Origin: Blastocatellia bacterium
GTDB lineage: Bacteria > Acidobacteriota > Blastocatellia > Chloracidobacteriales > Chloracidobacteriaceae
Assembly (NCBI GenBank): GCA_019695185.1
Contig: JAIBAN010000021.1
Coordinates: 1 to 64,000, forward strand
Length of the DNA stretch: 64,000 nucleotides
Reading direction: 5' to 3'
Shown one piece after another: positions 1 to 64,000 of the stretch. Position 1 is the first letter of the stretch. Every line of letters begins with the position of its first letter. The notes under the pieces were generated by a model, which was not told where the DNA came from, did not search any database, and worked only from the letters and a program-made list of their open reading frames with translations. Position numbers and translations under genes: made by a program.

Positions 1-25
1 ACCTGTTCTCTGCAAAGTGTTATCA

Positions 26-62
26 CTCAGTCCTCAGTCCTCAGTCCTCAGTCCTCAGTCCT
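26..62. repeat. TCAGTCC heptamer array
   Basis: About five tandem copies of the 7-mer TCAGTCC lie just before lspA. The same unit occurs as the right-hand arm of the facing pair at 12204-12399, so this is probably the right arm of a pair whose left arm (GGACTGA) lies outside the window. Confidence 0.85.
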
Positions 63-71
63 TCGAAAAAG

Positions 72-647
72 ATGAAAGAGCACGACCACTCATCCTTTAT
101 TTTACATCCGATTTCCTTCCCGCAGCGGTTGGGGTACTTTGGTGTCTCCATCCTGGTCCTGCTTTCCGACCAGCTTACCAAGTTCTGGGCCTGGAGTGTA
201 TTACAGCATGACCCGGACCAGACGATTTCCGTTTTCAAACCCTTTTTCAGCCTGACTTTTGCGCTCAACACCGGGATTGCCTTCAGTTTATTTGGCACGG
301 CCCCTTCACATATCACCCGTTGGGTTCTGCTGGTAATTGCCTTTGCCGCTGCAACCGGCGTCATTGTCTACAGTTTGAAAACCTCGCTGCGGGACCGTCG
401 CCTGCTCTGGGCATTGTCTTTGATTTTAGGCGGGATTGTGGGCAATGCCTCAGACCGGGTGGTTTATGGTGCTGTGGTGGATTTCCTGCATTTTTTCTGG
501 CGGGATTACCATTGGCCGATTTTTAATGTGGCCGATAGTGCCATTTGTGTGGGGGCGTTTTTGCTGGCTGTGGATGTTTTGTTTCTGGCTGAGAAAACCG
601 CTGCCGCTCCTCAATCAACCCCCTGCCCTGAACCCCAAGACGGATAA
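72..647 (+). CDS. lspA: lipoprotein signal peptidase (signal peptidase II)
   Basis: A 191-residue inner-membrane aspartic protease that cleaves the signal peptide of lipid-modified prolipoproteins. Four hydrophobic segments are visible. The family signatures are present: NTGIAFS near residue 66, GNASDR at 124-129 followed by the first catalytic aspartate D137 (VVDF), and FNVADSA with the second catalytic aspartate D155. The N-terminus is about 15-20 residues longer than in E. coli and the C-terminal tail after residue 175 is hydrophilic. The ATG at 72 follows the heptamer array after only nine bases and has no clear ribosome binding site, so a start further in is possible. No ileS lies in the visible upstream part. 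Confidence 0.95.
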   Translation: MKEHDHSSFILHPISFPQRLGYFGVSILVLLSDQLTKFWAWSVLQHDPDQTISVFKPFFSLTFALNTGIAFSLFGTAPSHITRWVLLVIAFAAATGVIVYSLKTSLRDRRLLWALSLILGGIVGNASDRVVYGAVVDFLHFFWRDYHWPIFNVADSAICVGAFLLAVDVLFLAEKTAAAPQSTPCPEPQDG

Positions 648-903
648 CCCCATTTGCGATTTACCATGTGCGATTTGCAATTGCTCCGGGGCAATTGTCG
701 AACTTTTTCCGATTCAAAAACGAATCAAAAATTTGAATTTCTCCAAATTTACAAATTGCAAACGGAGAACCAACGCTTCACAGAGTTCGGCACTCAAATT
801 GCAAGCAATTCTGCAAAGATGACTGGATTCACAACCTGATTCAATGCCATTTTGACTCGGTAGTTGGACTCCCGGAACCTATTGAAGAAAGGAGCATCCT
901 ACA

Positions 904-1164
904 ATGGCAAGTTTTCAAGACCCCAATCTCCAATTTGGCCCGATTGAAGTGGCCGAGCGTCTTTTAGATTTATGTGAACAGGGCGGATTCCCCCCCATGC
1001 TCTTTCTCTATTCGAATTTTGACCTGGCGTTTTATTTGGATGCCCTCGGTTTTGATGTCTACAGTTTGACGAGCGGCCCATCCAAAGCCATAGATTTTTC
1101 CGAGCCAACGGTCAATATGCTTCCCAGCGGGGATAATTGCCATGGCCGTCAAACACCTCACTGA
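904..1164 (+). CDS. small conserved-looking protein of unknown function
   Basis: An 86-residue protein with no signal peptide, membrane segment or motif that I recognise. It is rich in Leu and Phe (LLDLCEQGG, MLFLYSNFDLAFYLDALGF) and may fold as a small alpha/beta domain. It is likely real because AAGGAG lies nine bases before the ATG and a perfect 12-bp terminator begins 43 bases after the stop. It stands alone between lspA and a convergent operon, preceded by a 250-bp AT-richer spacer. The last 12 residues look less protein-like, so a recent frameshift near the end is possible. Confidence 0.6.
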   Translation: MASFQDPNLQFGPIEVAERLLDLCEQGGFPPMLFLYSNFDLAFYLDALGFDVYSLTSGPSKAIDFSEPTVNMLPSGDNCHGRQTPH

Positions 1165-1206
1165 AGCCGGTCCTGTTTGACGAAGCTTTTAACCCAAACA
1201 TCATCC

Positions 1207-1246
1207 ACAGGGCACTGAATTTCAACTCAGTGCCCTGTTTCTTTTT
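1207..1246 (+). terminator. intrinsic terminator of the 904-1164 gene
   Basis: A perfect 12-bp stem (1207-1218 pairing with 1227-1238) has an 8-nt loop and is followed on + by TTTCTTTTT. The stop codon of the convergent minus-strand gene lies in the right half of the stem, so the two genes end back to back in the same structure. Confidence 0.9.
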
Positions 1247-1796
1247 CAGAAAAAATCTCAGGATGGGTCGGATTTGCCGGGTTGCCAGCGGCTGTCACCA
1301 CCAGCGGTATTTCCAGGGCCAGTTTTTTAGGCGGCAGACAGGCTTCATCCGTGCAAGCCTGATAGGTCAATTTGCCTGTCAGAACATACTTTCCCGGCTT
1401 GAGCGTTGTGGCCGCCGCAACTGACAGAAAAAGGGTAGCGGTACCCTCATAAACCGGCAGTTCTTTTTCCGAAAATGTCACTTTGCGCAACGTTGGCTTC
1501 GGATAGGAAACTTCCCCCAGAGTAAAATCGGGATGGGTGGCCATGTCCAGCTTGGTCGGAATCATGAACTCCTCTGCCGGAACCCTGGCATTGATGTGAT
1601 AGGTTTCATCAATCGTCAGCCGGACCGCAATTTTGGCGGTTTCACCCGGATGAATTTTATCAACCGAAACAAATGACTCCGCTGTCACCACCGGTGTCTG
1701 GGATTGGGCCCAGGCATCACCATTCATTGGGTTCAGCCAAACCAAACTCAGAAAAACCATGATGCCCATCCACCTGTGAAATCCTGTTTTTCCCAT
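1227..1796 (-). CDS. exported DsbD N-terminal-domain-like protein
   Basis: A 189-residue protein with a signal peptide of about 30 residues (ending near AWAQ). The rest resembles the periplasmic alpha domain of DsbD, which passes electrons to periplasmic thiol proteins. The C-terminal motif YQACTDEACLPP has two cysteines in the position of the redox pair of DsbD-alpha, with four rather than five residues between them. The transmembrane beta and thioredoxin gamma domains of DsbD are absent, so this is either a stand-alone reductase partner or a binding protein. It starts nine bases after nadD ends and is probably the last gene of the rplU-rpmA-obg-nadD transcript. Confidence 0.75.
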   Translation of the reverse strand: MGKTGFHRWMGIMVFLSLVWLNPMNGDAWAQSQTPVVTAESFVSVDKIHPGETAKIAVRLTIDETYHINARVPAEEFMIPTKLDMATHPDFTLGEVSYPKPTLRKVTFSEKELPVYEGTATLFLSVAAATTLKPGKYVLTGKLTYQACTDEACLPPKKLALEIPLVVTAAGNPANPTHPEIFSEKETGH

Positions 1797-1805
1797 ATTC
1801 CCTGC

Positions 1806-2471
1806 CTAATCCAGATACAGCTTATAAATGTAAATGTAGCGTTCAACCAAAGCCGGAACAAACCGGGCAATGGATTTCCCCGCACTGACGGCAGCCCGGA
1901 TTTCGGTGGCCGAAACATCCATGGCGACAAAATCGGTCAGAAAAATCCGGGTACCGGGTTGAATGACTTCTTCCAGATGGGCTCCGGCATGTTGTCCGGC
2001 GCGCCAATCCACAATGCTGCCTTTGCCCAACCTGAGAACCTGTTGTTCAATTTCCCCGATTTCATAACCGGGCCGCGACATGACCACGATATGGCAGGCG
2101 TCTATCAGCTCCTGATGCCTGTACCAGCTATGCAGGGAAAGAAACGAATCCGCCCCCATCAGAAAGAACAGTTCGGCAGATGGGCCGTATTCCTCCCGCA
2201 GGCGAGCCACTGTCTCCACTGAATAGGGTTTTTCAGGAGCGGCCAGCTCAAGGGTTGACACCCGCACCCGTTCACGTTGGAGCGTGGCCAAAACCGTCAT
2301 GGCATAGCGATGGTAGGCCGGAGTGATGTTCTGAAAGGTTTTATGGGGTGGGCTGAATGCAGGGACGTACAGTAATTCGTCAAAATTAAAGACTGAAAAC
2401 AGACTTTCCCCCAACCGCAAATGGCCGTAATGAATTGGGTCAAACGTGCCGCCAAGAATGCCGATACGCAT
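1806..2471 (-). CDS. nadD: nicotinate-nucleotide adenylyltransferase
   Basis: A 221-residue cytosolic enzyme that joins nicotinate mononucleotide to AMP in NAD synthesis. The nucleotidyltransferase signature GGTFDPIHYGH lies at residues 7-17, with both HxGH histidines, and the second signature SATEIR is near residue 191. Length is normal for the family. The gene follows obg, a common bacterial arrangement. The CAGGGTT array begins two bases upstream of the ATG, so there is no recognisable Shine-Dalgarno sequence. Confidence 0.96.
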   Translation of the reverse strand: MRIGILGGTFDPIHYGHLRLGESLFSVFNFDELLYVPAFSPPHKTFQNITPAYHRYAMTVLATLQRERVRVSTLELAAPEKPYSVETVARLREEYGPSAELFFLMGADSFLSLHSWYRHQELIDACHIVVMSRPGYEIGEIEQQVLRLGKGSIVDWRAGQHAGAHLEEVIQPGTRIFLTDFVAMDVSATEIRAAVSAGKSIARFVPALVERYIYIYKLYLD

Positions 2472-2473
2472 AC

Positions 2474-2520
2474 CAGGGTTCAGGGTTCAGGGTTCAGGGT
2501 TCAGGGTTCAGGGTTCAGGG
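2474..2520. repeat. CAGGGTT heptamer array at the obg-nadD junction
   Basis: Almost seven tandem copies of CAGGGTT on +. The array fills the whole junction: it reaches to within two bases of the nadD start codon and runs into the obg coding region, where it supplies the last five sense codons and the stop. No facing AACCCTG arm is present here, unlike most other spacers. Confidence 0.95.
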
Positions 2521-3571
2521 AGTCATCCCAATCAGGAGTTGGCTGAAGGTTTATCACCGGTTCCTTAACCGTCTGAAGGTGCGTCAGCAATTGATCAACC
2601 CGGTAAACGAGGGGTTTGACGTTTTCACCGGTTACCGAAGAAATTGCAAAGAATTCAAGCTGATGGGCCGCACAGAAAGCCCGAAGTGCTTCGACCCGTT
2701 CCGGGTCCTGGGCGACATCCAGTTTGGTGGCAACCACAATTTGGGGGCGGGAGGCGATGTCCTCATTGTAGAAGCGCAGTTCCCGCATGATGGTTTCGTA
2801 ATCCTGCACCGGGTCACGTCCGGAAAACTCCGAAACATCAATCAAATGCAACAGCAGTTTGGTTCGTTCGACGTGCCGCAAAAACTGAAGCCCCAACCCT
2901 TTTCCTTCATGCGCCCCCTCAATCAAACCGGGAATGTCGGCAATCACAAAACTCCGGTAGTCTTCCAGTTGAACCACACCCAGATTGGGAACCAGCGTGG
3001 TAAAAGGGTAATCGGCAATTTCAGGCCGGGCAGCGGAAACAACTGAGATAAAGGTGGATTTCCCCACATTTGGAAAGCCCAGCAGTCCGACATCAGCCAG
3101 AATCTTCAATTCCATTTGCAGGTAGCGGGCTTCTCCCGGTTGTCCCGGTTCGTGCCGGCGTGGGGCGCGGTTGGTGGAAGTGGCAAACTGGGCATTTCCC
3201 CGGCCTCCGCGTCCGCCTTTGGCGACCAGTGCCATTTGTCCGGGTTCGGTTAAATCAGCGATTATCTCGCCCGTATCAAAATCAGAAATCAAGGTCCCAA
3301 CCGGAACCTCAATGATTTTGTCCTCGCCGCTTTTGCCATGACAGCAACTGCCTTCGCCGTGCCGTCCGCGCTCTGCCGTCTGGTGCTGGTTATAGCGCAA
3401 ATGCAGCAGATTGTTCATCTGCCCCGAAGCGCGCACATACACCGAACCGCCGTTGCCGCCGTCGCCCCCTGAAGGACCGCCTCGTGGCACAAATTTCTCC
3501 CGGCGAAACGCCATACAGCCGTTTCCACCAGGGCCACCTTCGACATAAATTTTTGCACGGTCAATAAACAT
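2501..3571 (-). CDS. obg: Obg/CgtA GTPase
   Basis: A 356-residue GTPase acting in large ribosomal subunit maturation and stress control. The glycine-rich Obg domain occupies about residues 1-158 ([18 protein letters not shown]). The G domain follows with P-loop GFPNVGKST, switch region [18 protein letters not shown] and TKLD in the place of NKxD; TKxD replacements are known in some GTPases. The C-terminal tail is short. The final residues LNPEP and the TGA stop are encoded by the CAGGGTT array, so the present C-terminus was set by repeat growth. It lies between rpmA and nadD, as in many bacteria. Confidence 0.96.
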
Positions 3572-3841
3572 AGGGTTCAGGGTCTAGGGTTCGGGGTCCA
3601 GGGTTCAGGGTTCAGGGTTCAGGGTTCAGGGTTCAGGGTTCAGGGATTTTTGATTCCGAAAAAAGTTCAGGGTTCAAAGGCTACAACCCGAATCAAAAGG
3701 ATACGACGATTCAGCTTCAAGATTGCCCCGGTTTCAAATGATGTTCCTCGCACATACGATTTGAAACCCTGAACCTTGAACTCTGAACCCTGAACCCTTT
3801 AACGGGTTGAACCTCTGAACCCCGAACCCTTAAACCCTCAG
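3571..3841. repeat. facing CAGGGTT / AACCCTG arrays, obg-rpmA spacer
   Basis: The left arm (3571-3644) has about ten copies of CAGGGTT with some variants. The right arm (about 3764-3841) carries degenerate AACCCTG-type copies. Between them lies a second inverted repeat, GTTTCAAAT / ATTTGAAAC (about 3730-3768). The whole spacer of about 270 nt can fold on itself. It separates two genes of the same minus-strand operon. Confidence 0.9.
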
Positions 3842-3850
3842 ACCGGTATG

Positions 3851-4129
3851 CTAGGCAGCCGCTTGCACGTTGGTCGGTTCTGTATACACGCTGATGAATT
3901 TGCCTTTGCGGCCTTTGTCTTCAAATTTCACAAAGCCGTCAATCAGTGAATAGAGTGTATCATCGCTGCCGATACCGACATTGAGGCCGGCTTTGTAGCG
4001 CGTGCCGCGCTGCCGCACCAGAATGCAGCCGCCCTTGACGGCTTCGCCGCCGAACCGTTTGACGCCCAGCCGTTTGGCATTCGAGTCGCGTCCGTTACGT
4101 GAACTACCTACACCTTTTTTATGTGCCAT
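3851..4129 (-). CDS. rpmA: 50S ribosomal protein L27
   Basis: A 92-residue protein beginning [15 protein letters not shown], the conserved L27 N-terminus that reaches the peptidyl-transferase centre. [20 protein letters not shown] and the rest match the family. There is no cleavable N-terminal extension of the Firmicutes type. AAGGA precedes the ATG. Only ten bases separate its stop from the facing repeat arrays. Confidence 0.98.
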
Positions 4130-4208
4130 GACGAGTATCCTTCTTCGTTGCTAAAAAAAATGAGCGAAGCGCTTCGCGCGGTAACAAGCGAAAGGAATTC
4201 ATTTCCTG

Positions 4209-4256
4209 ATTGCAGGTGAAACAGTTTTTACCTGTCACCTGTCACTGTTTACCGGC
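4209..4256. repeat. degenerate GTGACAG-type inverted repeat, rpmA-rplU spacer
   Basis: CAGGTGAAACAG faces CTGTCACCTGTCACTG, followed by TTTACC. The CTGTCACTGTTTAC core recurs in the nested elements at 58.9-62.5 kb, so this may be a decayed relative of them. Confidence 0.55.
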
Positions 4257-4265
4257 CACCGTTGC

Positions 4266-4577
4266 TTAGGCCACCGATTCAATCCGAACGGCGGTAAAGC
4301 CTTGGCGATGTCCCTGCTTCTTTTTGTACTGTTTGCGACGTTTGAACTTGAAGACGATAACCTTGTCGCCCCGTCCGTGCTCGACGACGGTTGCGCGGAC
4401 AGCGGCACCAGCCACAGTCGGTGCTCCCACCGTCACGGTGCTTCCATCGGAAACCATCAGAACGTTATCAAATTCGACACCGTCTCCCACATTGGCGTCC
4501 AGGCTTGGAACGCGAACCACATCGCCGGCTGCGACGCGAAACTGCTTGCCACCGGTAACAATCACTGCATGTGACAC
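4266..4577 (-). CDS. rplU: 50S ribosomal protein L21
   Basis: A 103-residue protein with the L21 hallmarks: [13 protein letters not shown] at the N-terminus and the basic [17 protein letters not shown] segment that contacts 23S rRNA. Translation starts at a GTG (4577), with GGAGGAG six bases upstream. It heads the rplU-rpmA-obg-nadD operon and has a consensus promoter about 100 bases upstream. Confidence 0.98.
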
Positions 4578-4658
4578 GACTTTCTCCTCCGGGCTAAAAT
4601 GAATGCCCTCAACGAAACTTTACGTTTAGACCATCATTGGAATTATGGCGGACGGAAA

Positions 4659-4678
4659 CCGCTTTTTGAGAAAAGCGG
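4659..4678 (-). promoter_or_regulatory. stem-loop at the 5' end of the rplU transcript
   Basis: A perfect 8-bp stem (CCGCTTTT with AAAAGCGG) has a 4-nt loop. It begins about two bases after the -10 box of the rplU promoter, so it would sit at the extreme 5' end of the mRNA. It could stabilise the message or be a control element; a weak terminator for the preceding gene is also possible, since only TTT follows it. Confidence 0.5.
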
Positions 4679-4679
4679 C

Positions 4680-4709
4680 ATTATACGAACGGATTTCCGG
4701 AACTGTCAA
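4680..4709 (-). promoter_or_regulatory. consensus sigma70-type promoter of rplU-rpmA-obg
   Basis: On the minus strand TTGACA (4704-4709) and TATAAT (4680-4685) are separated by 18 bases. Both boxes are perfect matches. The expected start point lies near 4673, giving a leader of about 95 nt before the rplU GTG. Confidence 0.85.
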
Positions 4710-4724
4710 TGATAAACCTTGGAA

Positions 4725-5252
4725 CTAGTCATTTGACGAAAGCAGCCAAAGCAATAAAAACCAGACCGGGCTGAAAGCAAAACCGGTAACTCGGCCAGCC
4801 CACAGGCAGATTGGCCTCGGCCAGTTCCAGTTTTTGGCTGCCAATCCAACCAGAAAACCACCCAGCAGCCCGGTCCAGGCACCGATGAATGAACCCCAGA
4901 ACAAAGCCAAGGGGATAGCTTCGATAGTTCTCCAGCTTCCTCGTTGGGCATGGTCCAGAAGGGTAAGCACTGTGAGAAAAGTTGCACCAAAGAAAACTCC
5001 CCAAAGAAAACCTCCTTTTTGAACCTCGAACAGTGGGTCATCCGGAGGTTCCTGTAATGACCTGAACACAAGGGGGAGTGCAACCGGTGGAGGCTCGAAT
5101 GCGGTCAATTCCAGCCCTGAACAGCGGTGACAGGTCTGTGACAATTCGTCGAATTCATCCGCCTGATGGCAAATTTCGCATCGTTGGGCCTGTCCCTCGG
5201 AACGAATGGCGAAGAGCTGCTTTTTTCCTTCAAGGACTGATGCTTTTGTCAT
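4725..5252 (-). CDS. zinc-ribbon membrane protein, second of a tandem pair
   Basis: About 175 residues. The N-terminus carries a CxxC...CxxC knuckle (QRCEICHQADEF, then TCHRCSGL) that probably binds zinc, followed by a linker and about three hydrophobic segments. It is a diverged copy of the next gene upstream, sharing RCEICHQ and the same layout. The ATG at 5252 is preferred over a GTG at 5258 because GAGGAG lies five bases before it and overlaps the upstream stop region, which suggests translational coupling. No function is known to me; a membrane-anchored zinc-ribbon adaptor is the best description. Confidence 0.75.
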   Translation of the reverse strand: MTKASVLEGKKQLFAIRSEGQAQRCEICHQADEFDELSQTCHRCSGLELTAFEPPPVALPLVFRSLQEPPDDPLFEVQKGGFLWGVFFGATFLTVLTLLDHAQRGSWRTIEAIPLALFWGSFIGAWTGLLGGFLVGLAAKNWNWPRPICLWAGRVTGFAFSPVWFLLLWLLSSND

Positions 5253-5261
5253 TGTCACTCC

Positions 5262-5744
5262 TCAATGCAGACGTAATCCGCCTGCCACCAGAAAAATAGC
5301 CAGACTTCCCAATACAATGCTCAAGGTACCTGCCAAAACACCGACAACGCGCCCCGTCCAGCGACAATATGCCAAGGGCAACCGGGTGAAACTCATCAAC
5401 CCGGCCAAAACAAACCCACAACCGGCACTCCCCAACAAGCCAACCGGGGCTCCACAGACAACAAACAGACTGAGAGGTGACCCGATTGTCATTTCAACCG
5501 CAAGGCAAATCAGAAAACACATGCCCACGCTGGAAAACAGCCCCCACATAAAACAGGACGAGAGCACTGTTTCAAAGCGCACATCCTGTTTGGTCATGAC
5601 GGCATTCGATTCATCCACAACCACTAAATCCTGGCATCTGCGACAAACCTGTGCCACAAGGTCGAATGCGTCCACCTGATGGCAGATTTCACAGCGTTGG
5701 GCAATTCCTTCGTGGCGGATGGCAAATTGCAGGTCTTGCGCCAT
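5262..5744 (-). CDS. zinc-ribbon membrane protein, first of a tandem pair
   Basis: A 160-residue protein with the N-terminal knuckle QRCEICHQVDAF...CRRCQDL and three or four hydrophobic helices between about residues 60 and 155. Homology to the downstream gene is clear in the knuckle (RCEICHQ, then CxRC) but weak in the membrane part, so the duplication is old. It begins 17 bases after the helicase gene ends and may be co-transcribed with it. Function not recognised. Confidence 0.75.
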   Translation of the reverse strand: MAQDLQFAIRHEGIAQRCEICHQVDAFDLVAQVCRRCQDLVVVDESNAVMTKQDVRFETVLSSCFMWGLFSSVGMCFLICLAVEMTIGSPLSLFVVCGAPVGLLGSAGCGFVLAGLMSFTRLPLAYCRWTGRVVGVLAGTLSIVLGSLAIFLVAGGLRLH

Positions 5745-5761
5745 AGCGTTCCACCGGGTTT

Positions 5762-7717
5762 TTATTTGGCCGGTTGTGCAGGAAACAACCGGGAAACGTC
5801 TTCGAGCCGGTACACAATCGGAGCCGGCGGCAGGCTGTCCAAAAACACCTTGCCATAAAACTTGGTCCGCAAACGCGGGTCGAGAATGGCCAGCACACCC
5901 CGGTCCTGCGAACTGCGAATCAGCCGCCCCAATCCCTGTTTAAGGGTGATGATGGCCTGCGGCACGGTGTATTCCATAAACGGATTGTGGCCCTGCTCCT
6001 CCAGAAAACGGTGGCGGGCAGCCACAACCGGGTCGGTCGGAACCGGAAAGGGCAGCTTGTCCACAATCACACAGGAGAGCGCTTCGCCCTGCACGTCAAT
6101 GCCCTGCCAAAAGCTGGCGGTGGCAAACAGGACGGCCCCTTTGGTGGTGCGGAATTTTTCGAGCAACCCGGCCTTGGAGCCGCGTCCTTGCAGAAAACAG
6201 GGAAAATCAACCTGGGCTGACACCCCGTCAAACAGTTCGCGCATGTGCTGGGCGCTGGTTGAAAGCACAAAAGCCCGTCCGTGGGTGAGGTTCAGAATTT
6301 TGACGATTTCCTCAATCGCGGCCTTTGTAAATTGCGGTGTGCGCGGGTCGGGCATGGTGCGCGGCAGATACAAAACGGCCTGTTTCCGGTAGTCAAAATG
6401 CGAATCCACAATCACCTCTTCGCATTCGGCCAACCCCAGGCGTGCCTTGATGAAATCGAATTTTCCACCCGAAGTCAGCGTGGCCGAAGTCAGCACCACC
6501 GACTCCATTTCGGCAAACAGCCGGTCCGCCAGAATTTCAGACAGATTGATAGGGGTGGCCTGAAGGAAACAGCCCCGCCCGCGCCGTTCAAACCAATAGA
6601 CGAAACTGCCATCGTTGCTTGTCACCAGAAAGTCCAAATCCAGCCGGAGCGCATCCAGACGGCGCACCAGACGCTCAATTTCGGGTGGCGGCTCGGAGAT
6701 TTTCTTGAGCACTTCGCGGAGCGTGTTCAATCCATTGTCGAGCGTCACATACTGTTCACCGGCGGGTGTGATTTCAAATTTCCCGTCTGCATTGCGCTTG
6801 GCGAAATGAGTGGTTTCGAGGTTGAACCGGCCATCCCCAATCGTGTTGCCATATCGGAAGAAACCGCTCCAGAAACGTTCCCCCTGCTCACCCACCCGCG
6901 CCGACCAGCGCAGGGTTTCGGTGGCCAGTTCGGCATCCGGAATCACCACTTTTTGAATGTCCTGAATCAGTTCCGTGAGGCGGTAATTGCTCACCTGTGT
7001 GCCAAAATACTCGGCGGCGATGTCTTCGATTTCGTGGGCTTCGTCAAAGATGACCATTGTGTAATCCGGCAGAATCGCCCCGTAATCGTTGTTGCGGGCA
7101 GCCAAATCAGCAAAAAACAAATGGTGGTTGACGATGATGATGTCGGAATCCTCGGCCCGTTGCCGGGCCAGCGTGATAAAACAATCGTCGTATTTCGAGC
7201 ATTTTGAGCCCAGACAGATTTCGCTGCGGGCATCAATGTCGTGCCAAAACGCCAGGTCCTCCGGCAAATCAACCAATTCCGCCCGGTCACCGGTTTGGGT
7301 GACCTTGGCCCATTTGCGTACGGTGTTGAAATAGGTGACATCCTCCATTCCGGCAAAGGTCAACGCCGCATCCGACTGGTTCAACCGATGGAGACAGAGG
7401 TAATTGCCGCGCCCTTTCAGGTAAGCGACCCGCAATTGCCGCCCCAGCGCCTTTTCCAGAAAAGGCACGTCTTTCTGAAAAAGCTGTTCCTGCAAGCTTT
7501 TGGTGGCGGTTGAAATGATGACCCGTTTTTTGAGCGCCAGGGCAGGAATCAAATAAGCCAATGTTTTCCCGGTTCCGGTCCCGGCTTCAACACACAGGTG
7601 CCCGCCTTTCTGAAGGACGTCATAGACAGCCTCCGCCATCTCGACCTGTCCCGGACGATATTCAAATTGTTTATGATGTTTGGCGAGTAACCCTTGGGGG
7701 CCAAAAATGGAATCCAT
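5762..7717 (-). CDS. DinG/XPD-family ATP-dependent DNA helicase
   Basis: A 651-residue superfamily 2 helicase of the iron-sulphur type. Q-motif-like YRPGQ at 21-25, Walker A GTGTGKT at 46-52 and DEAH box at 225-228 are present. Four cysteines (C108, C168, C173, C179) are spaced as in the [4Fe-4S] pin of DinG/YoaA. The C-terminal half has FATASFWQGIDVQG and the arginine-finger motif QGLGRLIRS. Such enzymes unwind R-loops, D-loops and forks with 5'-3' polarity. The N-terminal exonuclease domain of Gram-positive DinG is absent, so it is closer to YoaA/DinG of Gram-negatives. A short AGTTTTG repeat lies right upstream of the ATG. Confidence 0.9.
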   Translation of the reverse strand: MDSIFGPQGLLAKHHKQFEYRPGQVEMAEAVYDVLQKGGHLCVEAGTGTGKTLAYLIPALALKKRVIISTATKSLQEQLFQKDVPFLEKALGRQLRVAYLKGRGNYLCLHRLNQSDAALTFAGMEDVTYFNTVRKWAKVTQTGDRAELVDLPEDLAFWHDIDARSEICLGSKCSKYDDCFITLARQRAEDSDIIIVNHHLFFADLAARNNDYGAILPDYTMVIFDEAHEIEDIAAEYFGTQVSNYRLTELIQDIQKVVIPDAELATETLRWSARVGEQGERFWSGFFRYGNTIGDGRFNLETTHFAKRNADGKFEITPAGEQYVTLDNGLNTLREVLKKISEPPPEIERLVRRLDALRLDLDFLVTSNDGSFVYWFERRGRGCFLQATPINLSEILADRLFAEMESVVLTSATLTSGGKFDFIKARLGLAECEEVIVDSHFDYRKQAVLYLPRTMPDPRTPQFTKAAIEEIVKILNLTHGRAFVLSTSAQHMRELFDGVSAQVDFPCFLQGRGSKAGLLEKFRTTKGAVLFATASFWQGIDVQGEALSCVIVDKLPFPVPTDPVVAARHRFLEEQGHNPFMEYTVPQAIITLKQGLGRLIRSSQDRGVLAILDPRLRTKFYGKVFLDSLPPAPIVYRLEDVSRLFPAQPAK

Positions 7718-7719
7718 GG

Positions 7720-7752
7720 CGAGTTTTGAGTTTTAAGTTTTGAGTTTTGAAT
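7720..7752. repeat. AGTTTTG-type short tandem repeat
   Basis: Four to five imperfect copies of a 7-nt unit (GAGTTTT, with one TAAGTTTT) lie between the divergent helicase and dioxygenase-like genes. The rest of the 7718-8028 spacer holds a hairpin at 7881-7910 (CTGCCGGA facing TCCGGCAG) and GCGGGAAATTCCCGC at about 7790-7805; I see no gene in it. Confidence 0.7.
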
Positions 7753-8028
7753 GCTGAGTTGCAGTGTAGTCCAATTTTGATTTGTTTTCGCGGGAAATTC
7801 CCGCCCCGGCGGAGAAAAAACCTTTTTCCCCAACAGTTTATTCGTCTCAAACAGGCAAAAAGCCACAACTTTGCACAGCTCTGCCGGATGCCCAACCCGC
7901 ATTCCGGCAGGAAAAGGACGAACCCATGCCGGATTTTCCACGTTGTACCGGAAACTTCGCCTGTTTCTCTGTCCAAGACCTGTTCAACCGGTTCAATCAC
8001 TCCATCACTTGGAAGGAAACCCTGCCCT

Positions 8029-8784
8029 ATGTATCACCGCCGCCACTTTCTGTTTTCCTGGCTGGGGCTGCCTGCTTTTGTCAGCCTCAAAACCGTCTTC
8101 CCCTTCACGACACAGGAACCGCCGCCGACTGCTGCCGAACCACGGTTTACCCTGCCACCGGAAACCGAAACTGAAACCATTGCCAAACTTATCAATCAGG
8201 CTGAAACCGCACTCAAAGCGGAAAAAACGCAGGTTTCAGCCCTGTTGACGAATCCAACCTATCAGGCGGCGCATGAGTGGCCCCGGTTTCGCGCCTTGAT
8301 TGCCCGGTATGCCATTGAAACGGCCACACTGGTGACACCACAGGAACCGGGAGCGCCACTCCTGGTTACCGGCATGGTCCAGGACAATGCCGGACGTCCT
8401 CTGGCCGGAGCGCTCGTGTATGCCTACCACACCAGCGCCAAAGGCTGGTATTCGGACAAAGCGCCCCATATTTCCGGCAATTCAGGCGATGAAAAACATG
8501 CCCGCCTGTTCGGCTACCTTAAAACCAACGCCAAAGGCCAGTTTGAAATCCGCACCATCCGTCCGGGCGGCTATCCGCGTTCGACCCTGCCACAGCATAT
8601 TCACATCGAAATTGCCCCGCCCGGTTCCCAATCAATGGCCCTGGTCAGTGAAATTCTATTTGAAGACGACCCGCGCCTGACGGCTGAAATGCAGGAGCAA
8701 TCGCGTCGGAATGGCTTTGTGATTTGCCCGGTGACCAAAGATACGAATGGAACTCAGTTGGTCAAAGCTGAATTCCGCTTGTGA
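8029..8784 (+). CDS. Tat-exported intradiol ring-cleavage dioxygenase-like protein
   Basis: 251 residues from the ATG at 8029, which has AAGGA about 11 bases upstream. The N-terminus HRRHFLFSWLGLPAF resembles a twin-arginine signal, suggesting export as a folded metalloprotein. Residues 110-195 match the catechol/protocatechuate 3,4-dioxygenase fold: GRPLAGALVYAYHTSAKGWY, LKTNAKGQFEIRTIRPGGYP and QHIHIE. Candidate Fe(III) ligands are Y141, Y182, H190 and H192, all four being present. Residues 30-105 are a helical linker region. The substrate cannot be read from sequence; exported members often act on aromatic polymers or have unknown roles. The next + gene is the TPR-S41 protein. Confidence 0.8.
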   Translation: MYHRRHFLFSWLGLPAFVSLKTVFPFTTQEPPPTAAEPRFTLPPETETETIAKLINQAETALKAEKTQVSALLTNPTYQAAHEWPRFRALIARYAIETATLVTPQEPGAPLLVTGMVQDNAGRPLAGALVYAYHTSAKGWYSDKAPHISGNSGDEKHARLFGYLKTNAKGQFEIRTIRPGGYPRSTLPQHIHIEIAPPGSQSMALVSEILFEDDPRLTAEMQEQSRRNGFVICPVTKDTNGTQLVKAEFRL

Positions 8785-8882
8785 ATCCAAAGCGAATATG
8801 TGAGGTCCCTGGTTAACCAATCCTCCGGCCAGCCGTTTTAGTGACAGACAGCAATTCACTTTCGTTGACCGGAGGAGGCACC

Positions 8883-10604
8883 GTGAAAGGCTTTTGGACA
8901 GCAAGCGGTTTTTTTCTGACGTTTTTCCTGTTGACCGGTGCAGGTTTTGCGCAAACCAACCCCACACAGACATTTCTTGCAACATTGGAACAAGCGCAAA
9001 ACGCGACCCATCGCCAAAACTGGCCGGAGGCGGTCCGCTCGTGGCAAACAATCGTCCACCTGAATCCGGTCGAAGGCCGGTTTTGGGTACGCCTGGGCGA
9101 AGCATATTTTCACAGCCAGGATTACGCCGCCGCCCGGCACGCTTACCAAAAAGCTTTTGCTTTGGGGGCGGAAAACCCTTCGGGCTTGGCGTATATGCTG
9201 GCCCGCTGTGCGGCTCTGCTGCATGACCGGACCGCCACCCTTGCCTGGTTGGAAAAAGCGTTTGCACTGGGATTTCCGGCCATTCGGCAGGCCCGCACCG
9301 AACCCGCCTTTGGCTGGTTGCGGGCCGAAGCGCGGTTTCGCCGGTTGACCGGCCCGGAAGTGCAAGCCTCCCGCAACCGAATCGCCGGTTGGCAGTCGGA
9401 CTTGCGTTTTCTGGTTCAGGAGGTCAAACGCCGCCGAGTGCAATTCACGAATGAATTTTCCGCAACGGAATTTGAAAGGGCGGCGCGACGGCTTCAGGGT
9501 GCCCTCCCGCACCTGACCGACCTTCAGATTATTGTGGAAATGATGAAATTGATGCGACGGGTGGGTGATGGCCACTCCCTGCTCTATGGGTTTTGGGAAC
9601 GCCCTGAATTTCTGCAAACCATTCCGATTGATGCTTTTTTCTTTGCAGAAGGGCTTTTTATAACTGCTGCCGAAGCCCGTTGGCACCATCTGTTGGGAGC
9701 ACAGATTCTCCGATTGGGTGACCATGCTCCGGAGGCAATCCTCACCCGACTGGACCCGCTCATCAGTCGTGACAATCAGATGGCCCCGTTTGTCATGGGC
9801 TGGATGCGGATGCGCAACCTGCCGCTCCTGCACGCTCTGGGGCTGATTCCCTTTCCTGACCGGGTGACCATGACGGTCCGCACCGTGCAGGGGCAGGTCA
9901 TTTCGGTCGAACTGCCGGCGGATTCTGCTATTCCCAGCCGTAAACTGTGGGAGGGGCTGCCGTCCGGCTGGAAAGCCTTTCACAGTCAGGAACCTGCCGC
10001 CTTGCCAGCCTATCTGAAAGACAATCAGGCAAATTATTGGTTTGAGTATCTGGCCCCGGCCAAAACCGTCTATTTTCAATTCAACCGGGTGCAGCATTCT
10101 CCGCAGGAATCATTGACGGCTTTTGCCGAGCGCCTGTTTCGTTTTATCAGCGAGCAGGAAGTGCAAAAACTGGTGATTGACCTCCGGTGGAATGCAGGCG
10201 GAGACACAACGCTGGAGCCTCCACTGCTGGCAGAAGTGCTGCGGTGTCGGAAAATCAACCAACGGGGAAAACTCTTTGTCATCATTGGACGGCGTACTTT
10301 TTCAGCCGCACAGAATTGGGCCACCCTTCTGGAGCGCTTGACACCGGCCATTTTTGTCGGAGAGCCGACCGGTTCCAGCCCCAATTTCATTGGTGAAGAA
10401 GTCCCCTTTGAGCTGCCTTACAGCAAAATCATGGCCAACGTTTCACACCTATTCTGGCAGACCTCCTGGCCGTGGGACCGGCGCACCTGGATTGCACCGC
10501 TGCTCTATACTCCGCCAACCTTCGCCGCCTATCAGGCTGGCCGCGACCCGGCCCTGGAAGCAATTCTGGCGTTTCCCGCCCCTCATCCACACCCACAGGA
10601 ATAG
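8883..10604 (+). CDS. exported TPR protein with peptidase S41 (tail-specific protease) domain
   Basis: 573 residues from the GTG at 8883; GGAGGAGG lies right before it, which decides against an ATG at 8841. A signal peptide ends near AGFAQ. Residues about 25-140 hold TPR-like helices (AVRSWQTIVHLNP, RLGEAYFHSQDYAAA). The C-terminal third has the S41/CtpA core: VIDLRWNAGGDT near 430 and RRTFSAAQNWA near 472, where the serine is the expected nucleophile. No clear PDZ domain is visible; residues 290-380 may hold a remnant (GAQILRLGDHAPEAI). It probably processes exported proteins. The next gene starts seven bases after its stop. Confidence 0.8.
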   Translation: MKGFWTASGFFLTFFLLTGAGFAQTNPTQTFLATLEQAQNATHRQNWPEAVRSWQTIVHLNPVEGRFWVRLGEAYFHSQDYAAARHAYQKAFALGAENPSGLAYMLARCAALLHDRTATLAWLEKAFALGFPAIRQARTEPAFGWLRAEARFRRLTGPEVQASRNRIAGWQSDLRFLVQEVKRRRVQFTNEFSATEFERAARRLQGALPHLTDLQIIVEMMKLMRRVGDGHSLLYGFWERPEFLQTIPIDAFFFAEGLFITAAEARWHHLLGAQILRLGDHAPEAILTRLDPLISRDNQMAPFVMGWMRMRNLPLLHALGLIPFPDRVTMTVRTVQGQVISVELPADSAIPSRKLWEGLPSGWKAFHSQEPAALPAYLKDNQANYWFEYLAPAKTVYFQFNRVQHSPQESLTAFAERLFRFISEQEVQKLVIDLRWNAGGDTTLEPPLLAEVLRCRKINQRGKLFVIIGRRTFSAAQNWATLLERLTPAIFVGEPTGSSPNFIGEEVPFELPYSKIMANVSHLFWQTSWPWDRRTWIAPLLYTPPTFAAYQAGRDPALEAILAFPAPHPHPQE

Positions 10605-10610
10605 CCTGCC

Positions 10611-11168
10611 ATGACAACCAACATCCATTTGCTGTTTTTGAGGCTGGGAGGAAACTCCTGGCAAGCCCCCCTGCCCCCGGACCTGGGTGACTTGGTACCG
10701 CTCGTGCTTCTGCCTTGTTTTTGCCTGACGGTCGGCTGGCTGGTCTGGCTGTTGACCCGCACCCGGCACCTGGAAACCCAGGCCCGGATAGAAGTGCAGC
10801 GCCGGTTGGTGGACAAGCTCCACTCAACCGAAGATGTGCTCAGGCTCCTGCAAACCACCGAAGGACGGGAACTGCTGGCCAGTTTTTCACTGGAACAACT
10901 GACCCGGCAGGAAGTGCTGGGCATGGTGCGCAAAGGGATTGTTCTGACTGCGGTGGGCGGCGGCGGCGTTTACCTCCGGCAGGTGTTTCCGGTCGGATAC
11001 GGATTGCCCATCTTTGCCGCGATTTTGACCGGGGCCATTGGCATCGGCCTGCTGTTGGCGGCGCTGGTCACCTCCGGGCTGACCGGAACCCAAAGGCCGT
11101 TGTCATCACGCACGCAGTCTCACAACAAAAACAAGGCGGAAGAAAACCATACCAGCCGGTTGCAATGA
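10611..11168 (+). CDS. membrane protein of unknown function before the sigma factor
   Basis: 185 residues: one hydrophobic helix at about 27-48, a charged helical stretch with TEDVLRLLQTTEGRELL and LTRQEVLGMVRKG, then two glycine-rich hydrophobic helices at 108-155 and a hydrophilic tail. It lies between the S41 protein (7 bp upstream) and the ECF sigma gene (39 bp downstream) and so is probably part of the same operon. I do not recognise the family. Confidence 0.7.
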   Translation: MTTNIHLLFLRLGGNSWQAPLPPDLGDLVPLVLLPCFCLTVGWLVWLLTRTRHLETQARIEVQRRLVDKLHSTEDVLRLLQTTEGRELLASFSLEQLTRQEVLGMVRKGIVLTAVGGGGVYLRQVFPVGYGLPIFAAILTGAIGIGLLLAALVTSGLTGTQRPLSSRTQSHNKNKAEENHTSRLQ

Positions 11169-11207
11169 CCGAAAGGCTGTTTCCCAAATGGATTTTTTTC
11201 AACAGCA

Positions 11208-11711
11208 ATGGACGAATCCGAATTCAGCAGATTCCATCATCAAACCGCTCGCCCGCTCTGGGCCTATCTGCACCGGCTGACCAGCGACCCGGCGCTGGCT
11301 GATGATTTGTTGCAGGAGGCATATCTCAGACTGCTTCGCTCAAGGGTGACGGCTCCGGATGAAATCCATTTGAAGGCATATCTCTACCGGATTGCCACCA
11401 ATCTGGTGCATGACCATTGGAATCGCCAAAAGCAGAAAACCGGCTATGTAGCCGAAGCTCGGCAGATGGCCCCCGAAACGCTGGTTGACCCGACTCAGGA
11501 TTTTGCAATGGCCCAGGCGTTTCAGAAACTGACGCTCCAGGAAAGGTCGCTGCTCTGGCTCGCCTATGTCGAAGGCCACCTGCACCGGGAAATCTCCCAG
11601 GTTTTGCACCTCAAGGAAGGCAGCATCCGGGTCTTGCTCTTCCGGGCTCGCCGTAAACTGGCACAACTACTGCAATTGGAAGAAGTTACCGTCCCAAAGG
11701 AGAAACCATGA
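11208..11711 (+). CDS. ECF-family RNA polymerase sigma factor
   Basis: 167 residues. Region 2 is seen in LWAYLHRLTSDPALADDLLQEAYLRLL and AYLYRIATNLVHDHWNRQ. Region 4 (about 95-155) has LTLQERSLLWLAYVEGHLHREISQVL and a helix-turn-helix LKEGSIRVLLFRARRKL. Regions 1.1 and 3 are absent, as expected for ECF factors. Its stop overlaps the next start (ATGA), tying it to a putative membrane anti-sigma factor. It may regulate the upstream exported-protein genes, but no target promoter is evident. Confidence 0.93.
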   Translation: MDESEFSRFHHQTARPLWAYLHRLTSDPALADDLLQEAYLRLLRSRVTAPDEIHLKAYLYRIATNLVHDHWNRQKQKTGYVAEARQMAPETLVDPTQDFAMAQAFQKLTLQERSLLWLAYVEGHLHREISQVLHLKEGSIRVLLFRARRKLAQLLQLEEVTVPKEKP

Positions 11712-12220
11712 CCAAGCCCTGCCCAAAGGAATCACTGATTGAAACCGCCTGCCGGTCCGGCGTTTGGGATGAAGCCGCCTGCACACACTTGGCAACCTGC
11801 GCAGATTGTCAGGAACTGGTGCTGGTGGCAAAAGAAATGCTCCGGTTTGGCACGGCTCCGCCGGTTCCACAACCCAATCTTCCGAGCGCGGCTTTTTTGT
11901 GGCATCGGGCCTACACCTTGAACCAGGAGGAAATCCTGCACCGCACCCGGCGGTGGATGCGGTGGTTTTATCTGGCGGCAGGAAGTGTTTTTGGTGTGGG
12001 ATTCGGCGGCTGGACTTGGCTGCATTGGGGTTTGGTAAAGGCTGATTTTGTTTCCGGTTCGCAGTCTGTTCTGGCAGCCACAGCCTCCAATGGCGGCAAG
12101 GCGGGAATCCTTCTGTTTTGGCTGACGGTTCTCCTGTTCGGATTCAACCTGCTCTGGACCTGGCAAGAATGGCGCGGATTAAAAACAGGACTGAGGGCAT
12201 ATCCAAGGACTAAGGACTGA
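11708..12220 (+). CDS. putative membrane-bound zinc-finger anti-sigma factor
   Basis: 170 residues. The N-terminus carries a CxxxxHLxxCxxC motif (CTHLATCADC at about 25-34), the pattern of zinc-containing anti-sigma domains. Two hydrophobic helices lie near residues 78-100 and 130-150. The overlap with the sigma gene supports the assignment. The last residues PRTKD and the TGA stop are encoded by the GGACTGA repeat, so the natural C-terminus has been replaced or trimmed by the array. Confidence 0.75.
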   Translation: MTKPCPKESLIETACRSGVWDEAACTHLATCADCQELVLVAKEMLRFGTAPPVPQPNLPSAAFLWHRAYTLNQEEILHRTRRWMRWFYLAAGSVFGVGFGGWTWLHWGLVKADFVSGSQSVLAATASNGGKAGILLFWLTVLLFGFNLLWTWQEWRGLKTGLRAYPRTKD

Positions 12221-12399
12221 GGACTGAGGACTGAGGACTGAGCCAATTTTCATCTGTGGTGGAGTGCTGTTCCAATCACATAAGGACTGTGGTGAAAAAA
12301 CACGCACATGAAACCTCGCAGTTCTACCGCAGGGGAGCGAAAATTTCTCAGTCCTCAGTCCTCAGTTCTCAGCTCTTGGCTCAGTCTTTAATCCTCAGT
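12204..12399. repeat. facing GGACTGA / TCAGTCC arrays
   Basis: The left arm (12204-12242) holds about five copies of GGACTGA and starts inside the anti-sigma gene. The right arm (about 12346-12399) holds TCAGTCC copies plus degenerate ones. About 100 nt of unique sequence separates them. The spacer lies between converging genes. Confidence 0.9.
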
Positions 12400-12424
12400 G
12401 CCCTCTCACCGTTCTCTGCGGTGA

Positions 12425-12472
12425 AAAAATGAAACCGCCCCGCCAAGGCTCAATGCCTTGGCGGGGCGGTTT
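12425..12472 (-). terminator. intrinsic terminator of the 12489-17528 gene
   Basis: A perfect 18-bp GC-rich stem (12432-12449 with 12455-12472) has a 5-nt loop. On the minus strand it is followed by CATTTTTTC. It begins 17 bases after the stop of the large secreted-protein gene. Confidence 0.9.
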
Positions 12473-12488
12473 GGTTGAGGGACAGTCT

Positions 12489-15400
12489 CTATTTGGAAAC
12501 GGTCAGGAAAATGTCTTCGCTGCCGCGCCGGGTGTCGGTCCAGGTCACCACAAAACCGGAATCACCACGCGGGGCAATGCCGATATGTTCACCCAGATTC
12601 GCCACGCCAATCCGCCGAAGATTGGAACGCGACGTGTTGGACGGTGCGTCCGTCACCTGTTCATTGGCGGCGAACGTGGTCCCGCCATCTTTCGAACGGA
12701 CGGCAAAAACATGTACCTGCTCGCCTTTGCCATCCAGGCGGGTGTCGTAAAATGCCACCGACACAGTACCGGAGGCACTGACGGTCAAAGCCGGATTGAA
12801 CTGGTCCGCCTCACGCTGGTCGTCGTTCAACCGGCGCGGGGTCTCCCAGGTTTGCCCGTTGTTGGAAGAACGGGTAAACCAGACATCCAGTCCGTTTCCG
12901 GTCGAAACGAACGTGGCATACAGCTTCCCGCTTTGTTTCGGGTCTGCTTTGATGGTCAAACTGGGCGTCGTCATCACATCAGCCAAAGCCAAAACCTGAG
13001 TCCCGTAGCCGATTTGCGTGGTTGCCAGCACCGCCGGCGGGTTAAAGGTTACGCCATCCGGGCTGAAGCTGTATTCCAATCGGCCTGTGCCGAAATTGTT
13101 CCAGCCGGCCACCACGGAATCGTCCGCGCCAATCGCCAGGGTCGGATGCGAAACCGAACCCTGTGCCACCCGCAGGCTGCGCCGGCCAGCCGGTTCAGCC
13201 ACCCAGATTTCACGGTTGGTTGTAGTTTGCACTTCCCAGGCAATCAGGGTACGCGCCCCCCGCACGGCAATCACCGGGCGACTGACGCCCCGTTTTTCCG
13301 CCGCACTGTGCGCCACCACCGCCACCGGCGGGCTAAAGGTCAACCGGTCAATCAGTTTTCGGCTGACCGCAATGGCACTGGCGCTGTTGCTGTAATTGGC
13401 CAGCCCGTAAGCGACGGTCAAAGCTCCGCTTTCATCAAAGGCGAGGCTGGTTCCGATGGCGGAATTGTAGGTCTGTCCATTGACGCTGCGGCCCAGCGTG
13501 GCTTCACGCCAGTTGGCTCCGTCGTCGGTCCAGCGAACCGTCACCGTTCCAAGCGCGAAGTTATTGACGGCCACGGCCATCCGGTTGGCATTTTGTGGGT
13601 CCACTGCCACTTCCGAACCCGACTGCAATCCGGCTGTGGCCACCAACGGTGTATTGGCATTGGGAGCCAGTGTCAGGGTTTCAGGTGTGCCGGGAAGCGT
13701 CCGGGAGGCGGTTGCACCGCTCCGGTCCACTCCGTTGACCACGTATTGGAAGGTGCCGAACTTTTTCGGTTGGGCCGAGGCATTGGCCGACCCAAACAAA
13801 TCACCGTACAACTGGAAGGTCCGCCGGGTTGGCTGCTCAACCGCAACGCGGAACGTCACACTGCGCGTATCGCCCGGATTCATGTTTCCACCCGGAATAG
13901 TCTGGATGTCTCCCGCCCCGACGGGCGCACTGGCACCATCCCGTGAATCCAGCCAGTAGTCCGGCAGTCCGGCAGGCACCGGGTTCAGTTGCGTCACCCG
14001 GAAATACACCGGTGCGAAAATCGTCGCGCCCGACGTGTTGGTGATGTCCACGGTTACCCCAAACGTCCCGAAAGCCGCATTGGCCGGATTCACCGGCGGG
14101 TTGCCCGGTGTGAAGTTGGTGGTTGGCGTCCCGAAGGTAACGCCGGTATTGAGTTGCACGGTGGCCGTAGTGGTGGCACTGGCCGAACAGCCCGTTCCGG
14201 TGTTGGTGGCCATCACCGTGTAGGTTCCGCTGTTGGCCGCCGTGGCACCCGGAATGCTCGGATTCTGCAATGACGACGTAAATCCGCCGGGACCGGTCCA
14301 ACTGAACGTGTACGTTCCGGCAGGCGCAGGTGTCGCGGACAGATTGAGCGTTCCGCCTGACACATAAGGCGAACTGGAAGCCGTCACCGTCGGCGGTGCA
14401 TTGACCGTCAGGGTCCGGGCGGTCGTGGTGACACTGCCCGAAACGTTCGTGATAACGCAGTCATAAGTGTCGGCATCCGTCAGACTGACCGGGTTAATCG
14501 TCAATGTCGTACTGGTTGCACCCGAAATGTTTCCGGTATTGGTCAGGTTCACGCTGTTTTTCCGCCATTGATAACTCAGGTTGTCACCGGCGGCGACCAC
14601 GGAAAATGTAGCTGAACCTCCAACGCAGCCGTTTTGATTTGACGGTTGGGTGGTAATGCGCGGCGGCAGCGAAAAATACATGACCAGCGGGTCGTGGTCG
14701 GACAATTTGTCCGGAATCGCAGAATTGCTCCGCGAAATTTCCGGGAAATCAGCATCCACCCGGCCATATTCCAAGCGTTTGAACGATGCCAGTGCCGGAA
14801 CATTGAGCAATCCATGGTCAATCGCCTGGGCATTTCCATCAAACGTATAGGAATATCGTTGGGCCAGCAGGGTTGACCCCAAATCAATCGTGTCCACCAA
14901 ATCCGGATTGACCAAATCGGCGCTTGCCAACACGACCTCAGAAGCAGCGGCAGGAGTTCCTTTGATGGTTCCGATTGAATCCACATAGCCGTCGTTAAAC
15001 TGGAAGGCGTTGAAGTCGCCCACCACAATAATCCGGTCATTGGCATTGGCGGTTTGGCGCGATTGAATCAGATTGGCCAAAAACTCTGCCTGCGCCCGGC
15101 GTTTGGCCCGCACCCGGCCACCGGCGGTTCCGGTGCCGTCCACGGTTTCATCCTCGATACCCAGGAATGACCGCAGGTGGTTGGCAATCACTGTGAAAGT
15201 AAAACCGGTTGCGGTTTCGGTGGCTTCCAAAACCAACGGAGGCCGGTCGTTGAGCGTTTCCGCCGCACCATTGTTGGGGTTGATGTAGGTTGCAGTCAGA
15301 CCAACCTGCGTCACCGAATTGACGGTGACTTTGGTGGATTTCACAAGGAACCCCACATCAATGCCGCCCTGGTCGTTTCCGTCCACCAGAAAAGCCAGAT

Positions 15401-17528
15401 AGGCCGGGTCAGGCTGGCTATTGGCCACTGCATCGCTGCTGATTTTGGACGAGAGGGCTTGCAAGGTGGTCAGGTTTTCCATTTCCACCACCGCCAGCAC
15501 ATCCGGAAATTTGAGATAATCCCGAATGATCAGCGAAGCTTTGTTGAGCCGATTGTTAAAGGCGGTTGATGTAAGTACCACATCGCTGGTGGCCGGGTCG
15601 TTGACGGTGTCGTAAAACCGCTCCATGTTGAAAGATGCGACCGTCAGTTCATTTGCGGTGGGGGTCGTCACGGCACTGGGGGTATTTCCCGGAGTCACCG
15701 TCGGCGGCAGGGTTGGGTCCGGATAAACCGTGTAGCTTTTGAATCCGCCCGGATCAAGCACCCCAATCAGATTGGTAATGACGGCACCGGTCGAAACATC
15801 AATGGCTGCCCCGCCAAGCCCGTCGCTGTCCACCCGGATACGTTCCGGGTTCGAGTCAAATCGGGGCACAGGCGGAATCGTGACGCCGCTACCAGCAGGA
15901 ACTCCGGTCGGGAACTCAATCCCGGTTTCGCGGAAAGGCCGGGCCACACCGGTCAAAACCCCGAAAAAGACACCGCTGGTGGTAGCTGTGGCGTTGGCTT
16001 CGTTTTTGAAACCCTGGGTAGGGGCAATCACCGTCAGCGAGTTGATTTGCACCCGCATGTGTTCGTATTTTTCAAGCTGTTCAATCGAACCCGCCGGGTT
16101 GGTGTCCGCTGTGGTGATGGTTGCTGCGGTGGGCGGTGGATTGCCCGTTGACAATTGCAGCACGCTGGGACTGGTCAACTGGGTTGAAGTCGGGTCGTTG
16201 GCTCCGGCGGATGAGCTGCGAAATTCAGCTACCGTACCGGTCACCTGTACCAGATTCCCCACGGCTGCCGCCACTGGAGGTGCTGAACTGGTAAAGACGA
16301 ACATACCTTCCGACGTATTTGGGTCGGCATCCGCACTGGCGTCCGGGTTCTGGATGTAAAACCCATTACCCCGCACACCCGTCACAACGCCCGTCGTGGA
16401 GACACTCGCCCCGTTCACCGGCGAAGTCGAGCCGTTGCCCTGAATGTCATGGATGTTCGTGAGAGTCACATCATCGTTGTTGATGGTGCCCTGTCCCTGA
16501 CCATCACCGACCGTGGCTCCGGTGACATTGGTGACATTCACGAAAAAGGTTTCGTTTGCCTCTGGTGTCGTATCGCCGTTGACCAAAACCGTAAACAAAT
16601 AAGAATTGTTTCCGGCAGCAATCGTCTGCCCTGTCAGAGACTTGGCTACATAGTCGTTGTTGGCAACCGTAGCCGTTCCGTCCGCTGTGGCAATGTCAAA
16701 AGTGACGCCGCCGACACCCGCCGGAGCCGAAAGGCTGACCGTAAAGGTAAAGCTGGTCGTGCCGGAATTGCCTTCTGCCAGCGAGACATCGTTGATGGTC
16801 AGGCTGGGCAATCCGCCGGTGCATGGATTGAGTGCGGTTGCGGAATTGCGCGGATTGGGGGCTCCAGCCGCAAAATCGCTTGCGTTATTGTCTGTATCAG
16901 TACATCCATTCATGGCCCGAATATCAGCCGTGGTGGTGCTGGGGGCGGGGGCATTGGCCCCGCCTTCATTACAGTTGGCGGTGGTGCCATACCCAACCGT
17001 GTCAATAATTTGGGCTCCGGCGGGGCAGGCACCCGACTGAGCAGTAGTCACATTAACCAGCAGAACCTTGCCGGCGGTGGCACTCATCGCAATCGAGCCA
17101 GTCGCATCCGGAGTCGGGAGATTATTCACCCCATTCGCATTGAAACCTTCTGCTACCAGCAAATAAGCACCTGGTTGCATGGTTACATTCGGGAGATTTG
17201 TCACTGCCCAGGAGGTCCCGGTGGCAGAAGCATACTGAACTGACCAGCCGTTTACATTAACAGGTGTATTTCCCCGGTTAAATAATTCAATATAGTCGTT
17301 TTTATAGGTCGAGCAGCCTGCCGTACCACAACCTGCCCCGCCATAGACCTGACTGATGACAATAGTTGATGAGATCCCTTGAACCGGCTGGGGCTTTGAA
17401 ACAACCCACAATCCAATCGCAAGGAAACAAATAAAGAGTGCAAAAACTCCGGCAATGCGGGTTCCGGATACAGGTTTTACGTGATGACGACTGTGCAGAC
17501 GCCTCATGGCGTATGAGAATGGGGACAT
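12489..17528 (-). CDS. giant exported multidomain protein: lamin-tail, Calx-beta, ExeM/NucH-like nuclease, Ig-like, BNR repeats
   Basis: 1679 residues from the ATG at 17528, which has GGAGG five bases upstream. An N-terminal anchor or signal (about 22-45) is followed by a lamin-tail domain (VYGGAGCG...YIELFNRG, 55-235), Calx-beta (240-355), an OB-fold-like segment (GNGFYIQNP, near 380), and an endonuclease/exonuclease/phosphatase domain (about 625-950: ASFNMERF, VVEMEN, VGDFNAF, LSDHDPLV). Two Ig-like domains (about 955-1125) and a C-terminal third with sialidase/BNR-type repeats (SNNGQTWE, SKDGGTTF) complete it. It resembles ExeM/NucH extracellular nucleases with an added beta-propeller half. 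Cysteines support life outside the cytoplasm. Confidence 0.85.
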   Translation of the reverse strand: MSPFSYAMRRLHSRHHVKPVSGTRIAGVFALFICFLAIGLWVVSKPQPVQGISSTIVISQVYGGAGCGTAGCSTYKNDYIELFNRGNTPVNVNGWSVQYASATGTSWAVTNLPNVTMQPGAYLLVAEGFNANGVNNLPTPDATGSIAMSATAGKVLLVNVTTAQSGACPAGAQIIDTVGYGTTANCNEGGANAPAPSTTTADIRAMNGCTDTDNNASDFAAGAPNPRNSATALNPCTGGLPSLTINDVSLAEGNSGTTSFTFTVSLSAPAGVGGVTFDIATADGTATVANNDYVAKSLTGQTIAAGNNSYLFTVLVNGDTTPEANETFFVNVTNVTGATVGDGQGQGTINNDDVTLTNIHDIQGNGSTSPVNGASVSTTGVVTGVRGNGFYIQNPDASADADPNTSEGMFVFTSSAPPVAAAVGNLVQVTGTVAEFRSSSAGANDPTSTQLTSPSVLQLSTGNPPPTAATITTADTNPAGSIEQLEKYEHMRVQINSLTVIAPTQGFKNEANATATTSGVFFGVLTGVARPFRETGIEFPTGVPAGSGVTIPPVPRFDSNPERIRVDSDGLGGAAIDVSTGAVITNLIGVLDPGGFKSYTVYPDPTLPPTVTPGNTPSAVTTPTANELTVASFNMERFYDTVNDPATSDVVLTSTAFNNRLNKASLIIRDYLKFPDVLAVVEMENLTTLQALSSKISSDAVANSQPDPAYLAFLVDGNDQGGIDVGFLVKSTKVTVNSVTQVGLTATYINPNNGAAETLNDRPPLVLEATETATGFTFTVIANHLRSFLGIEDETVDGTGTAGGRVRAKRRAQAEFLANLIQSRQTANANDRIIVVGDFNAFQFNDGYVDSIGTIKGTPAAASEVVLASADLVNPDLVDTIDLGSTLLAQRYSYTFDGNAQAIDHGLLNVPALASFKRLEYGRVDADFPEISRSNSAIPDKLSDHDPLVMYFSLPPRITTQPSNQNGCVGGSATFSVVAAGDNLSYQWRKNSVNLTNTGNISGATSTTLTINPVSLTDADTYDCVITNVSGSVTTTARTLTVNAPPTVTASSSPYVSGGTLNLSATPAPAGTYTFSWTGPGGFTSSLQNPSIPGATAANSGTYTVMATNTGTGCSASATTTATVQLNTGVTFGTPTTNFTPGNPPVNPANAAFGTFGVTVDITNTSGATIFAPVYFRVTQLNPVPAGLPDYWLDSRDGASAPVGAGDIQTIPGGNMNPGDTRSVTFRVAVEQPTRRTFQLYGDLFGSANASAQPKKFGTFQYVVNGVDRSGATASRTLPGTPETLTLAPNANTPLVATAGLQSGSEVAVDPQNANRMAVAVNNFALGTVTVRWTDDGANWREATLGRSVNGQTYNSAIGTSLAFDESGALTVAYGLANYSNSASAIAVSRKLIDRLTFSPPVAVVAHSAAEKRGVSRPVIAVRGARTLIAWEVQTTTNREIWVAEPAGRRSLRVAQGSVSHPTLAIGADDSVVAGWNNFGTGRLEYSFSPDGVTFNPPAVLATTQIGYGTQVLALADVMTTPSLTIKADPKQSGKLYATFVSTGNGLDVWFTRSSNNGQTWETPRRLNDDQREADQFNPALTVSASGTVSVAFYDTRLDGKGEQVHVFAVRSKDGGTTFAANEQVTDAPSNTSRSNLRRIGVANLGEHIGIAPRGDSGFVVTWTDTRRGSEDIFLTVSK

Positions 17529-17669
17529 ACATTCCTCCCTTGCTCGAAATAAATGGAAATTGCCCTCGCCTGCGCTCTGACCCAAAATTCTGCGCAACCA
17601 AAGAAGATTTGGTTTTCGGTATGGGTGAGGGGATTAAAGGAGAGTTGGGCCGCTCAGTAAAAGCCATCC

Positions 17670-17698
17670 ACTATAACTTGGAAGTTGCCTTACAACAA
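17670..17698 (-). promoter_or_regulatory. possible promoter of the giant exported protein
   Basis: On the minus strand TTGTTG (17693-17698) and TATAGT (17670-17675) are separated by 17 bases. The -10 box is good and the -35 box is poor. A start here would give a leader of about 135 nt. Confidence 0.3.
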
Positions 17699-17720
17699 GC
17701 ATCCAGGAACCGGAAAAATC

Positions 17721-18302
17721 TTAACTCCGGCTGTCTTTTGACATCGTCGGAAAACGGCTCACGGATGTGTTGCCCGGCACATAAAACCGCCAGGGCAAAT
17801 CAATCGCTTTGGTAATTCCGATGCGGGGAGAGGTCGCCACTTCCACCTTTTCCTCGGCGGCAAAAATCCGAATCGGTTCGTGAATCCTCCCGCCGTTGAA
17901 CGTGGTATCAATCGCCAGTGCCCGGCAGAGTTTTCCCGGTCCGTTGGCCAGTTGCCGGACCGGAACGTTTCGCCCATGGCGCTCGCGCATGAGGTCCAAT
18001 CCAGCCACCGGTTCCAGGGCTCGAATCAACACGGCACCGGGACCATTCACGTCCGTGGTGAAATTCAGACAGGCATACATTCCATAAATCAGATAGACAT
18101 ACACCCGGCCTGCAGTTTCCCGCATCAGACGGCCTCGTTCACGGCTGGTGACGGCATGCGATGCCGCATCGGTGGTATAAGCCTCGGTTTCGACAACCCG
18201 GCCCGCCACACCTGCCACTTCAATCGTACAGCCTAAAAGTTCACGGGCCACGAGCAAAGTTTCCCGTTCAAAAAAAGCGAGTGGCAAAAGATTCTTTGTC
18301 AT
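17721..18302 (-). CDS. 3-methyladenine DNA glycosylase (AAG/MPG family)
   Basis: 193 residues. This monofunctional base-excision enzyme removes alkylated purines. Family motifs are clear: ARELLGC near the start, VVETEAYTTDAASHA with the catalytic glutamate and the following DxAxHA, GRVYVYLIYGMYACLNFTT, GAVLIRALEP and LANGPGKLCRALAID. Length is typical. Only 62 bases separate its start from the divergent + gene, so the two promoters probably overlap. No ribosome binding site is obvious. Confidence 0.93.
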   Translation of the reverse strand: MTKNLLPLAFFERETLLVARELLGCTIEVAGVAGRVVETEAYTTDAASHAVTSRERGRLMRETAGRVYVYLIYGMYACLNFTTDVNGPGAVLIRALEPVAGLDLMRERHGRNVPVRQLANGPGKLCRALAIDTTFNGGRIHEPIRIFAAEEKVEVATSPRIGITKAIDLPWRFYVPGNTSVSRFPTMSKDSRS

Positions 18303-18364
18303 TGTTTTTTGCGCTGAAACCCGATTACAAATTCCCCATCCAACTACGGAAAGGTAAGCTTTTT

Positions 18365-19021
18365 ATGAAATCAACTTTACGACAGTCTGTCTTTTTCACC
18401 ACAGCCATTTCAATCACCCTGTTCCTGCTTTGGGCTGGGGGAACCGGTTCACTGGCCCAAACCCAGCCGCAAAAACCGGATGACAAATTTGTGATAGTCC
18501 CCGGAGTCCGCGTCGGTGACATCACGGCCACCACCAGCTTTGCCGATTTGGTGCGCATCTATGGCAAAGCCAACGTCACCAGCGAGGAAATCTCTGGCAA
18601 CGAAGGCGACAGCTATCCCGGTGCCAAAGTGTTTCCCCAAGACCCGCACAAAACCCTTGAGATTATCTGGAAAGACCCCGACCACAAGCGCAATCCGGAA
18701 CTGGTCCGCATTGTCGGCGACACCACCAGTGTCTGGAAAACCGACTCCGGCATCACCCTTGGCACCACTCTCAAAGAAGTTGAGAAAATCAACGGGAAGC
18801 CTTTCAAAATCAGCGGCTTTGGATGGGACCTGGGCGGACTGGTGGTGGATTGGAACGGCGGCAAACTGACAGCCAAAACGCTGGGCATGGGGTTTCAGTC
18901 GGGTGAAGGCGTGACCGAAAAAGAAGCGGAATCGGTCAACGGTGACCGGGTGCTTCCCTCCACCAATCGGGTTTTGCAGAAGATGAATCCCAAAGTGAGT
19001 TACCTTGAATGCCGGTTTTAA
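18365..19021 (+). CDS. exported protein of unknown function
   Basis: 218 residues from the ATG at 18365, which has GGAAAGG upstream. A signal peptide ends near SLAQ (about 32). The mature part is alpha/beta with no cysteine until the end (SYLECRF) and contains VRVGDITATTSFADLVRIYGKANV and ITLGTTLKEVEKINGKPFKISGFGWD, which read like two related halves: a 'G(D/T)...T(T/L)...L...(Y/N)GK' pattern occurs in each. It could be a periplasmic binding or lipoprotein-like domain; I do not know the family. Confidence 0.75.
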   Translation: MKSTLRQSVFFTTAISITLFLLWAGGTGSLAQTQPQKPDDKFVIVPGVRVGDITATTSFADLVRIYGKANVTSEEISGNEGDSYPGAKVFPQDPHKTLEIIWKDPDHKRNPELVRIVGDTTSVWKTDSGITLGTTLKEVEKINGKPFKISGFGWDLGGLVVDWNGGKLTAKTLGMGFQSGEGVTEKEAESVNGDRVLPSTNRVLQKMNPKVSYLECRF

Positions 19022-19086
19022 CCCGCTGGTTTGGTCCGGCAGGAATCAGGCAGAGGTTCCCCGGATATGAGTGAGGCGCACGGTTC

Positions 19087-19869
19087 ATGAGCAAACGTCC
19101 GATTTTCCACGTCATCACCCCTTTGCAAAAACGGTTGTTTGCTCCGGCGGAACTACCTCCTGAAACAGCCCTGCACCTTGGGCACAATGCCATTCTCGCG
19201 TTTCTGTTCCGGCAGGCACGCCGCTTTGACCTTGAATTTGGCAGTTCCTGGGAACGAACCGACCTGTTTGACCAAACCGCCCGCGACGACAACGGCGGAT
19301 ATTTCCGGAGCAGCGCCTTTCTCATTGGGCCTCCCGGTCATACGATTGAGGTTACCTGCAATTCCTCCCAAGGCGAGCAAATGATAACCGCCTTGCCGCT
19401 GTCCGAAACCCGTTCCTATCAGGTTCAGGGCCTGGGCCCCAATGTGCTGTCACTTCTGTTCGCCCGTGAAACGCTCATTTCGGATTTACAATCCGCCTAC
19501 CTTCAGCTTGATGTCACAACGGAGAGCAATCTGGCGCGTGAAATCGTGGCGGCATTTACCCTCGCCTTCTCCCGCCAGCAGGGCTGGATTGACACCCCGC
19601 TCGCCACCCCGTGGGAAGGCTTTGAACTCTGTTGGAACTGTCATGGCGAGCAACTCTGCCCAACCTGTGACGGGCAGGGCGTGCGTTCAAGCGGCGGACT
19701 GGAACTTCCCTGTGAAGTCTGCGACGAATCAGCCTATCCGGCCTGGTGCCATGTCTGTGCCGGAGCCGGGCAATGGCCGCTTGACGCCAAACGCCCTTAT
19801 CACACACCCGGCTATTTGCGTACCTGGCCGGGCAACCTGCCGCGTCCTGTACCCAAACGGGAGCACTGA
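19087..19869 (+). CDS. protein with C-terminal DnaJ-type cysteine-rich zinc domain
   Basis: 260 residues, no signal peptide. The first 175 residues are an unrecognised alpha/beta region. The C-terminus has repeated CxxC pairs: CWNCHG, CPTCDGQG, CEVCDE, CHVCAGAG, close to the CxxCxGxG zinc-binding repeats of DnaJ but without a J domain. Such modules bind unfolded protein or act as structural zinc clusters. Its stop lies 14 bases before the macro-domain gene, so the two are probably co-transcribed. No close family is known to me. Confidence 0.7.
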   Translation: MSKRPIFHVITPLQKRLFAPAELPPETALHLGHNAILAFLFRQARRFDLEFGSSWERTDLFDQTARDDNGGYFRSSAFLIGPPGHTIEVTCNSSQGEQMITALPLSETRSYQVQGLGPNVLSLLFARETLISDLQSAYLQLDVTTESNLAREIVAAFTLAFSRQQGWIDTPLATPWEGFELCWNCHGEQLCPTCDGQGVRSSGGLELPCEVCDESAYPAWCHVCAGAGQWPLDAKRPYHTPGYLRTWPGNLPRPVPKREH

Positions 19870-19883
19870 AGAAGCCGAAAAAA

Positions 19884-20525
19884 ATGAAGAAAATTCTGCT
19901 GGCGAATGTCGAAATATCAATGATTGAGGCGTGGCAGCGTTTTTGCGGTGACCTTGATTTTGTGGAAATTCACCACGGTTCGATTCTGGACCTGTCGGTT
20001 GATGCGGTGGTCAGTCCGGCCAACAGTTTTGGGTTTATGGATGGCGGAATTGACTTGGCCTACAGCCATTTTTTTGGCTGGCACGTCCAGGAACGACTCC
20101 AAAAAGTCATTCGGGAGCGGCACTCAGGCGAACTGCTGGTGGGTATGGCGGAAATCATCGAAACCGGCCAGCCCCACATTCCTTTTGTGATTGCGGCTCC
20201 GACCATGCGGGTTCCCATGGTGTTGCCGGAAACAGTCAACCCCTATCTGGCCATGCGGGCAGTCCTCCTGCTGGTCCGGAATGGTGTCTTTGCGCATGGC
20301 AGTTTTACCGGACAGCCGATTGCCGATTATGTCGAATTCATTGCGGTGCCGGGTTTTGGCACCGGTGTTGGTCAGGTCGGCCCCAATACCTGTGCCCACC
20401 AGATGCGGGCAGCAATTGATGCAGTTTTACTGGGTCAAAACGAATTTCCCAAAAGTTGGGCTGACGCCCAAAGCCGCCATCAAAAACTCTACACGGACCG
20501 GGTGCGGAATCTGCAGATTTCCTGA
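19884..20525 (+). CDS. macro-domain protein
   Basis: 213 residues. SVDAVVSPANSFGFMDGGID at about 38-57 is the ligand-binding motif of macro domains, which bind or hydrolyse ADP-ribose and related nucleotides; FIAVPGFGTGVGQV near 151 matches the second phosphate loop. There is no other domain. The asparagine of the PANSxG motif is present, consistent with ADP-ribosyl-hydrolase activity. The partner gene upstream has a DnaJ-like zinc cluster; the pair may act on a modified protein, but this is a guess from proximity. Confidence 0.85.
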   Translation: MKKILLANVEISMIEAWQRFCGDLDFVEIHHGSILDLSVDAVVSPANSFGFMDGGIDLAYSHFFGWHVQERLQKVIRERHSGELLVGMAEIIETGQPHIPFVIAAPTMRVPMVLPETVNPYLAMRAVLLLVRNGVFAHGSFTGQPIADYVEFIAVPGFGTGVGQVGPNTCAHQMRAAIDAVLLGQNEFPKSWADAQSRHQKLYTDRVRNLQIS

Positions 20526-20588
20526 ATCTGCAGGGTTTCCGGGCTGGCAATTCCCTGCTGCCTCAAAGACAAACCCGGAAAGCAGTTC

Positions 20589-20693
20589 TTCTCACCGCAG
20601 CAACCACTGCAAAACTTCGGGATTACAGAGGAGAACCACCCATGAAACCCAAGGTAATTCCAAAGTTTTCCAAATCTGCAGCGGTGAGAAAAA
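20589..20693. repeat. imperfect inverted repeat enclosing a start codon
   Basis: TTCTCACCGC (from 20589) faces GCGGTGAGAA (ending about 20693), and inside it AAAACTTCGGGATTAC faces GTAATTCCAAAGTTTT. The loop of about 25 nt contains AGAGGAGA and the ATG at 20642. The structure could be a small palindromic element or a translation-control hairpin. Confidence 0.6.
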
Positions 20694-20785
20694 ACCTTCC
20701 CGACTCCAAATCATGGCAAGGTGGGATTTATTCCCCAGCCTGGAAAAAGACGGTGCAGGAACGAGCTGTTTTCCCAATCCGGTAG
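20642..20785 (+). CDS. possible 47-residue basic peptide
   Basis: A short open frame starts MKPKVIPKFSKS and ends AVFPIR. It is lysine/arginine-rich with no membrane helix. GAGGAGA lies seven bases upstream, a stronger site than that of many genes here. The start lies in the loop of the inverted repeat above. It may be a real small protein, a leader peptide for the downstream hydrolase, or chance; the first half of the frame is made of the repeat arm, which argues for caution. Confidence 0.35.
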   Translation: MKPKVIPKFSKSAAVRKNLPDSKSWQGGIYSPAWKKTVQERAVFPIR

Positions 20786-20861
20786 CCGGTTCACACCTGA
20801 CCACTCCTCACGACACAGCGGGATGTCTATCCCCAAGTCAACTTTTTTGAGAGGACCTTGC

Positions 20862-22340
20862 ATGAAATTCATGTCTTTTGTCTGGCTGACTGTGTTTTTT
20901 GCTTTGTTGCCGGTCTCGGCTCAAACTCCACCTGTCGCACCTGCTGATACCAAACTGGCGCAGCAGATGGAGCGGGTTGAAAACGGATTGCTGCCGGGAC
21001 TGGTCATCAAAGGGCAAGGTGACCCGCACCTCAAAATCCGGGACCGGATGGCCTTTTACAAAGTGCCGGGGCTCAGTCTGGCGGTCATTGACGGGGGGCA
21101 GGTCGTCTGGTCCCGCAGCTATGGCGTGCGCGAAACCGGCAATCCGGCTCCGGTCACGCCTGAGACACTGTTCCAGGCCGGCTCCATCAGCAAACCGGTG
21201 ACCGCGTTGGCAGCCCTCCATCTGGTGCAGCAGAAAAAACTGGCGCTGGATGAAGATGTCAACCGCAGGTTGACCACCTGGAAAGTTCCGGAAAACGAAT
21301 TCACCAGAGAAACCAAGGTCACCCTGCGGGAACTGCTCAGTCACACGGCGGGAATTACCGTGCGCGGTTTTGACGGATACGCCACTGGGGAACCGGTTCC
21401 AACCCTGCTTCAGGTTTTGAACGGCGAGAAACCGGCCAATTCAGCCCCGCTCCGGGTCGAACGCCAGCCCGGCAGGGAAAACCGTTATTCCGGCGGCGGT
21501 TTTACGATTGCCCAGCAATTGATGCTGGATGTGACCCGCCAGCCCTTTCCTGCATTCCTGCGGCAAACCGTTTTCAAGCCATTCAACATGCAGCACAGCA
21601 CGTTTGAGCAGCCGTTGCCGGAGGATTGGCGGAAAAATGTTGCCGTCGGACATCGTGCTGCCGGAGACATCCTGCCGGGACGCTGGCACAGCTATCCGGA
21701 AATGGCTGCCGCCGGACTCTGGACCACGCCACTCGATTTGGCCCGGTTTGTGATTGGACTGCAACAGCTTCATGCCGGGAAAGCCTCAACCCCGGCTTCA
21801 CCGGAACTGGTGCGCCAGATGATGACACTACAAACCGGCGGCAGCGGCCTGGGGATGGGCCTCAAAGGCGAACCAAAACCGTTTCGCTTCAGCCATTCGG
21901 GTTCCACCGAAGGCTATACCTGCATTCTGGTCGGATATCTGGAAAAGGGTCAGGGGGCGGTGATTATGACCAATTCCGACAACGGGTCGGAGTTAGCCAT
22001 GGAAATCCTGCGTTCGCTGGCGGCGGAATACACTTGGCCGGACCTGCGCCCGGAGGAAAAAACCCTGGCTGTGGTGGATTCCAAAATCCTGGAATCCTAT
22101 GCGGGAACCTATGACTTCGGAAACGGAGTGCTGTTTACGGTGACCAGTGAAAACGGAAAACTCTACGGTCAGCCGCCGGGCCGGGCCAAAGCCGAATTGT
22201 TGCCCGAATCCGAAACCGTCTTTTTCGCCAATCAGCCGGGAGTTCCGTCTTTTACTTTCGTCAAAAATGACCAGGGGCACGTGACCGGCTTTGTTTTCCG
22301 GCGCGGCCCCAGCCAATCACAGGCCAAACGGGTCAAGTAA
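20862..22340 (+). CDS. exported beta-lactamase-fold serine hydrolase
   Basis: 492 residues from the ATG at 20862 (GAGAGGA upstream). A signal peptide ends near SAQ (residue 21). The class C beta-lactamase/esterase fold is shown by S108-I-S-K111 (SxxK nucleophile), a tyrosine motif YSGGG near 210 in place of YxN, and HSGSTEG near 345 as the third motif. The last 100 residues form the small C-terminal domain often joined to this family. Such proteins act as D-alanyl peptidases, esterases or peptidases; no substrate can be inferred. It converges on the VWA gene. Confidence 0.88.
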   Translation: MKFMSFVWLTVFFALLPVSAQTPPVAPADTKLAQQMERVENGLLPGLVIKGQGDPHLKIRDRMAFYKVPGLSLAVIDGGQVVWSRSYGVRETGNPAPVTPETLFQAGSISKPVTALAALHLVQQKKLALDEDVNRRLTTWKVPENEFTRETKVTLRELLSHTAGITVRGFDGYATGEPVPTLLQVLNGEKPANSAPLRVERQPGRENRYSGGGFTIAQQLMLDVTRQPFPAFLRQTVFKPFNMQHSTFEQPLPEDWRKNVAVGHRAAGDILPGRWHSYPEMAAAGLWTTPLDLARFVIGLQQLHAGKASTPASPELVRQMMTLQTGGSGLGMGLKGEPKPFRFSHSGSTEGYTCILVGYLEKGQGAVIMTNSDNGSELAMEILRSLAAEYTWPDLRPEEKTLAVVDSKILESYAGTYDFGNGVLFTVTSENGKLYGQPPGRAKAELLPESETVFFANQPGVPSFTFVKNDQGHVTGFVFRRGPSQSQAKRVK

Positions 22341-22387
22341 AACAGGCGACAAGGTGAATCCGATGTATCAAACCAGGAAAATCCTCT

Positions 22388-22408
22388 GGGTGCGCGTTTT
22401 CCGCACCC
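22388..22408. terminator. GC-rich hairpin between convergent genes
   Basis: A 7-bp stem GGGTGCG / CGCACCC has a loop containing TTTT. It lies 48 bases after the hydrolase stop and 53 bases after the VWA stop. There is no U-tract on either side, so its role as a terminator is uncertain. Confidence 0.35.
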
Positions 22409-22460
22409 TCCGGTGCGGCAAGGAACAGTTTCTGGTTTTGTGGGCGGGTTGAGACCGGCC

Positions 22461-23486
22461 TTATTGCGGAGCGGCAAAGTATCCGGCGCGGGTCAGGACG
22501 GTCAGTCCTTTTTTCCCGACCACCCGGACTTCGATTTTGCGGAACTGACCGTTGGAAGTGGCCTCCTGCGGTTCATAAACCAGATAATACTGATTGCGCA
22601 GGGTTTGTTCAGCCAGTTCAAACGCCCGTTTCAACTGGCTGATGGTGGTTGGGAAAAACACATCGCCGCCGGTATCTTTGCAGAGCTTTTTGAGGTCTTT
22701 GTCATCAATGTTGCGATAGGGATTTCCTTCCGTGCGAAAGACGGCTCCGCCCTTGGTGCTGATGGCATAAATGGCCACCTGGGTCTGTTGGGCCACGGCA
22801 ATCGCCTGGTCAAGCGTCGTCCGGCTGGCGGTGTCGGCTCCATCGGTCACAAAAAGAATCGCCCGCCGCTTGGAAGTGGCGTTTTTCATCTGCTCCAAAC
22901 AAATCTTTTTGGCGGCATCATAGAGGGCGGTTTGCCCGTCGGCAGCGTTGATGCCTTCGACCTGCTGTTTGATACGCTGAAACTCGTTGGTAAAGGACTG
23001 CCGCAAATTGACGTTTTCATTAAAAGTGGCCAGCGCTGCCCGGTCCCGTTTGTTGTCGAGCAGTTTTTCCAGAAACTCCTTGGCACATTCCTTTTCAAAC
23101 GACAACCGGTTGCGAATGCTGGTGCTGGTGTCGAGTGCCAGGGAAAGATTCAGCGGCAGGCCGTCCTGTTTGGCAAATGAAACAATCGGCTGGGGGCGTT
23201 GATTTTCCAACACCTGGAAATGTTCCCGTTTGAGGCCGCCGATGAAATTTCCATCCTGATTGGTAACGGTGACGGGCAGGGTCACATTGGTGACCGTTTC
23301 AATCACAATCCCTTTTTCATCGCCGCCATCATTTTGCGGCGGAGCGGGTGGGGTTTTGCTGCCGGCTGGAGCTTGCCCGGCAGGCGAAAAAGCGGCGGCG
23401 GAACTCTGTCCGGAGGAAATCGGAGTCAGCAGAACTGAAATCGTCCAGCCCAGCAATACGGTTGTTATCAATGATTTTCGCACCAT
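22461..23486 (-). CDS. exported VWA-domain protein
   Basis: 341 residues with a signal peptide (about 1-26) and a proline-rich stretch to residue 55. A short beta domain (VTVTNQDGNFIGGLKREHFQVLENQ) precedes a von Willebrand factor A domain with the metal-binding MIDAS motif D119-T-S121-T-S123 and VTDGADTASR further on. The same layout (extracellular, beta domain plus VWA) is very common in Acidobacteriota, where the role is not established. A metal-dependent adhesion or assembly function is inferred from the fold only. Confidence 0.88.
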   Translation of the reverse strand: MVRKSLITTVLLGWTISVLLTPISSGQSSAAAFSPAGQAPAGSKTPPAPPQNDGGDEKGIVIETVTNVTLPVTVTNQDGNFIGGLKREHFQVLENQRPQPIVSFAKQDGLPLNLSLALDTSTSIRNRLSFEKECAKEFLEKLLDNKRDRAALATFNENVNLRQSFTNEFQRIKQQVEGINAADGQTALYDAAKKICLEQMKNATSKRRAILFVTDGADTASRTTLDQAIAVAQQTQVAIYAISTKGGAVFRTEGNPYRNIDDKDLKKLCKDTGGDVFFPTTISQLKRAFELAEQTLRNQYYLVYEPQEATSNGQFRKIEVRVVGKKGLTVLTRAGYFAAPQ

Positions 23487-23679
23487 GAATTAATGAAATC
23501 TTTCGCGTGAATTGAAAATATGGAGGCGGAACCTTACAGGGCTTGCGATGCGCTCGTCTGCCCGTGGCGTTGTGCCAATTCGGAATGGGCCACAGTGTAA
23601 TGAAAAATCGCAAAATGGGAATGCAAAAATACCATCCACTTGTGGGAAAAACTTCTCAGTTCACAGCAATTCTCAATCC

Positions 23680-25539
23680 TCACTGTTTCAGCTTGCTGTC
23701 CATCAATTTGATTTTGTTGGGCGCATCCAAATCGCCGGGGTTGAGCTTGAGGACGTATTCAAACTGTTCGCGGGCTTCCCGGTATTTTCCCTGCACCGCC
23801 AGTGCATTTCCCAGGTTATAGGCGGCATCGGACATTTGCGGGTCAAACCGGAGCGCCTGCCGATAGCGGACAATGGCGTCATCCGTGCGGCCCTTTTTGT
23901 AAAGCAGGACACCGAGTTTATTACTGGCATTGGCGTTATCGGGGACCAATTCCAGTCCTTTGGCATAGGACTCAATTGCTTCATCGGCCCGACCCAGGTT
24001 TTCCAGGGCGCTGGCATAACCGATGTGGGCATCCCCATAATCAGGGCGACGGCGAATCAGTTCCTGATACAAGGTCAAAGCCTCGGGATATTTTCCCTGC
24101 CGGACGAGTGCATACGCCAGCGTGTTTTTGGCCAAATCATAGCCCGGCTGGATGCGCACGGCTGCGCGCAAATGCGGCTCGGCTTCTTCGTTCCGGTTTT
24201 GTTCCATCAGCCCCTGCCCCAACGAACATTCGGCAATATGGTTGTTGCTGGTCACCGCCAAGGCATGTTCAAACAAATCAATGCGACTGCTCCAGGCAGG
24301 CAGGTAGCGCCAAGTCGCCCAACCACAGCCAGCCACGGCAGCCAGCGCAGCCACAACAGCCACCGGCTGGAACACCGGTCGGGCTTTGACAAACTCTCCC
24401 AGCCCCCAAACCACCAGCAGAAACAAGCCAATATGAGGCAGATAGGTATAGCGGTCCGCCATGGATTGTTCGCCCACCTGAACCAGCCCAATCACCGGGA
24501 CCAACACCCCAATAAACCAAAACCACCCGGTTGCGACAAATGGCCGGGTTTTCACCAGGTACACCGCCAAGCCGGTCACACCAACCAACAAACCGACTCC
24601 CGCAGCCAGTTTCCACCATTCCGGATGGGATTCATACGGGTAAAAAACCGCCAGTTTGGCCGGCCACAGGGTTTTCCCAACATAGCAGGCATAAGAGGCA
24701 AGGGCATTTCCCAGCCGTTCCCCCAACGGACGGACACCGCCGATAGAGGTGGCTCCGCTCGCCCGCTGGGCGAGGTACGTGAGGATTGAACCTCCCAGCG
24801 AAAGGGCAAAAAACGGGATTTTTTCCAGTATCAGGCGACTGATTGGCAATTCGGCAGGAGGGTTCTCAGGGTCGGCTCCCCAGCCAAAGCACTTGAGCGG
24901 CCAGACATCAAGCAGCAACAGAACAAATGGCAAGGTGACGGCCATTGGTTTGGCCATTACCGCCAGCAGGCAAAACAGAAAAGCCAACCCGTACCAGCTC
25001 CAGGTTCGGGTTCCAGCCACATAACGCCAATAGGCAAAACAGGTCAGCAACCAGAAAAAAGCGCTCAAAACATCCTTGCGTTCGGCAATCCAGGCCACCG
25101 ACTCGACGTGCATCGGATGAAGCGCGAACAAAGCCGCGACCAGCAGGCTGCGCCCCGACTCTTTGGTCATGGCCCGCAACCAGCCGAACAACAGCCCGAC
25201 ATTGGCCAGATGAAACAATAAATTGACCTGGAGCAGGCGTTCCGCCTTGGGGCCAAACAACGAGCAATCCAGCATCAGTGAAAGCCAGGTCACCGGATGC
25301 CAGTTGGCTAGGTCAAACGTGGTAAACGCCCACGCTATTCCGGCTTGGGAAAGCCCTCGCGCCACTATGGGATTGTCCGAAACATAGCGGTCATCATCAA
25401 AATTGAGAAACGCATGGTCACGGATTTGCCAATAGATGGCCGCCGTCAGCAAAATCAGAATGGTCCCCAACAAAATATCCCGCAGACCGGTTCCGGCTTC
25501 TGCCTGGGATTCCAAAACAAGTTCCTGTGGTTCAGACAT
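23680..25539 (-). CDS. polytopic membrane protein with C-terminal TPRs (GT-C/TMTC-like)
   Basis: About 619 residues from the ATG at 25539; an ATG at 25575 would add 12 residues, and neither has a clear binding site. The first 400 residues contain about ten hydrophobic helices with NFDDDRYVSDNP, NWHPVTWLSLMLD, ALHPMHVESVAWIAERKDVLS, features of a large family of membrane TPR proteins related to protein O-mannosyltransferase/TMTC-type GT-C enzymes. The acidic DDD in the first loop fits a metal or lipid-sugar site. The C-terminal 200 residues hold about five TPRs. A glycosyltransferase role is inferred, not shown. The gene lies beside the tRNA promoter. Confidence 0.8.
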   Translation of the reverse strand: MSEPQELVLESQAEAGTGLRDILLGTILILLTAAIYWQIRDHAFLNFDDDRYVSDNPIVARGLSQAGIAWAFTTFDLANWHPVTWLSLMLDCSLFGPKAERLLQVNLLFHLANVGLLFGWLRAMTKESGRSLLVAALFALHPMHVESVAWIAERKDVLSAFFWLLTCFAYWRYVAGTRTWSWYGLAFLFCLLAVMAKPMAVTLPFVLLLLDVWPLKCFGWGADPENPPAELPISRLILEKIPFFALSLGGSILTYLAQRASGATSIGGVRPLGERLGNALASYACYVGKTLWPAKLAVFYPYESHPEWWKLAAGVGLLVGVTGLAVYLVKTRPFVATGWFWFIGVLVPVIGLVQVGEQSMADRYTYLPHIGLFLLVVWGLGEFVKARPVFQPVAVVAALAAVAGCGWATWRYLPAWSSRIDLFEHALAVTSNNHIAECSLGQGLMEQNRNEEAEPHLRAAVRIQPGYDLAKNTLAYALVRQGKYPEALTLYQELIRRRPDYGDAHIGYASALENLGRADEAIESYAKGLELVPDNANASNKLGVLLYKKGRTDDAIVRYRQALRFDPQMSDAAYNLGNALAVQGKYREAREQFEYVLKLNPGDLDAPNKIKLMDSKLKQ

Positions 25540-25584
25540 ACCGAAAAAGAAGCAGCGGTGACAAGGTGCGCTCATCACCGCCGC

Positions 25585-25614
25585 TTGACAACCTGTTAAA
25601 TCAAAATGTATAGT
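25585..25614 (+). promoter_or_regulatory. sigma70-type promoter of tRNA-Gln
   Basis: TTGACA (25585-25590) and TATAGT (25609-25614) are 18 bases apart. The expected start lies close to 25621, about ten bases before the mature tRNA. Confidence 0.85.
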
Positions 25615-25630
25615 CCCGCTCCCTTACGAC

Positions 25631-25704
25631 TGGGAGGTCGTCCAATGGTAGGACCTACGGCTCTGAACCGTATTATCGGGGTTCGAATCCCTGCCTCCCA
25701 GCCA
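25631..25704 (+). tRNA. tRNA-Gln(CUG)
   Basis: 74 nt with encoded CCA. The acceptor TGGGAGG pairs with CCTCCCA, the D arm is GTCC/GGAC with loop AATGGTA, the anticodon stem is TACGG/CCGTA with loop CTCTGAA (anticodon CTG), and the T loop is TTCGAAT. G is the discriminator base before CCA. Acceptor and anticodon fit glutamine. Confidence 0.97.
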
Positions 25705-25750
25705 TTTTCATTTCTGGTGGAATACTCAGCCCTCAATCCTCATCCCTGTC

Positions 25751-27337
25751 CTAAAACCGATACACCCGATAGTCAATTTCCTGGAAAATATTGTCGCGGC
25801 CTTCGACTTCCTTCAGCCATTCCTCATTGATGGTGTCGGTGGTGAGCATGTCAAACAGCTTGTTGAAGCGGTGAATATGGTCTTTGAACCGTTTGACCGC
25901 ATAGGCCACCATCGTCTGATTGCTGATGATAAAGGCCCAGTCGCTGGATTGCGCCAGCAACAATTCGCGGGCGGCCTGATTGAGCGCCCGTTTCTGCAAT
26001 TCGTCCTTCGGCTCAGGAAAACGTTTCAGCAATTCACACATCCGGTTTTCCGCCACATGCTGATGGCGATACATCCATTGCGTCCCCCGGTTGAGCCAGA
26101 CCCGGCTGTAGCCCTCGGCACCCCAGGTTGAAGGCGAAGGCGTTTGTGGCTGGTTGTCGGGAAACATCTGTAAATAATCCATTGGCGTGACCAGCACCAC
26201 TTCGTCCTGGTCGTAATGGATTTTGCGAATCAAAAAGTCGAGGAATTGCGGGCCTTCGTACCACCAATGGCCATAAAGTTCCGCGTCGTAGGGTGAAACC
26301 ACCAGCGGCGCACGCCCAATGATAGGGCGCAGCTCGTGCATTTGCTTTTGCCGCGAGCGCAGAAAATGCCCGGCATGTTCGGCGGCGACTTCGGTCGCCC
26401 AGGCCGGTTCATACGGTTGTTTCTCATGCAGGTCAACCTTGCCCGTCACCCGGTAGTATTTGATGCCGATATTGCGGCGCACGCCGTCATTGTGCAGATA
26501 GGGCTTGATGTATTCCTCTTCGGCCTCATAACCCAAATCCTTATAGAATTCCCGGTAATTGGGATGTCCCGGATACCCGATGACCGAACTCCAGACCTGC
26601 TCGCTGGTTTCCACGTCACGGGCAAAGGCAGCCACACCTGCGGGCGTGATGACCGGGGCGAAAATGCCCCGCATCGGGCGCGGTGTGCCAAACATCAGGC
26701 TATGTGAGTCAACAATGAAAAACTTGATGCCGGCTTCATCCAGCAGGGTGTCAATTCCCGGCTGCCAGGCGCATTCCGGCAACCAGATGCCGCGCGGACG
26801 CCGCCCGAAATGTTTTTCGTAATTGGCGGCTGCGACCTGAATTTGCGCCCGGCGGGCTTCCTTGCGAAACATGAGGGGCAGGAAACCGTGGGTTGCACCA
26901 CAGGTGATGATTTCCAACACACCGGCATCCTGCAACTCGCGGAACCCTTTGATGAGGTCACGTTTGTAGGTGTTCTCATACAAGTCGAGCACGGCACTGA
27001 AATGCTGATGATGCCCTTGGGCTGCATTTTCAAACTTGGTTCCGGCGGTTCGCTCCACTTCTTTCGTGGTCAGTTCAACCAGTTTCGTAATATGCGCGCT
27101 GTAGCGTTCCTGCAACAACTCGTCCGCCAGCATTTCACACAATGTCGGCGTCATCGTCATCGTCAGCCGAAACCGCACCCCAGCCTGATGCAGATTGGTA
27201 AAGGTATGGAGCAACGGCACATAGGTTTCGCTGATAGCCTCGTACAACCAATCCTCTTCCAAATATTCGGGATGCTCAGGGTGACGGACGAACGGCAAAT
27301 GGGCGTGCAGAATGAGAGCCAGGAATCCGGTTACCAT
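25751..27337 (-). CDS. GH57-family 1,4-alpha-glucan branching enzyme-like protein
   Basis: 528 residues. The GH57 signatures are HAHLPF (H11, H13), GATHGF near 148, WLPECAW with the nucleophile E188, and SPYDAELYGHWWYEGP with the acid/base D351. A helical C-terminal region follows, as in thermococcal and Thermus branching enzymes. It would form alpha-1,6 branches in glycogen in the cytosol, although some relatives are amylases. The DUF4912 gene is directly upstream on the same strand. No Shine-Dalgarno sequence is seen, because the AATTGAG array begins a few bases before the ATG. Confidence 0.9.
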   Translation of the reverse strand: MVTGFLALILHAHLPFVRHPEHPEYLEEDWLYEAISETYVPLLHTFTNLHQAGVRFRLTMTMTPTLCEMLADELLQERYSAHITKLVELTTKEVERTAGTKFENAAQGHHQHFSAVLDLYENTYKRDLIKGFRELQDAGVLEIITCGATHGFLPLMFRKEARRAQIQVAAANYEKHFGRRPRGIWLPECAWQPGIDTLLDEAGIKFFIVDSHSLMFGTPRPMRGIFAPVITPAGVAAFARDVETSEQVWSSVIGYPGHPNYREFYKDLGYEAEEEYIKPYLHNDGVRRNIGIKYYRVTGKVDLHEKQPYEPAWATEVAAEHAGHFLRSRQKQMHELRPIIGRAPLVVSPYDAELYGHWWYEGPQFLDFLIRKIHYDQDEVVLVTPMDYLQMFPDNQPQTPSPSTWGAEGYSRVWLNRGTQWMYRHQHVAENRMCELLKRFPEPKDELQKRALNQAARELLLAQSSDWAFIISNQTMVAYAVKRFKDHIHRFNKLFDMLTTDTINEEWLKEVEGRDNIFQEIDYRVYRF

Positions 27338-27342
27338 AGAAA

Positions 27343-27537
27343 TAATTGAGAATTGAGAATTGAGAATTGAGAATTCCCGGTGTAGGGAATCAAGGTGTTC
27401 AACCGAAAAACTGTGAACTATCTGGAAAAGCGTTGGGATGTGAGTTGTTAAAGGATGAGCCTTGAGAATTGAGAATCAAGCGTTCGATGTTTCGAGAGGA
27501 AACATCCATCTCAATTCTCAATTCTCAATTCTCAATT
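27343..27537. repeat. facing AATTGAG / CTCAATT arrays, DUF4912-GH57 spacer
   Basis: The left arm at 27343-27376 and the right arm at 27510-27537 each hold about four copies, with a short partial copy near 27462-27475. About 130 nt separate them. The right arm supplies the TAA stop of the DUF4912 gene. The pair lies inside a probable two-gene operon. Confidence 0.9.
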
Positions 27538-28912
27538 AAAGGTCAAAATCCATCGGCAGCAGGCGGTTACGACCACCGCTGCTGTCAGGACGGTCCATGC
27601 TCGGCAACCACGGGGTGGGCCGTTCCTGCTGCACCGGACGAGTGCGCGGAACCCGACGCGGAACCCGACGACGGGCTTTGCCACGTAGACTGCCCAAATC
27701 GCTTCCGGCAGAACTGCCAACGCCAAAGCGCAGGAGTCCGGGTGCAAAGAAGTCGTCTGCGCCTTCTTCTTCGTACTCGCTCCATTCCCAGTCGCTCCAG
27801 CCTTCTTCGAATTCCTCGCTGCCGGCCAGTTCAGCCAGTCGCTCGATATTGCGAATGCCGGTTCGTTTCCCTTCGGCAGCCAGGAAGGCCAGATAGGCAT
27901 CCCGGAGCACCGCCGGCAGGTAATGCAGCAACGTGTTGGCGGCCATTTCGCCGTCATCCGTAGCCATGATTTCCTCCACGATGGAGCGCACCGAGAGTGG
28001 CAACGCTTCAACATGGATATTCTGCAAGGGTTGTCCAATCCCAGCCTGTTCAAACGCCTGGGTCACCGTCGGAGGCAGCCATTCGGCCAGCGTTTCCTGT
28101 GGCAGTGAGCCAATCTGGGCCGCAAAACCGGAAGCTTTGAGCACCCGTTTGAAACGGCTGGCACTGATTTGGTATTCGGGTTCGGGAGCGATTTCCGGGG
28201 CCACCGTTCCACGGGGTGTGGTGATTTCAGGGGCTGCCATCAATCGGATAAAGCCGAATTCCTTGGAATAGACACCGAATTCAACAATGTAAGTCCGGTC
28301 CGGCGAAACGCTCAACCAGTCATTGCCCGGATATTGAACCTGGAAATATTCCTCTTCACCGGTCTTTTTGTCGGTCAATCGCAGGACCGGGCGGAAAGTC
28401 TTGACCTCTTCAGTTGAAAAGAGCCGGGTAATGGAAGTCAGTGTATCGGGGCGAACCTCCCAATACACATACATGCGGAACGGATCCTGCACCAAGGCGG
28501 AAATCAGGTCCGTGTCATAGGTTTCCGGAATCGGCAATCCCGGATCAATAAACACTTCCTGCGGGTCCGGTAATGGACTCAAGTGGATGGGAACTTCCAC
28601 CAGCCCTTTTGGATGGTCCACCGGGGGAACAATTTCCTCTTCGGCGGGAACTTCGACCACCAGTTCACGGGATGAGGTGGCGCGCAAGGTGAAAATCAAA
28701 GATTCGAGCGGTGAATCCGCAAAATCGGGTTCGCCGTCCAGCACCTCGTCCGCATCAAGGGACGGAGCGTCGGAAACAGTTTCGGCATCGTGCAGGGAAA
28801 CGGGAGCTGCATCCGCCGCAGCGGCTTCGGCTTCCGGGGTGGTTGGTGTTTGAGCAGGCTTGCCGGCCTTTTCCGTCTCGACGGACTCAGGTTGTTTCGG
28901 CTCGTCAGCCAT
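27536..28912 (-). CDS. DUF4912-domain protein
   Basis: 458 residues. The first 90 residues are acidic and low-complexity. The DUF4912 domain occupies about 128-265, with ETYDTDLISALVQDPFRMYVYWEV and YFQVQYPGNDWLSVSPDRTYIVEFG. The remainder is helical and ends in a basic arginine-rich stretch (RRVPRRVPRTRPVQ). DUF4912 genes often lie next to GH57 genes, as here; a carbohydrate-binding or regulatory role in glycogen metabolism is inferred from that. AAGGAG precedes the ATG. The stop codon comes from the heptamer array. Confidence 0.85.
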   Translation of the reverse strand: MADEPKQPESVETEKAGKPAQTPTTPEAEAAAADAAPVSLHDAETVSDAPSLDADEVLDGEPDFADSPLESLIFTLRATSSRELVVEVPAEEEIVPPVDHPKGLVEVPIHLSPLPDPQEVFIDPGLPIPETYDTDLISALVQDPFRMYVYWEVRPDTLTSITRLFSTEEVKTFRPVLRLTDKKTGEEEYFQVQYPGNDWLSVSPDRTYIVEFGVYSKEFGFIRLMAAPEITTPRGTVAPEIAPEPEYQISASRFKRVLKASGFAAQIGSLPQETLAEWLPPTVTQAFEQAGIGQPLQNIHVEALPLSVRSIVEEIMATDDGEMAANTLLHYLPAVLRDAYLAFLAAEGKRTGIRNIERLAELAGSEEFEEGWSDWEWSEYEEEGADDFFAPGLLRFGVGSSAGSDLGSLRGKARRRVPRRVPRTRPVQQERPTPWLPSMDRPDSSGGRNRLLPMDFDL

Positions 28913-29041
28913 ACGATCTCCTTGGAAAAAGTGCGTTTTCGCAAAATAAATGAAGTATAAAGTACAGAATGTACATGCTTTGTTTCATCCGGGGAAAAAT
29001 TCCCGGCGCAACAAAGACGCCCACTGTAGCACGTTTTCCGC

Positions 29042-29083
29042 GAAATTGAGAATTGCGAATTGAGAATTGCGAATTGAGAATTT
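29042..29083. repeat. GAATTGAGAATTGC 14-nt repeat
   Basis: Three copies of a 14-nt unit made of two unequal heptamers (AATTGAG and AATTGCG). No facing arm is present. Upstream, 28913-29041 holds a GTAC palindrome (28962-28974) and no gene. Confidence 0.8.
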
Positions 29084-29096
29084 GCCGCTGGTTGGT

Positions 29097-29744
29097 TTAA
29101 TGGAAAACGATGGCTGTTTGATGGGCAAGACTGAGCCGGGCGGCTTCATAGAGTGCAATCCAAACCGTCATTTCCCGGTACAATCCGGCATCCGACGCCC
29201 CCATTTCATTGATGCGGGCAGCCTCGGCATCCGCCAACATTCCCGCTTCAGTCAGACAGATTCCCAAAGCCGGAGCCACCTCAATCAGTTCTGCCTGCAA
29301 CCGCTGCGTTGACCCCAGAATGCCGCCCGGCAAATCATCGAAACCGTCAAGCGCCACCAGCACTTCCGGAAAATCAACCGGTACGTAGTACCCTTCACTG
29401 TCGGAATGGCAAATCAGATGACTTGTAAACATGCCCAGTTCATCATCAACCAAGGGGTCGTCAGCAGGGTCAATATCGTCCGGAACCGGTGTCGCCTTCC
29501 ATGATTTGTCAGCTATCACGTGGGCCGAAGCCCGGCGCAGGTAATGAAGAAAACTGTACGGAAATCCGGTACATGCGGCCCGCGATTGAAACGGGGGAAG
29601 CTGCGTCGGCTCCTCGTGCAGCGGCAGGTCATTGGCTGCCAGAATTCGATTGGCGGCGGCCAGCGAAGCCTTGCACCACTCGGCCCCTTCTGAATCGTGC
29701 ATCAGCAGGTCGGCCAAAATCCCGACTGAAATGGCAAGTCCCAC
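29097..29744 (-). CDS. hypothetical acidic cytosolic protein
   Basis: 215 residues from a GTG at 29744 with AAAAGGA eight bases upstream. No signal or membrane helix. It is acidic with SFLHYLRRA, TSHLICHSDSEGYYVPVDFPE and GGILGSTQRL as the most conserved-looking segments; the cysteine/histidine/aspartate cluster ICHSDSEGYY could be a site. I think similar proteins occur in Planctomycetes and related phyla, but no function is known to me. It is separated from the coiled-coil gene by 50 bases. Confidence 0.7.
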   Translation of the reverse strand: MGLAISVGILADLLMHDSEGAEWCKASLAAANRILAANDLPLHEEPTQLPPFQSRAACTGFPYSFLHYLRRASAHVIADKSWKATPVPDDIDPADDPLVDDELGMFTSHLICHSDSEGYYVPVDFPEVLVALDGFDDLPGGILGSTQRLQAELIEVAPALGICLTEAGMLADAEAARINEMGASDAGLYREMTVWIALYEAARLSLAHQTAIVFH

Positions 29745-29794
29745 AATTGAAATCCTTTTAGGCAGGTTTTGAAATAATTCCAGCTTATTCAGTG

Positions 29795-30109
29795 TCAGGA
29801 TGCACGTCGCTCCAGGGCATCCACCCGGGCTTCGAGTTCAGCCACTTTTTTGCGGGTCTCTTTCAGATTCTGGCTGACTTCCATCACGGCTTTGAATGTC
29901 AAGCTCGCTTCCTGATGGACAGCTTCAATTTTGGCTTCCAGTCTGGCACCCATGACTTCCATTTTTTTTGTGGTTCGGGCTTCGGATTCATGGATTTTTT
30001 CCGTCATCCGCTCTTCGGATTCATGGATTTTTTCCGTCAAGCGTGCTTCAAGACCAAAAATCATGCCTTGCAGAGCAGCTACCAGAGTTTTGGTTTGCTC
30101 GTCACTCAT
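29795..30109 (-). CDS. small coiled-coil protein with 11-residue repeats
   Basis: 104 residues, almost entirely helical. Residues about 23-66 are four successive 11-residue units (RLTEKIHESEE, RMTEKIHESEA, RTTKKMEVMGA, RLEAKIEAVHQ), a right-handed hendecad coiled coil; the rest continues as a heptad-like helix ending VAELEARVDALERRAS. There is no membrane segment. It has its own promoter and AAGGA before the ATG. It could be an oligomeric scaffold or an adaptor; function unknown. Confidence 0.75.
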   Translation of the reverse strand: MSDEQTKTLVAALQGMIFGLEARLTEKIHESEERMTEKIHESEARTTKKMEVMGARLEAKIEAVHQEASLTFKAVMEVSQNLKETRKKVAELEARVDALERRAS

Positions 30110-30143
30110 GGAAGGATTCCTTGTCAGAGGTTAAGTGGACTGG

Positions 30144-30172
30144 ATAGTAACGGTTCAAATGAACCTTGTCAA
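30144..30172 (-). promoter_or_regulatory. promoter of the coiled-coil gene
   Basis: On the minus strand TTGACA (30167-30172) and TACTAT (30144-30149) lie 17 bases apart. The predicted start is about 28 bases before the ATG. Confidence 0.6.
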
Positions 30173-30209
30173 AATCCTGACTTGTCAGTTGGAATTTTTC
30201 TAATGAAGG

Positions 30210-30253
30210 CTGAAAAACAAAACCTCCCGGCCTGACAGTACAGGACCGGGAGG
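30210..30253 (-). terminator. intrinsic terminator of the nuo operon
   Basis: The stem CCTCCCGG / CCGGGAGG (30223-30230 with 30246-30253) continues with CCTG / CAGG around ACAGTA. On the minus strand it is followed by TTTTGTTTTT. It lies 27 bases after the nuoF stop. Confidence 0.9.
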
Positions 30254-30279
30254 GCGTTATGTCTTTTCTTTTCCGGTGC

Positions 30280-31551
30280 TTAGTCTGCTGCTACCGGTTC
30301 GACTTCGCGCACCCGGCGGCGGAAATCTTCAGGGAATTTCTTCATGGCGCTGGTGATAGGCCACACGGCGGCCTCGCCCAGCGGGCAGTGCGAACGGCCT
30401 TCGATATTCGGGCACAGGCGTTCAATCATCCGCAGGTCTTCGGTGGTTCCCTCACCACGGTGAATTTTCTTGAAGAGTTTATGCAGCCAGTCGGTGCCTT
30501 CGCGGCAGGGCGTACACCAACCGCAGGACTCGTGGTTGTAAAAGTGAATCAGGTTGTAGGTTGTCTCAAAAATATCCGTGGTTTCGTCCATCACAATGAC
30601 GCCACCGGAGCCAACCGAGGAACCGGCCTTGACCATGCCTTCATAGTCAAGCGTGGCGTTTTCGCATTCCTGCGCCGTCATAATGTAAACCGACGAACCG
30701 CCCGGAATCACCGCCTTCAGTTTCCGGCCTTTCCAGACACCGCCGCATTCCTCATTGATGAGTTGCATGAGCGGATACCCCATCGGAACTTCATAATTGC
30801 CGGGCTTGTTGACGTGACCGCTGACGGAAAACATTTTGGAGCCGCCGGATTTCTCGGTTCCCAGGCCGCGATACCAGTCGCCGCCCTTCATGATGATATG
30901 CGGCACGGCAGTAAAGGTTTCGACGTTGTTGACCACGGTGGGGCAGCCGTATAGACCAGCCACTGCCGGAAACGGCGGCTTGATGCGGGGGTGCCCGCGC
31001 AGCCCTTCAAGCGAATTGAGGAGGGCGGTTTCTTCGCCGCAAATGTAGGCCCCGGCCCCCGGATGGACAAACAAATCAAACTCAAAATCGCTCCCGCAGA
31101 TATTTTTCCCCAGGTAGCCCTTGGCACGCGCCTCGTCAATTGCTTTTTCCAGAATCGGCACGATGTACATATATTCGCCGCGGATGTAGATGTATCCGCG
31201 TTTCGAGCCGAGGGCATATCCCGCAATTGCCATGCCTTCAACCAATTGATGGGGGTCGTATTCCATCAACGGACGGTCTTTGCACGTGCCCGGTTCGCTT
31301 TCGTCGGCATTGCAGACGACGTATTTGGGTTTGGGCGACTGTTTGGGCACGAAACTCCATTTGAGTCCGGTGGGAAACCCGGCTCCGCCGCGTCCGCGCA
31401 GGGCTGATTTCTTGACTTCATCAATCACCTGGTCAGGGGTGAATTCCTTGAGCGTCTTTTGCAGCCCCTGATAGCCTTCGTGAGCCAGATAGGTCTCGAT
31501 GCTGGTCGAGTTGGGCAGACCGAATCGTTTGGTGAGAATTTTGAGTTCCAT
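30280..31551 (-). CDS. nuoF: NADH-quinone oxidoreductase subunit F
   Basis: 423 residues. It is the NADH-oxidising, FMN-binding subunit of complex I. The NADH/FMN motif [10 protein letters not shown] is at 53-62, the second glycine-rich segment [19 protein letters not shown] is near 163, and the [4Fe-4S] cluster N3 ligands are SCGWCTPC near 345 with the fourth cysteine in [14 protein letters not shown]. It is the last gene of the cluster and is followed by a terminator, so nuoG-N must be elsewhere. No binding site precedes the ATG; the CAGGGTT arm begins nine bases upstream. Confidence 0.97.
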
Positions 31552-31560
31552 AGCTTTTTT

Positions 31561-31710
31561 GAGGGTTCAGGGTCCAGGGCTCAGGGTTCAGGGGTTTTTA
31601 CAATCCCGGAAGTCAGTGGCCGGAATGGGACGAACTGCCACTTTTGATGAAAGCATCTGCTTTCAATGTTTCCGAAACCCTGAACCCCGAAACCCCGAAA
31701 CCCCGGCCCC
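31561..31710. repeat. facing CAGGGTT / AACCCTG arrays, nuoE-nuoF spacer
   Basis: The left arm (31563-31594) has imperfect CAGGGTT units; the right arm (31676-31705) has AACCCTG/AACCCCG units. About 80 nt separate them. The spacer is inside the nuo operon and runs from just upstream of the nuoF start to within a few bases of the nuoE stop. Confidence 0.85.
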
Positions 31711-31712
31711 TT

Positions 31713-32177
31713 TTACGGTAACGAATCCAAAATCTGGTCCACCTTTTCAGGGGTCAGATTTTCATGGTAGTCGAAATTGATTTGGAACATGGGAGCGGTG
31801 CAGCAGGAACCGAGGCATTCGACCTCGCTCAAGCGGAACCGGCCATCCGCCGTGCGCTGTCCGGGCTTGATGCCCAGGCGCTTTTCCAAGTGCTCGCGGA
31901 TTTCCTCCGCGCCCCGCAGATAGCAGCTAATCGTCCGGCAGAGCTGGATGTGATGCGTCCCAATCGGCTCGGTGAAATACATTGTGTAAAAGGTGAGCAC
32001 CTCAAACACGTCGTTCATTTCAACGCCGACTTTCTTGGCCACATAGCGCATACCTTCCTTGGTAATCTGGTTTTCCTCATTCTGAACCAGATGGAGCAAA
32101 GGCAGCAGTGCCGACCGTTTGACCGGATACCGGGCAATGATTTCGTTGGCTTTTTTGTCGAGTGCTTCGCTAAACAT
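31713..32177 (-). CDS. nuoE: NADH-quinone oxidoreductase subunit E
   Basis: 154 residues from the ATG at 32177; a TTG at 32189 would add four. This thioredoxin-like subunit carries the [2Fe-2S] cluster N1a. The four ligands are visible as LCRTISC and ECLGSCC. LLPLLHLVQNEENQITKEGMRYVA is the conserved N-terminal helix. It pairs with NuoF in the peripheral arm. Confidence 0.96.
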   Translation of the reverse strand: MFSEALDKKANEIIARYPVKRSALLPLLHLVQNEENQITKEGMRYVAKKVGVEMNDVFEVLTFYTMYFTEPIGTHHIQLCRTISCYLRGAEEIREHLEKRLGIKPGQRTADGRFRLSEVECLGSCCTAPMFQINFDYHENLTPEKVDQILDSLP

Positions 32178-32191
32178 AGGCTTCGCCAAGC

Positions 32192-32264
32192 TTTCAGTTT
32201 CCAGCTTTCAGCTTTCAGCTTCGGTTTGGAAAAGCTGACGGCTGACGGCTGACGGCTGAGAGCT
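32192..32264. repeat. facing AGCTTTC / GGCTGAC arrays, nuoD-nuoE spacer
   Basis: The left arm (32192-32221) holds AGCTTTC units; the right arm (32231-32264) holds GGCTGAC units, which are the complement of the left unit with two changes. Only about ten bases separate the arms, so this is a long tight hairpin. It fills the 85-nt spacer from the nuoD stop to the nuoE start. Confidence 0.8.
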
Positions 32265-33507
32265 ATCGGTCAATTTCTCCCAACACAATATCAAGGCTGC
32301 CAATAATGGCCACCACGTCGGCCACCATCATTCCTTCAGCCATTTTTCCAAGCGCTTGCAGATTCACGAATGACGGCCCCCGCACATGCACCCTGGCCGG
32401 GCGTTCCGTGCCGTCGGCAATGATATAGAAGCCCAGTTCACCTTTTGAACCTTCAATGGCGTGATAGGCTTCGCCCGCCGGAACCGGGAACCCGTAAGCC
32501 GCCAGCAGGAAGTGGTGAATCAGCGCGTCCATCTGATGCTTCATTTCCTCGCGGGAGGGCAGCACGATTTTCGGAGTGTTGGCCTTCACCGGGCCGGGTT
32601 TCAAACGGTCAAGGGCCTGCTTGCAAATCTTCCAGCTTTCGTGCATTTCGCGCATCCGGACCATGAAACGGGCAAACACGTCGCCCTCCTGTTCCACCGG
32701 AATGTCGAAATCATAGGTTTCATAGCCGCAGTAAGGTTCGCAACGGCGCACGTCATGCGCCATGCCCGAACCACGCAGGCTCGGTCCTGACAAACCAATG
32801 TCAATGGCGTCTTCAGCGCTGATGACCCCCACGCCCCGCAACCGCCCTTGCAGGATTTTATTGCCTGTTACAAGGGTATTGTATTCCTTGAGCGCCGGGG
32901 GAAAATTGTCGAGAAAGTCAGATACCAGCCGCTTGAAGTTCGGCGGCACATCGTAGGGCAGCCCGCCGACACGAAAGTAACTGACCGTCATCCGCCCGCC
33001 GCACACCGCTTCGTACAGGTTGAGAATTTTTTCACGTTCCCGGAAACAATAGAAAAACGCCGACATTGCCCCCATATCCAGCGCGTGCGTCCCCAACCAG
33101 ACCAGGTGCGAGGCAATGCGTTGCAGTTCCGTCAGGAGCACCCGGATGGTTTGCGCTCGTGGCGGAATGTCATCGGCAATCCCCAGCAGTTTTTCAACCG
33201 TCATGACGTAACCGAGGTTGTTCCCCATCGGGTTGAGATAGTCCATGCGGTCGGTAATGACGATGTTCTGCTGGTATTTTTTGGTTTCCATCTGCTTCTC
33301 CATCCCGGTGTGGAGATAGCCGATGTCGGGCGTTGCCTTGATGACGGTTTCGCCGTCGAGTTCCAGTTCAAGCCGCAACACGCCGTGGGTGGACGGATGC
33401 TGCGGCCCCATGCTGATGGTCACGGTGTTATCCAGCGCCGACCATTCCTGCAACACCTGCTGCAACCGTCCCTGGGGAACGTGATCGAGTTCAACGATTT
33501 TGGACAT
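32263..33507 (-). CDS. nuoD: NADH-quinone oxidoreductase subunit D
   Basis: 414 residues of the 49-kDa quinone-site subunit. GPQHPSTHGVLRLELELDGE near residue 32, the quinone-site HGVLR histidine, SGPSLRGSGMAHDVRR and the C-terminal GDVVAIIGSLDIVLGEIDR-type ending (read here as VADVVAIIGSLDIVLGEIDR) are all present. AAAGG lies five bases before the ATG. It is separate from nuoC rather than fused as in enterobacteria. Confidence 0.97.
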   Translation of the reverse strand: MSKIVELDHVPQGRLQQVLQEWSALDNTVTISMGPQHPSTHGVLRLELELDGETVIKATPDIGYLHTGMEKQMETKKYQQNIVITDRMDYLNPMGNNLGYVMTVEKLLGIADDIPPRAQTIRVLLTELQRIASHLVWLGTHALDMGAMSAFFYCFREREKILNLYEAVCGGRMTVSYFRVGGLPYDVPPNFKRLVSDFLDNFPPALKEYNTLVTGNKILQGRLRGVGVISAEDAIDIGLSGPSLRGSGMAHDVRRCEPYCGYETYDFDIPVEQEGDVFARFMVRMREMHESWKICKQALDRLKPGPVKANTPKIVLPSREEMKHQMDALIHHFLLAAYGFPVPAGEAYHAIEGSKGELGFYIIADGTERPARVHVRGPSFVNLQALGKMAEGMMVADVVAIIGSLDIVLGEIDR

Positions 33508-33520
33508 AATGCCTTTCGCC

Positions 33521-33640
33521 GGCTTTCAGCTTTCAGCTTTCAGCTTTCAGCTCTTTACCTCAGAATCATGATTCCATTCCTGCAAGTGAGTTCCGGAGGA
33601 GTAAAGCTGATGACTGACGGCTGGTGGCTGACAGCTTCTT
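33521..33640. repeat. facing CTTTCAG / CTGACGG arrays, nuoC-nuoD spacer
   Basis: The left arm (33523-33553) has about four AGCTTTC units; the right arm (33602-33636) has degenerate GGCTGAC/GACTGAC units. About 50 nt lie between. Same family as the nuoD-nuoE spacer. Confidence 0.8.
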
Positions 33641-34155
33641 CAGTAGCCGCGCAACGGGAAATCCTTGCGCAACGGATGGCCTTCCAGGTCTTCGGGTGTC
33701 AGAATTTTGCTCAGATTCGGATGGTTGTCGAAATGAATGCCAACCAGATCAAAGGTTTCGCGCTCGTGCCAGTTGGCGGTTGCCCAGACTCCTGAAACAG
33801 TGGGAACGTGACAGTCCTCCTCCGGTACCCGGACTTTCAGCCGGACGCGGTTCCGATTCGGAATCGAGAGCAGATGGTACACCACCTCGAACCGGGGTTC
33901 TTCCTCCAGACCACGGTCCACGCCGCATAAATCCGACAGGAAATTGAACCGCAATTTGGGTTCGTCGCGCAAAAAGCGGCAGACCGGCACAATCGCATCA
34001 CGCTTGATGTAAAAGGTGACTTCGCCGTTTTGGACTTTGATGTCTTCAACGGCTTCGGCAAATTTCAGCCGCACCTGTGTCAGGGTGTCGCTGGCCCCTT
34101 TGACGGTCGCCAGCTTTTCATTGAGGGCTTCGAGTGAAGCGTCTGTGATACTCAT
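33640..34155 (-). CDS. nuoC: NADH-quinone oxidoreductase subunit C
   Basis: 171 residues of the 30-kDa subunit of the peripheral arm. [40 protein letters not shown] and the C-terminal signature [24 protein letters not shown]-type segment (ending [13 protein letters not shown]) are characteristic. Its ATG overlaps the nuoB stop (ATGA), the only nuo junction without a repeat array. Confidence 0.96.
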
Positions 34156-34676
34156 ACGGTTGGATGAACCTCTTCGAGCAAGTCAACGTCGCGGCGGTCT
34201 TTGAGACTTTCGGTCATGATTTTTTCCTGCAATTTCATGATCGCATACATCAACGTTTCAGGACGGGGCGGGCAGCCCGGTACATAGACATCCACCGGCA
34301 CCACCTGATGCACTCCCTGGACAATCGCGTAATTATCGAAAATGCCGCCCGCGGTTGCACAGGCTCCCATTGAAATAACCCATTTCGGTTCGGGCATCTG
34401 GTCGTAAATGCGGCGCAGCACCGGAGCCATTTTGCGCGAAACCCGCCCGGCCACAATCATCACGTCGGCCTGCCGGGGACTGGCGCGAAACACTTCAGCC
34501 CCAAACCGGGCCAGATCATTCCGGGCCGAGGTGACGTTCATCATTTCAATCGCACAACAAGCCAGCCCGAACGTTGCCGGCCACAAAGATGACTTGCGCG
34601 CCCAGTTGACCAGAAAATCCAGTTTCGTCGTCAGAAACTCAGGAGCCGCATCAACAATCTTATTTTCCAAGCCCAT
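34152..34676 (-). CDS. nuoB: NADH-quinone oxidoreductase subunit B
   Basis: 174 residues from the ATG at 34676 (GGAG seven bases upstream). It carries cluster N2, the electron donor to quinone: the ligands are in [17 protein letters not shown] and VPGCPPRPE. The frame stays open upstream to 34763 only because the CTCAATT repeat has no stop in that direction; the added residues read SQFSILNSQ and are not part of the protein. Confidence 0.97.
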
Positions 34677-34702
34677 AACAACACTCCATTTCAAACTGCT
34701 TC

Positions 34703-34798
34703 GCAATTGAGAATTGAGAATTGAGAATTGAGAACCTGGAGAAACCTTGACGGTTAGGGTCATTGAGATTGTTCTATGGGTTCAATTCTCAATTCTCA
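34703..34798. repeat. facing AATTGAG / CTCAATT arrays, nuoA-nuoB spacer
   Basis: The left arm (34703-34735) has four to five AATTGAG units; the right arm (34780-34797) has two to three CTCAATT units and touches the nuoA stop codon. About 45 nt separate them. Confidence 0.9.
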
Positions 34799-35179
34799 TC
34801 ACTTGTTCCAATTGAAAATCCCCTTCTTCCACACGTAGATGTACCCAATAAACAGGGTGGCGATGAAAATCATCATCTCCGTAAAGACAAAGCCCTTCGA
34901 GACTTCGGTCGCCAGCTTGCGGAAGACCACCGCCCACGGCACCAGAAAAATTGCTTCGATGTCAAACAGAATGAAGAGCAGACAGACCAGATAGAACTTG
35001 ACCGAAAAGCGTTCGCGGGCAGAGCCGACTGGGTCCTTTCCGCATTCATAGGGCATTAGTTTTTCCTTGGTATTGAGGCGCGGTCCCATCAAGCGGGAGG
35101 TATTGACCATCACCAAAGCCGTCACCGCGGCCAGCAGAAAAACCATGACAATGGGAATATAGCTATAGATACCGAGCAT
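34799..35179 (-). CDS. nuoA: NADH-quinone oxidoreductase subunit A
   Basis: 126 residues from the ATG at 35179 (GGAG about ten bases upstream). Three transmembrane helices; the conserved loop YECGKDPVGSARERFSVKFYLVCLLFILFD is near residues 43-70 and forms part of the quinone-chamber entrance. It is the first gene of nuoABCDEF. The frame continues upstream to 35479, but that part is not subunit A-like. Confidence 0.95.
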   Translation of the reverse strand: MLGIYSYIPIVMVFLLAAVTALVMVNTSRLMGPRLNTKEKLMPYECGKDPVGSARERFSVKFYLVCLLFILFDIEAIFLVPWAVVFRKLATEVSKGFVFTEMMIFIATLFIGYIYVWKKGIFNWNK

Positions 35180-35325
35180 AATGCAATGACTCCGGAAGAA
35201 ATCCGCTTCAGCCTGAAGGCCGGCCCTCTCTCTGACCGCTAAAGGCCGGAAAGCAGGGCACGGACAACACAAGTGGAACGCTATTGAACGGCTTGAAGCT
35301 GGGGGTTGGGCGTAAAACCGTGGCG

Positions 35326-35355
35326 ATACTAGGTCAGGCAGCTTGAGGGTGTCAA
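35326..35355 (-). promoter_or_regulatory. promoter of the nuo operon
   Basis: On the minus strand TTGACA (35350-35355) and TAGTAT (35326-35331) are 18 bases apart, giving a leader of about 140 nt before nuoA. The rest of the 35180-35612 spacer contains the divergent promoter below and no recognisable gene. Confidence 0.55.
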
Positions 35356-35410
35356 GCATGGTTGCAGTCCGGGTTTGGCCAAGTGTTTTACCGGATTGAA
35401 CCGCTTTGAC

Positions 35411-35458
35411 TTGTCCAAATCCAAATGGCCTCTTATTATGACGTGATCTCAAGTCACG
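35411..35458 (+). promoter_or_regulatory. possible promoter and palindrome before the hybrid kinase
   Basis: TTGTCC (35411-35416) and TATTAT (35434-35439) lie 17 bases apart on +. The palindrome CGTGA-N7-TCACG (35442-35458) lies at the expected start point and could be an operator. Confidence 0.4.
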
Positions 35459-35612
35459 CCCTGAAAACGTCCCAAGCATTTGCCCCTGTCAAATTTCCCA
35501 ATCGTTCCGGCATTGCCCGGCGGAACTGTTGTTTCTGCCCGTTGGCCAATGCCTGTCGGCATTTTCAGGACCACGTGCCAACTGCCCGAAAATCCAGACT
35601 CATGTGACCAGA

Positions 35613-37991
35613 ATGGACGCGCAGCCCCTCATGCCCAAACAGGTTCAAACCACGGAAACCGAGGTTTCCGCCTCTGAAACCCATCATGTTTCAGAGTTTT
35701 CCGGTGAGATGCTCACCACCCCAGCCTTGCTGGCAGCAGCCCTCGAACGCGAAAAAGCAGCCCGCAAGCAATTGGATGCGCTGGTGAAAATCAGCAGTGC
35801 CGTCAACTCCAGCCGGGATTTGAATGGTATTTTCGGAGTGATTACCGAAGAGGTGCGCAAGGTCATTTCATTTGACCGGGCCAGCATCGCACTGTTGAAC
35901 GAAGACCGGACTTTGGTCCAGGTCTATGCCTTGCACAACGATGATTCCTCAGCCTTGCAGGTCGGCACCAGCATGCCGGCGGCGGGAACGGTTACCGAAC
36001 GGGTGGTCAAAACCGGCCAGCCCATTATCTGCTCTGATTTGCAGCAGGAAGCCCGGTTTGTGACCTATCCGAATATGCTGGCCCAGGGATTCCGTTCCTC
36101 GGCGGCCTATCCGCTCAGGGTCCGGGGGCAGATGCTGGGAACGCTCAATTTCACCAGCCGGACGGTCAATTGCTACAGTCCGACCGACCTGGACATGATT
36201 GAGCGGCTGTCGGACCCGATTGCGATTGCAGTTGACAACCTGCAATTGCTCTCCCTGGCGGAAAAACGCGCCCAGGAGGCCCAGGAAGTCGCCGCCCGCG
36301 AGGAAACCATCAACCGTATCGTGAGCGCCATCCGCCGCACCCTCGACCTGGAGGATATTCTGCGGACAGCAGCCGAACAACTTGGGCGGCATACGGCAAC
36401 AGACCGCTGTCTGGTCTACGTGCTGGACGAAACGGAAGCCACGGGTACAGTCCGGGCCAGTTGTTATGTGGCGGATTCGGCCTCTCCCAACGGGGCCACC
36501 TGGGTCACCATCCGCGACTCGATTGCTGAGGACCTGCGCAAGGGCAACTCGGTGGCAATTCCGGATGCGTCTTCTGCTGAGGCCCCAACCGCCTTCAATA
36601 TCCTGCACCGGCTCTTTCACATCGGTGCGTTGCTCTATGTGCCCATCATTGCCCAGGATGCACTCGTGGCCGTGATTGAACTCAACCAAAACCTGCCGCG
36701 TGCCTGGACGGTCGGGGAAATTTCGCTTGTGACAGCCGTGGCAGCCCATATTTCGGTTTCGCTGCATCAGGCCCAACTGCACCACGAAGTCATCCGGCAA
36801 AGCGCTGAAAATGCCCATCTCGTCAATGAATTGCGGGAAACCAATCAGAAGCTGGGTCAGGTCAACCAGATGAAGGATGAGTTTCTGGCCAACCTTTCGC
36901 ACGAACTGCGCACGCCATTGACCGCCATCACCGCCTGGGCTGAACTCCTCAATGTCACCAAGCCGGATTCGACCCCCAATCTGGCTGAATGGCAGGAAGG
37001 CATCAGCACCATTCTCAGTTCTTCGACTGCACTCACCCAAATTATCGAAGACCTGATTGATTTGTCACATATTCAAAATGAAACCCTGAATCTGGACCTG
37101 ATACCGGTCAATCTCCATGCCACGATTGAGGAAGCCGTTCAAATGGTCCGGCAACAAGCCAGGGAAAAAGGAGTCCACCTGGAGTTTCAGCCTGCTGCTG
37201 AAATGCGCATGGTCAAACTTGATACACTCCGGATGCGACAGGTGTTGTGGAACCTGCTGACCAACGGAATCAAATTCACGCCACCGGGAGGCCGGGTCAC
37301 GGTTTCCACTGAACTCCAGGCGGGACACCTGACTCTGAAGGTCAAGGACACAGGAATTGGAATTGAACCTTCTTTTCTGCCGCACGTGTTTGACCGGTTC
37401 CGGCAGGAAGACGCCACCCGCAAACGAAAGTATCGCGGACTTGGCATTGGCCTGACGATTGTCAAGGCTTTGGTCGAAGCTCATCACGGTACCATCAAAG
37501 TCACCAGCAACGGACGGAATCAGGGGACCACGGTCACCCTGACCCTGCCGGTTTCCGTGCCGGTGGAAAAATCCCTGGTTTCCCCTCTGACTGCTCCGTC
37601 AAACCTGGAGACTCCCGCCACAGTCCAACAGGAAATCCTGGTCATTGAAGATGACCCGGTGGTTTTGCGGCTCATTGGCAAAATGGTGGAGCATCTGGGC
37701 TATACGGCGCGGCTGGTGGAAAGCGCCACTCTTGCCCTGAAACTCATGACCAACTGGCAACCGGCACTGATTTTGACCGACATTAACATGCCGGGCATGG
37801 ATGGACTGGAGCTGCTTGAGCACATCCGGCAGGATCCAACCCGCACAGCCCTCCCGGTTGTCGCGCTGACCGGGTTTGTGTCTGTTGAGTCACTTGCCCA
37901 ACTGGAAGACAGAACCTTTAATGATGTGCTGACCAAACCCGTGAGCAAAGCGCACCTTGCCGACATGCTGCGGAAACACCTTGCTTCATAA
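35613..37991 (+). CDS. GAF-GAF hybrid histidine kinase with C-terminal receiver
   Basis: About 792 residues from the ATG at 35613 (start uncertain; no good binding site, and an ATG 18 bases on is possible). Order: N-terminal helix, GAF 1 (about 45-215), GAF 2 (about 235-400), coiled linker, HisKA with phospho-accepting H430 (LSHELRTPLT), HATPase with NLLTNGIKFTPPGG (N box), DTGIGIEPS and GLGIGLTIV, then a receiver with D723 as the phospho-acceptor (TDINMPGMDG) and LTKPVS. No membrane helix, so it is a cytosolic sensor, possibly of a small ligand or redox signal. No response regulator or target gene adjoins it. Confidence 0.9.
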   Translation: MDAQPLMPKQVQTTETEVSASETHHVSEFSGEMLTTPALLAAALEREKAARKQLDALVKISSAVNSSRDLNGIFGVITEEVRKVISFDRASIALLNEDRTLVQVYALHNDDSSALQVGTSMPAAGTVTERVVKTGQPIICSDLQQEARFVTYPNMLAQGFRSSAAYPLRVRGQMLGTLNFTSRTVNCYSPTDLDMIERLSDPIAIAVDNLQLLSLAEKRAQEAQEVAAREETINRIVSAIRRTLDLEDILRTAAEQLGRHTATDRCLVYVLDETEATGTVRASCYVADSASPNGATWVTIRDSIAEDLRKGNSVAIPDASSAEAPTAFNILHRLFHIGALLYVPIIAQDALVAVIELNQNLPRAWTVGEISLVTAVAAHISVSLHQAQLHHEVIRQSAENAHLVNELRETNQKLGQVNQMKDEFLANLSHELRTPLTAITAWAELLNVTKPDSTPNLAEWQEGISTILSSSTALTQIIEDLIDLSHIQNETLNLDLIPVNLHATIEEAVQMVRQQAREKGVHLEFQPAAEMRMVKLDTLRMRQVLWNLLTNGIKFTPPGGRVTVSTELQAGHLTLKVKDTGIGIEPSFLPHVFDRFRQEDATRKRKYRGLGIGLTIVKALVEAHHGTIKVTSNGRNQGTTVTLTLPVSVPVEKSLVSPLTAPSNLETPATVQQEILVIEDDPVVLRLIGKMVEHLGYTARLVESATLALKLMTNWQPALILTDINMPGMDGLELLEHIRQDPTRTALPVVALTGFVSVESLAQLEDRTFNDVLTKPVSKAHLADMLRKHLAS

Positions 37992-38130
37992 TTGAGAATT
38001 GAGAATTGAGAATTGAGAATGAATCCCAGGTTTCGGGTTTCGGGTTTCGGGTTTTTGAAATACCGGAAATGTCAGACTTTGAATCAGATTACAATTCTCA
38101 ATTCTCAATTCTCAATTCTCAATTCTCAAT
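37990..38130. repeat. facing AATTGAG / CTCAATT arrays with a GGTTTCG array inside
   Basis: The left arm (37990-38020) starts in the stop codon of the kinase. An inner GGGTTTC array lies at 38029-38057. The right arm (38092-38130), five to six CTCAATT units, ends one base before the ATG of the transporter gene. Confidence 0.92.
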
Positions 38131-38131
38131 T

Positions 38132-39085
38132 ATGTCTTCCAAATGGGCCTTCGCCGGACTTCTCCTGATTGCATTCATCTGGGGCAGTACCTTTGCCATT
38201 GCCAAAGAGGTTTTAACCGTATTCGGCCCGCTGCAATACATCAGTCTGCGGTTTGGCATCACGGCGTTGGCGGCATTGGTTTTATGGGGTCGCTCCCTGC
38301 GCCACACCCAAAGAAAAACTGTTTGGCACGGCATCGGACTGGGTATCCTGCTGGGAATCGGCTTTTTGACCCAAACCGTTGGCCTGGCCTGGACCACAGC
38401 CTCCAAGTCAGCCTTTATCACCGGTCTTTCGGTCCCGTTGGTGCCGTTGTTTGGTTCGCTGCTCGGGTGGACCCGCCTGCATCGGGGCAATCTTATCGGC
38501 ACCGGAACCGCCCTCGTCGGGTTCTTCCTGCTGTGTTACCCGACTGGCGGTTTTTCCGACATCAATTCCGGAGATGTGGTTTCCCTGGCTTGCACCGTTG
38601 CCTTTGCCCTGCATATTTTGGGGACCGAACGTTCGGTTTCAGGTTCCAACGTGGCTGCGCTCAATGTCGTCCAGCTCTTTGTTTGCGCAATTTTTCTGGG
38701 CCTGGCCTGGGGCGTTCTGTTTAGTGCGCATCTGGCGGGATGGCCCCTGCCCACTGCCTTTGCCCGTGAAGTGGTGATAGTTTCAGTTCCACTGAAAACA
38801 GGCATCCAGTTTTGCTTTCTGGCTTTGATTACCCTGCTCTGCTATCGGATTCAAACGGCCGCCCAGCGGCAGGTTTCTGCCACCAGTGCCGCGCTCATTT
38901 TTTCACTGGAACCGGTGTTTGCCACTGCGCTGGCATTTCTGATGCTTCATGAGACCCTGGGCTGGCGGGCCGGAATTGGAGGCGCTCTGACAGTGGCAGC
39001 CGTGTTTATTTCGGAATTGCACCCAGCCGTGGCCCTGCCTGCCAAAGAACCGGCTCCGCCGACCAATCAGCGGTTCACCACCTGA
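38132..39085 (+). CDS. EamA/DMT-family transporter
   Basis: 317 residues from the ATG at 38132. Ten transmembrane helices in two EamA repeats, with IAFIWGSTFAIAKEVL in the first helix and SLEPVFATALAFLMLHE in the ninth region, typical of drug/metabolite exporters. The CTCAATT array directly touches this ATG, leaving no ribosome binding site. An in-frame ATG at 38069 would give a 21-residue addition partly encoded by the repeat ([13 protein letters not shown]); the family does not have such an N-terminus. Confidence 0.88.
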   Translation: MSSKWAFAGLLLIAFIWGSTFAIAKEVLTVFGPLQYISLRFGITALAALVLWGRSLRHTQRKTVWHGIGLGILLGIGFLTQTVGLAWTTASKSAFITGLSVPLVPLFGSLLGWTRLHRGNLIGTGTALVGFFLLCYPTGGFSDINSGDVVSLACTVAFALHILGTERSVSGSNVAALNVVQLFVCAIFLGLAWGVLFSAHLAGWPLPTAFAREVVIVSVPLKTGIQFCFLALITLLCYRIQTAAQRQVSATSAALIFSLEPVFATALAFLMLHETLGWRAGIGGALTVAAVFISELHPAVALPAKEPAPPTNQRFTT

Positions 39086-39141
39086 AACCTCCCGCATATC
39101 CCAGCCGTCTTGCCAGTGCTTCCGGAAAGTCTGTACCATTT

Positions 39142-39325
39142 TAAGGGTCCAGGGTCCAGGGTCCAGGGTTCAGGGTTCAGGGTTCAGGGTTTAGGGTCTT
39201 CTGAATGGACAATTGAAAATGGCCAATTGACAATTTAATCCCAATTCCATCCCTCAGTTTTCAGTTATTCTAAAACCCTGGACCCTGGACCCTGAACCCT
39301 GGACCCTGAACCCTGAACCCTGGAC
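39142..39325. repeat. facing CAGGGTT / AACCCTG arrays
   Basis: The left arm (39142-39197) mixes CAGGGTC and CAGGGTT units; the right arm (39273-39325) mixes ACCCTGG and ACCCTGA units. The spacer between holds CAATTGAAAATGGCCAATTG. The pair lies between two + genes. Confidence 0.92.
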
Positions 39326-39349
39326 TTGATTTCCCCAAGGAGTACCAAC

Positions 39350-40747
39350 ATGCCTTTTCCCCCCTTTGCCCGTCGCATCCGCCCATTTGCCTGCGTTGTC
39401 TGTGCGTTGGTCTTGTTTCACACGCTTTCACTGCTGAGTGCCGGTTTGATTGGCAATGCGGCAGAACGAAACGGGTCCCTACAACTGGGAAACCAGCCGC
39501 TCAACGAATACAAGGCCCGCCGCCAAAAACTGATGAACCAGACCAAGGACGGCGTGGTTGCCTTGATTGGCGACCTGGAAGAAAGCAATGGCATTGACCG
39601 GAAATTCCGTCAAAACGACAACTTCCTGTACCTGACCGGAGTTGATACGCCCGGCTCGTATCTGTTGCTGGTTCCTGAAGGCTACCAAACCGCACGGGAA
39701 ATCCTGTTTCTGCCAGCCCGCGACCCGCAACAGGAACGCTGGACCGGGCCGCAAATCGGGCCGAGCGAGGAAACCGCCAAACTGCTGGGCTTTGACAAGG
39801 TGCTGGCAACGACGGAATTTTCCCGGGTCCTGAACGAAGTGACCAACAGTGAGTTTCGCAGCAAAGGAAAACCCCTGTACACGGTTGATTACGGTCAGGC
39901 CGGAAGCCGCACCCGCGAACGCGAATTCACTGACAACCTGCGGAAATCCGCGACCGGACTGAAACTCATGGATGTTCGCCCCCTGCTGGCGGAGATGCGC
40001 AAAGTCAAATCGGCCTCAGAAATCGCGCTCCTCCAAAAAGCGGTGGATATCTCCAACGAAGGCCAAATGGACGTGCTGCGCAATATCGCGCCGGGCAAAT
40101 ATGAATATGAAATGGAGGCGCTTGTGCTGGCGGCCTTCTATCGCAACGGGGCGGAACGTCCGGGCTACCCCTGCATTGTCGGGTCGGGCATCTATTCCAC
40201 GGTGCTTCATTACAATAAAAACAAGAAACAGATTGAGGACGGCGATACGGTGGTGGTGGATGTCGGAGCGGAATTCAGCCAGTACACGGCGGACCTCACC
40301 CGGACCTTTCCAGCCAACGGTAAATTCACGCCCCGCCAGCGGGAAATCTATCAACTGGTGCTTGATGCCCAGGAAGCCGCCGCCAAAGGCTTCAAACCGG
40401 GTGAGTCAACCATGGCCGATTTGAACTACATTGCCCGCGATTTCATCCACAACAGTCCGTTGCGGTCCGGCGAATTGACCATGGATACCTTTTTCATTCA
40501 TGGCCTGGGGCATTTCATCGGCATGAATGTTCACGATGTTGGTGATTATTCACAGCCGCTCCCGGTTGGCGCGGTGTTTACCATTGAGCCGGGTATTTAC
40601 ATTCCAAGCGAAAAAATCGGTGTCCGGATTGAAGACAATTACCTTGTGACGGAAAAGGGACTTGAGAAACTTTCCAAAAATCTGCCCTCCCGCCCGGAGG
40701 AAATCGAACGGCTGATGGCTGAAGCCCGGAGAGGCAAAAAGTTCTGA
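39350..40747 (+). CDS. M24-family Xaa-Pro aminopeptidase-like protein, membrane-anchored or exported
   Basis: 465 residues from the ATG at 39350 with AAGGAG upstream. An N-terminal hydrophobic segment (about 14-32) implies export or anchoring, which is unusual for the family. The N-terminal creatinase-type domain (about 50-220) has FRQNDNFLYLTGVDTPG. The pita-bread catalytic domain has the metal ligands in VVDVGAEFSQYTADLTRTFP (two Asp), HGLGHFIGMNVHD (His), TIEPGIYIP (Glu) and VRIEDNYLV (Glu). It would remove N-terminal residues before proline in exported peptides. Confidence 0.92.
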   Translation: MPFPPFARRIRPFACVVCALVLFHTLSLLSAGLIGNAAERNGSLQLGNQPLNEYKARRQKLMNQTKDGVVALIGDLEESNGIDRKFRQNDNFLYLTGVDTPGSYLLLVPEGYQTAREILFLPARDPQQERWTGPQIGPSEETAKLLGFDKVLATTEFSRVLNEVTNSEFRSKGKPLYTVDYGQAGSRTREREFTDNLRKSATGLKLMDVRPLLAEMRKVKSASEIALLQKAVDISNEGQMDVLRNIAPGKYEYEMEALVLAAFYRNGAERPGYPCIVGSGIYSTVLHYNKNKKQIEDGDTVVVDVGAEFSQYTADLTRTFPANGKFTPRQREIYQLVLDAQEAAAKGFKPGESTMADLNYIARDFIHNSPLRSGELTMDTFFIHGLGHFIGMNVHDVGDYSQPLPVGAVFTIEPGIYIPSEKIGVRIEDNYLVTEKGLEKLSKNLPSRPEEIERLMAEARRGKKF

Positions 40748-40945
40748 GTTCCGCCTTCAGGCGGCAGTTTGGAGTTCCACCTTCAGGTGGCAGTTTGGAG
40801 TTCCGCCTTCAGGCGGCTGGATTTGGGGTTTTCAATTGAATATTCAGTAACTTTCATTTAAGAAGCAGCCTAAAGGCTGTACTCCAAACCGCTGCCTGAA
40901 GGCGGAACTCCAAACCGCTGCCTGAAGGCGGAACTCCAAACCTTG
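40745..40945. repeat. 26-nt repeats with internal palindromes, facing pair
   Basis: The left side (40745-40820) has three units of about 26 nt, each with CCGCCTTCAGGCGG; the middle unit reads CCACCTTCAGGTGG. The right side (about 40862-40945) has three complementary units. Each unit folds by itself, and the two sides can pair with each other. Confidence 0.92.
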
Positions 40946-40958
40946 GACTCGAAACCTC

Positions 40959-42968
40959 ATGATTGAAAGCCTGCTCAAACGCGACGTACAAAAACGCTCC
41001 CAATCGCTCCGGTTTACCGGACGCCTCCTGTTTCTCACCGAAGACCCTGAACTTGTCAAACGCCAACTTGGCGGCACCGACCTTGACTGGTCGGCGGACA
41101 AGCCGGACATGAAACTCCGTGACAACATCAGTACGGATGAAATCACGCCCGGTTATGTCTGTTACTATTTTGACGAGACGCTGGGCGAATTCCCCTATGT
41201 CGGCCTCAAATGCGGCGACGAGTTGCCAATTGGCCGGAATGCAATCAAAAACGGCGGCTTTGCCGTTTCCGTGTCGGGCAAACGACGTGGCAAAGGCTCC
41301 AGCCGCGAGCAATCCCCCTATGCCGAACTGACCGCCGGAATTCAGGTCGTCATCGCCGAAAACATTGAGCGGATTTACAACCAGAACTGTCAGAATCTGG
41401 GTGTGCTGACCTCGACCAATTTCGGCCTGCTCGAAAAACTGAAAAGCGGCGAAGAAATCCCGCTGGCTGAATTCACTGCGGGAGTGGATGACATCACCCG
41501 TCAAATCATTGAATATGGCGGGCTTTTTTCCTTTAACATCGCCCGGTTGCAGGGCAAGGTGAGTATTCCTGAAATTACAACGGCACCCCGCCCGATGACA
41601 CTGGCGGAGAAAATCTTTGCCCGGCACATGGTGGCCAATCTGGCTGAAAATCAGCTTGGGGTGGCGGCGGTCAAACCCGGAGACGCCGGATTTGTCCGCG
41701 TGGACTGGCGTTTCAGCCACGAATATGTGACGCCGATGGCCGCCAGCTTCTTTGAGCAATATGTCGGAAAAAGCGAAAAAGTGACCGACCCGGATTCAAT
41801 TTTACTCTTCCGCGACCATCTGACCTTTTTGGACCAGGTGATGCCGCCCGCCAAACGGCAACTCGGACTGTTGGACGCCGCTGCCGGACTGGCCGTCAAA
41901 CAGGAGGAGTTTGCCCGCGAACAGGGCATCCGGCTCCACGGCGAACTGACCGACCGGAAAGGCTCCGAAGCCATCTGCCATAGCAAAATGCTGCAATCCT
42001 ATGCCCTGCCCGGCCAGATTCTGGTTGGTTCGGACTCGCACACGCCGCATTCCGGGGCGCTGGGCTGCATTGCCTTTGGCATTGGCACCACCGATGTGTT
42101 CAACGCCTGGATTACCAAAGACGTGCGGGTCACCGTGCCGAAATCGGTCAAAATCGTAGTTCACGGACAAAAACCGGCCAGCCTGACCGCCAAGGATTTC
42201 ATGCTTGAAATTCTGCGGCATCCCTATGTCAAAAACGGCGAAGCCATCGGCACGATTGTCGAATACACGGGCGAAGCCGTCGCCGCGCTTTCGATTGACG
42301 AACGCGCCACCATGACCAACATGGCCGCCGAAGTTGGTGCGTTCACCGGCATTGTGGCAGCGGATGAAAAAACCGTCGAATTTCTGGTCAGCCAGCGTGG
42401 CATGGCCCGCGCCGAAGCCGAAGCCCTTTGTGCCGGAATGCAAAGCGACCCCGACGCCGAATATGTCAAAGTGATTGAAATTGACGCCTCGGCCATGCGT
42501 CCGCTGGTGGCCCTGCCGGGCGACCCCGGCAACGGCGTGGCAATTGACGAACTGCACGAACCGGTCAAGGTGGATATTGCCTACGGCGGTTCCTGCACCG
42601 GCGGCAAAATCGAAGACATGGATTTGTACGTGCAGGTCTTCCGCGAAGCCCTGGCGCACGGCAAACGGGTGGCTGACGGGGTGGATTGCTTTATCCAGTT
42701 CGGCTCGCAGGAAGTACGCGATTACTGTCTGGCGGCGGGTTATCTGGAGATTCTGGAAAAAGTCGGAGCCCAGGTCATCGAGCCCAGTTGCGGAGCCTGT
42801 ATCAGCGCCGGTCCCGGTGTCAGCACCAGTGCCGAACAGGTCACGATTTCCGCCATCAACCGCAATTTTCCTGGCCGGAGCGGTCCCGGACAAATGTACC
42901 TTGCCAGCCCGCTGACGGTCGCAGCTTCGGCAATTGCCGGCTATATCACGGAATACAAGCCGGTTTAA
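40959..42968 (+). CDS. aconitase-family hydratase, swivel domain first
   Basis: 669 residues. The mobile swivel (LeuD-like) domain is N-terminal, about 1-190, with GSSREQSPYAELTAGIQVVIAENIERIYNQN-type sequence. The three catalytic domains (LeuC-like) follow, with GSDSHTPHSGALG near 355, NMAAEVGA near 455 and the [4Fe-4S] ligands C546, C611 and C614 (YGGSCTGG, PSCGAC). This order is that of AcnB but without its N-terminal HEAT-like domain. It could be aconitase for the TCA cycle or a homoaconitase/isopropylmalate-type isomerase; the active-site SR pair at GSSRE favours this superfamily but not one substrate. The ATG follows the repeats by 13 bases. Confidence 0.85.
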   Translation: MIESLLKRDVQKRSQSLRFTGRLLFLTEDPELVKRQLGGTDLDWSADKPDMKLRDNISTDEITPGYVCYYFDETLGEFPYVGLKCGDELPIGRNAIKNGGFAVSVSGKRRGKGSSREQSPYAELTAGIQVVIAENIERIYNQNCQNLGVLTSTNFGLLEKLKSGEEIPLAEFTAGVDDITRQIIEYGGLFSFNIARLQGKVSIPEITTAPRPMTLAEKIFARHMVANLAENQLGVAAVKPGDAGFVRVDWRFSHEYVTPMAASFFEQYVGKSEKVTDPDSILLFRDHLTFLDQVMPPAKRQLGLLDAAAGLAVKQEEFAREQGIRLHGELTDRKGSEAICHSKMLQSYALPGQILVGSDSHTPHSGALGCIAFGIGTTDVFNAWITKDVRVTVPKSVKIVVHGQKPASLTAKDFMLEILRHPYVKNGEAIGTIVEYTGEAVAALSIDERATMTNMAAEVGAFTGIVAADEKTVEFLVSQRGMARAEAEALCAGMQSDPDAEYVKVIEIDASAMRPLVALPGDPGNGVAIDELHEPVKVDIAYGGSCTGGKIEDMDLYVQVFREALAHGKRVADGVDCFIQFGSQEVRDYCLAAGYLEILEKVGAQVIEPSCGACISAGPGVSTSAEQVTISAINRNFPGRSGPGQMYLASPLTVAASAIAGYITEYKPV

Positions 42969-42979
42969 GATAACTCCTT

Positions 42980-43066
42980 CATCACAGAGACACAGAGAAC
43001 AGAGAGGTTGCACAGAGAAAAACAGGAAAGACTCTGTGCAGCCTCTGTGTTCTCTGTGGTGAGTCT
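42980..43066. repeat. CACAGAGA-type inverted repeat
   Basis: A purine-rich left arm with CACAGAGA units (42980-43019) faces a CTCTGTG-rich right arm (43031-43066), 11 nt apart. The arms pair over about 30 positions with few mismatches. It lies just after the aconitase stop and could serve as a hairpin terminator, but no U-tract follows. Confidence 0.8.
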
Positions 43067-43317
43067 TTCCTGACACACTTTTCCCCACTCGGCTGCAAAA
43101 TTCCCCAACTGGTTGGATTTTCCCACCATTCGCCCTCTGTCATCGTTCTGTTACATCCTGCAAAGACAGGAACCACAGCGGTTCCCGGCTTTCCGGAAAT
43201 CTCCACGCCTCTGACTGCAAATGGTACGCGGCTTGCCCTCCATCATAGGCGGAGCACCATCGCTCGCGCCCGGTTTTCGGAAACCTGCCGGAAACCCTTT
43301 GAAGGGAGGACCAGTGT
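43067..43317 (+). other. unassigned leader before the giant metallopeptidase-like gene
   Basis: About 250 bases without a gene. It contains several short inverted repeats (GGAACCACAGCGGTTCC at about 43170-43186, CCGGTTTTCGGAAACCTGCCGG near 43271) and ends in GGGAGG eight bases before the ATG. It could be a structured 5' leader, but I cannot match it to a known riboswitch. Confidence 0.4.
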
Positions 43318-46300
43318 ATGTGGACCCGCAAAGCAACTGACATCACCCTGCATGTTCTTATTTTTCTCATCGCGGTTTTGTTTTTCACCTCAACCTGCTG
43401 GTCGCCTCCGGCGGTTTCACAAATTCAGAGCGAACCCTTCCCACCCTTTGAACAGGCGGTTCCTTTGCCGGACCAGGCTCCGGTCATTCCGTTTTTTCCC
43501 AACAGTGGAACTGCTGTCAGCCCTCGGCTTGATGCCCTGCCCCAATTTGAAGAGGAATTGAAAACCGACGACGGCACGGTTGAATCCGGCGCTTTGGGAG
43601 ACGGCCTGTTGGTGGTCAACCGCCTCACGCCGAGCGGTTACCCGGTCAAACTGGACCGCATCCGGATTCAGTGGGACGGCTTTTCCGGCCAGCCTTCACC
43701 CATCGGAGCACAGGTCCGCCTGCTGGCCTTTCTGGACCCGACCAGCGCCGGGCGTCCGGTGACGCCGGTTCAGTTTGTAGTTGACCAGACTGTGACCATT
43801 CCAAGTGTTGGAGGTTTTGTTGATTTTCCGCTTCCAAACGGTCCGACCCTGGCGGCAGGCGACCTCTATGTGGGGTTTCAGGCACCGAATCCGGCCACCG
43901 GCGTGATTTTCTCCGCCGATACCAACGGACCACAGCGCGAACGGGCGTTTTTTTCCATCAACAACGGAACCACCTTTGCCGGACCGTTAACCTTTTCCGA
44001 CGGACAAAAAGCCAACATCCTCATCCGGGCGGTGGTTTCGACCGTCAATTCGGGCACGACCGAAGAACTTCGCACCGACGATGGCACGATTGACGGGCGC
44101 GGCCTGCTCGACAACTCACTGCTGATGGTCAATCGCCTGACACCATCGAGTTATCCGGTGACGCTCCAGAAAGCCAAAATCATGTTTGTGGCCTTTCAGG
44201 GCCAGCCCAGCCCGATTGGCAAATCGGTCCAACTGGTGGTTTTCAGCGACCCGCAGGCCACGGGCAAACCACCGGCCAATCCAACCTTTCAGGTCCAGCA
44301 AAACGTGGTCATTACACGGGTCAACGACTTTATCGAATTTGACGTGCCGCCGGTATCAATCCCCAGCGGTGATGTGTATGTCGGATATGGCGTCGGGAAT
44401 CCGCATGACGGCGTGGGTTTTGGAGCCGACACCAACGGCACGCCGCAACACCGGGCGTTTTTCTCGACCAACGGCGGAGCTTCATTTTCCGGACCGCTTC
44501 AGCTTTCCGACGGCACCCAGACCAATCTGTTGATTCGGGCCATGGTCAGCCGGGGCGGGAGCGGCGGTGACACGCAAGCCCCAACCGTGCAGATTTTGGC
44601 TCCAAACGGCGGTGAGACGTTATCTGCCGGCAGCACCTTTGGCATTCAGTGGACTTCAGGCGACAACACCGGCGTCACAGGCCACAGTATCGCCCTTTCG
44701 ACCGACGGCGGAGCCACTTTCCCATCCACGGTGGCCAGCGGACTGGCCGGTTTCACCCAACGGTTTGACTGGACCGTTCCCACCACAGCAACGACCACAG
44801 GCCGCATCAAAGTCACGGCCAGTGACGCAGCGGGCAACAGCAGCTTTGACGTTTCCGACCAGAATTTCCGGATTTCAACCGGTGGCGGCGGCGACACCCA
44901 GGCTCCAACCGTCAATCTGTTGGTTCCCAATGGTGGTGAAACGCTGCTGGCCGGCAGCACTTTTGGCATTCAGTGGACTTCGGGCGACAACACCGGAGTG
45001 GCGGCGCATTCAATTACGCTTTCAACCGACAGCGGCGCGACCTTCCCAGCCAACGTCACCACCGGACTGGCAGGCTACATTCAGCGATTCGACTGGACCG
45101 TTCCCAACCCTGCGACGACCACGGCCCGCCTCAAAGTCACCGCCAGCGACGCAGCGGGCAACAGCGGCTTTGACCTTTCGGACGGAAATTTCACCATCAA
45201 AGCGGGCAATCCCAATCTGCCCACCGTTTCCATCAACACGACGACGCCAACCATCACCGAACTCGGCATAGCCAGCTTTGTGGTGAGCCGAACGGACAAC
45301 CTCGATACGGCGGTGACGGTGCGCTACACGGTGGGCGGTTCGGCAGTCAGCGGAACGGACTTCATTCCGCTCAAAGGGACCGTCACGATTCCAGCCAAAA
45401 TGGCCTCAACCGTCTTTGGCGTGATGCCGGTCAACAACCCGAAAATTGACCCGGACCGGACGATTGCCCTCACGCTGGCCAGCGATGTGGCCTATCGGAT
45501 TGGCGCACAGGCAACAGCCTCGGTCACGATTCAGGACAACGACAAAATGGGCAGCGGCACCTGTACGCCCGCGGAAGGCGGCAGCATCAACACGGAGGAC
45601 GGCGCGTCGGTGACATTGCCGCCGGGTTATGGCGACGGGCAGGCGACCGTCAGCCTGACGCGCATCGGGAAAGCCCCCAAGAACAAAGGCAGCACCGAGG
45701 TGCGGACGGTTTCGTGGACGTATCATTTGGGAATCAGCTACGTGGGTGCGTTTCCGATTGAATCGGAGATTGTGGTGACTGTGCCGCTGGTGGAAAAAGT
45801 CTTTCCCGCAGAATGGAACAGTTTGGGGTTTGAAGGCGTCTGCTACGACGAGAAAACCAAGACCTGGGTTACCATGGGGCGGAATCCGATTGCCGACCGC
45901 GAAAAAATGACGGTCACCTTCCTGCTTCCGATTGCCAAAATGGTCACGCAGGGAACCACTGCCAAAGAACGTTTTGGGCCATACCAGACGGGCTACACCA
46001 ATACCCTGGATTTCAAGGCAAACGGAGTCAATCAATCCCTCATGCGGCAGACCCAGGAGCCGGGTTCCAACTTCATTATCACCTACTATGAAGCAACTCC
46101 GGCCACCCAATACAGCGTGAAGGCCGACAAAAACTGGAACAACGGGACAAGCTGCTCCGGCACGACCGGCACGGCGGACACAAATTTTGTGCGCGACCTG
46201 GATGCGGTGCTCAACAGTTCCTACCGGTCACTGCTGGCCCTGCCACAGTCGCCTTTCGGTGAACTTTCCCTGCCTCAGAAAGCCAAAATCACCAAGGTTT

Positions 46301-48090
46301 CCGGTGGTGAAGCCGGGGAAAGCCCGCTCGGCGGGCCGCTCATTGTTTCAAATTCAAAGATGGAAAACTGCCAGGATTTGAAAAACACGGCCACGCACGA
46401 ACTAATCCATGTGTTTCAGGGCCAGTATTACAACAATCTGGCGAATGCCGGATACGCAGTCGCCAGTTCGACCTCGAACCAGTGGTTTATCGAGGCTTCG
46501 GCAAACCACTTTGCCGCGCTGGCCACGGGCATGGGCGATGCGCAGAAACGGACCTTCTATTCGGACCGCAATGGCAGCATTTCCGATTATCTGAGCGTGC
46601 CGATAACCTCCGGCAACGACAACAGTATGTATGCGGTGGCACATTTCCTTGACTGGCTGGCCGACCGCTACAGCTATGACATCGTGGGGGTGACCATCCG
46701 CAAGCGGAGCGAGTCGTTTTACGACCTGACCAACCTCAACAATGCCATTCGGGAATTTCAGACGGCTGCCGCAGACCCAACCAACCAACTCGGCCTGGCA
46801 GGCGCATTTCCGGAATATGTCAAATATGTGATGACCCATCCGGATGGGACAGCCGAGTTCAACCAGGACATCAAAAACGCGATGTACGGCAATACGTTCG
46901 GGAGCCAGTACACAACCCTTCCGGCGGGCCTCTTTACCGACAGCGCTGCGTTTATGACCTTGCAGAAACCCCTGCGGCCTTACTCGGCAGTCTACCTTTC
47001 CGTCGCGGCCAGAAACGCCAGCAACGCCCTCCTGGTGATTGACACCAGCCAATGTTCCGGTGCGCCGATGCAGTCGCTGACCTACGATTTGGTGGGGAAA
47101 ACGGAGGCGGCCTATACCAACCAAGACCCCGTTGACAAAAACAAAGTGCTGGGCGGTTCGACCCCGTGGACCGTGCCGGAGTTTGGCAAAGGACAGAAAA
47201 AAACCGACTTTGAGCAGGTGGTCATCAACGGCAGCCCGGTGACCGGAACGGTCAACATCAACTACTACATCCTGGTGCCCCCGAAAATCACCAAAGTTTC
47301 CCAAGGCGCGTTGCTGTGGGAATACAGCGGATTCGGCAAAGAGAAAGGCAAAATCCCGACTGAATTTCTCAAGGGTTATGACGTGTACAGCAAAACTCTG
47401 GGCAAAAAACTCAATTCGTCACCGGTTCCGCTCCAGACGAGCGGCGTGGAACAAAGCTTTTCGAGTGCGGACATCACGGGTGGCTCGACGGATGACTATA
47501 TCGTGACGATTGTGGACAAGTTCGACAACAGTTGGCCGCTTGCCGAAGTCAAACCGAAACTGGAAACGACCAAATACGCCACGTTTGACATGCGCGTCTA
47601 CGGGACGTTCCATTACTACTACTACGACGCATCGAAGCCGGGCGACCATGCGGACTACGACGGAGGCGGAGACTTCCAAATCCGGCTGGAGCGGGTGCCG
47701 ATTACCTGGACGGGCAATCTGCACTTCACCGGCACCCACAGAGCGACCAACGGAACCGAATATACGTTTGAGGGCACCGTGGACCCGGACGGTCACGGCA
47801 TGACCATCAGTGCCTCGCGGCATTACCTGAGCACCTATTACGACAGCTTCTGGGAAAGCAATGTGCGCAGCGCAGCCGATGCCGCCGGCAGTCTGACCAT
47901 CAAGGAGACCATTTTCTCAATCACGGATGACTTTTTCTGTAACGGTGGCACCGTCACCATCAACAGTGCGTCGTATGCGGCTTCGGCCACGTACGATAAT
48001 CCGAGTTCGGCCTATCAAAAGAACAGCCGGACAACCCTGGTTTCGCCCCGGACTGCCACCTGGAGGATTGATTTCATGGTGAATCCGTGA
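43318..48090 (+). CDS. giant exported protein with duplicated beta domains, Calx-beta and a HELIH metallopeptidase-like domain
   Basis: 1590 residues; a hydrophobic signal or anchor at 8-32. Two homologous units of about 160 residues (83-243 and 252-411, both with NRLTPSxYPVxL and GQPSPIG) are followed by two near-identical about 100-residue units (420-521, 527-628; PNGGETLxAGSTFGIQWTSGDNTG), a Calx-beta domain (635-743), a ZU5-like region (near 760-900) and a metallopeptidase-like segment with H1027-E-L-I-H1031 and a third ligand candidate E1059 (WFIEASANHF). The C-terminal 350 residues are unassigned. GGGAGG precedes the ATG. It is probably secreted and acts on polymers or surface proteins. 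Confidence 0.85.
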   Translation: MWTRKATDITLHVLIFLIAVLFFTSTCWSPPAVSQIQSEPFPPFEQAVPLPDQAPVIPFFPNSGTAVSPRLDALPQFEEELKTDDGTVESGALGDGLLVVNRLTPSGYPVKLDRIRIQWDGFSGQPSPIGAQVRLLAFLDPTSAGRPVTPVQFVVDQTVTIPSVGGFVDFPLPNGPTLAAGDLYVGFQAPNPATGVIFSADTNGPQRERAFFSINNGTTFAGPLTFSDGQKANILIRAVVSTVNSGTTEELRTDDGTIDGRGLLDNSLLMVNRLTPSSYPVTLQKAKIMFVAFQGQPSPIGKSVQLVVFSDPQATGKPPANPTFQVQQNVVITRVNDFIEFDVPPVSIPSGDVYVGYGVGNPHDGVGFGADTNGTPQHRAFFSTNGGASFSGPLQLSDGTQTNLLIRAMVSRGGSGGDTQAPTVQILAPNGGETLSAGSTFGIQWTSGDNTGVTGHSIALSTDGGATFPSTVASGLAGFTQRFDWTVPTTATTTGRIKVTASDAAGNSSFDVSDQNFRISTGGGGDTQAPTVNLLVPNGGETLLAGSTFGIQWTSGDNTGVAAHSITLSTDSGATFPANVTTGLAGYIQRFDWTVPNPATTTARLKVTASDAAGNSGFDLSDGNFTIKAGNPNLPTVSINTTTPTITELGIASFVVSRTDNLDTAVTVRYTVGGSAVSGTDFIPLKGTVTIPAKMASTVFGVMPVNNPKIDPDRTIALTLASDVAYRIGAQATASVTIQDNDKMGSGTCTPAEGGSINTEDGASVTLPPGYGDGQATVSLTRIGKAPKNKGSTEVRTVSWTYHLGISYVGAFPIESEIVVTVPLVEKVFPAEWNSLGFEGVCYDEKTKTWVTMGRNPIADREKMTVTFLLPIAKMVTQGTTAKERFGPYQTGYTNTLDFKANGVNQSLMRQTQEPGSNFIITYYEATPATQYSVKADKNWNNGTSCSGTTGTADTNFVRDLDAVLNSSYRSLLALPQSPFGELSLPQKAKITKVSGGEAGESPLGGPLIVSNSKMENCQDLKNTATHELIHVFQGQYYNNLANAGYAVASSTSNQWFIEASANHFAALATGMGDAQKRTFYSDRNGSISDYLSVPITSGNDNSMYAVAHFLDWLADRYSYDIVGVTIRKRSESFYDLTNLNNAIREFQTAAADPTNQLGLAGAFPEYVKYVMTHPDGTAEFNQDIKNAMYGNTFGSQYTTLPAGLFTDSAAFMTLQKPLRPYSAVYLSVAARNASNALLVIDTSQCSGAPMQSLTYDLVGKTEAAYTNQDPVDKNKVLGGSTPWTVPEFGKGQKKTDFEQVVINGSPVTGTVNINYYILVPPKITKVSQGALLWEYSGFGKEKGKIPTEFLKGYDVYSKTLGKKLNSSPVPLQTSGVEQSFSSADITGGSTDDYIVTIVDKFDNSWPLAEVKPKLETTKYATFDMRVYGTFHYYYYDASKPGDHADYDGGGDFQIRLERVPITWTGNLHFTGTHRATNGTEYTFEGTVDPDGHGMTISASRHYLSTYYDSFWESNVRSAADAAGSLTIKETIFSITDDFFCNGGTVTINSASYAASATYDNPSSAYQKNSRTTLVSPRTATWRIDFMVNP

Positions 48091-48103
48091 CGGTCAAAAA
48101 GAA

Positions 48104-48154
48104 AAACGTTCCCACGGCAGAGGAGAATCAATCATCTTTCCCGTGGGAACGTTT
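48104..48154 (+). terminator. hairpin after the giant metallopeptidase-like gene
   Basis: A perfect 14-bp stem (48104-48117 with 48141-48154) has a 23-nt loop and lies 13 bases after the stop. Only GTTTCC follows, so intrinsic termination would be weak; it may protect the 3' end. Confidence 0.5.
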
Positions 48155-48307
48155 CCAGACTCACACGCGGGAAATCAAACCAGGAGGTCGGGCAGATTTT
48201 TGAACCGGTCAGCAGCAGCCCCTTTCTGGATGTTTATCTTAAAGCCAGACAGGAACAGACCGAACCACCCAACCTTCTTTTATGTGTCTGGCCCAAAAGG
48301 CTTGTCC

Positions 48308-48949
48308 TTACCAAATTGTGTCAACGGAAAAGAACGTCCTTCTGATTTCGAATATCTGTTCCGGTTTAAGTTCTTCACCGTATTGATGATTTTCCATTCC
48401 AAGGAAAAGGGCGATTGAGATTCCCCTGGCTTTGATTTCGCCATTTGGCCTTAAAGGGGATTTTTGGACATTGGATCCGGTTGTCGCAACCAGCAATGAC
48501 CCTTTGGGCAGCATTTTTGTGGTTGCAATGTGCCATAAGGCGGCTTTTCGTTTCGCACGGGATTTCCCCGGAGTTTCATATCCTCCACCAGCCACAATTG
48601 CAGCAATGACTTCGTCTTCGGTCAGCAAGGGATACGGGGCCAAAGAGGCGGAGCATTGCTTTTCCTCATTAAAAATCCTTATCGCCTCACCAAGGGGGAT
48701 TTCCTTTGGGTACCCGTGCATCTCAAGGTCATTTCTTTTTTCAATTTCCTCAAAAGTGATGTTTTTATTCCGTGGATCGTTGAACCAACAAGGATCCCTG
48801 CGGCTTTTATCTTTTTGGGGTTCCTTGGTTTGAAGTTTTTCCTGGGAAACAATTGAGTTCGAGGAAGGAGGGTCAGCCACCACCCACCACATCAAACCAG
48901 CCAGGTATAAACCAACCAGGCATAAACCATACCGTCGAGACTTTTTCAT
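48308..48949 (-). CDS. hypothetical membrane-anchored or exported protein
   Basis: 213 residues. One N-terminal hydrophobic helix (about 8-25), then a hydrophilic mature part with two cysteines (CWFND, EEKQCSA). The segment YPLLTEDEVIAAIVAGG and the tail LKPEQIFEIRRTFFSVDTIW look like a conserved domain, but I do not recognise it. GAGG lies eight bases before the ATG. AT-richer codon use than the neighbours hints at foreign origin. Confidence 0.65.
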   Translation of the reverse strand: MKKSRRYGLCLVGLYLAGLMWWVVADPPSSNSIVSQEKLQTKEPQKDKSRRDPCWFNDPRNKNITFEEIEKRNDLEMHGYPKEIPLGEAIRIFNEEKQCSASLAPYPLLTEDEVIAAIVAGGGYETPGKSRAKRKAALWHIATTKMLPKGSLLVATTGSNVQKSPLRPNGEIKARGISIALFLGMENHQYGEELKPEQIFEIRRTFFSVDTIW

Positions 48950-49165
48950 CTGTCCATCCTCACAACAATAGCGTTCTCACTGGCATTTTCCTGCCTGTAA
49001 AAGTGTGCCGTTCCAGCGGAGAAATATTCCCTCGATAAAGCCCAACCGCCTTTACCTGGAACAAGCTGCTTCTGCCCGCCGCAAAAGACGCCGGATGGTC
49101 AAGGTGTCTCTTTGAATCACTTTGTGTATCTTCACGGAATTCCCTCCATCAAAAACAGGCACACG

Positions 49166-49432
49166 TTACTGAAATTCCGATGGTACCTGTCTCAATTGTG
49201 TTTCCGGTGACCAGACCGGGGGTTTTCTCTTTGGGTTAAACCATTGCGCTCCCTGGGTCAGCCATTGCTCCCGAAATATCCGAATGGACGCGGCCTGACA
49301 GTCTTCGTACCCAAACTCAACTCCGCAACAATCACAAATCTCAAACAAAGGGGTTTGTCCATCAATCCCCCAAGGCGGAGTTTCCTGTTCCAATCCACAA
49401 ACCCGACAAAAGTGAGTTTCCTTGCTGTTCAT
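49166..49432 (-). CDS. small cysteine-rich zinc-binding protein
   Basis: 88 residues from an ATG at 49432 (a TTG at 49459 touches the upstream stop). Two cysteine knuckles, CRVCGLE near residue 9 and ICDCCGVEFGYEDC near 34, with PPWGIDG between, resemble small proteins of the CPCC-like type that are often found beside toxin/immunity or HEAT-repeat genes. It is probably translated together with the HEAT gene. Function unknown. Confidence 0.65.
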   Translation of the reverse strand: MNSKETHFCRVCGLEQETPPWGIDGQTPLFEICDCCGVEFGYEDCQAASIRIFREQWLTQGAQWFNPKRKPPVWSPETQLRQVPSEFQ

Positions 49433-49459
49433 TTGATAAACCGGCTTGGCTGGCTGCAA

Positions 49460-50269
49460 CTACGCTGGCATCTGACCCAATTGTTGCAGAACGGCTACGA
49501 AAGTGCTTTTTGCCGCCACGGTTGGTTCAATTTGGGCAGCACATTCCACCGCCTGGATGATTTGCTGTCGGGTTTCCGTCTCATTGGCGATAGCCCCCAA
49601 CGTATTGGCGGTTGCACAGCGAACTCGATAATCCCGACTGTTCAGCAGGGCCAGTAAATCAGGCAGAACGTGGGTTTTACCCAGCCGGTACAAGGCTTCA
49701 TAAAAACCAACCTGGGCCATATCCGAGGTTTCCTGTTTGAGCGCAGTCTCAAGGCGGGCACAGGCGGTTTCATCCTCCAATTCTCCGATGACCGAAGCCG
49801 CATAGCGTCGGACGACAGGACAATTATCACCAATCAATTGCCACAAAGCCGGTAATGTCGCCGGGTCGCCAATTATCCCCAGAGTTTCAGTCAGCAAAAG
49901 CCGCACCAGGTCATCAGGGTCATCAAGTCGTTCCAATAATTCTGGAGGGCAAACCGGCTCATCAGGCCAAATCGTTCCCAAGCTTTCAATAGCCAAAGTG
50001 CGAACCCAAGCATCTTTGTCGGAAACCAGTTGGAGCAGTGGGGCTCTGGCGTCTGGATTGCCATACTCACCAAGCAACTCGCAGGCGGCAGCACGAACTG
50101 TTGAACTCCGGTCTGTCAGTTTGGCAAGAGCAAGGTCGTACCATTGGGGCTCTTCCCTTTTGAAGAGCGCCTCCAGAGCAACGACTCTTTCCTGAACTTT
50201 GCCTTGCCGCAGGATTTTGTGTAACTCCGCTGAGGAAACGTCCTCCCCAAAAGCAACTTTCTGTTTCAT
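49460..50269 (-). CDS. HEAT-repeat protein
   Basis: 269 residues, cytosolic and all-helical. At least six HEAT/PBS-lyase-type repeats are visible (VRAAACELLGEYGNPDAR, VRTLAIESLGTIW, VRRYAASVIGELEDE, VRCATANTLGAIAN). Such solenoids bind other proteins. It lies directly before the cysteine-rich gene on the same strand; the pair may be an accessory module, for instance an immunity-type unit, but there is no toxin gene beside it. Confidence 0.85.
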   Translation of the reverse strand: MKQKVAFGEDVSSAELHKILRQGKVQERVVALEALFKREEPQWYDLALAKLTDRSSTVRAAACELLGEYGNPDARAPLLQLVSDKDAWVRTLAIESLGTIWPDEPVCPPELLERLDDPDDLVRLLLTETLGIIGDPATLPALWQLIGDNCPVVRRYAASVIGELEDETACARLETALKQETSDMAQVGFYEALYRLGKTHVLPDLLALLNSRDYRVRCATANTLGAIANETETRQQIIQAVECAAQIEPTVAAKSTFVAVLQQLGQMPA

Positions 50270-50342
50270 CTTTTTGAGACACCTCTGTCAGTCCAGTTAG
50301 GAAAGCACGGGATTTCCGCCCACCTCATCACATGTGGAAGGC

Positions 50343-52646
50343 TCACAACTGAAACGTCTTGCGGACCACCGCCGAATCAACGAACCACGGCATCATCCAG
50401 TCAGGACGCGGGCGCATGGTCATGCCCGGCACGGACGGCAGTTCAAAAGTGCGGTCCAGCACGGTGACCGCAACCGGTTGCCCTCCCGGTGTGGTGAGGT
50501 AAAGTTCGATTCCTTCCGGCGAAGGAGCCGCATAGCGCAACTCATAGACGCCTGAGGCGGTCAAGGAACTCGATGTGAACGGCAGGGTCCGGCTATTGAC
50601 CTTGCATTCCGTCACGCTGGCCGGCAGCACGACCTGCATCATGAGGGCTCCACGCTGAGAGGCAACCTTCAGCCGTAGATGGCGCTGGCCGCCGGTGGAG
50701 GAGTCCTCCAGGACCTGCACCACCGGAGCAGCCAGCGGGACCACCGGCGCGGGACCAGCCTGAAACGTCAAACTTCGGCGCGGATTGAATTCAGCCAACG
50801 GAGTTTTGACCGGCGGATTTGCGAAAAACTGGCTGGTGAAGACATCCGGCGGCAACGGGTCAGGACTGACCCACTGGGCCTGTCCGGTGTCTGCATTGAG
50901 CGTGTAAAGAATCGCATTCACTCGCCGATGGCGGGCGTCAAAACCGGAAGTCAACCCTCCGCCCAGCACACAGACCAGACAAACCAGAGTGGCAACACCG
51001 GGCAGCAGCCAGCCTCGGACCTCGGCCACCATATCGTAGACCGGCAGGCACAGTCCCAGCCCAAAAACCAGGAGCCCAATCGGTGCGGCAATCAGATTCG
51101 CGGTCAGACTGACATATAAAAGCCGCACGGTCGGCACAACCAACAACACCAATGGAACCAACCCGGCACAGACCGTCGCACAGGCGAAGGCAGAAGAAAC
51201 CGTTTCTTCGGGAACGGTCAACAATCCGGCGACCAGCAACAACCCTCCTGCCAGCGGCCACAGGAAAAGAAAACTGCCGCCCGGAATCCAGAACGTCACC
51301 GCCACCAACACCAACACCCACCAAACAGCATTGCCCAAAGTCAGGCTCAACCAGTTTGCCTTGCGGCGCAATCCCACAAAAAGGAAGCCAGTCCAACCCA
51401 CCGCCAGGGCACAACCTGCCGCCAGATACCAGTTCCGGTTGGCCGGGTCTTGAAACGGCGTGGCGGCATACTGCGGATGGAGCCACAGGGCAACCTGCCA
51501 CAGGCCATGCGCTCCGGCAGCAGCGGCCAAACTCACGGGAAAAGTGAAAAAACCCCAGGCCAAACCACCCAGGCTGGCCCGCCGCCGTTGCATTGCCATC
51601 CAGCACACGCTCAAAAACAAAAGCACCGTCACAAGTGTCAACCCGATTGCCACAGGTTGCGGGTAATGAATCAATCCCAGGCCCGGCACATCGAAATAAA
51701 CCCGGTCCGGTGCCCGTAAATTGGTCAAATCCGCATTGCCGAAATGCCGCGCCAGTGCCAGGGCATAACTTCCGTGATGCTGGAGGGAGCCTTCGTCCAG
51801 CACCTCCGGACGGTCCAGCGCCATGTGATATTCGGTATGGCCCTCACTGAACGCAAAATTCAGCGCCGCCATGCCGGTACGCTTGAAAATCGTCACGTCC
51901 GTGTCGTTCGGCAGGCGGCGATAGGCTTCGAACATCAACGAACTGGCTGCCGGAAAAGGCGCAACCCGTGCCAAATCCGCAATCAGGCGTCCGTTTTCCA
52001 GACTGGTCTCAAACATGAGCGACGGCCCGCAACTGCCCCGCGCCTCGAAATTGAGCACCAGCCCCACCTCGTGCGCCCGACGGTGTTCGGCCACAAAGGC
52101 TTCCGCGCCGAGCAAACCGACTTCCTCGCCGTCCGTCAGCAGCACCAGCACATCGTTGCGGAGCGGAGGTCCGGTTTTGAGCGCCCGGATGGTTTCCAGG
52201 ATGGCAACCACTCCCGCCCCGTCGTCGCCGGCTCCGGGAGCCGTGGGCACGGAATCGTAATGCGCCGCCAGCATCAGCGTTTTCGTGGTTGCCGTCCCCG
52301 GAATGCGGGCCACAAGGTTGCGGACGGTTCCCGCCACCCAGCGGCGGGGTTCCAAACCGGTGGCAGTCTGGACCTCCACTTCACAGCCAAGCGCTTTTAA
52401 CTGTTCAACCAGATATTCGCGGACCTGGGCATGGGCTGCCGAACCAAGCGGATGCGGTTCGCGGGCAATCGTCCGCAGATGCTTCATTGCCCTGGCAGAA
52501 GAAAACTCAGTGACCGGAGCAGTATCCGGAACCGCTGCCGGTGGGGCGGTGTGGGCCAGCGCAACCCAGATCAGCACGGCCAAAAACAAAAGAGCGGTCA
52601 AAGGAATGAAAGGACTTCGGTTGGACTGATTCAACAAGTCGGCCAT
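50343..52646 (-). CDS. M28-family metallopeptidase with C-terminal membrane domain
   Basis: 767 residues. An N-terminal helix (13-31) is followed by an M28 aminopeptidase domain (about 48-310) with zinc ligands H129 (AAHYDS), D141 (GDDGAG), E174/E175 (TDGEEVG), E201 (NFEARG) and a histidine in TEYHMALD near 272. Then seven or eight membrane helices (about 330-590) and a beta-rich C-terminal domain with a basic end. This is the arrangement of eukaryotic ER metallopeptidase 1 and of bacterial relatives. It would trim peptides at the outer face of the membrane. Confidence 0.88.
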   Translation of the reverse strand: MADLLNQSNRSPFIPLTALLFLAVLIWVALAHTAPPAAVPDTAPVTEFSSARAMKHLRTIAREPHPLGSAAHAQVREYLVEQLKALGCEVEVQTATGLEPRRWVAGTVRNLVARIPGTATTKTLMLAAHYDSVPTAPGAGDDGAGVVAILETIRALKTGPPLRNDVLVLLTDGEEVGLLGAEAFVAEHRRAHEVGLVLNFEARGSCGPSLMFETSLENGRLIADLARVAPFPAASSLMFEAYRRLPNDTDVTIFKRTGMAALNFAFSEGHTEYHMALDRPEVLDEGSLQHHGSYALALARHFGNADLTNLRAPDRVYFDVPGLGLIHYPQPVAIGLTLVTVLLFLSVCWMAMQRRRASLGGLAWGFFTFPVSLAAAAGAHGLWQVALWLHPQYAATPFQDPANRNWYLAAGCALAVGWTGFLFVGLRRKANWLSLTLGNAVWWVLVLVAVTFWIPGGSFLFLWPLAGGLLLVAGLLTVPEETVSSAFACATVCAGLVPLVLLVVPTVRLLYVSLTANLIAAPIGLLVFGLGLCLPVYDMVAEVRGWLLPGVATLVCLVCVLGGGLTSGFDARHRRVNAILYTLNADTGQAQWVSPDPLPPDVFTSQFFANPPVKTPLAEFNPRRSLTFQAGPAPVVPLAAPVVQVLEDSSTGGQRHLRLKVASQRGALMMQVVLPASVTECKVNSRTLPFTSSSLTASGVYELRYAAPSPEGIELYLTTPGGQPVAVTVLDRTFELPSVPGMTMRPRPDWMMPWFVDSAVVRKTFQL

Positions 52647-52730
52647 AGGGAATGAAGGCTGGGATTTCAGAATGAGCGGTTGTGGCCAAGTTGTAGCATT
52701 GAAACCCGGAACCCCGAAATTTTTCTTTCA

Positions 52731-52890
52731 GCGCCCCAGAGGGGGCGCAGTTTCAATCGAGATGGGAATGCGCTCCTGCCGGAGCGCGGAGATTTTTTTC
52801 GCTGACCGGTTCCAGGGGTTTCGCTGCGCTCCACACCCTGGCTACCGGAATGCGCCCCTGCGAGGCTTGCACGCTACGCCCTGGCTACCA
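52731..52890. repeat. cluster of GC palindromes before the WcaJ-like gene
   Basis: The 468-base spacer 52647-53114 has no gene. It holds GCGCCCC-AGAG-GGGGCGC (52731-52748), GCGCTCC-TGCC-GGAGCGC (52770-52787) and CCAGGG / CCCTGG (52812-52841), with CCCTGGCTACC repeated at 52836 and 52879. These look like REP-type palindromes. An open frame covering them is composed mostly of repeat sequence. Confidence 0.65.
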
Positions 52891-53114
52891 GATCGGGCCG
52901 TTTGGTGGCCCAAGGCTTCCGGGAGCTTTTTCCCGCTTTCCAAAGGTGTCAGTGAAACCAGGCTGACTCCTCGCAAAGACTCGAAAGTTGCGGCGGTTTT
53001 TGCTATGCTCGGCGGGCTGCATAAATCACAATCATCAAAATTTCCGGGTTCTTCAACGGGCATCATGCTTTCGCAGCACGATTATATACATCTTCGGAAT
53101 CATACGTTTGCACC

Positions 53115-54701
53115 ATGTCATTGAAAGTTTCGGGATCCTTTTCCGCACTCACCCCACCGCAGGTTCTTTCACTTCCGGGGGTACTTCCCTACGACGGATA
53201 TCTGCTCCGCATCGGTATGGTTGGCTTGGTCTTATGCGACATTGCCATGGCGGTCGGCTGCTTTCTGCTGGCTTTTTTCCTACGCCATCAGGAACCGCTC
53301 TTTTTCCGTCCGGCGGGCATGTTCTGGCCGACGGATATTACCTGGGCGTTTCGGCCTTATTTTGGCCTGCTGGTGTTCATTCCGCTGGTACGGGTGCTGA
53401 TGCTGAGGTATTACGGGCTCTATCGGTTGCGGGGCGAATACGCCTATTTTGAAGATTTGGGTAATCTCTTCAAAGCCATCACGACGGGTTCGCTCATCGT
53501 CATGGTGATTGTCTTCCTGTTTCGCGGCGGCTATGCCTACAGTTCGTTTTCCTATTCGCGGCTGGTGTTTGTCTTTGACTGGCTGCTGGCGCTGGCCGGA
53601 TTTGGTGTGATTCGGATTATGCTCCGGATGGTCCAGACCCTGGCCCGGCAGCGGTCGCTCAATCTGATTCCGACTTTAATTGTAGGAACCGGCCCCGAAG
53701 CCCGCGTCTGCATTGCCGAAATGGCCGAACAGCCCCGCCTTGGGTATCACGTCGTGGGTGTGCTGGCCACGCAGAGCGCATCCGCCGAGGAACTGGAAAA
53801 GGGTGATGTCGAGGGGGTTCCGATTGTCGGCAGTTTCGGCGATTTGACTGCGCTGGCCAAACAATATGGCATCACTGAAGTCCTGATTACCGACTCCAAA
53901 CTGCCTTCACGGGACATTTTCGAATCCATGATGCGCTGTGGCCGGAAACACCGGCTCAGTTTCCGGGTGGTGCCCAATCTTTTCAACTGCCTGCCGCGCA
54001 AGACGGAAATTGACCAAATCGGCTCGCTTCCAATGATTAAACTGTTTGAAGACCCGCTGGCCGGTCCCAACAAGTTTATCAAACGGACGATTGATGTGGT
54101 CGGAGCCAGCCTGGGATTGCTGTTGATTTCCCCGCTCTGGGCGGTGATTTGTCTCCTCATCAAACGGGAATCGCCGGGGCCGGCGCTCTACACACAGGAA
54201 CGGGTCGGCATGGATGGCCGGGTCTTTCAAATGTACAAGTTCCGCTCCATGCGGGCGAACGCCGATGACAGCATTCATCGGGAACTGATGAAGGCCACCA
54301 TTGCCAACCAGCCCGATGCCAATCAGGGCGACCAGGAAACCCCCATCTATGGCAAGGTCGCCAACGACCCCCGCCTGACCCGGATTGGAGCCTGGATTCG
54401 GCGCTACAGCATTGATGAAATCCCCAATCTGCTGAATGTCCTCAACGGTGACATGAGTCTGGTCGGGCCAAGGCCGCCGATTCCCTACGAAGTCGAAGTC
54501 TATCAGGAATGGCACCGCGCCCGTTTTAACATCAAGCCCGGCATCACGGGCCTGTGGCAGGTTTCAGGCCGCAACCGGCTCAGTTTCGAGCAGATGGTCC
54601 AGCTTGACCTGTACTACATTGAAAACTGGTCGCTCTGGCTGGAAATCAAAATCCTGCTCAAGACGATTCCAGTGGTCCTGCGCGGGGATAATGCCTACTG
54701 A
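53115..54701 (+). CDS. polyprenyl-phosphate sugar-phosphate transferase (WcaJ/PssE type)
   Basis: 528 residues. Four or five N-terminal membrane helices (about 30-170) are followed by a Rossmann-like domain (about 185-310, LIVGTGPEARVCI) and the catalytic domain from about 325, with KRTIDVVGASLGLLLISPLWAVICLLIK-type helix, SPGPALYTQERVG, MYKFRSMRANAD, YSIDEIPNLLNVLNGDMSLVGPRPP and KPGITGLWQVSGR. It loads the first sugar phosphate onto undecaprenyl phosphate for an exopolysaccharide or capsule. No other EPS gene is next to it. The product name is secure; the sugar is not. Confidence 0.93.
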   Translation: MSLKVSGSFSALTPPQVLSLPGVLPYDGYLLRIGMVGLVLCDIAMAVGCFLLAFFLRHQEPLFFRPAGMFWPTDITWAFRPYFGLLVFIPLVRVLMLRYYGLYRLRGEYAYFEDLGNLFKAITTGSLIVMVIVFLFRGGYAYSSFSYSRLVFVFDWLLALAGFGVIRIMLRMVQTLARQRSLNLIPTLIVGTGPEARVCIAEMAEQPRLGYHVVGVLATQSASAEELEKGDVEGVPIVGSFGDLTALAKQYGITEVLITDSKLPSRDIFESMMRCGRKHRLSFRVVPNLFNCLPRKTEIDQIGSLPMIKLFEDPLAGPNKFIKRTIDVVGASLGLLLISPLWAVICLLIKRESPGPALYTQERVGMDGRVFQMYKFRSMRANADDSIHRELMKATIANQPDANQGDQETPIYGKVANDPRLTRIGAWIRRYSIDEIPNLLNVLNGDMSLVGPRPPIPYEVEVYQEWHRARFNIKPGITGLWQVSGRNRLSFEQMVQLDLYYIENWSLWLEIKILLKTIPVVLRGDNAY

Positions 54702-54710
54702 GGATGATAA

Positions 54711-54878
54711 GGGTGACAGGATGACAAGATGACAGGGTGCTTTAATCCTGGTTTGGGGTGAATTGATGGGTCCAACCAAAAAACGGCAGCAACCTGTTTG
54801 GTTCTTCATATTCTTTTTATGTTGTGCCTTTGGTTACCTTGTCACCCTGTCACCCCTTCACCCCTTCACCGCTTCACG
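54711..54878. repeat. facing GGATGACA / TGTCACCC arrays, one arm inside a coding region
   Basis: The left arm (54711-54739) has about four GATGACAG-like units. The right arm (54838-54878), GTCACCCT and CTTCACCC units, lies within the first codons of the next gene and encodes VTLSPLHPFTAS in its signal region. Confidence 0.75.
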
Positions 54879-57800
54879 GCTTCTCCCGGTCACACAGGCC
54901 CAAAATACCATCACCATCCAGGGAGCCCTCAGCGACGAAACCAACCGTCCGGTTTCGGATGCACGGGTGACGCTTTCCGCACCAGGGCTGCCCTCCCAAT
55001 CCACCCTTTCCCAGGCAGACGGAAAGTTTTCTTTCACGGTTTCCCGCATCGGCAATTACGTTGTAACAGTTCGGGCCGATGGATACCGCCCGGCTTCACA
55101 ACAGGTCACCCTCACCAAACCCGAAGAAACCAGCGTTCAGCTTCCGCTGAAACCATTGGTGCCAAGTTCCCTGCACGTGACATTGGTGGATGTGCAAAAC
55201 CTGCCTTTGGCCGGTGGGATTGTGACGATTAAAAGCCCCAACGATGAAACGGTCCGGCGAGCCATCGAGGCCGGCCGGGGAGAGTATTATTTCGGACGGC
55301 TGTCGAGCGGTATTTATGAACTGAACGTTTCCGTGCCGGGTTATGAAACCCGCAATGTGGACCGGTTGTTGATTAACTCCGACAGCACCACCGAACAAAT
55401 CATCCCGCTGGCGCGGGTTTCCACCATTCCACTCGGCGAACGGCAGCGGGACCGTTCATTCACCACCCCGCGCCTGCCTTCAAATCAGGTTCTCTCAATC
55501 TATGCCGACCGGGATGCCAGTGTCTGGTTCGCCACCACTCAGGGGGTCTGCCGGTTCAACGGCCAGGATTTCGAATCATCGGAACGCACTGACACCCCGC
55601 TCAACGTGCTGGCACAAATGCGGGTCAATACCTTGCTGCGGGATTCCTATGGAGTGCTTTGGTTTGGTACCGAACATGGTGTTTTTCAGCAGGGTGATAT
55701 AGGCAAACCGGTCGAGGCCGTGGCCCCGCAGACCATCCTTCCCTCGCTTGATGTGTTGAGTCTCTGCCAGACCCGTGACCGCAGTCTCTGGATGGGAACC
55801 ACGCGGGGAGCAGTTCAATACCGGGACGGCAATCTGGTTTCCTGGATGAAGGCCCAACGTTTTACCGATGCACGGGTTTCCTGCCTGCTGGAATCACGGA
55901 CCAGCGGCAAATTGTGGGCAGCGACCGAAGAGGGGCTCTTCCGGTTAGACGGAGAATGGACCTTGGTCCCGCTTCAGAAACCCTCCGGCGGGCCGGTCAC
56001 CGGTGTCACCTGGTTGGCTGAAGATGCAAACGGAACGTTGTGGGTTTCGGCTGCTTCGGGCCTCTATTTTTTGCTTGACGACCAAGCCGTTCCGGCTGGG
56101 GTGCCAACTCTGGAAACAGCCATCTCCCGATTTGCAATTGACCATTTGGGTAATTTCTGGTGCGTCAAAAACGACCATGGCGTGGTGGTGTATGACGCCA
56201 AACGGCACGAAGCCACCAAACGCTTTCCCGGCAAACTCATCCTGGATGTGACCGCCGACTGGCTGACCAACGAACATATCCTGTCAGTGACTGCCGACCG
56301 GGAAGGGCAACTCTGGCTGGGGACCGATGCCGGAGCCATCCGGAACGACGTTTCCAGTTTCGTCACCTTTGACACCAGTCGCGGACTGACTGACAGTAAC
56401 GTCCGGGCCATCGCCGCCGGACCGGACCGGAATCGGCTCTGGATTGGCACCTCCCGGAGTGTCGAAGTCTTTGACGGGATTCGCTTTGAACCGCTGGAAG
56501 GATACCCGGTGGACACTCCCGTCCGTCGCCTGTTGGTGGACCGCGACAAAACCCTCTGGATTGCCTCAACGCGGGGCCTGTTTCACTGGGACGAGAAGCA
56601 GTTGACCCGTACCGATACCCAATCCCTGCCCAATCCTGATGTGCGGGATGTGATTTACGACGCCCGCCGGCCTGTCCTCTGGGTAGCCGGAGTGAATTCC
56701 ATCACTCCCATCAATCCCACCTCGCTCAAATCCGAAGGAGAACCGGTCCGCATTGACGGTGAAGTGCGCTATCTGCTGCAGAGTACCAACGGGCTGCTCT
56801 GGATTGCCACCGACCGGGGAGTCTTCCGGTATGACCCGGCCACGGCTGAACTGGTTGTGATTGGAACGGCCCAAGGACTGGAAAGTCTGGATGTGCGATG
56901 GATTCTGGAACAGCCCAACAGCAACCGCTTTTGGTTTGCGACCGGTCATGGGGTTGAATACTTTGACGGGAACCGGGTCCAGTCGAGCCTCATCAACAAT
57001 ACCACCGAAGGAAGCGACGTTCGGAGCCTCTTTCTGGACCGGGAGGGATATTTATGGGCTGGATTGGGCGATGGGGCAATCCGGAAGTTTTTGCCTGCGC
57101 TGCCAGGGCTTGAGCGAAATTACAAACGCGAACAGTACGACCTGCCGGGTTCCTCAATCCGGAGCATGGCCCAAACCGAAGACGGGGCCATGTGGTTTGC
57201 CACCGACCAGGGGTTGACCCGTCACTACCCCAACCGCACAATTCCTCAGATTGAAATCAGCCTGGAAATAGATGGTGCTGAAATTTTTCAGCCTTCCCCG
57301 GTCGAGGTCAGCGCCGGGAAACACCGCATCAAGTTTCGTTTCACCGGCATCAGCATGACGGGCAACGTCGCTTATCAGTATCGGCTGAACGGCAAAACTC
57401 CGGGTGAGTGGAAACTGGTGGACGCCGAACGTCCGAACAAAAACGAATTGCTTCGAACCGACCTGCCGCCGGGGGAATATCAGCTTGAAGTCCGCGCCAT
57501 CAACCGCGACTTGTATGGCTGGAACGGTTTGGCCACAAGGTTTATTGTCCGGGTGGACCGCCCGGTTTACACCAAGGGTTGGTTTTTGTTGTTGGGGGCC
57601 ACTTTTCTGCTTGGAACCGGTGGCAGTGTCTGGCTTATCCGGCGGCAGCAACGGCGCGAATACATTCTGCCGCCGCACCTGCAAACCTTTCAGCCAATTG
57701 AAACCAATCCGTTTATCGTCGGCAACCCGATTCGTCAGCCGGGCATGTTTTTCGGTCGGGAGGATGATTTCAATTATGTCCGGAAAAAACTGGAGGGCGC

Positions 57801-58887
57801 AGCCCAAGGCATCGTGATTGTCTTTTGCGGCGAACGACGGGCCGGGAAAAGTTCGATTCTGTATCAGATTCACAATGGGCGGCTGGGGCGGCGGTTTGTG
57901 CCGGTCTTTATTGACATGCAGGAAATGATTATCGAGAGCGACGGCGAACTGTTTCAGCGCATGGCCCGCCTGATTGCCGATGCCGTCAACCGCTCCATTC
58001 AGACGGCTGAAACCGGTGACTCGCTGGAAAACAAACCCGCGTTGGATGCCAAACGCTATGGCTTTACCAACCGGGAAAACAACCCTTTTGACCTCTTTCG
58101 GGAATTTATTGACGAGGTCTTGACGGAACTTGGCATGCGCCGCCTGGTGCTGCTGGTGGATGAATATGAACTCTTTGAAACCAAGGTCGAAAACAACAAG
58201 CTGAACAAAGAAATATTTGCATTTCTGGCCGGTTTGATTGATAGTCACGACCGTTTGTCCATGATCTTTACCGGATCGAAAAAGCTGGAACAGCGGGATC
58301 GTCGGTACTGGCGCGAAATGCTGCGCCGCTCCCTTTTCCGCAAAGTCGGATACCTGAGTGAACGCGACACCGAGCGCCTCATCATCGAACCGGTCAAAGA
58401 CCAGGTGGTTTATGGTCGCGGCATGGTCCGTGCCATCTGCCGATTGACCGCCGGACAGCCCTTTTACACCCAGGTCATCTGTCAAAACATCGTTGATTAC
58501 CTCAACGAAGAAAAACGCAATTTCATCCTTCGTTCCGATTTGCAGGCCATTATCGCCGAGATTGTGGATAACCCCCTGCCCCAGATGATCTATTTTTGGG
58601 AAGGTCTGAGCGATGATGAAAAGCTGGTTTTGTCGCTCCTGGCAGAAATCCTGCCGGACCACCAGGGCAAGGCGACAGCCGCCAAACTGGCGCGGGTCAT
58701 TTTGCGGAATGAGTATCCGGTGACCCTTTCGGAAAACTCGATTCGACTGACGTTGGAGGAACTCTACCGCAGCGAAATCCTGACCAAAGACGACGAGGCT
58801 TTTGCCTACCGGATTGACCTCAAACGCCACTGGATTAAACGCAGCCATAGCATCTGGCAGGTCGTGCGCGAAGTGAAAACGCTCTAA
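54766..58887 (+). CDS. transmembrane sensor: carboxypeptidase-regulatory, propeller and Y_Y_Y domains fused to a P-loop ATPase
   Basis: 1373 residues from the ATG at 54766 (GGGGTG upstream). Order, numbered from the TTG at 54763: signal region (12-47), two carboxypeptidase-regulatory-like domains (50-130, 135-215), a two-component-regulator-type propeller (240-825; DASVWFATTQGVCRF, GVLWFGTEHGVF, QLWLGTDAGAI), a Y_Y_Y domain (830-930), one membrane helix (938-960), then a cytoplasmic ATPase: FFGRE at 995, Walker A GERRAGKSS at 1023-1031, Walker B LLVDEYE with D1133-E1134, a possible sensor FTGSKKLEQ, and a C-terminal winged-helix-like part. The outer half is that of hybrid two-component sensors, but the kinase is replaced by an ORC/STAND-like ATPase. 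Confidence 0.85.
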   Translation: MGPTKKRQQPVWFFIFFLCCAFGYLVTLSPLHPFTASRLLPVTQAQNTITIQGALSDETNRPVSDARVTLSAPGLPSQSTLSQADGKFSFTVSRIGNYVVTVRADGYRPASQQVTLTKPEETSVQLPLKPLVPSSLHVTLVDVQNLPLAGGIVTIKSPNDETVRRAIEAGRGEYYFGRLSSGIYELNVSVPGYETRNVDRLLINSDSTTEQIIPLARVSTIPLGERQRDRSFTTPRLPSNQVLSIYADRDASVWFATTQGVCRFNGQDFESSERTDTPLNVLAQMRVNTLLRDSYGVLWFGTEHGVFQQGDIGKPVEAVAPQTILPSLDVLSLCQTRDRSLWMGTTRGAVQYRDGNLVSWMKAQRFTDARVSCLLESRTSGKLWAATEEGLFRLDGEWTLVPLQKPSGGPVTGVTWLAEDANGTLWVSAASGLYFLLDDQAVPAGVPTLETAISRFAIDHLGNFWCVKNDHGVVVYDAKRHEATKRFPGKLILDVTADWLTNEHILSVTADREGQLWLGTDAGAIRNDVSSFVTFDTSRGLTDSNVRAIAAGPDRNRLWIGTSRSVEVFDGIRFEPLEGYPVDTPVRRLLVDRDKTLWIASTRGLFHWDEKQLTRTDTQSLPNPDVRDVIYDARRPVLWVAGVNSITPINPTSLKSEGEPVRIDGEVRYLLQSTNGLLWIATDRGVFRYDPATAELVVIGTAQGLESLDVRWILEQPNSNRFWFATGHGVEYFDGNRVQSSLINNTTEGSDVRSLFLDREGYLWAGLGDGAIRKFLPALPGLERNYKREQYDLPGSSIRSMAQTEDGAMWFATDQGLTRHYPNRTIPQIEISLEIDGAEIFQPSPVEVSAGKHRIKFRFTGISMTGNVAYQYRLNGKTPGEWKLVDAERPNKNELLRTDLPPGEYQLEVRAINRDLYGWNGLATRFIVRVDRPVYTKGWFLLLGATFLLGTGGSVWLIRRQQRREYILPPHLQTFQPIETNPFIVGNPIRQPGMFFGREDDFNYVRKKLEGAAQGIVIVFCGERRAGKSSILYQIHNGRLGRRFVPVFIDMQEMIIESDGELFQRMARLIADAVNRSIQTAETGDSLENKPALDAKRYGFTNRENNPFDLFREFIDEVLTELGMRRLVLLVDEYELFETKVENNKLNKEIFAFLAGLIDSHDRLSMIFTGSKKLEQRDRRYWREMLRRSLFRKVGYLSERDTERLIIEPVKDQVVYGRGMVRAICRLTAGQPFYTQVICQNIVDYLNEEKRNFILRSDLQAIIAEIVDNPLPQMIYFWEGLSDDEKLVLSLLAEILPDHQGKATAAKLARVILRNEYPVTLSENSIRLTLEELYRSEILTKDDEAFAYRIDLKRHWIKRSHSIWQVVREVKTL

Positions 58888-58894
58888 AAAAACC

Positions 58895-59053
58895 AGTCTT
58901 GGGCGTCTTGGGCGTCTTGGGCGTCTTGGGAGTCAAAACCCAGTGACAAGTGACAAGTGACAAGTGACAAGACAAAATCCTGTCACTGTTTACTGCTTCA
59001 GACTCCCAAGCCCCCCCAAGACTCCCAAGCCTCCCAAGACTCTCAAGACTCTT
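58895..59053. repeat. nested inverted-repeat element, copy 1
   Basis: Outer arms AGTCTTGGG (58895-58934) and CCCAAGACT (59000-59053) enclose inner arms GTGACAA (58942-58972) and TGTCACTGTTTACT (58980-58994). The core AAAATCCTGTCACTGTTTACT is shared with copies at 60951 and 62404. Confidence 0.92.
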
Positions 59054-59064
59054 AGGTTTTCTGA

Positions 59065-60141
59065 ATGAACAAACTCCTTTCCCCCTTGCTCTTCCCCTTG
59101 TTGGCCGTCCTTTTTGCCTTTGCCCTGGGCGGCGTGATTGTGTTGTGCATTGGCGACAGCCCGCTCCTGGTGTATGAGTTGTTCTTTTCAAGCGCCTTCG
59201 GCACCCGGGATGGCATTGCCTATACGCTGTTTTATGCCACGCCGCTGATTTTCACCGGGCTGGCGGTTTCGCTGGCGTTCAAGTGCGGCTTGCTCAACAT
59301 TGGCGCGGAAGGTCAATTGACGGTGGCCGCCTTTACCACAGCCTGGGTCGGTTTTACCTTTACCACCCTTCCGGCAGTCGTGTTGATTCCGCTTTGCGTC
59401 ATCGGCGGAATTCTGGCAGCCAGCGTCTGGGGGGCGATTCCCGGCCTGCTCAAAGCCCGCTTTGGCTCGCACGAAGTCATCAACACCATCATGATGAACT
59501 TCATCGGAACCGCCATTGTCAGCTATCTGACACAGTACCATTTCCGCATCCAGGGCGATGCCATTCTGGAAACCTTCCCGATTGCGAAGCAGGCTCATAT
59601 TCCACGGTTTCACAGCCTGTTGACGCCACTCGGCATTGATTTTCCGGAACGGTTGCCGCTCAACGTCGGCTTTTTGCTGGCACTCGTGGCCTGTGGTGCC
59701 GTCTATCTGTTTTTGTGGAAAACCAAGTGGGGGTACGAACTGCGGGCCGTGGGCAGCAATCCGGCGGCGGCGGAATACGGCGGCATCAATGTCAAACGCA
59801 ATATCATTCTGGCAATGAGTATTTCGGGAATGCTGGCGGGGTTGGTCGCCTTTAACGAAGTGCTGGGGTACCGCCATCGCTACTACGATGGATTTTCACC
59901 GGGCTACGGATATACGGGGATTGCCGTGGCGTTGCTTGGTCGCAATCACCCGGTGGGCATCCTGCTTGCGGCCATTCTCTTTGGCGCATTGATTCGGGCC
60001 GGACTGTTTATTGATATTTTCACCGACAATGTGTCAAAAGACCTGTCGGTGGTCCTTCAGGCAATCATCATTCTCAGTGTTGCCTGCGAAGCCCTGGCGC
60101 GGGGCACGTTTTCCAGTTTTCTCAAGCCCAAACAGGCATGA
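59065..60141 (+). CDS. ABC transporter permease (nucleoside/simple-sugar type)
   Basis: 358 residues with about nine membrane helices. LTGLAVSLAFKCGLLNIGAEGQ-type sequence (FTGLAVSLAF, NIGAEGQ near 90), GLLKARFGSHEVINTIMMNFI near 130 and YGGINVKRNIILAMSISGMLAGL near 230 match the BmpA-dependent nucleoside and related uptake permeases. A second permease, an ATPase and a lipoprotein normally belong to the system, but none follows within the next three genes, so it is an orphan here or its partners are elsewhere. Confidence 0.88.
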   Translation: MNKLLSPLLFPLLAVLFAFALGGVIVLCIGDSPLLVYELFFSSAFGTRDGIAYTLFYATPLIFTGLAVSLAFKCGLLNIGAEGQLTVAAFTTAWVGFTFTTLPAVVLIPLCVIGGILAASVWGAIPGLLKARFGSHEVINTIMMNFIGTAIVSYLTQYHFRIQGDAILETFPIAKQAHIPRFHSLLTPLGIDFPERLPLNVGFLLALVACGAVYLFLWKTKWGYELRAVGSNPAAAEYGGINVKRNIILAMSISGMLAGLVAFNEVLGYRHRYYDGFSPGYGYTGIAVALLGRNHPVGILLAAILFGALIRAGLFIDIFTDNVSKDLSVVLQAIIILSVACEALARGTFSSFLKPKQA

Positions 60142-60145
60142 AAAT

Positions 60146-60259
60146 CAATTGAGAATTGAGAATTGAGAATTAAGACCTCCTGGTTTTCATCCTCAAGCAA
60201 CTGAAGGTGGGCGGCTAAAAGAGAGACTTAATCTGATTCTCAATTCTCAATTCTCAATT
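60146..60259. repeat. facing AATTGAG / CTCAATT arrays
   Basis: The left arm (60146-60171) and right arm (60236-60259) each hold three to four copies, with about 65 nt between. The pair lies between the permease and the next + gene. Confidence 0.92.
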
Positions 60260-60272
60260 CGTCAGGTGTAAG

Positions 60273-60947
60273 ATGTACCAGATTTTTCGGTGGTTGATGG
60301 TGGGAATAGTGCTGCTGGCAGGGATACCTGTTTGGGCACAATCCACAAATGGCACAAATACAGGCAAGGCAACTGAACTCTATCGGTATCAGTTTGAGCG
60401 GGAAGGATTTGAAATTCCCAAAATCGAAGTCGAGGTCAACGACAAAGGGCACGGTAAACTCCTCTATGAAAAAAAAGGGGAAACCGAACCCGTAACCGCT
60501 GATCTGGAACTGCGCCCTGAAACGGTGTCCCGCATTCAGGCACTGCTTGCCAAACTCGATTTTGTCAACAGCACCGATGAATACCTCTCCTCAATGGACC
60601 ATCCCACTTTGGGTGTGACCATCTTTGACATCCGGCAGGGCGACAGAAAACGGGCTTTGACCTTTACCTACACATCCAATGTGCCATTACAACAGTTAGC
60701 CGTTCTGTTTCGCGGTTTGGCATTACAGAATGAACGACTGGAAGCCCTCAATCTGACCCGGCGTTTTCAACCGCTGGATGGGCCCAAACTGATGCGGGAC
60801 CTGGAGGGAGACTTTAAGGCCAACCGCATCGCCGAACCGATTGTGTTTCTGCCCATCCTGAAAAGCTGCGTCGATGACGAACGGCTGCCCTTGATTGCCC
60901 GCAATCACGCCAAACGACTCGCTGAACAGATTGAGAAAGCAAAATAG
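60273..60947 (+). CDS. exported protein of unknown function
   Basis: 224 residues with a signal peptide ending near VWAQ (residue 23). The mature part has a beta-rich first half (YRYQFEREGFEIPKIEVEVNDKGHGKLLYEKKGETEP) and a helical second half. There are almost no cysteines. AGGTG lies before the ATG. It is enclosed by two different hairpin repeats. I do not know the family. Confidence 0.75.
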   Translation: MYQIFRWLMVGIVLLAGIPVWAQSTNGTNTGKATELYRYQFEREGFEIPKIEVEVNDKGHGKLLYEKKGETEPVTADLELRPETVSRIQALLAKLDFVNSTDEYLSSMDHPTLGVTIFDIRQGDRKRALTFTYTSNVPLQQLAVLFRGLALQNERLEALNLTRRFQPLDGPKLMRDLEGDFKANRIAEPIVFLPILKSCVDDERLPLIARNHAKRLAEQIEKAK

Positions 60948-60950
60948 GCA

Positions 60951-61106
60951 GGAGTCTTGGGAGTCTTGGGAGTCTTGAGAGTTTTGGGAGTCAAAGCCAG
61001 GTGCCAAGTGACAAGTGACAAGACAAAATTCTGTGACCCGCGACCTGTCACTGTCTACTTCTTCAGACTCCCAAGACTCCCAAGACTCCCAAGACTCCCA
61101 AGACTT
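60951..61106. repeat. nested inverted-repeat element, copy 2
   Basis: Outer arms at 60951-60993 (AGTCTTGGG) and 61064-61106 (CCCAAGACT); inner arms at 61005-61024 (GTGACAA) and 61046-61058 (TGTCACTGTCTACT). The sequence TTCTTCAGACTCCCAAG joins inner and outer right arms, as in copies 1 and 3. Confidence 0.92.
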
Positions 61107-61116
61107 TGTAAAGACT

Positions 61117-62403
61117 ATGCTCTGGATTCTCAAAACCATCATTCATTCTCTGTTCCGGATTTTGTTCACCCTGGAATATTACGGGGTGGAAAATGTGCCG
61201 AAGAAAGGTGCCGTGGTTTTGGCCGGCAACCATCCGAGTTATTTGGATCCATTGCTGATTTCCCTTCCCATTAACCGCAAAATCCGGTTTATCGCCTGGG
61301 ACCGTTTGTTTAAGGTTCCGGTTCTGGGCTTCCTCCTCGATTTTGCCGGAGCCTTTCCCGTGGATATCACCCGGCGGGACGCCAAAGCCTTTGAACAGGC
61401 CATGGCGGTCCTTCAGCAGGGAGACGCCCTGGGTATTTTCCCCGAAGCCGGACGCTCCAAGGGTGATGGAATCAACGAGCAGGTCAAAACCGGCGCAGCC
61501 CGGTTTGCCATCAATAATGTCTGCCCGCTGGTTCCCATCACCATCACCGGCGCGCACGATGCCTGGCCCGCTTCGCGGTTGATGCCGCTGCCCCGCAAAA
61601 TCACGGTCAAATTCCACAAACCGATTGTGCTTGACCCGGCTGAATGTGACGCTCGCAAAGAAGACCCGGAGTTTGCCCGCGAAATCACCGAACGCTGGCG
61701 CGATAAGGTTGAGCAGCGGTTGATTCCCTCCATTAAGGTTACCGACAAACTGTATCAATTGTTTTCCCGTCCAGCCTGGCCGTTGCGGGTTTTTGAAATT
61801 GTGCCGCTGGGAATTCTGCTCATCAGTCTGATTGCCGCTGTTTACACGGGGTATCCCAAGCTGCCCCTGATTCTGCCGGTTGCGGTTTTTTACATGTACC
61901 TGCTGGCAGATATCTGGTTTTTGCCCCAGGGGCGGATTGTCAAAGCCCTGCGCGACCTCTCGACCCCGATTTTGCTGTTTGCCTGGAATGGAACCCTGCT
62001 CAAAGTTGTCAATTACCCGACGACCGGAGTGGATTTTCTGACTTTGGGACTGGCCTTAGGGAGCATGTTGATTCCGTTCTACTATGCCAATTACCATGAT
62101 TCCCAACGCTTCATGCGGGGAATGGTTTTGAGCTATGGTCTGGCATTGACCATTGCCTTGCTTTATCCGGCTGGGTACGGACTCCATGCGGCCCTTTTCA
62201 GCTTTGCGGTTTGTTACTGTCTGGACCGTCGCCCGATGCACTGGTACTTCACGGCTGGCGGCGTACTGGTCTATGCGGCCATTTTTGGTTTTTTTGCCCG
62301 CCCGTTCACAGCTAATTTGGTTTATTATGTGGCGATTGGCCTGGTGGTTGACCTGTATATGCGTCTGGTGAAATTCACGGCCCATGACGGGCGGTCCGTT
62401 TGA
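61117..62403 (+). CDS. PlsC-family acyltransferase with C-terminal membrane domain
   Basis: 428 residues from the ATG at 61117. The frame is open further upstream only through the repeat, which would encode DSQDSQDSQD. The acyltransferase domain (about 20-220) has the catalytic NHPSYLD (H39, D44) and FPEAGRS at 108-114, in place of the common FPEGTRS. It would transfer a fatty acid to lysophosphatidate or a related lipid. The remaining 190 residues form about six membrane helices, an addition that common PlsC proteins lack. The ATG follows the repeat by ten bases without a clear binding site. Confidence 0.88.
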   Translation: MLWILKTIIHSLFRILFTLEYYGVENVPKKGAVVLAGNHPSYLDPLLISLPINRKIRFIAWDRLFKVPVLGFLLDFAGAFPVDITRRDAKAFEQAMAVLQQGDALGIFPEAGRSKGDGINEQVKTGAARFAINNVCPLVPITITGAHDAWPASRLMPLPRKITVKFHKPIVLDPAECDARKEDPEFAREITERWRDKVEQRLIPSIKVTDKLYQLFSRPAWPLRVFEIVPLGILLISLIAAVYTGYPKLPLILPVAVFYMYLLADIWFLPQGRIVKALRDLSTPILLFAWNGTLLKVVNYPTTGVDFLTLGLALGSMLIPFYYANYHDSQRFMRGMVLSYGLALTIALLYPAGYGLHAALFSFAVCYCLDRRPMHWYFTAGGVLVYAAIFGFFARPFTANLVYYVAIGLVVDLYMRLVKFTAHDGRSV

Positions 62404-62531
62404 GTCCTGGGAGTCAAAACCAGGTGACAAGTGACAGGTGACAAGTGACAAGAAAAAGTCCTATCACTGTTTACTTGTCACTGTTTACTTGTCACCGTTT
62501 ACTTCTTCAGACTCCCAAGACTCTCAAGACT
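62404..62531. repeat. nested inverted-repeat element, copy 3
   Basis: A short outer left arm (62404-62415) and right arm (62508-62531), with long inner arms: GTGACAA/GTGACAG units at 62422-62452 and TTGTCACTGTTTAC units at 62463-62498. Outer arms are reduced and inner arms expanded relative to copies 1 and 2. Confidence 0.9.
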
Positions 62532-62548
62532 GGATTTGGAGGTTTTCT

Positions 62549-63781
62549 GTGTCCGAACTTCCCGCAATCGTTGTTTTATTTCTCTCATTTTTACCCTGTC
62601 TGATTTGGCTGGTCTTTTTTTACGTGCAGGACTGGTACGACCGGGAACCACTCTGGCTGATTGGGCTGACCTTTGTTTTTGGCATCATTTCAACCGTCGG
62701 AGCATTGGTGGGAAATGAAGTCGGGGGCGCGATTGTCCGGGCCATTTTTGGACGAAACAACATTGTCGCAAATTTTGTCGAATACTTTTTTGTAGTGGGG
62801 CCGGTGGAGGAAACCGTCAAAATGCTGGCCGTCCTGGTTTTGGCCTATCGGAGACCGGAGTTTGACGAACCAGTGGACGGAGTGATTTACAGTGCGGCGG
62901 CGGCTTTGGGCTTTGCGGCGGCGGAAAATGTGTTGTATGTCGGACAGTTTGGGATTGGTGTTTTGACCTTGCGGGGACCGATGTCCAATGCCGGGCATGC
63001 GTTCTTTTCGGCTTTCTGGGGTTTGGCTATGAGTCGGGCCAAGGCGGCTCCCAACATCGGCGGCAAGAAATTCCAATGGATCGCCTCAGGGATTTTGGTC
63101 GCAGCCCTGCTTCATGGATTTTATGACTTTGTGTTGAGTCTGCGTCTGCCCGGTGGTGTCGCCGTCCTGTTTATTCTGGTTTTTATGGCAGGGATGTTTG
63201 CTGTCGTTGAATTTATGACCCTGCGGGCAGTGGCCAAATCCCCCCGCCGCGAAGGAACCCAATTGCTTCAGTTGCCGGTGCCTTGCTCCAACTGCGGAAC
63301 TCCGGGACTGCCGGGCATGCCCTGTGTGCGGTGCCACGCCATCATTACCCAGTCGGTGCAGAATGAAGCCCGGTTTTGCCTGCGTTGCGGCAACCTTTCC
63401 CAGCCCGGTGCCGTGCAATGCCGGGTCTGCGGAATGAGCCTGTTGAAAGCTCCAACCGCCCCGCCCCAGACCGACCGGCCACATTTTGTCCGAATTTACC
63501 CGAATGGAGCCGAGGAAGTTGCTTATGTGATAGACCAAATTGAAGCCTCCATTGGTAAAACCCTCGACAATCCGTTTGTGATTGAGGATGACTCGGTTTC
63601 CAAACGCCATGCCCGTGTCTTTTGGCACCCAAACATCGGAGCCCATGTTATTCAGGACCTGGGCAGCACCAACGGAACCTTTGTCAACGGTCAACGGGTG
63701 AGCGAAGCGGCAGTTTATAACGGTTTTGAAATTCGCCTGGGACAAACCCGCTTTGTTTACCGGGCAACGTGGCGAGCCTAA
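62549..63781 (+). CDS. PrsW-type intramembrane protease with zinc ribbons and FHA domain
   Basis: 410 residues from a GTG at 62549 with GGAGG six bases upstream. About seven membrane helices contain the PrsW metal-site residues E87-E88-xx-K91, H150 and H189 (HGFYD, D193). Two zinc ribbons follow (C246, C249, C259, C262 and C277, C280, C291, C294), then an FHA domain (about 320-405) with SKRHAR at 351-356 and GSTNGTFVNG at 372-381, which reads phosphothreonine. PrsW enzymes cut membrane-bound anti-sigma factors; a soluble FHA domain on the inner side could link cleavage to Ser/Thr kinase signalling. The fusion order is unusual. Confidence 0.88.
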   Translation: MSELPAIVVLFLSFLPCLIWLVFFYVQDWYDREPLWLIGLTFVFGIISTVGALVGNEVGGAIVRAIFGRNNIVANFVEYFFVVGPVEETVKMLAVLVLAYRRPEFDEPVDGVIYSAAAALGFAAAENVLYVGQFGIGVLTLRGPMSNAGHAFFSAFWGLAMSRAKAAPNIGGKKFQWIASGILVAALLHGFYDFVLSLRLPGGVAVLFILVFMAGMFAVVEFMTLRAVAKSPRREGTQLLQLPVPCSNCGTPGLPGMPCVRCHAIITQSVQNEARFCLRCGNLSQPGAVQCRVCGMSLLKAPTAPPQTDRPHFVRIYPNGAEEVAYVIDQIEASIGKTLDNPFVIEDDSVSKRHARVFWHPNIGAHVIQDLGSTNGTFVNGQRVSEAAVYNGFEIRLGQTRFVYRATWRA

Positions 63782-63782
63782 A

Positions 63783-63917
63783 AGTTCAGGGTTCAGGATT
63801 TTTTAATTGAGAATTGAGAATTGAGAATTGAGAATCGAAAGCCAATTCACAACCTCGATTTTTCTGATAGGCGAAACTCCTGAACCCTGAACCCTGAACC
63901 CTGAACCCTGAACCCTG
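63783..63917. repeat. facing CAGGGTT / AACCCTG arrays with an inner AATTGAG array
   Basis: A short left arm (63783-63799), an inner AATTGAG array (63806-63836), and a right arm of five to six AACCCTG units (63880-63917). Two repeat families are nested in one spacer. Confidence 0.9.
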
Positions 63918-63932
63918 GAAAGAGGAGTGACT

Positions 63933-64000
63933 GTGGCGCACAAGGTCCAAAAAACAAAGATTCTCTATATTATTCTGGCGGTCGTTCTCTCGTTGGCGAT
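63933..64000 (+). CDS. partial gene running off the window
   Basis: A GTG at 63933 follows AGAGGAG after five bases. The first 22 codons read VAHKVQKTKILYIILAVVLSLA, a basic segment followed by a hydrophobic helix, so the product is membrane-anchored or exported. Nothing more can be said. Confidence 0.6.
   Translation, partial: MAHKVQKTKILYIILAVVLSLA

Follow-up and report, generated by a model that had tools for sequence, protein, structure and literature searches.

A propeller-type membrane sensor with an inner STAND/ORC-type NTPase from a Blastocatellia bacterium, a probable receptor for a soluble nSTAND2-kinase

The window, a stretch of 64,000 nucleotides from the genome of a Blastocatellia bacterium, contains on its forward strand an open reading frame for a membrane sensor of 1373 amino acids (54766..58887, start at 54763 or 54766), as determined by ORF calling and Pfam analysis; all features given below lie on the same strand. 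According to Pfam, hydropathy and fold matches, the protein consists of a signal peptide, two CarboxypepD_reg domains, a Reg_prop propeller, a Y_Y_Y domain, a transmembrane helix and a STAND/ORC-type NTPase. The signal-peptide-like hydrophobic helix (aa 11–29, 54796..54852; hydropathy) is followed by two stretches matching CarboxypepD_reg in Pfam (E 1e-25), the first at aa 50–128 (54913..55149) and the second after it. The propeller region extends approximately over aa 236–830 (55471..57255; Pfam E 3e-42, seven stretches), and the Y_Y_Y domain covers aa 865–915 (57358..57510; Pfam E 2.2e-8). Hydropathy analysis located the sole transmembrane helix at aa 940–958 (57583..57639), with the basic sequence RRQQRRE next to it on the inner side, in agreement with the single membrane helix of the initial annotation. 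The outer half thus shows the arrangement of Reg_prop/Y_Y_Y periplasmic sensors, namely a propeller followed by Y_Y_Y and a transmembrane helix. Pfam searches with E values of up to 1 yielded no match to HisKA, HATPase_c or a response-regulator domain, which rules out a histidine kinase remnant, and because the HisKA/HATPase_c transmitter is missing, we also rejected an identity as hybrid two-component histidine kinase. NCBIfam and PADLOC returned only weak or off-target matches for the sensor. A look for the same architecture in other genomes, as proposed earlier, showed that the identical domain order recurs in numerous genomes of the class, with 59–80% identity, and is therefore not due to chance.

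The inner half of the sensor matched ATPase_2/AAA_22 in Pfam with E values of about 1e-5, and alignments, an AlphaFold2 model and fold matches define an input NTPase of family A1/A3 at aa 973–1372 (57682..58881). It contains an FFGRE motif at position 995, the Walker A motif GERRAGKSS (aa 1022–1030, 57829..57855) and the Walker B motif LLVDEYE (aa 1129–1135, 58150..58170), all of which had been recognised before, with residue numbers that were off by one. The G, RR, G and K of Walker A and the DE of Walker B are invariant in 39 of 39 aligned relatives, ruling out the degenerate inner half that had been considered as an objection. An arginine at aa 1192 (58339..58341), located at the end of helix alpha4 and the start of beta5 in the model and present in 36 of the 39 aligned sequences, is a candidate arginine finger. 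The model itself (pLDDT 92.8, pTM 0.87) shows an NTPase core, a helical lid and a C-terminal winged helix (aa 1283–1360, 58612..58845), the latter delimited by the secondary structure of the model and by fold alignments reaching the C terminus. All elements of a STAND/ORC-type NTPase (P-loop core, Walker A and B, helical lid, winged helix) are therefore present. The best solved folds were 2qen (Z 23), archaeal ORC2 1w5t (Z 20.5) and SSO1545 2fna (Z 20.4), followed by Cdc6/Orc1 and NLR/CED-4 at Z of about 16; a sequence search for solved relatives of the sensor gave no significant match. The archaeal ATPase_2 or SSO1545-PABY2304 ATPases and Orc1/Cdc6 are the nearest solved folds (Z about 17–23 over 325–354 residues), but these proteins are soluble, stand-alone or DNA-binding and share only 10–17% identity with the inner half of the sensor. 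Pfam, motifs, structure prediction and fold matches consequently bear out the initial annotation, in which an ORC/STAND-type NTPase, fused to an outside sensor, takes the place of the histidine kinase.

A second gene accompanies this sensor in its distribution. It codes for a protein without transmembrane helices which combines an nSTAND2 domain (E 5e-88, 295 bits, above the 24-bit cut-off) with a Pkinase domain (E 1e-47), and in the window's genome it is found on another contig than the sensor (G000:C212:45337-47364). The kinase half has kept the catalytic lysine (VAIK) and the HRD, DFG and SPE motifs, as expected of a Hanks-type Ser/Thr kinase, and shares 36–38% identity with PknB-type Hanks kinases. 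The model of the full-length partner was of only moderate quality (pLDDT 77, pTM 0.48), which limits its value for the arrangement of the domains. While the NTPase of the sensor scored only 12.3 bits against nSTAND2 (PF20702; E 0.1), below the curated cut-off of 24 bits, an hhalign comparison of both NTPases indicated homology (probability 99.8, E 1.4e-27), and the Walker motifs are invariant in both families. Judged from these profile comparisons, the NTPase of the sensor represents a sister family, homologous to the nSTAND2 NTPase of the partner.

Both genes were scored in the same set of 396 genomes of the phylum, and each of them was present in 24: 23 genomes contained both, one only the sensor, one only the partner and 371 neither (Fisher p 5e-35 by genome, 4e-13 by family). 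There is one copy per genome, kept within families rather than patchy. Across phyla, loci were selected for their similarity to the sensor NTPase, which biases this sample to that family, whereas linkage to the partner was no search criterion. The partner was found within 3 kb of the sensor in 53 of these 73 loci, always on the same strand (53 of 53), and in 37 of the 42 loci with good flanks. The pair is unlinked in the window's genome and at loci L071, L074, L075 and L079; in four unlinked Blastocatellia cases, a second match of the type and length of the partner is present elsewhere in the genome. Tree distances of sensor and partner correlate with r 0.81 (n 32, permutation maximum 0.25), a value not corrected for shared species history. 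Among related pairs, the input domains comprise Reg_prop, Peripla_BP_6, TPR, PEGA, PD40 and multi-TM modules, and the outputs a kinase at either end, Guanylate_cyc, Sigma54_activat with HTH_8, and Trans_reg_C (OmpR-type HTH), with the NTPase pair as the only constant element. Spirochaetales loci contain a middle gene of 305 aa without Pfam match.

Taken together, the domain order, the intact motifs and homology of the two NTPases, the intact kinase motifs, the linkage and co-occurrence of the genes and the exchange of inputs and outputs suggest that paired ATPases replace the histidine kinase in a little-known, modular route of transmembrane signalling with two-component-like logic. The gene of the window is probably the receptor half of a two-protein relay, in which pairing of its NTPase with the nSTAND2-kinase switches the kinase. 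The propeller and accessory domains would bind a ligand on the outer side of the inner membrane, which probably means the periplasm. The single transmembrane helix would relay the change to the membrane-tethered NTPase inside, which may be loaded or released by the signal. This NTPase would then pair, via its NTPase surface, with the homologous soluble nSTAND2 NTPase fused to the Hanks-type kinase. The kinase would be switched by this pairing, or by co-oligomerisation, under the control of ATP binding and hydrolysis, and would phosphorylate cytoplasmic targets. Physical contact of the NTPases, the direction of signalling, ATP-gated activation, the ligand and the substrates are what we infer here. 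An earlier suggestion of signal transfer to an ATPase switch without a kinase thus holds for the sensor itself, but a kinase appears to be involved on the separate partner. More tentatively, the pairs might represent a general signalling class parallel to two-component systems in many bacterial phyla, with the receptor NTPase as transmitter, the soluble nSTAND2 output NTPase as receiver, and exchangeable modules on both sides: a propeller, a periplasmic-binding protein, PEGA, TPR or multi-TM for sensing, and a Ser/Thr kinase, a nucleotide cyclase, a sigma-54 activator or an OmpR-type HTH as output.

Because nSTAND2 was defined in a predicted counter-invader system of two genes which both code for NTPases (eLife 2021, PMC8195603), the pair may alternatively be a membrane-bound variant of that operon, in which the propeller senses invaders or damage to the envelope, and a ring of NTPases sets off a kinase response that is defensive and possibly suicidal. 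The distant pairs of Chloroflexota, which carry EAD7 or CHAT domains, point the same way, and both observations count against the relay. STAND folds also resemble NLR resistosomes, and some Ser/Thr kinases are antiphage proteins whose PADLOC models match the partner; however, these matches span only the generic kinase domain, and PADLOC did not match the sensor. The locus showed no phage match and only three weak plasmid matches as signs of a mobile element, there is one copy per genome, retained within families, the neighbours are mostly housekeeping genes, and the other outputs, sigma-54 activators and OmpR-type HTH proteins among them, are ordinary regulators, which makes a conflict system unlikely.

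The unlinked genes in the window's genome count against the relay as well. Together with the four other unlinked loci, they would fit a sensor NTPase acting alone, e.g., by forming homo-oligomers whose winged helix binds DNA or some other effector, with the nSTAND2-kinase as a separate system of the same lineages. We regard this as very unlikely in view of co-occurrence in 23 of 25 genomes, the common strand of all 53 neighbouring pairs from many phyla, and the restriction of the unlinked state to a few relatives with the partner elsewhere. That the sensor and the neighbouring genes jointly control the biosynthesis of polysaccharides or the envelope, along the lines considered possible in the initial annotation, seems most improbable. 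A sugar transferase gene (Bac_transf) is located 61 bp upstream of the sensor and is also found upstream in the closest genome, G051, and a PrsW-FHA gene follows 3.6 kb downstream; FHA domains bind phospho-threonine. But neither neighbour is conserved beyond G051, and the sensor adjoins unrelated housekeeping genes in other genomes, e.g., gyrB or PPDK_N. An envelope or polysaccharide operon is therefore unsupported.

The nearest described kind to the relay is the predicted two-gene nSTAND2 conflict operon, both genes of which contain nSTAND2-type STAND NTPases that presumably assemble into a hetero-multimer (eLife 2021, PMC8195603, Fig. 6C). The present pair likewise consists of two genes with a STAND NTPase in each; they adjoin at 53 of 73 related loci but not in the window's genome, and the sensor NTPase scores below the nSTAND2 cut-off. 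That operon is mobile and has one eroded NTPase and fusions to GT4 or HEPN effectors, whereas here the Walker motifs of both NTPases are intact, one protein is a transmembrane receptor and the other carries a Ser/Thr kinase, the outputs are other domains, and families retain the pair. In iSTAND ternary systems (eLife 2020, PMC7159879), some members of which have membrane segments with PEGA or other envelope domains, an inactive STAND module is accompanied by MoxR-vWA partners; the NTPase described here is intact, and we noticed no MoxR-vWA pair in the neighbourhoods examined. The outside half is like that of hybrid two-component systems and of further sensors with Reg_prop and Y_Y_Y, but the output is a STAND NTPase with a separate NTPase-kinase. 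Propeller sensors with outputs other than histidine kinases are already known, e.g., GGDEF proteins of Xanthomonas (PMC6637768), and full-text searches of the open-licence literature did not turn up any account of a propeller-NTPase sensor that has an NTPase-kinase as its partner. The kinase half of the partner resembles PknB-type kinases in fold and sequence. PknB itself spans the membrane and has PASTA repeats, while the partner kinase is soluble and fused to the nSTAND2 NTPase. If the relay is correct, many bacteria would signal across the membrane via two paired STAND-type ATPases, a switch fold common to plant and animal immune receptors, instead of histidine-kinase phosphotransfer, and soluble Ser/Thr kinases and nucleotide cyclases of poorly known phyla would gain a defined upstream receptor. 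The nSTAND2 pairs, which the papers retrieved describe only as predicted conflict systems, would shift towards ordinary environmental sensing. The conserved neighbours of the partner, VitK2_biosynth and Ldh, were set aside as apparent housekeeping genes.

The open reading frame at 54766–58887 (+) is complete and genuine, and its 1373-aa product contains, according to Pfam, two CarboxypepD_reg domains, a Reg_prop propeller (E 3e-42), a Y_Y_Y domain and an inner half weakly matching ATPase_2/AAA_22. Hydropathy analysis indicated a signal-like N terminus and a single internal transmembrane helix at residues 940–958, followed by basic residues. This confirms the propeller-NTPase fusion claimed in the initial annotation, whose motifs are present but were numbered off by one residue; as it had also stated, there are no histidine kinase parts, judging by a Pfam scan of the whole protein. 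AlphaFold2 modelled the inner half from 39 sequences (pLDDT 92.8, pTM 0.87) as an NTPase core with a helical lid and a C-terminal winged helix, in agreement with the proposed ORC/STAND-like architecture. Structural candidates were listed with Foldseek; the top solved matches were PABY2304 (2qen, Z 23), archaeal ORC2 (Z 20.5) and SSO1545 (2fna, Z 20.4), followed by Orc1/Cdc6 (Z ~17); next, at Z ~16, came RPP1, CED-4 and resistosomes. The Pfam nSTAND2 profile scored 12.3 bits, which is under the cut-off and indicates only remote likeness. The Walker A and Walker B residues are unchanged in 39 of 39 aligned relatives, showing that the inner half is not degenerate there. Residue 1192, an Arg in 36 of these 39, is a candidate arginine finger, placed at the corresponding AAA+ position from secondary structure only.

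The full domain order recurs across many genomes of the class (NTPase identity 59–80%), the named records being mostly Blastocatellia/Acidobacteriota MAGs. Remoter relatives share 36–48% identity and come from Glassbacteria, Calditrichota, Gemmatimonadota, Krumholzibacteriota, Spirochaetales, Latescibacterota, KSB1 and further groups. By neighbourhood reading, most sensor relatives are adjoined by a second gene, whose product of 640–690 aa combines an nSTAND2 NTPase (E 5e-88) with a Ser/Thr kinase that matches PknB structures and retains the catalytic motifs. Comparison with hhalign shows this NTPase family to be homologous to that of the sensor (99.8%, E 1.4e-27). In the genome of the window, this partner lies on a different contig from the sensor (G000:C212:45337–47364) and adjoins another Ser/Thr kinase, 551 aa long and bearing SH3_3 at its C terminus (L049:6579–8234), for which no counterpart clustered beside the partner among the related genomes examined.

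Co-occurrence was analyzed by searching one set of 396 genomes from the phylum for both genes, using strong-hit cut-offs of E < 1e-50 (sensor) and E < 1e-30 (partner NTPase). Both were present in 23 genomes and neither in 371; the single sensor-only genome (G172) is an assembly in 1130 contigs, and the single partner-only genome (G164) is 82% complete. Fisher p was 5e-35 when genomes were counted, 4e-25 for genera and 4e-13 for families, the last count taking out shared ancestry in part only. Sensor NTPases of > 150 bits were collected at 73 loci from several phyla; the partner lay within 3 kb in 53 of these, always on the same strand (53/53), and it was linked in 37 of the 42 loci that had 2.5 kb or more of sequence on each side. 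Four of the five unlinked well-flanked loci are from Blastocatellia, and their genomes hold a second match of partner type and length elsewhere. Tree distances of the two NTPases (n = 32) correlated with r 0.81, against a maximum of 0.25 in permutations, uncorrected for species history. In L053:10026–11914 and L064:9563–10507, which clustered together, a gene assigned by eye as DNA adenine methylase-like stands between sensor and partner, accompanied in L053 by an additional 315-aa gene, as if a restriction-modification unit had been inserted into the pair.

The NTPase pair is a constant core around which inputs and outputs are exchanged. Sensor-type NTPases are joined to Reg_prop (window, L085), Peripla_BP_6 (L058, L059, L062), TPR (L080, L082), a PD40 propeller (L127), 7–9 transmembrane helices (L060, L061) or a C-terminal PEGA domain after a transmembrane helix (L087, L088, L104, L109). 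The outputs fused to the nSTAND2 NTPase are a C- or N-terminal kinase, a nucleotide cyclase in L087, both of these domains in L081, a sigma-54 activator plus HTH_8 in L109 and an OmpR-type HTH in L123; more distant pairs have EAD7 (L117) or CHAT (L116). With unscanned loci typed by homology to scanned ones, the sensor tree needs six type changes for inputs and six for outputs. The N-terminal kinase, permuted relative to the Blastocatellia partner, was seen in L066:2788–4653 (= L095), L081, L082, L083, L084 and L088. Seven Spirochaetales loci (L087, L089, L093, L101, L102, L103, L106) contain three consecutive NTPases, namely a PEGA sensor NTPase, an nSTAND2 on its own and a further nSTAND2 that has ~250 aa at its N terminus (by Pfam a nucleotide cyclase in L087), with a gene of ~305 aa in between that gave no Pfam match in L102. 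Two archaea-labelled records (L119, L145; Methanomassiliicoccales, Thermoplasmata) have a distant sensor-type NTPase and a nearby nSTAND2-type gene.

Most likely, the sensor gene provides one side of a two-NTPase relay that is conserved and modular. A ligand outside would alter the membrane-linked NTPase, which would then pair with the soluble nSTAND2 NTPase of the partner and thereby switch the fused Ser/Thr kinase; we consider this the most likely course, with contact, direction and substrates inferred. The initial annotation was right that the outside sensor is joined to an NTPase in place of a histidine kinase but missed the partner kinase. The constant pair resembles the transmitter and receiver of two-component systems in logic, not by homology. 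Propeller sensors with non-kinase outputs are already known, and, of the systems described so far, a two-gene nSTAND2 operon predicted in eLife 2021 (PMC8195603) comes closest; one of its NTPases is eroded, and its effectors are GT4 or HEPN. There is a fair chance that the relay is a class distinct from those described. No description of the receptor/kinase form (propeller-NTPase plus nSTAND2-kinase) was found in the literature searched, and its priority is unproven because subscription papers were outside the reach of the search.

The cell-envelope response suggested initially is not supported: the neighbours behind it are conserved in one close genome at most. Comparison with phages and plasmids gave no sign of mobility of the pair, and PADLOC no sign of a catalogued defence system. 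One unconserved neighbour, at 62438–63781, encodes a fusion of a PrsW-family intramembrane protease and an FHA domain; it could recognize phospho-Thr produced by a Ser/Thr kinase. Elsewhere in the window, 43318–48090 encodes a secreted-looking protein of 1590 aa in which repeated modules, a Calx-beta-like region and a HELIH zinc-protease-like motif were recognized by eye.
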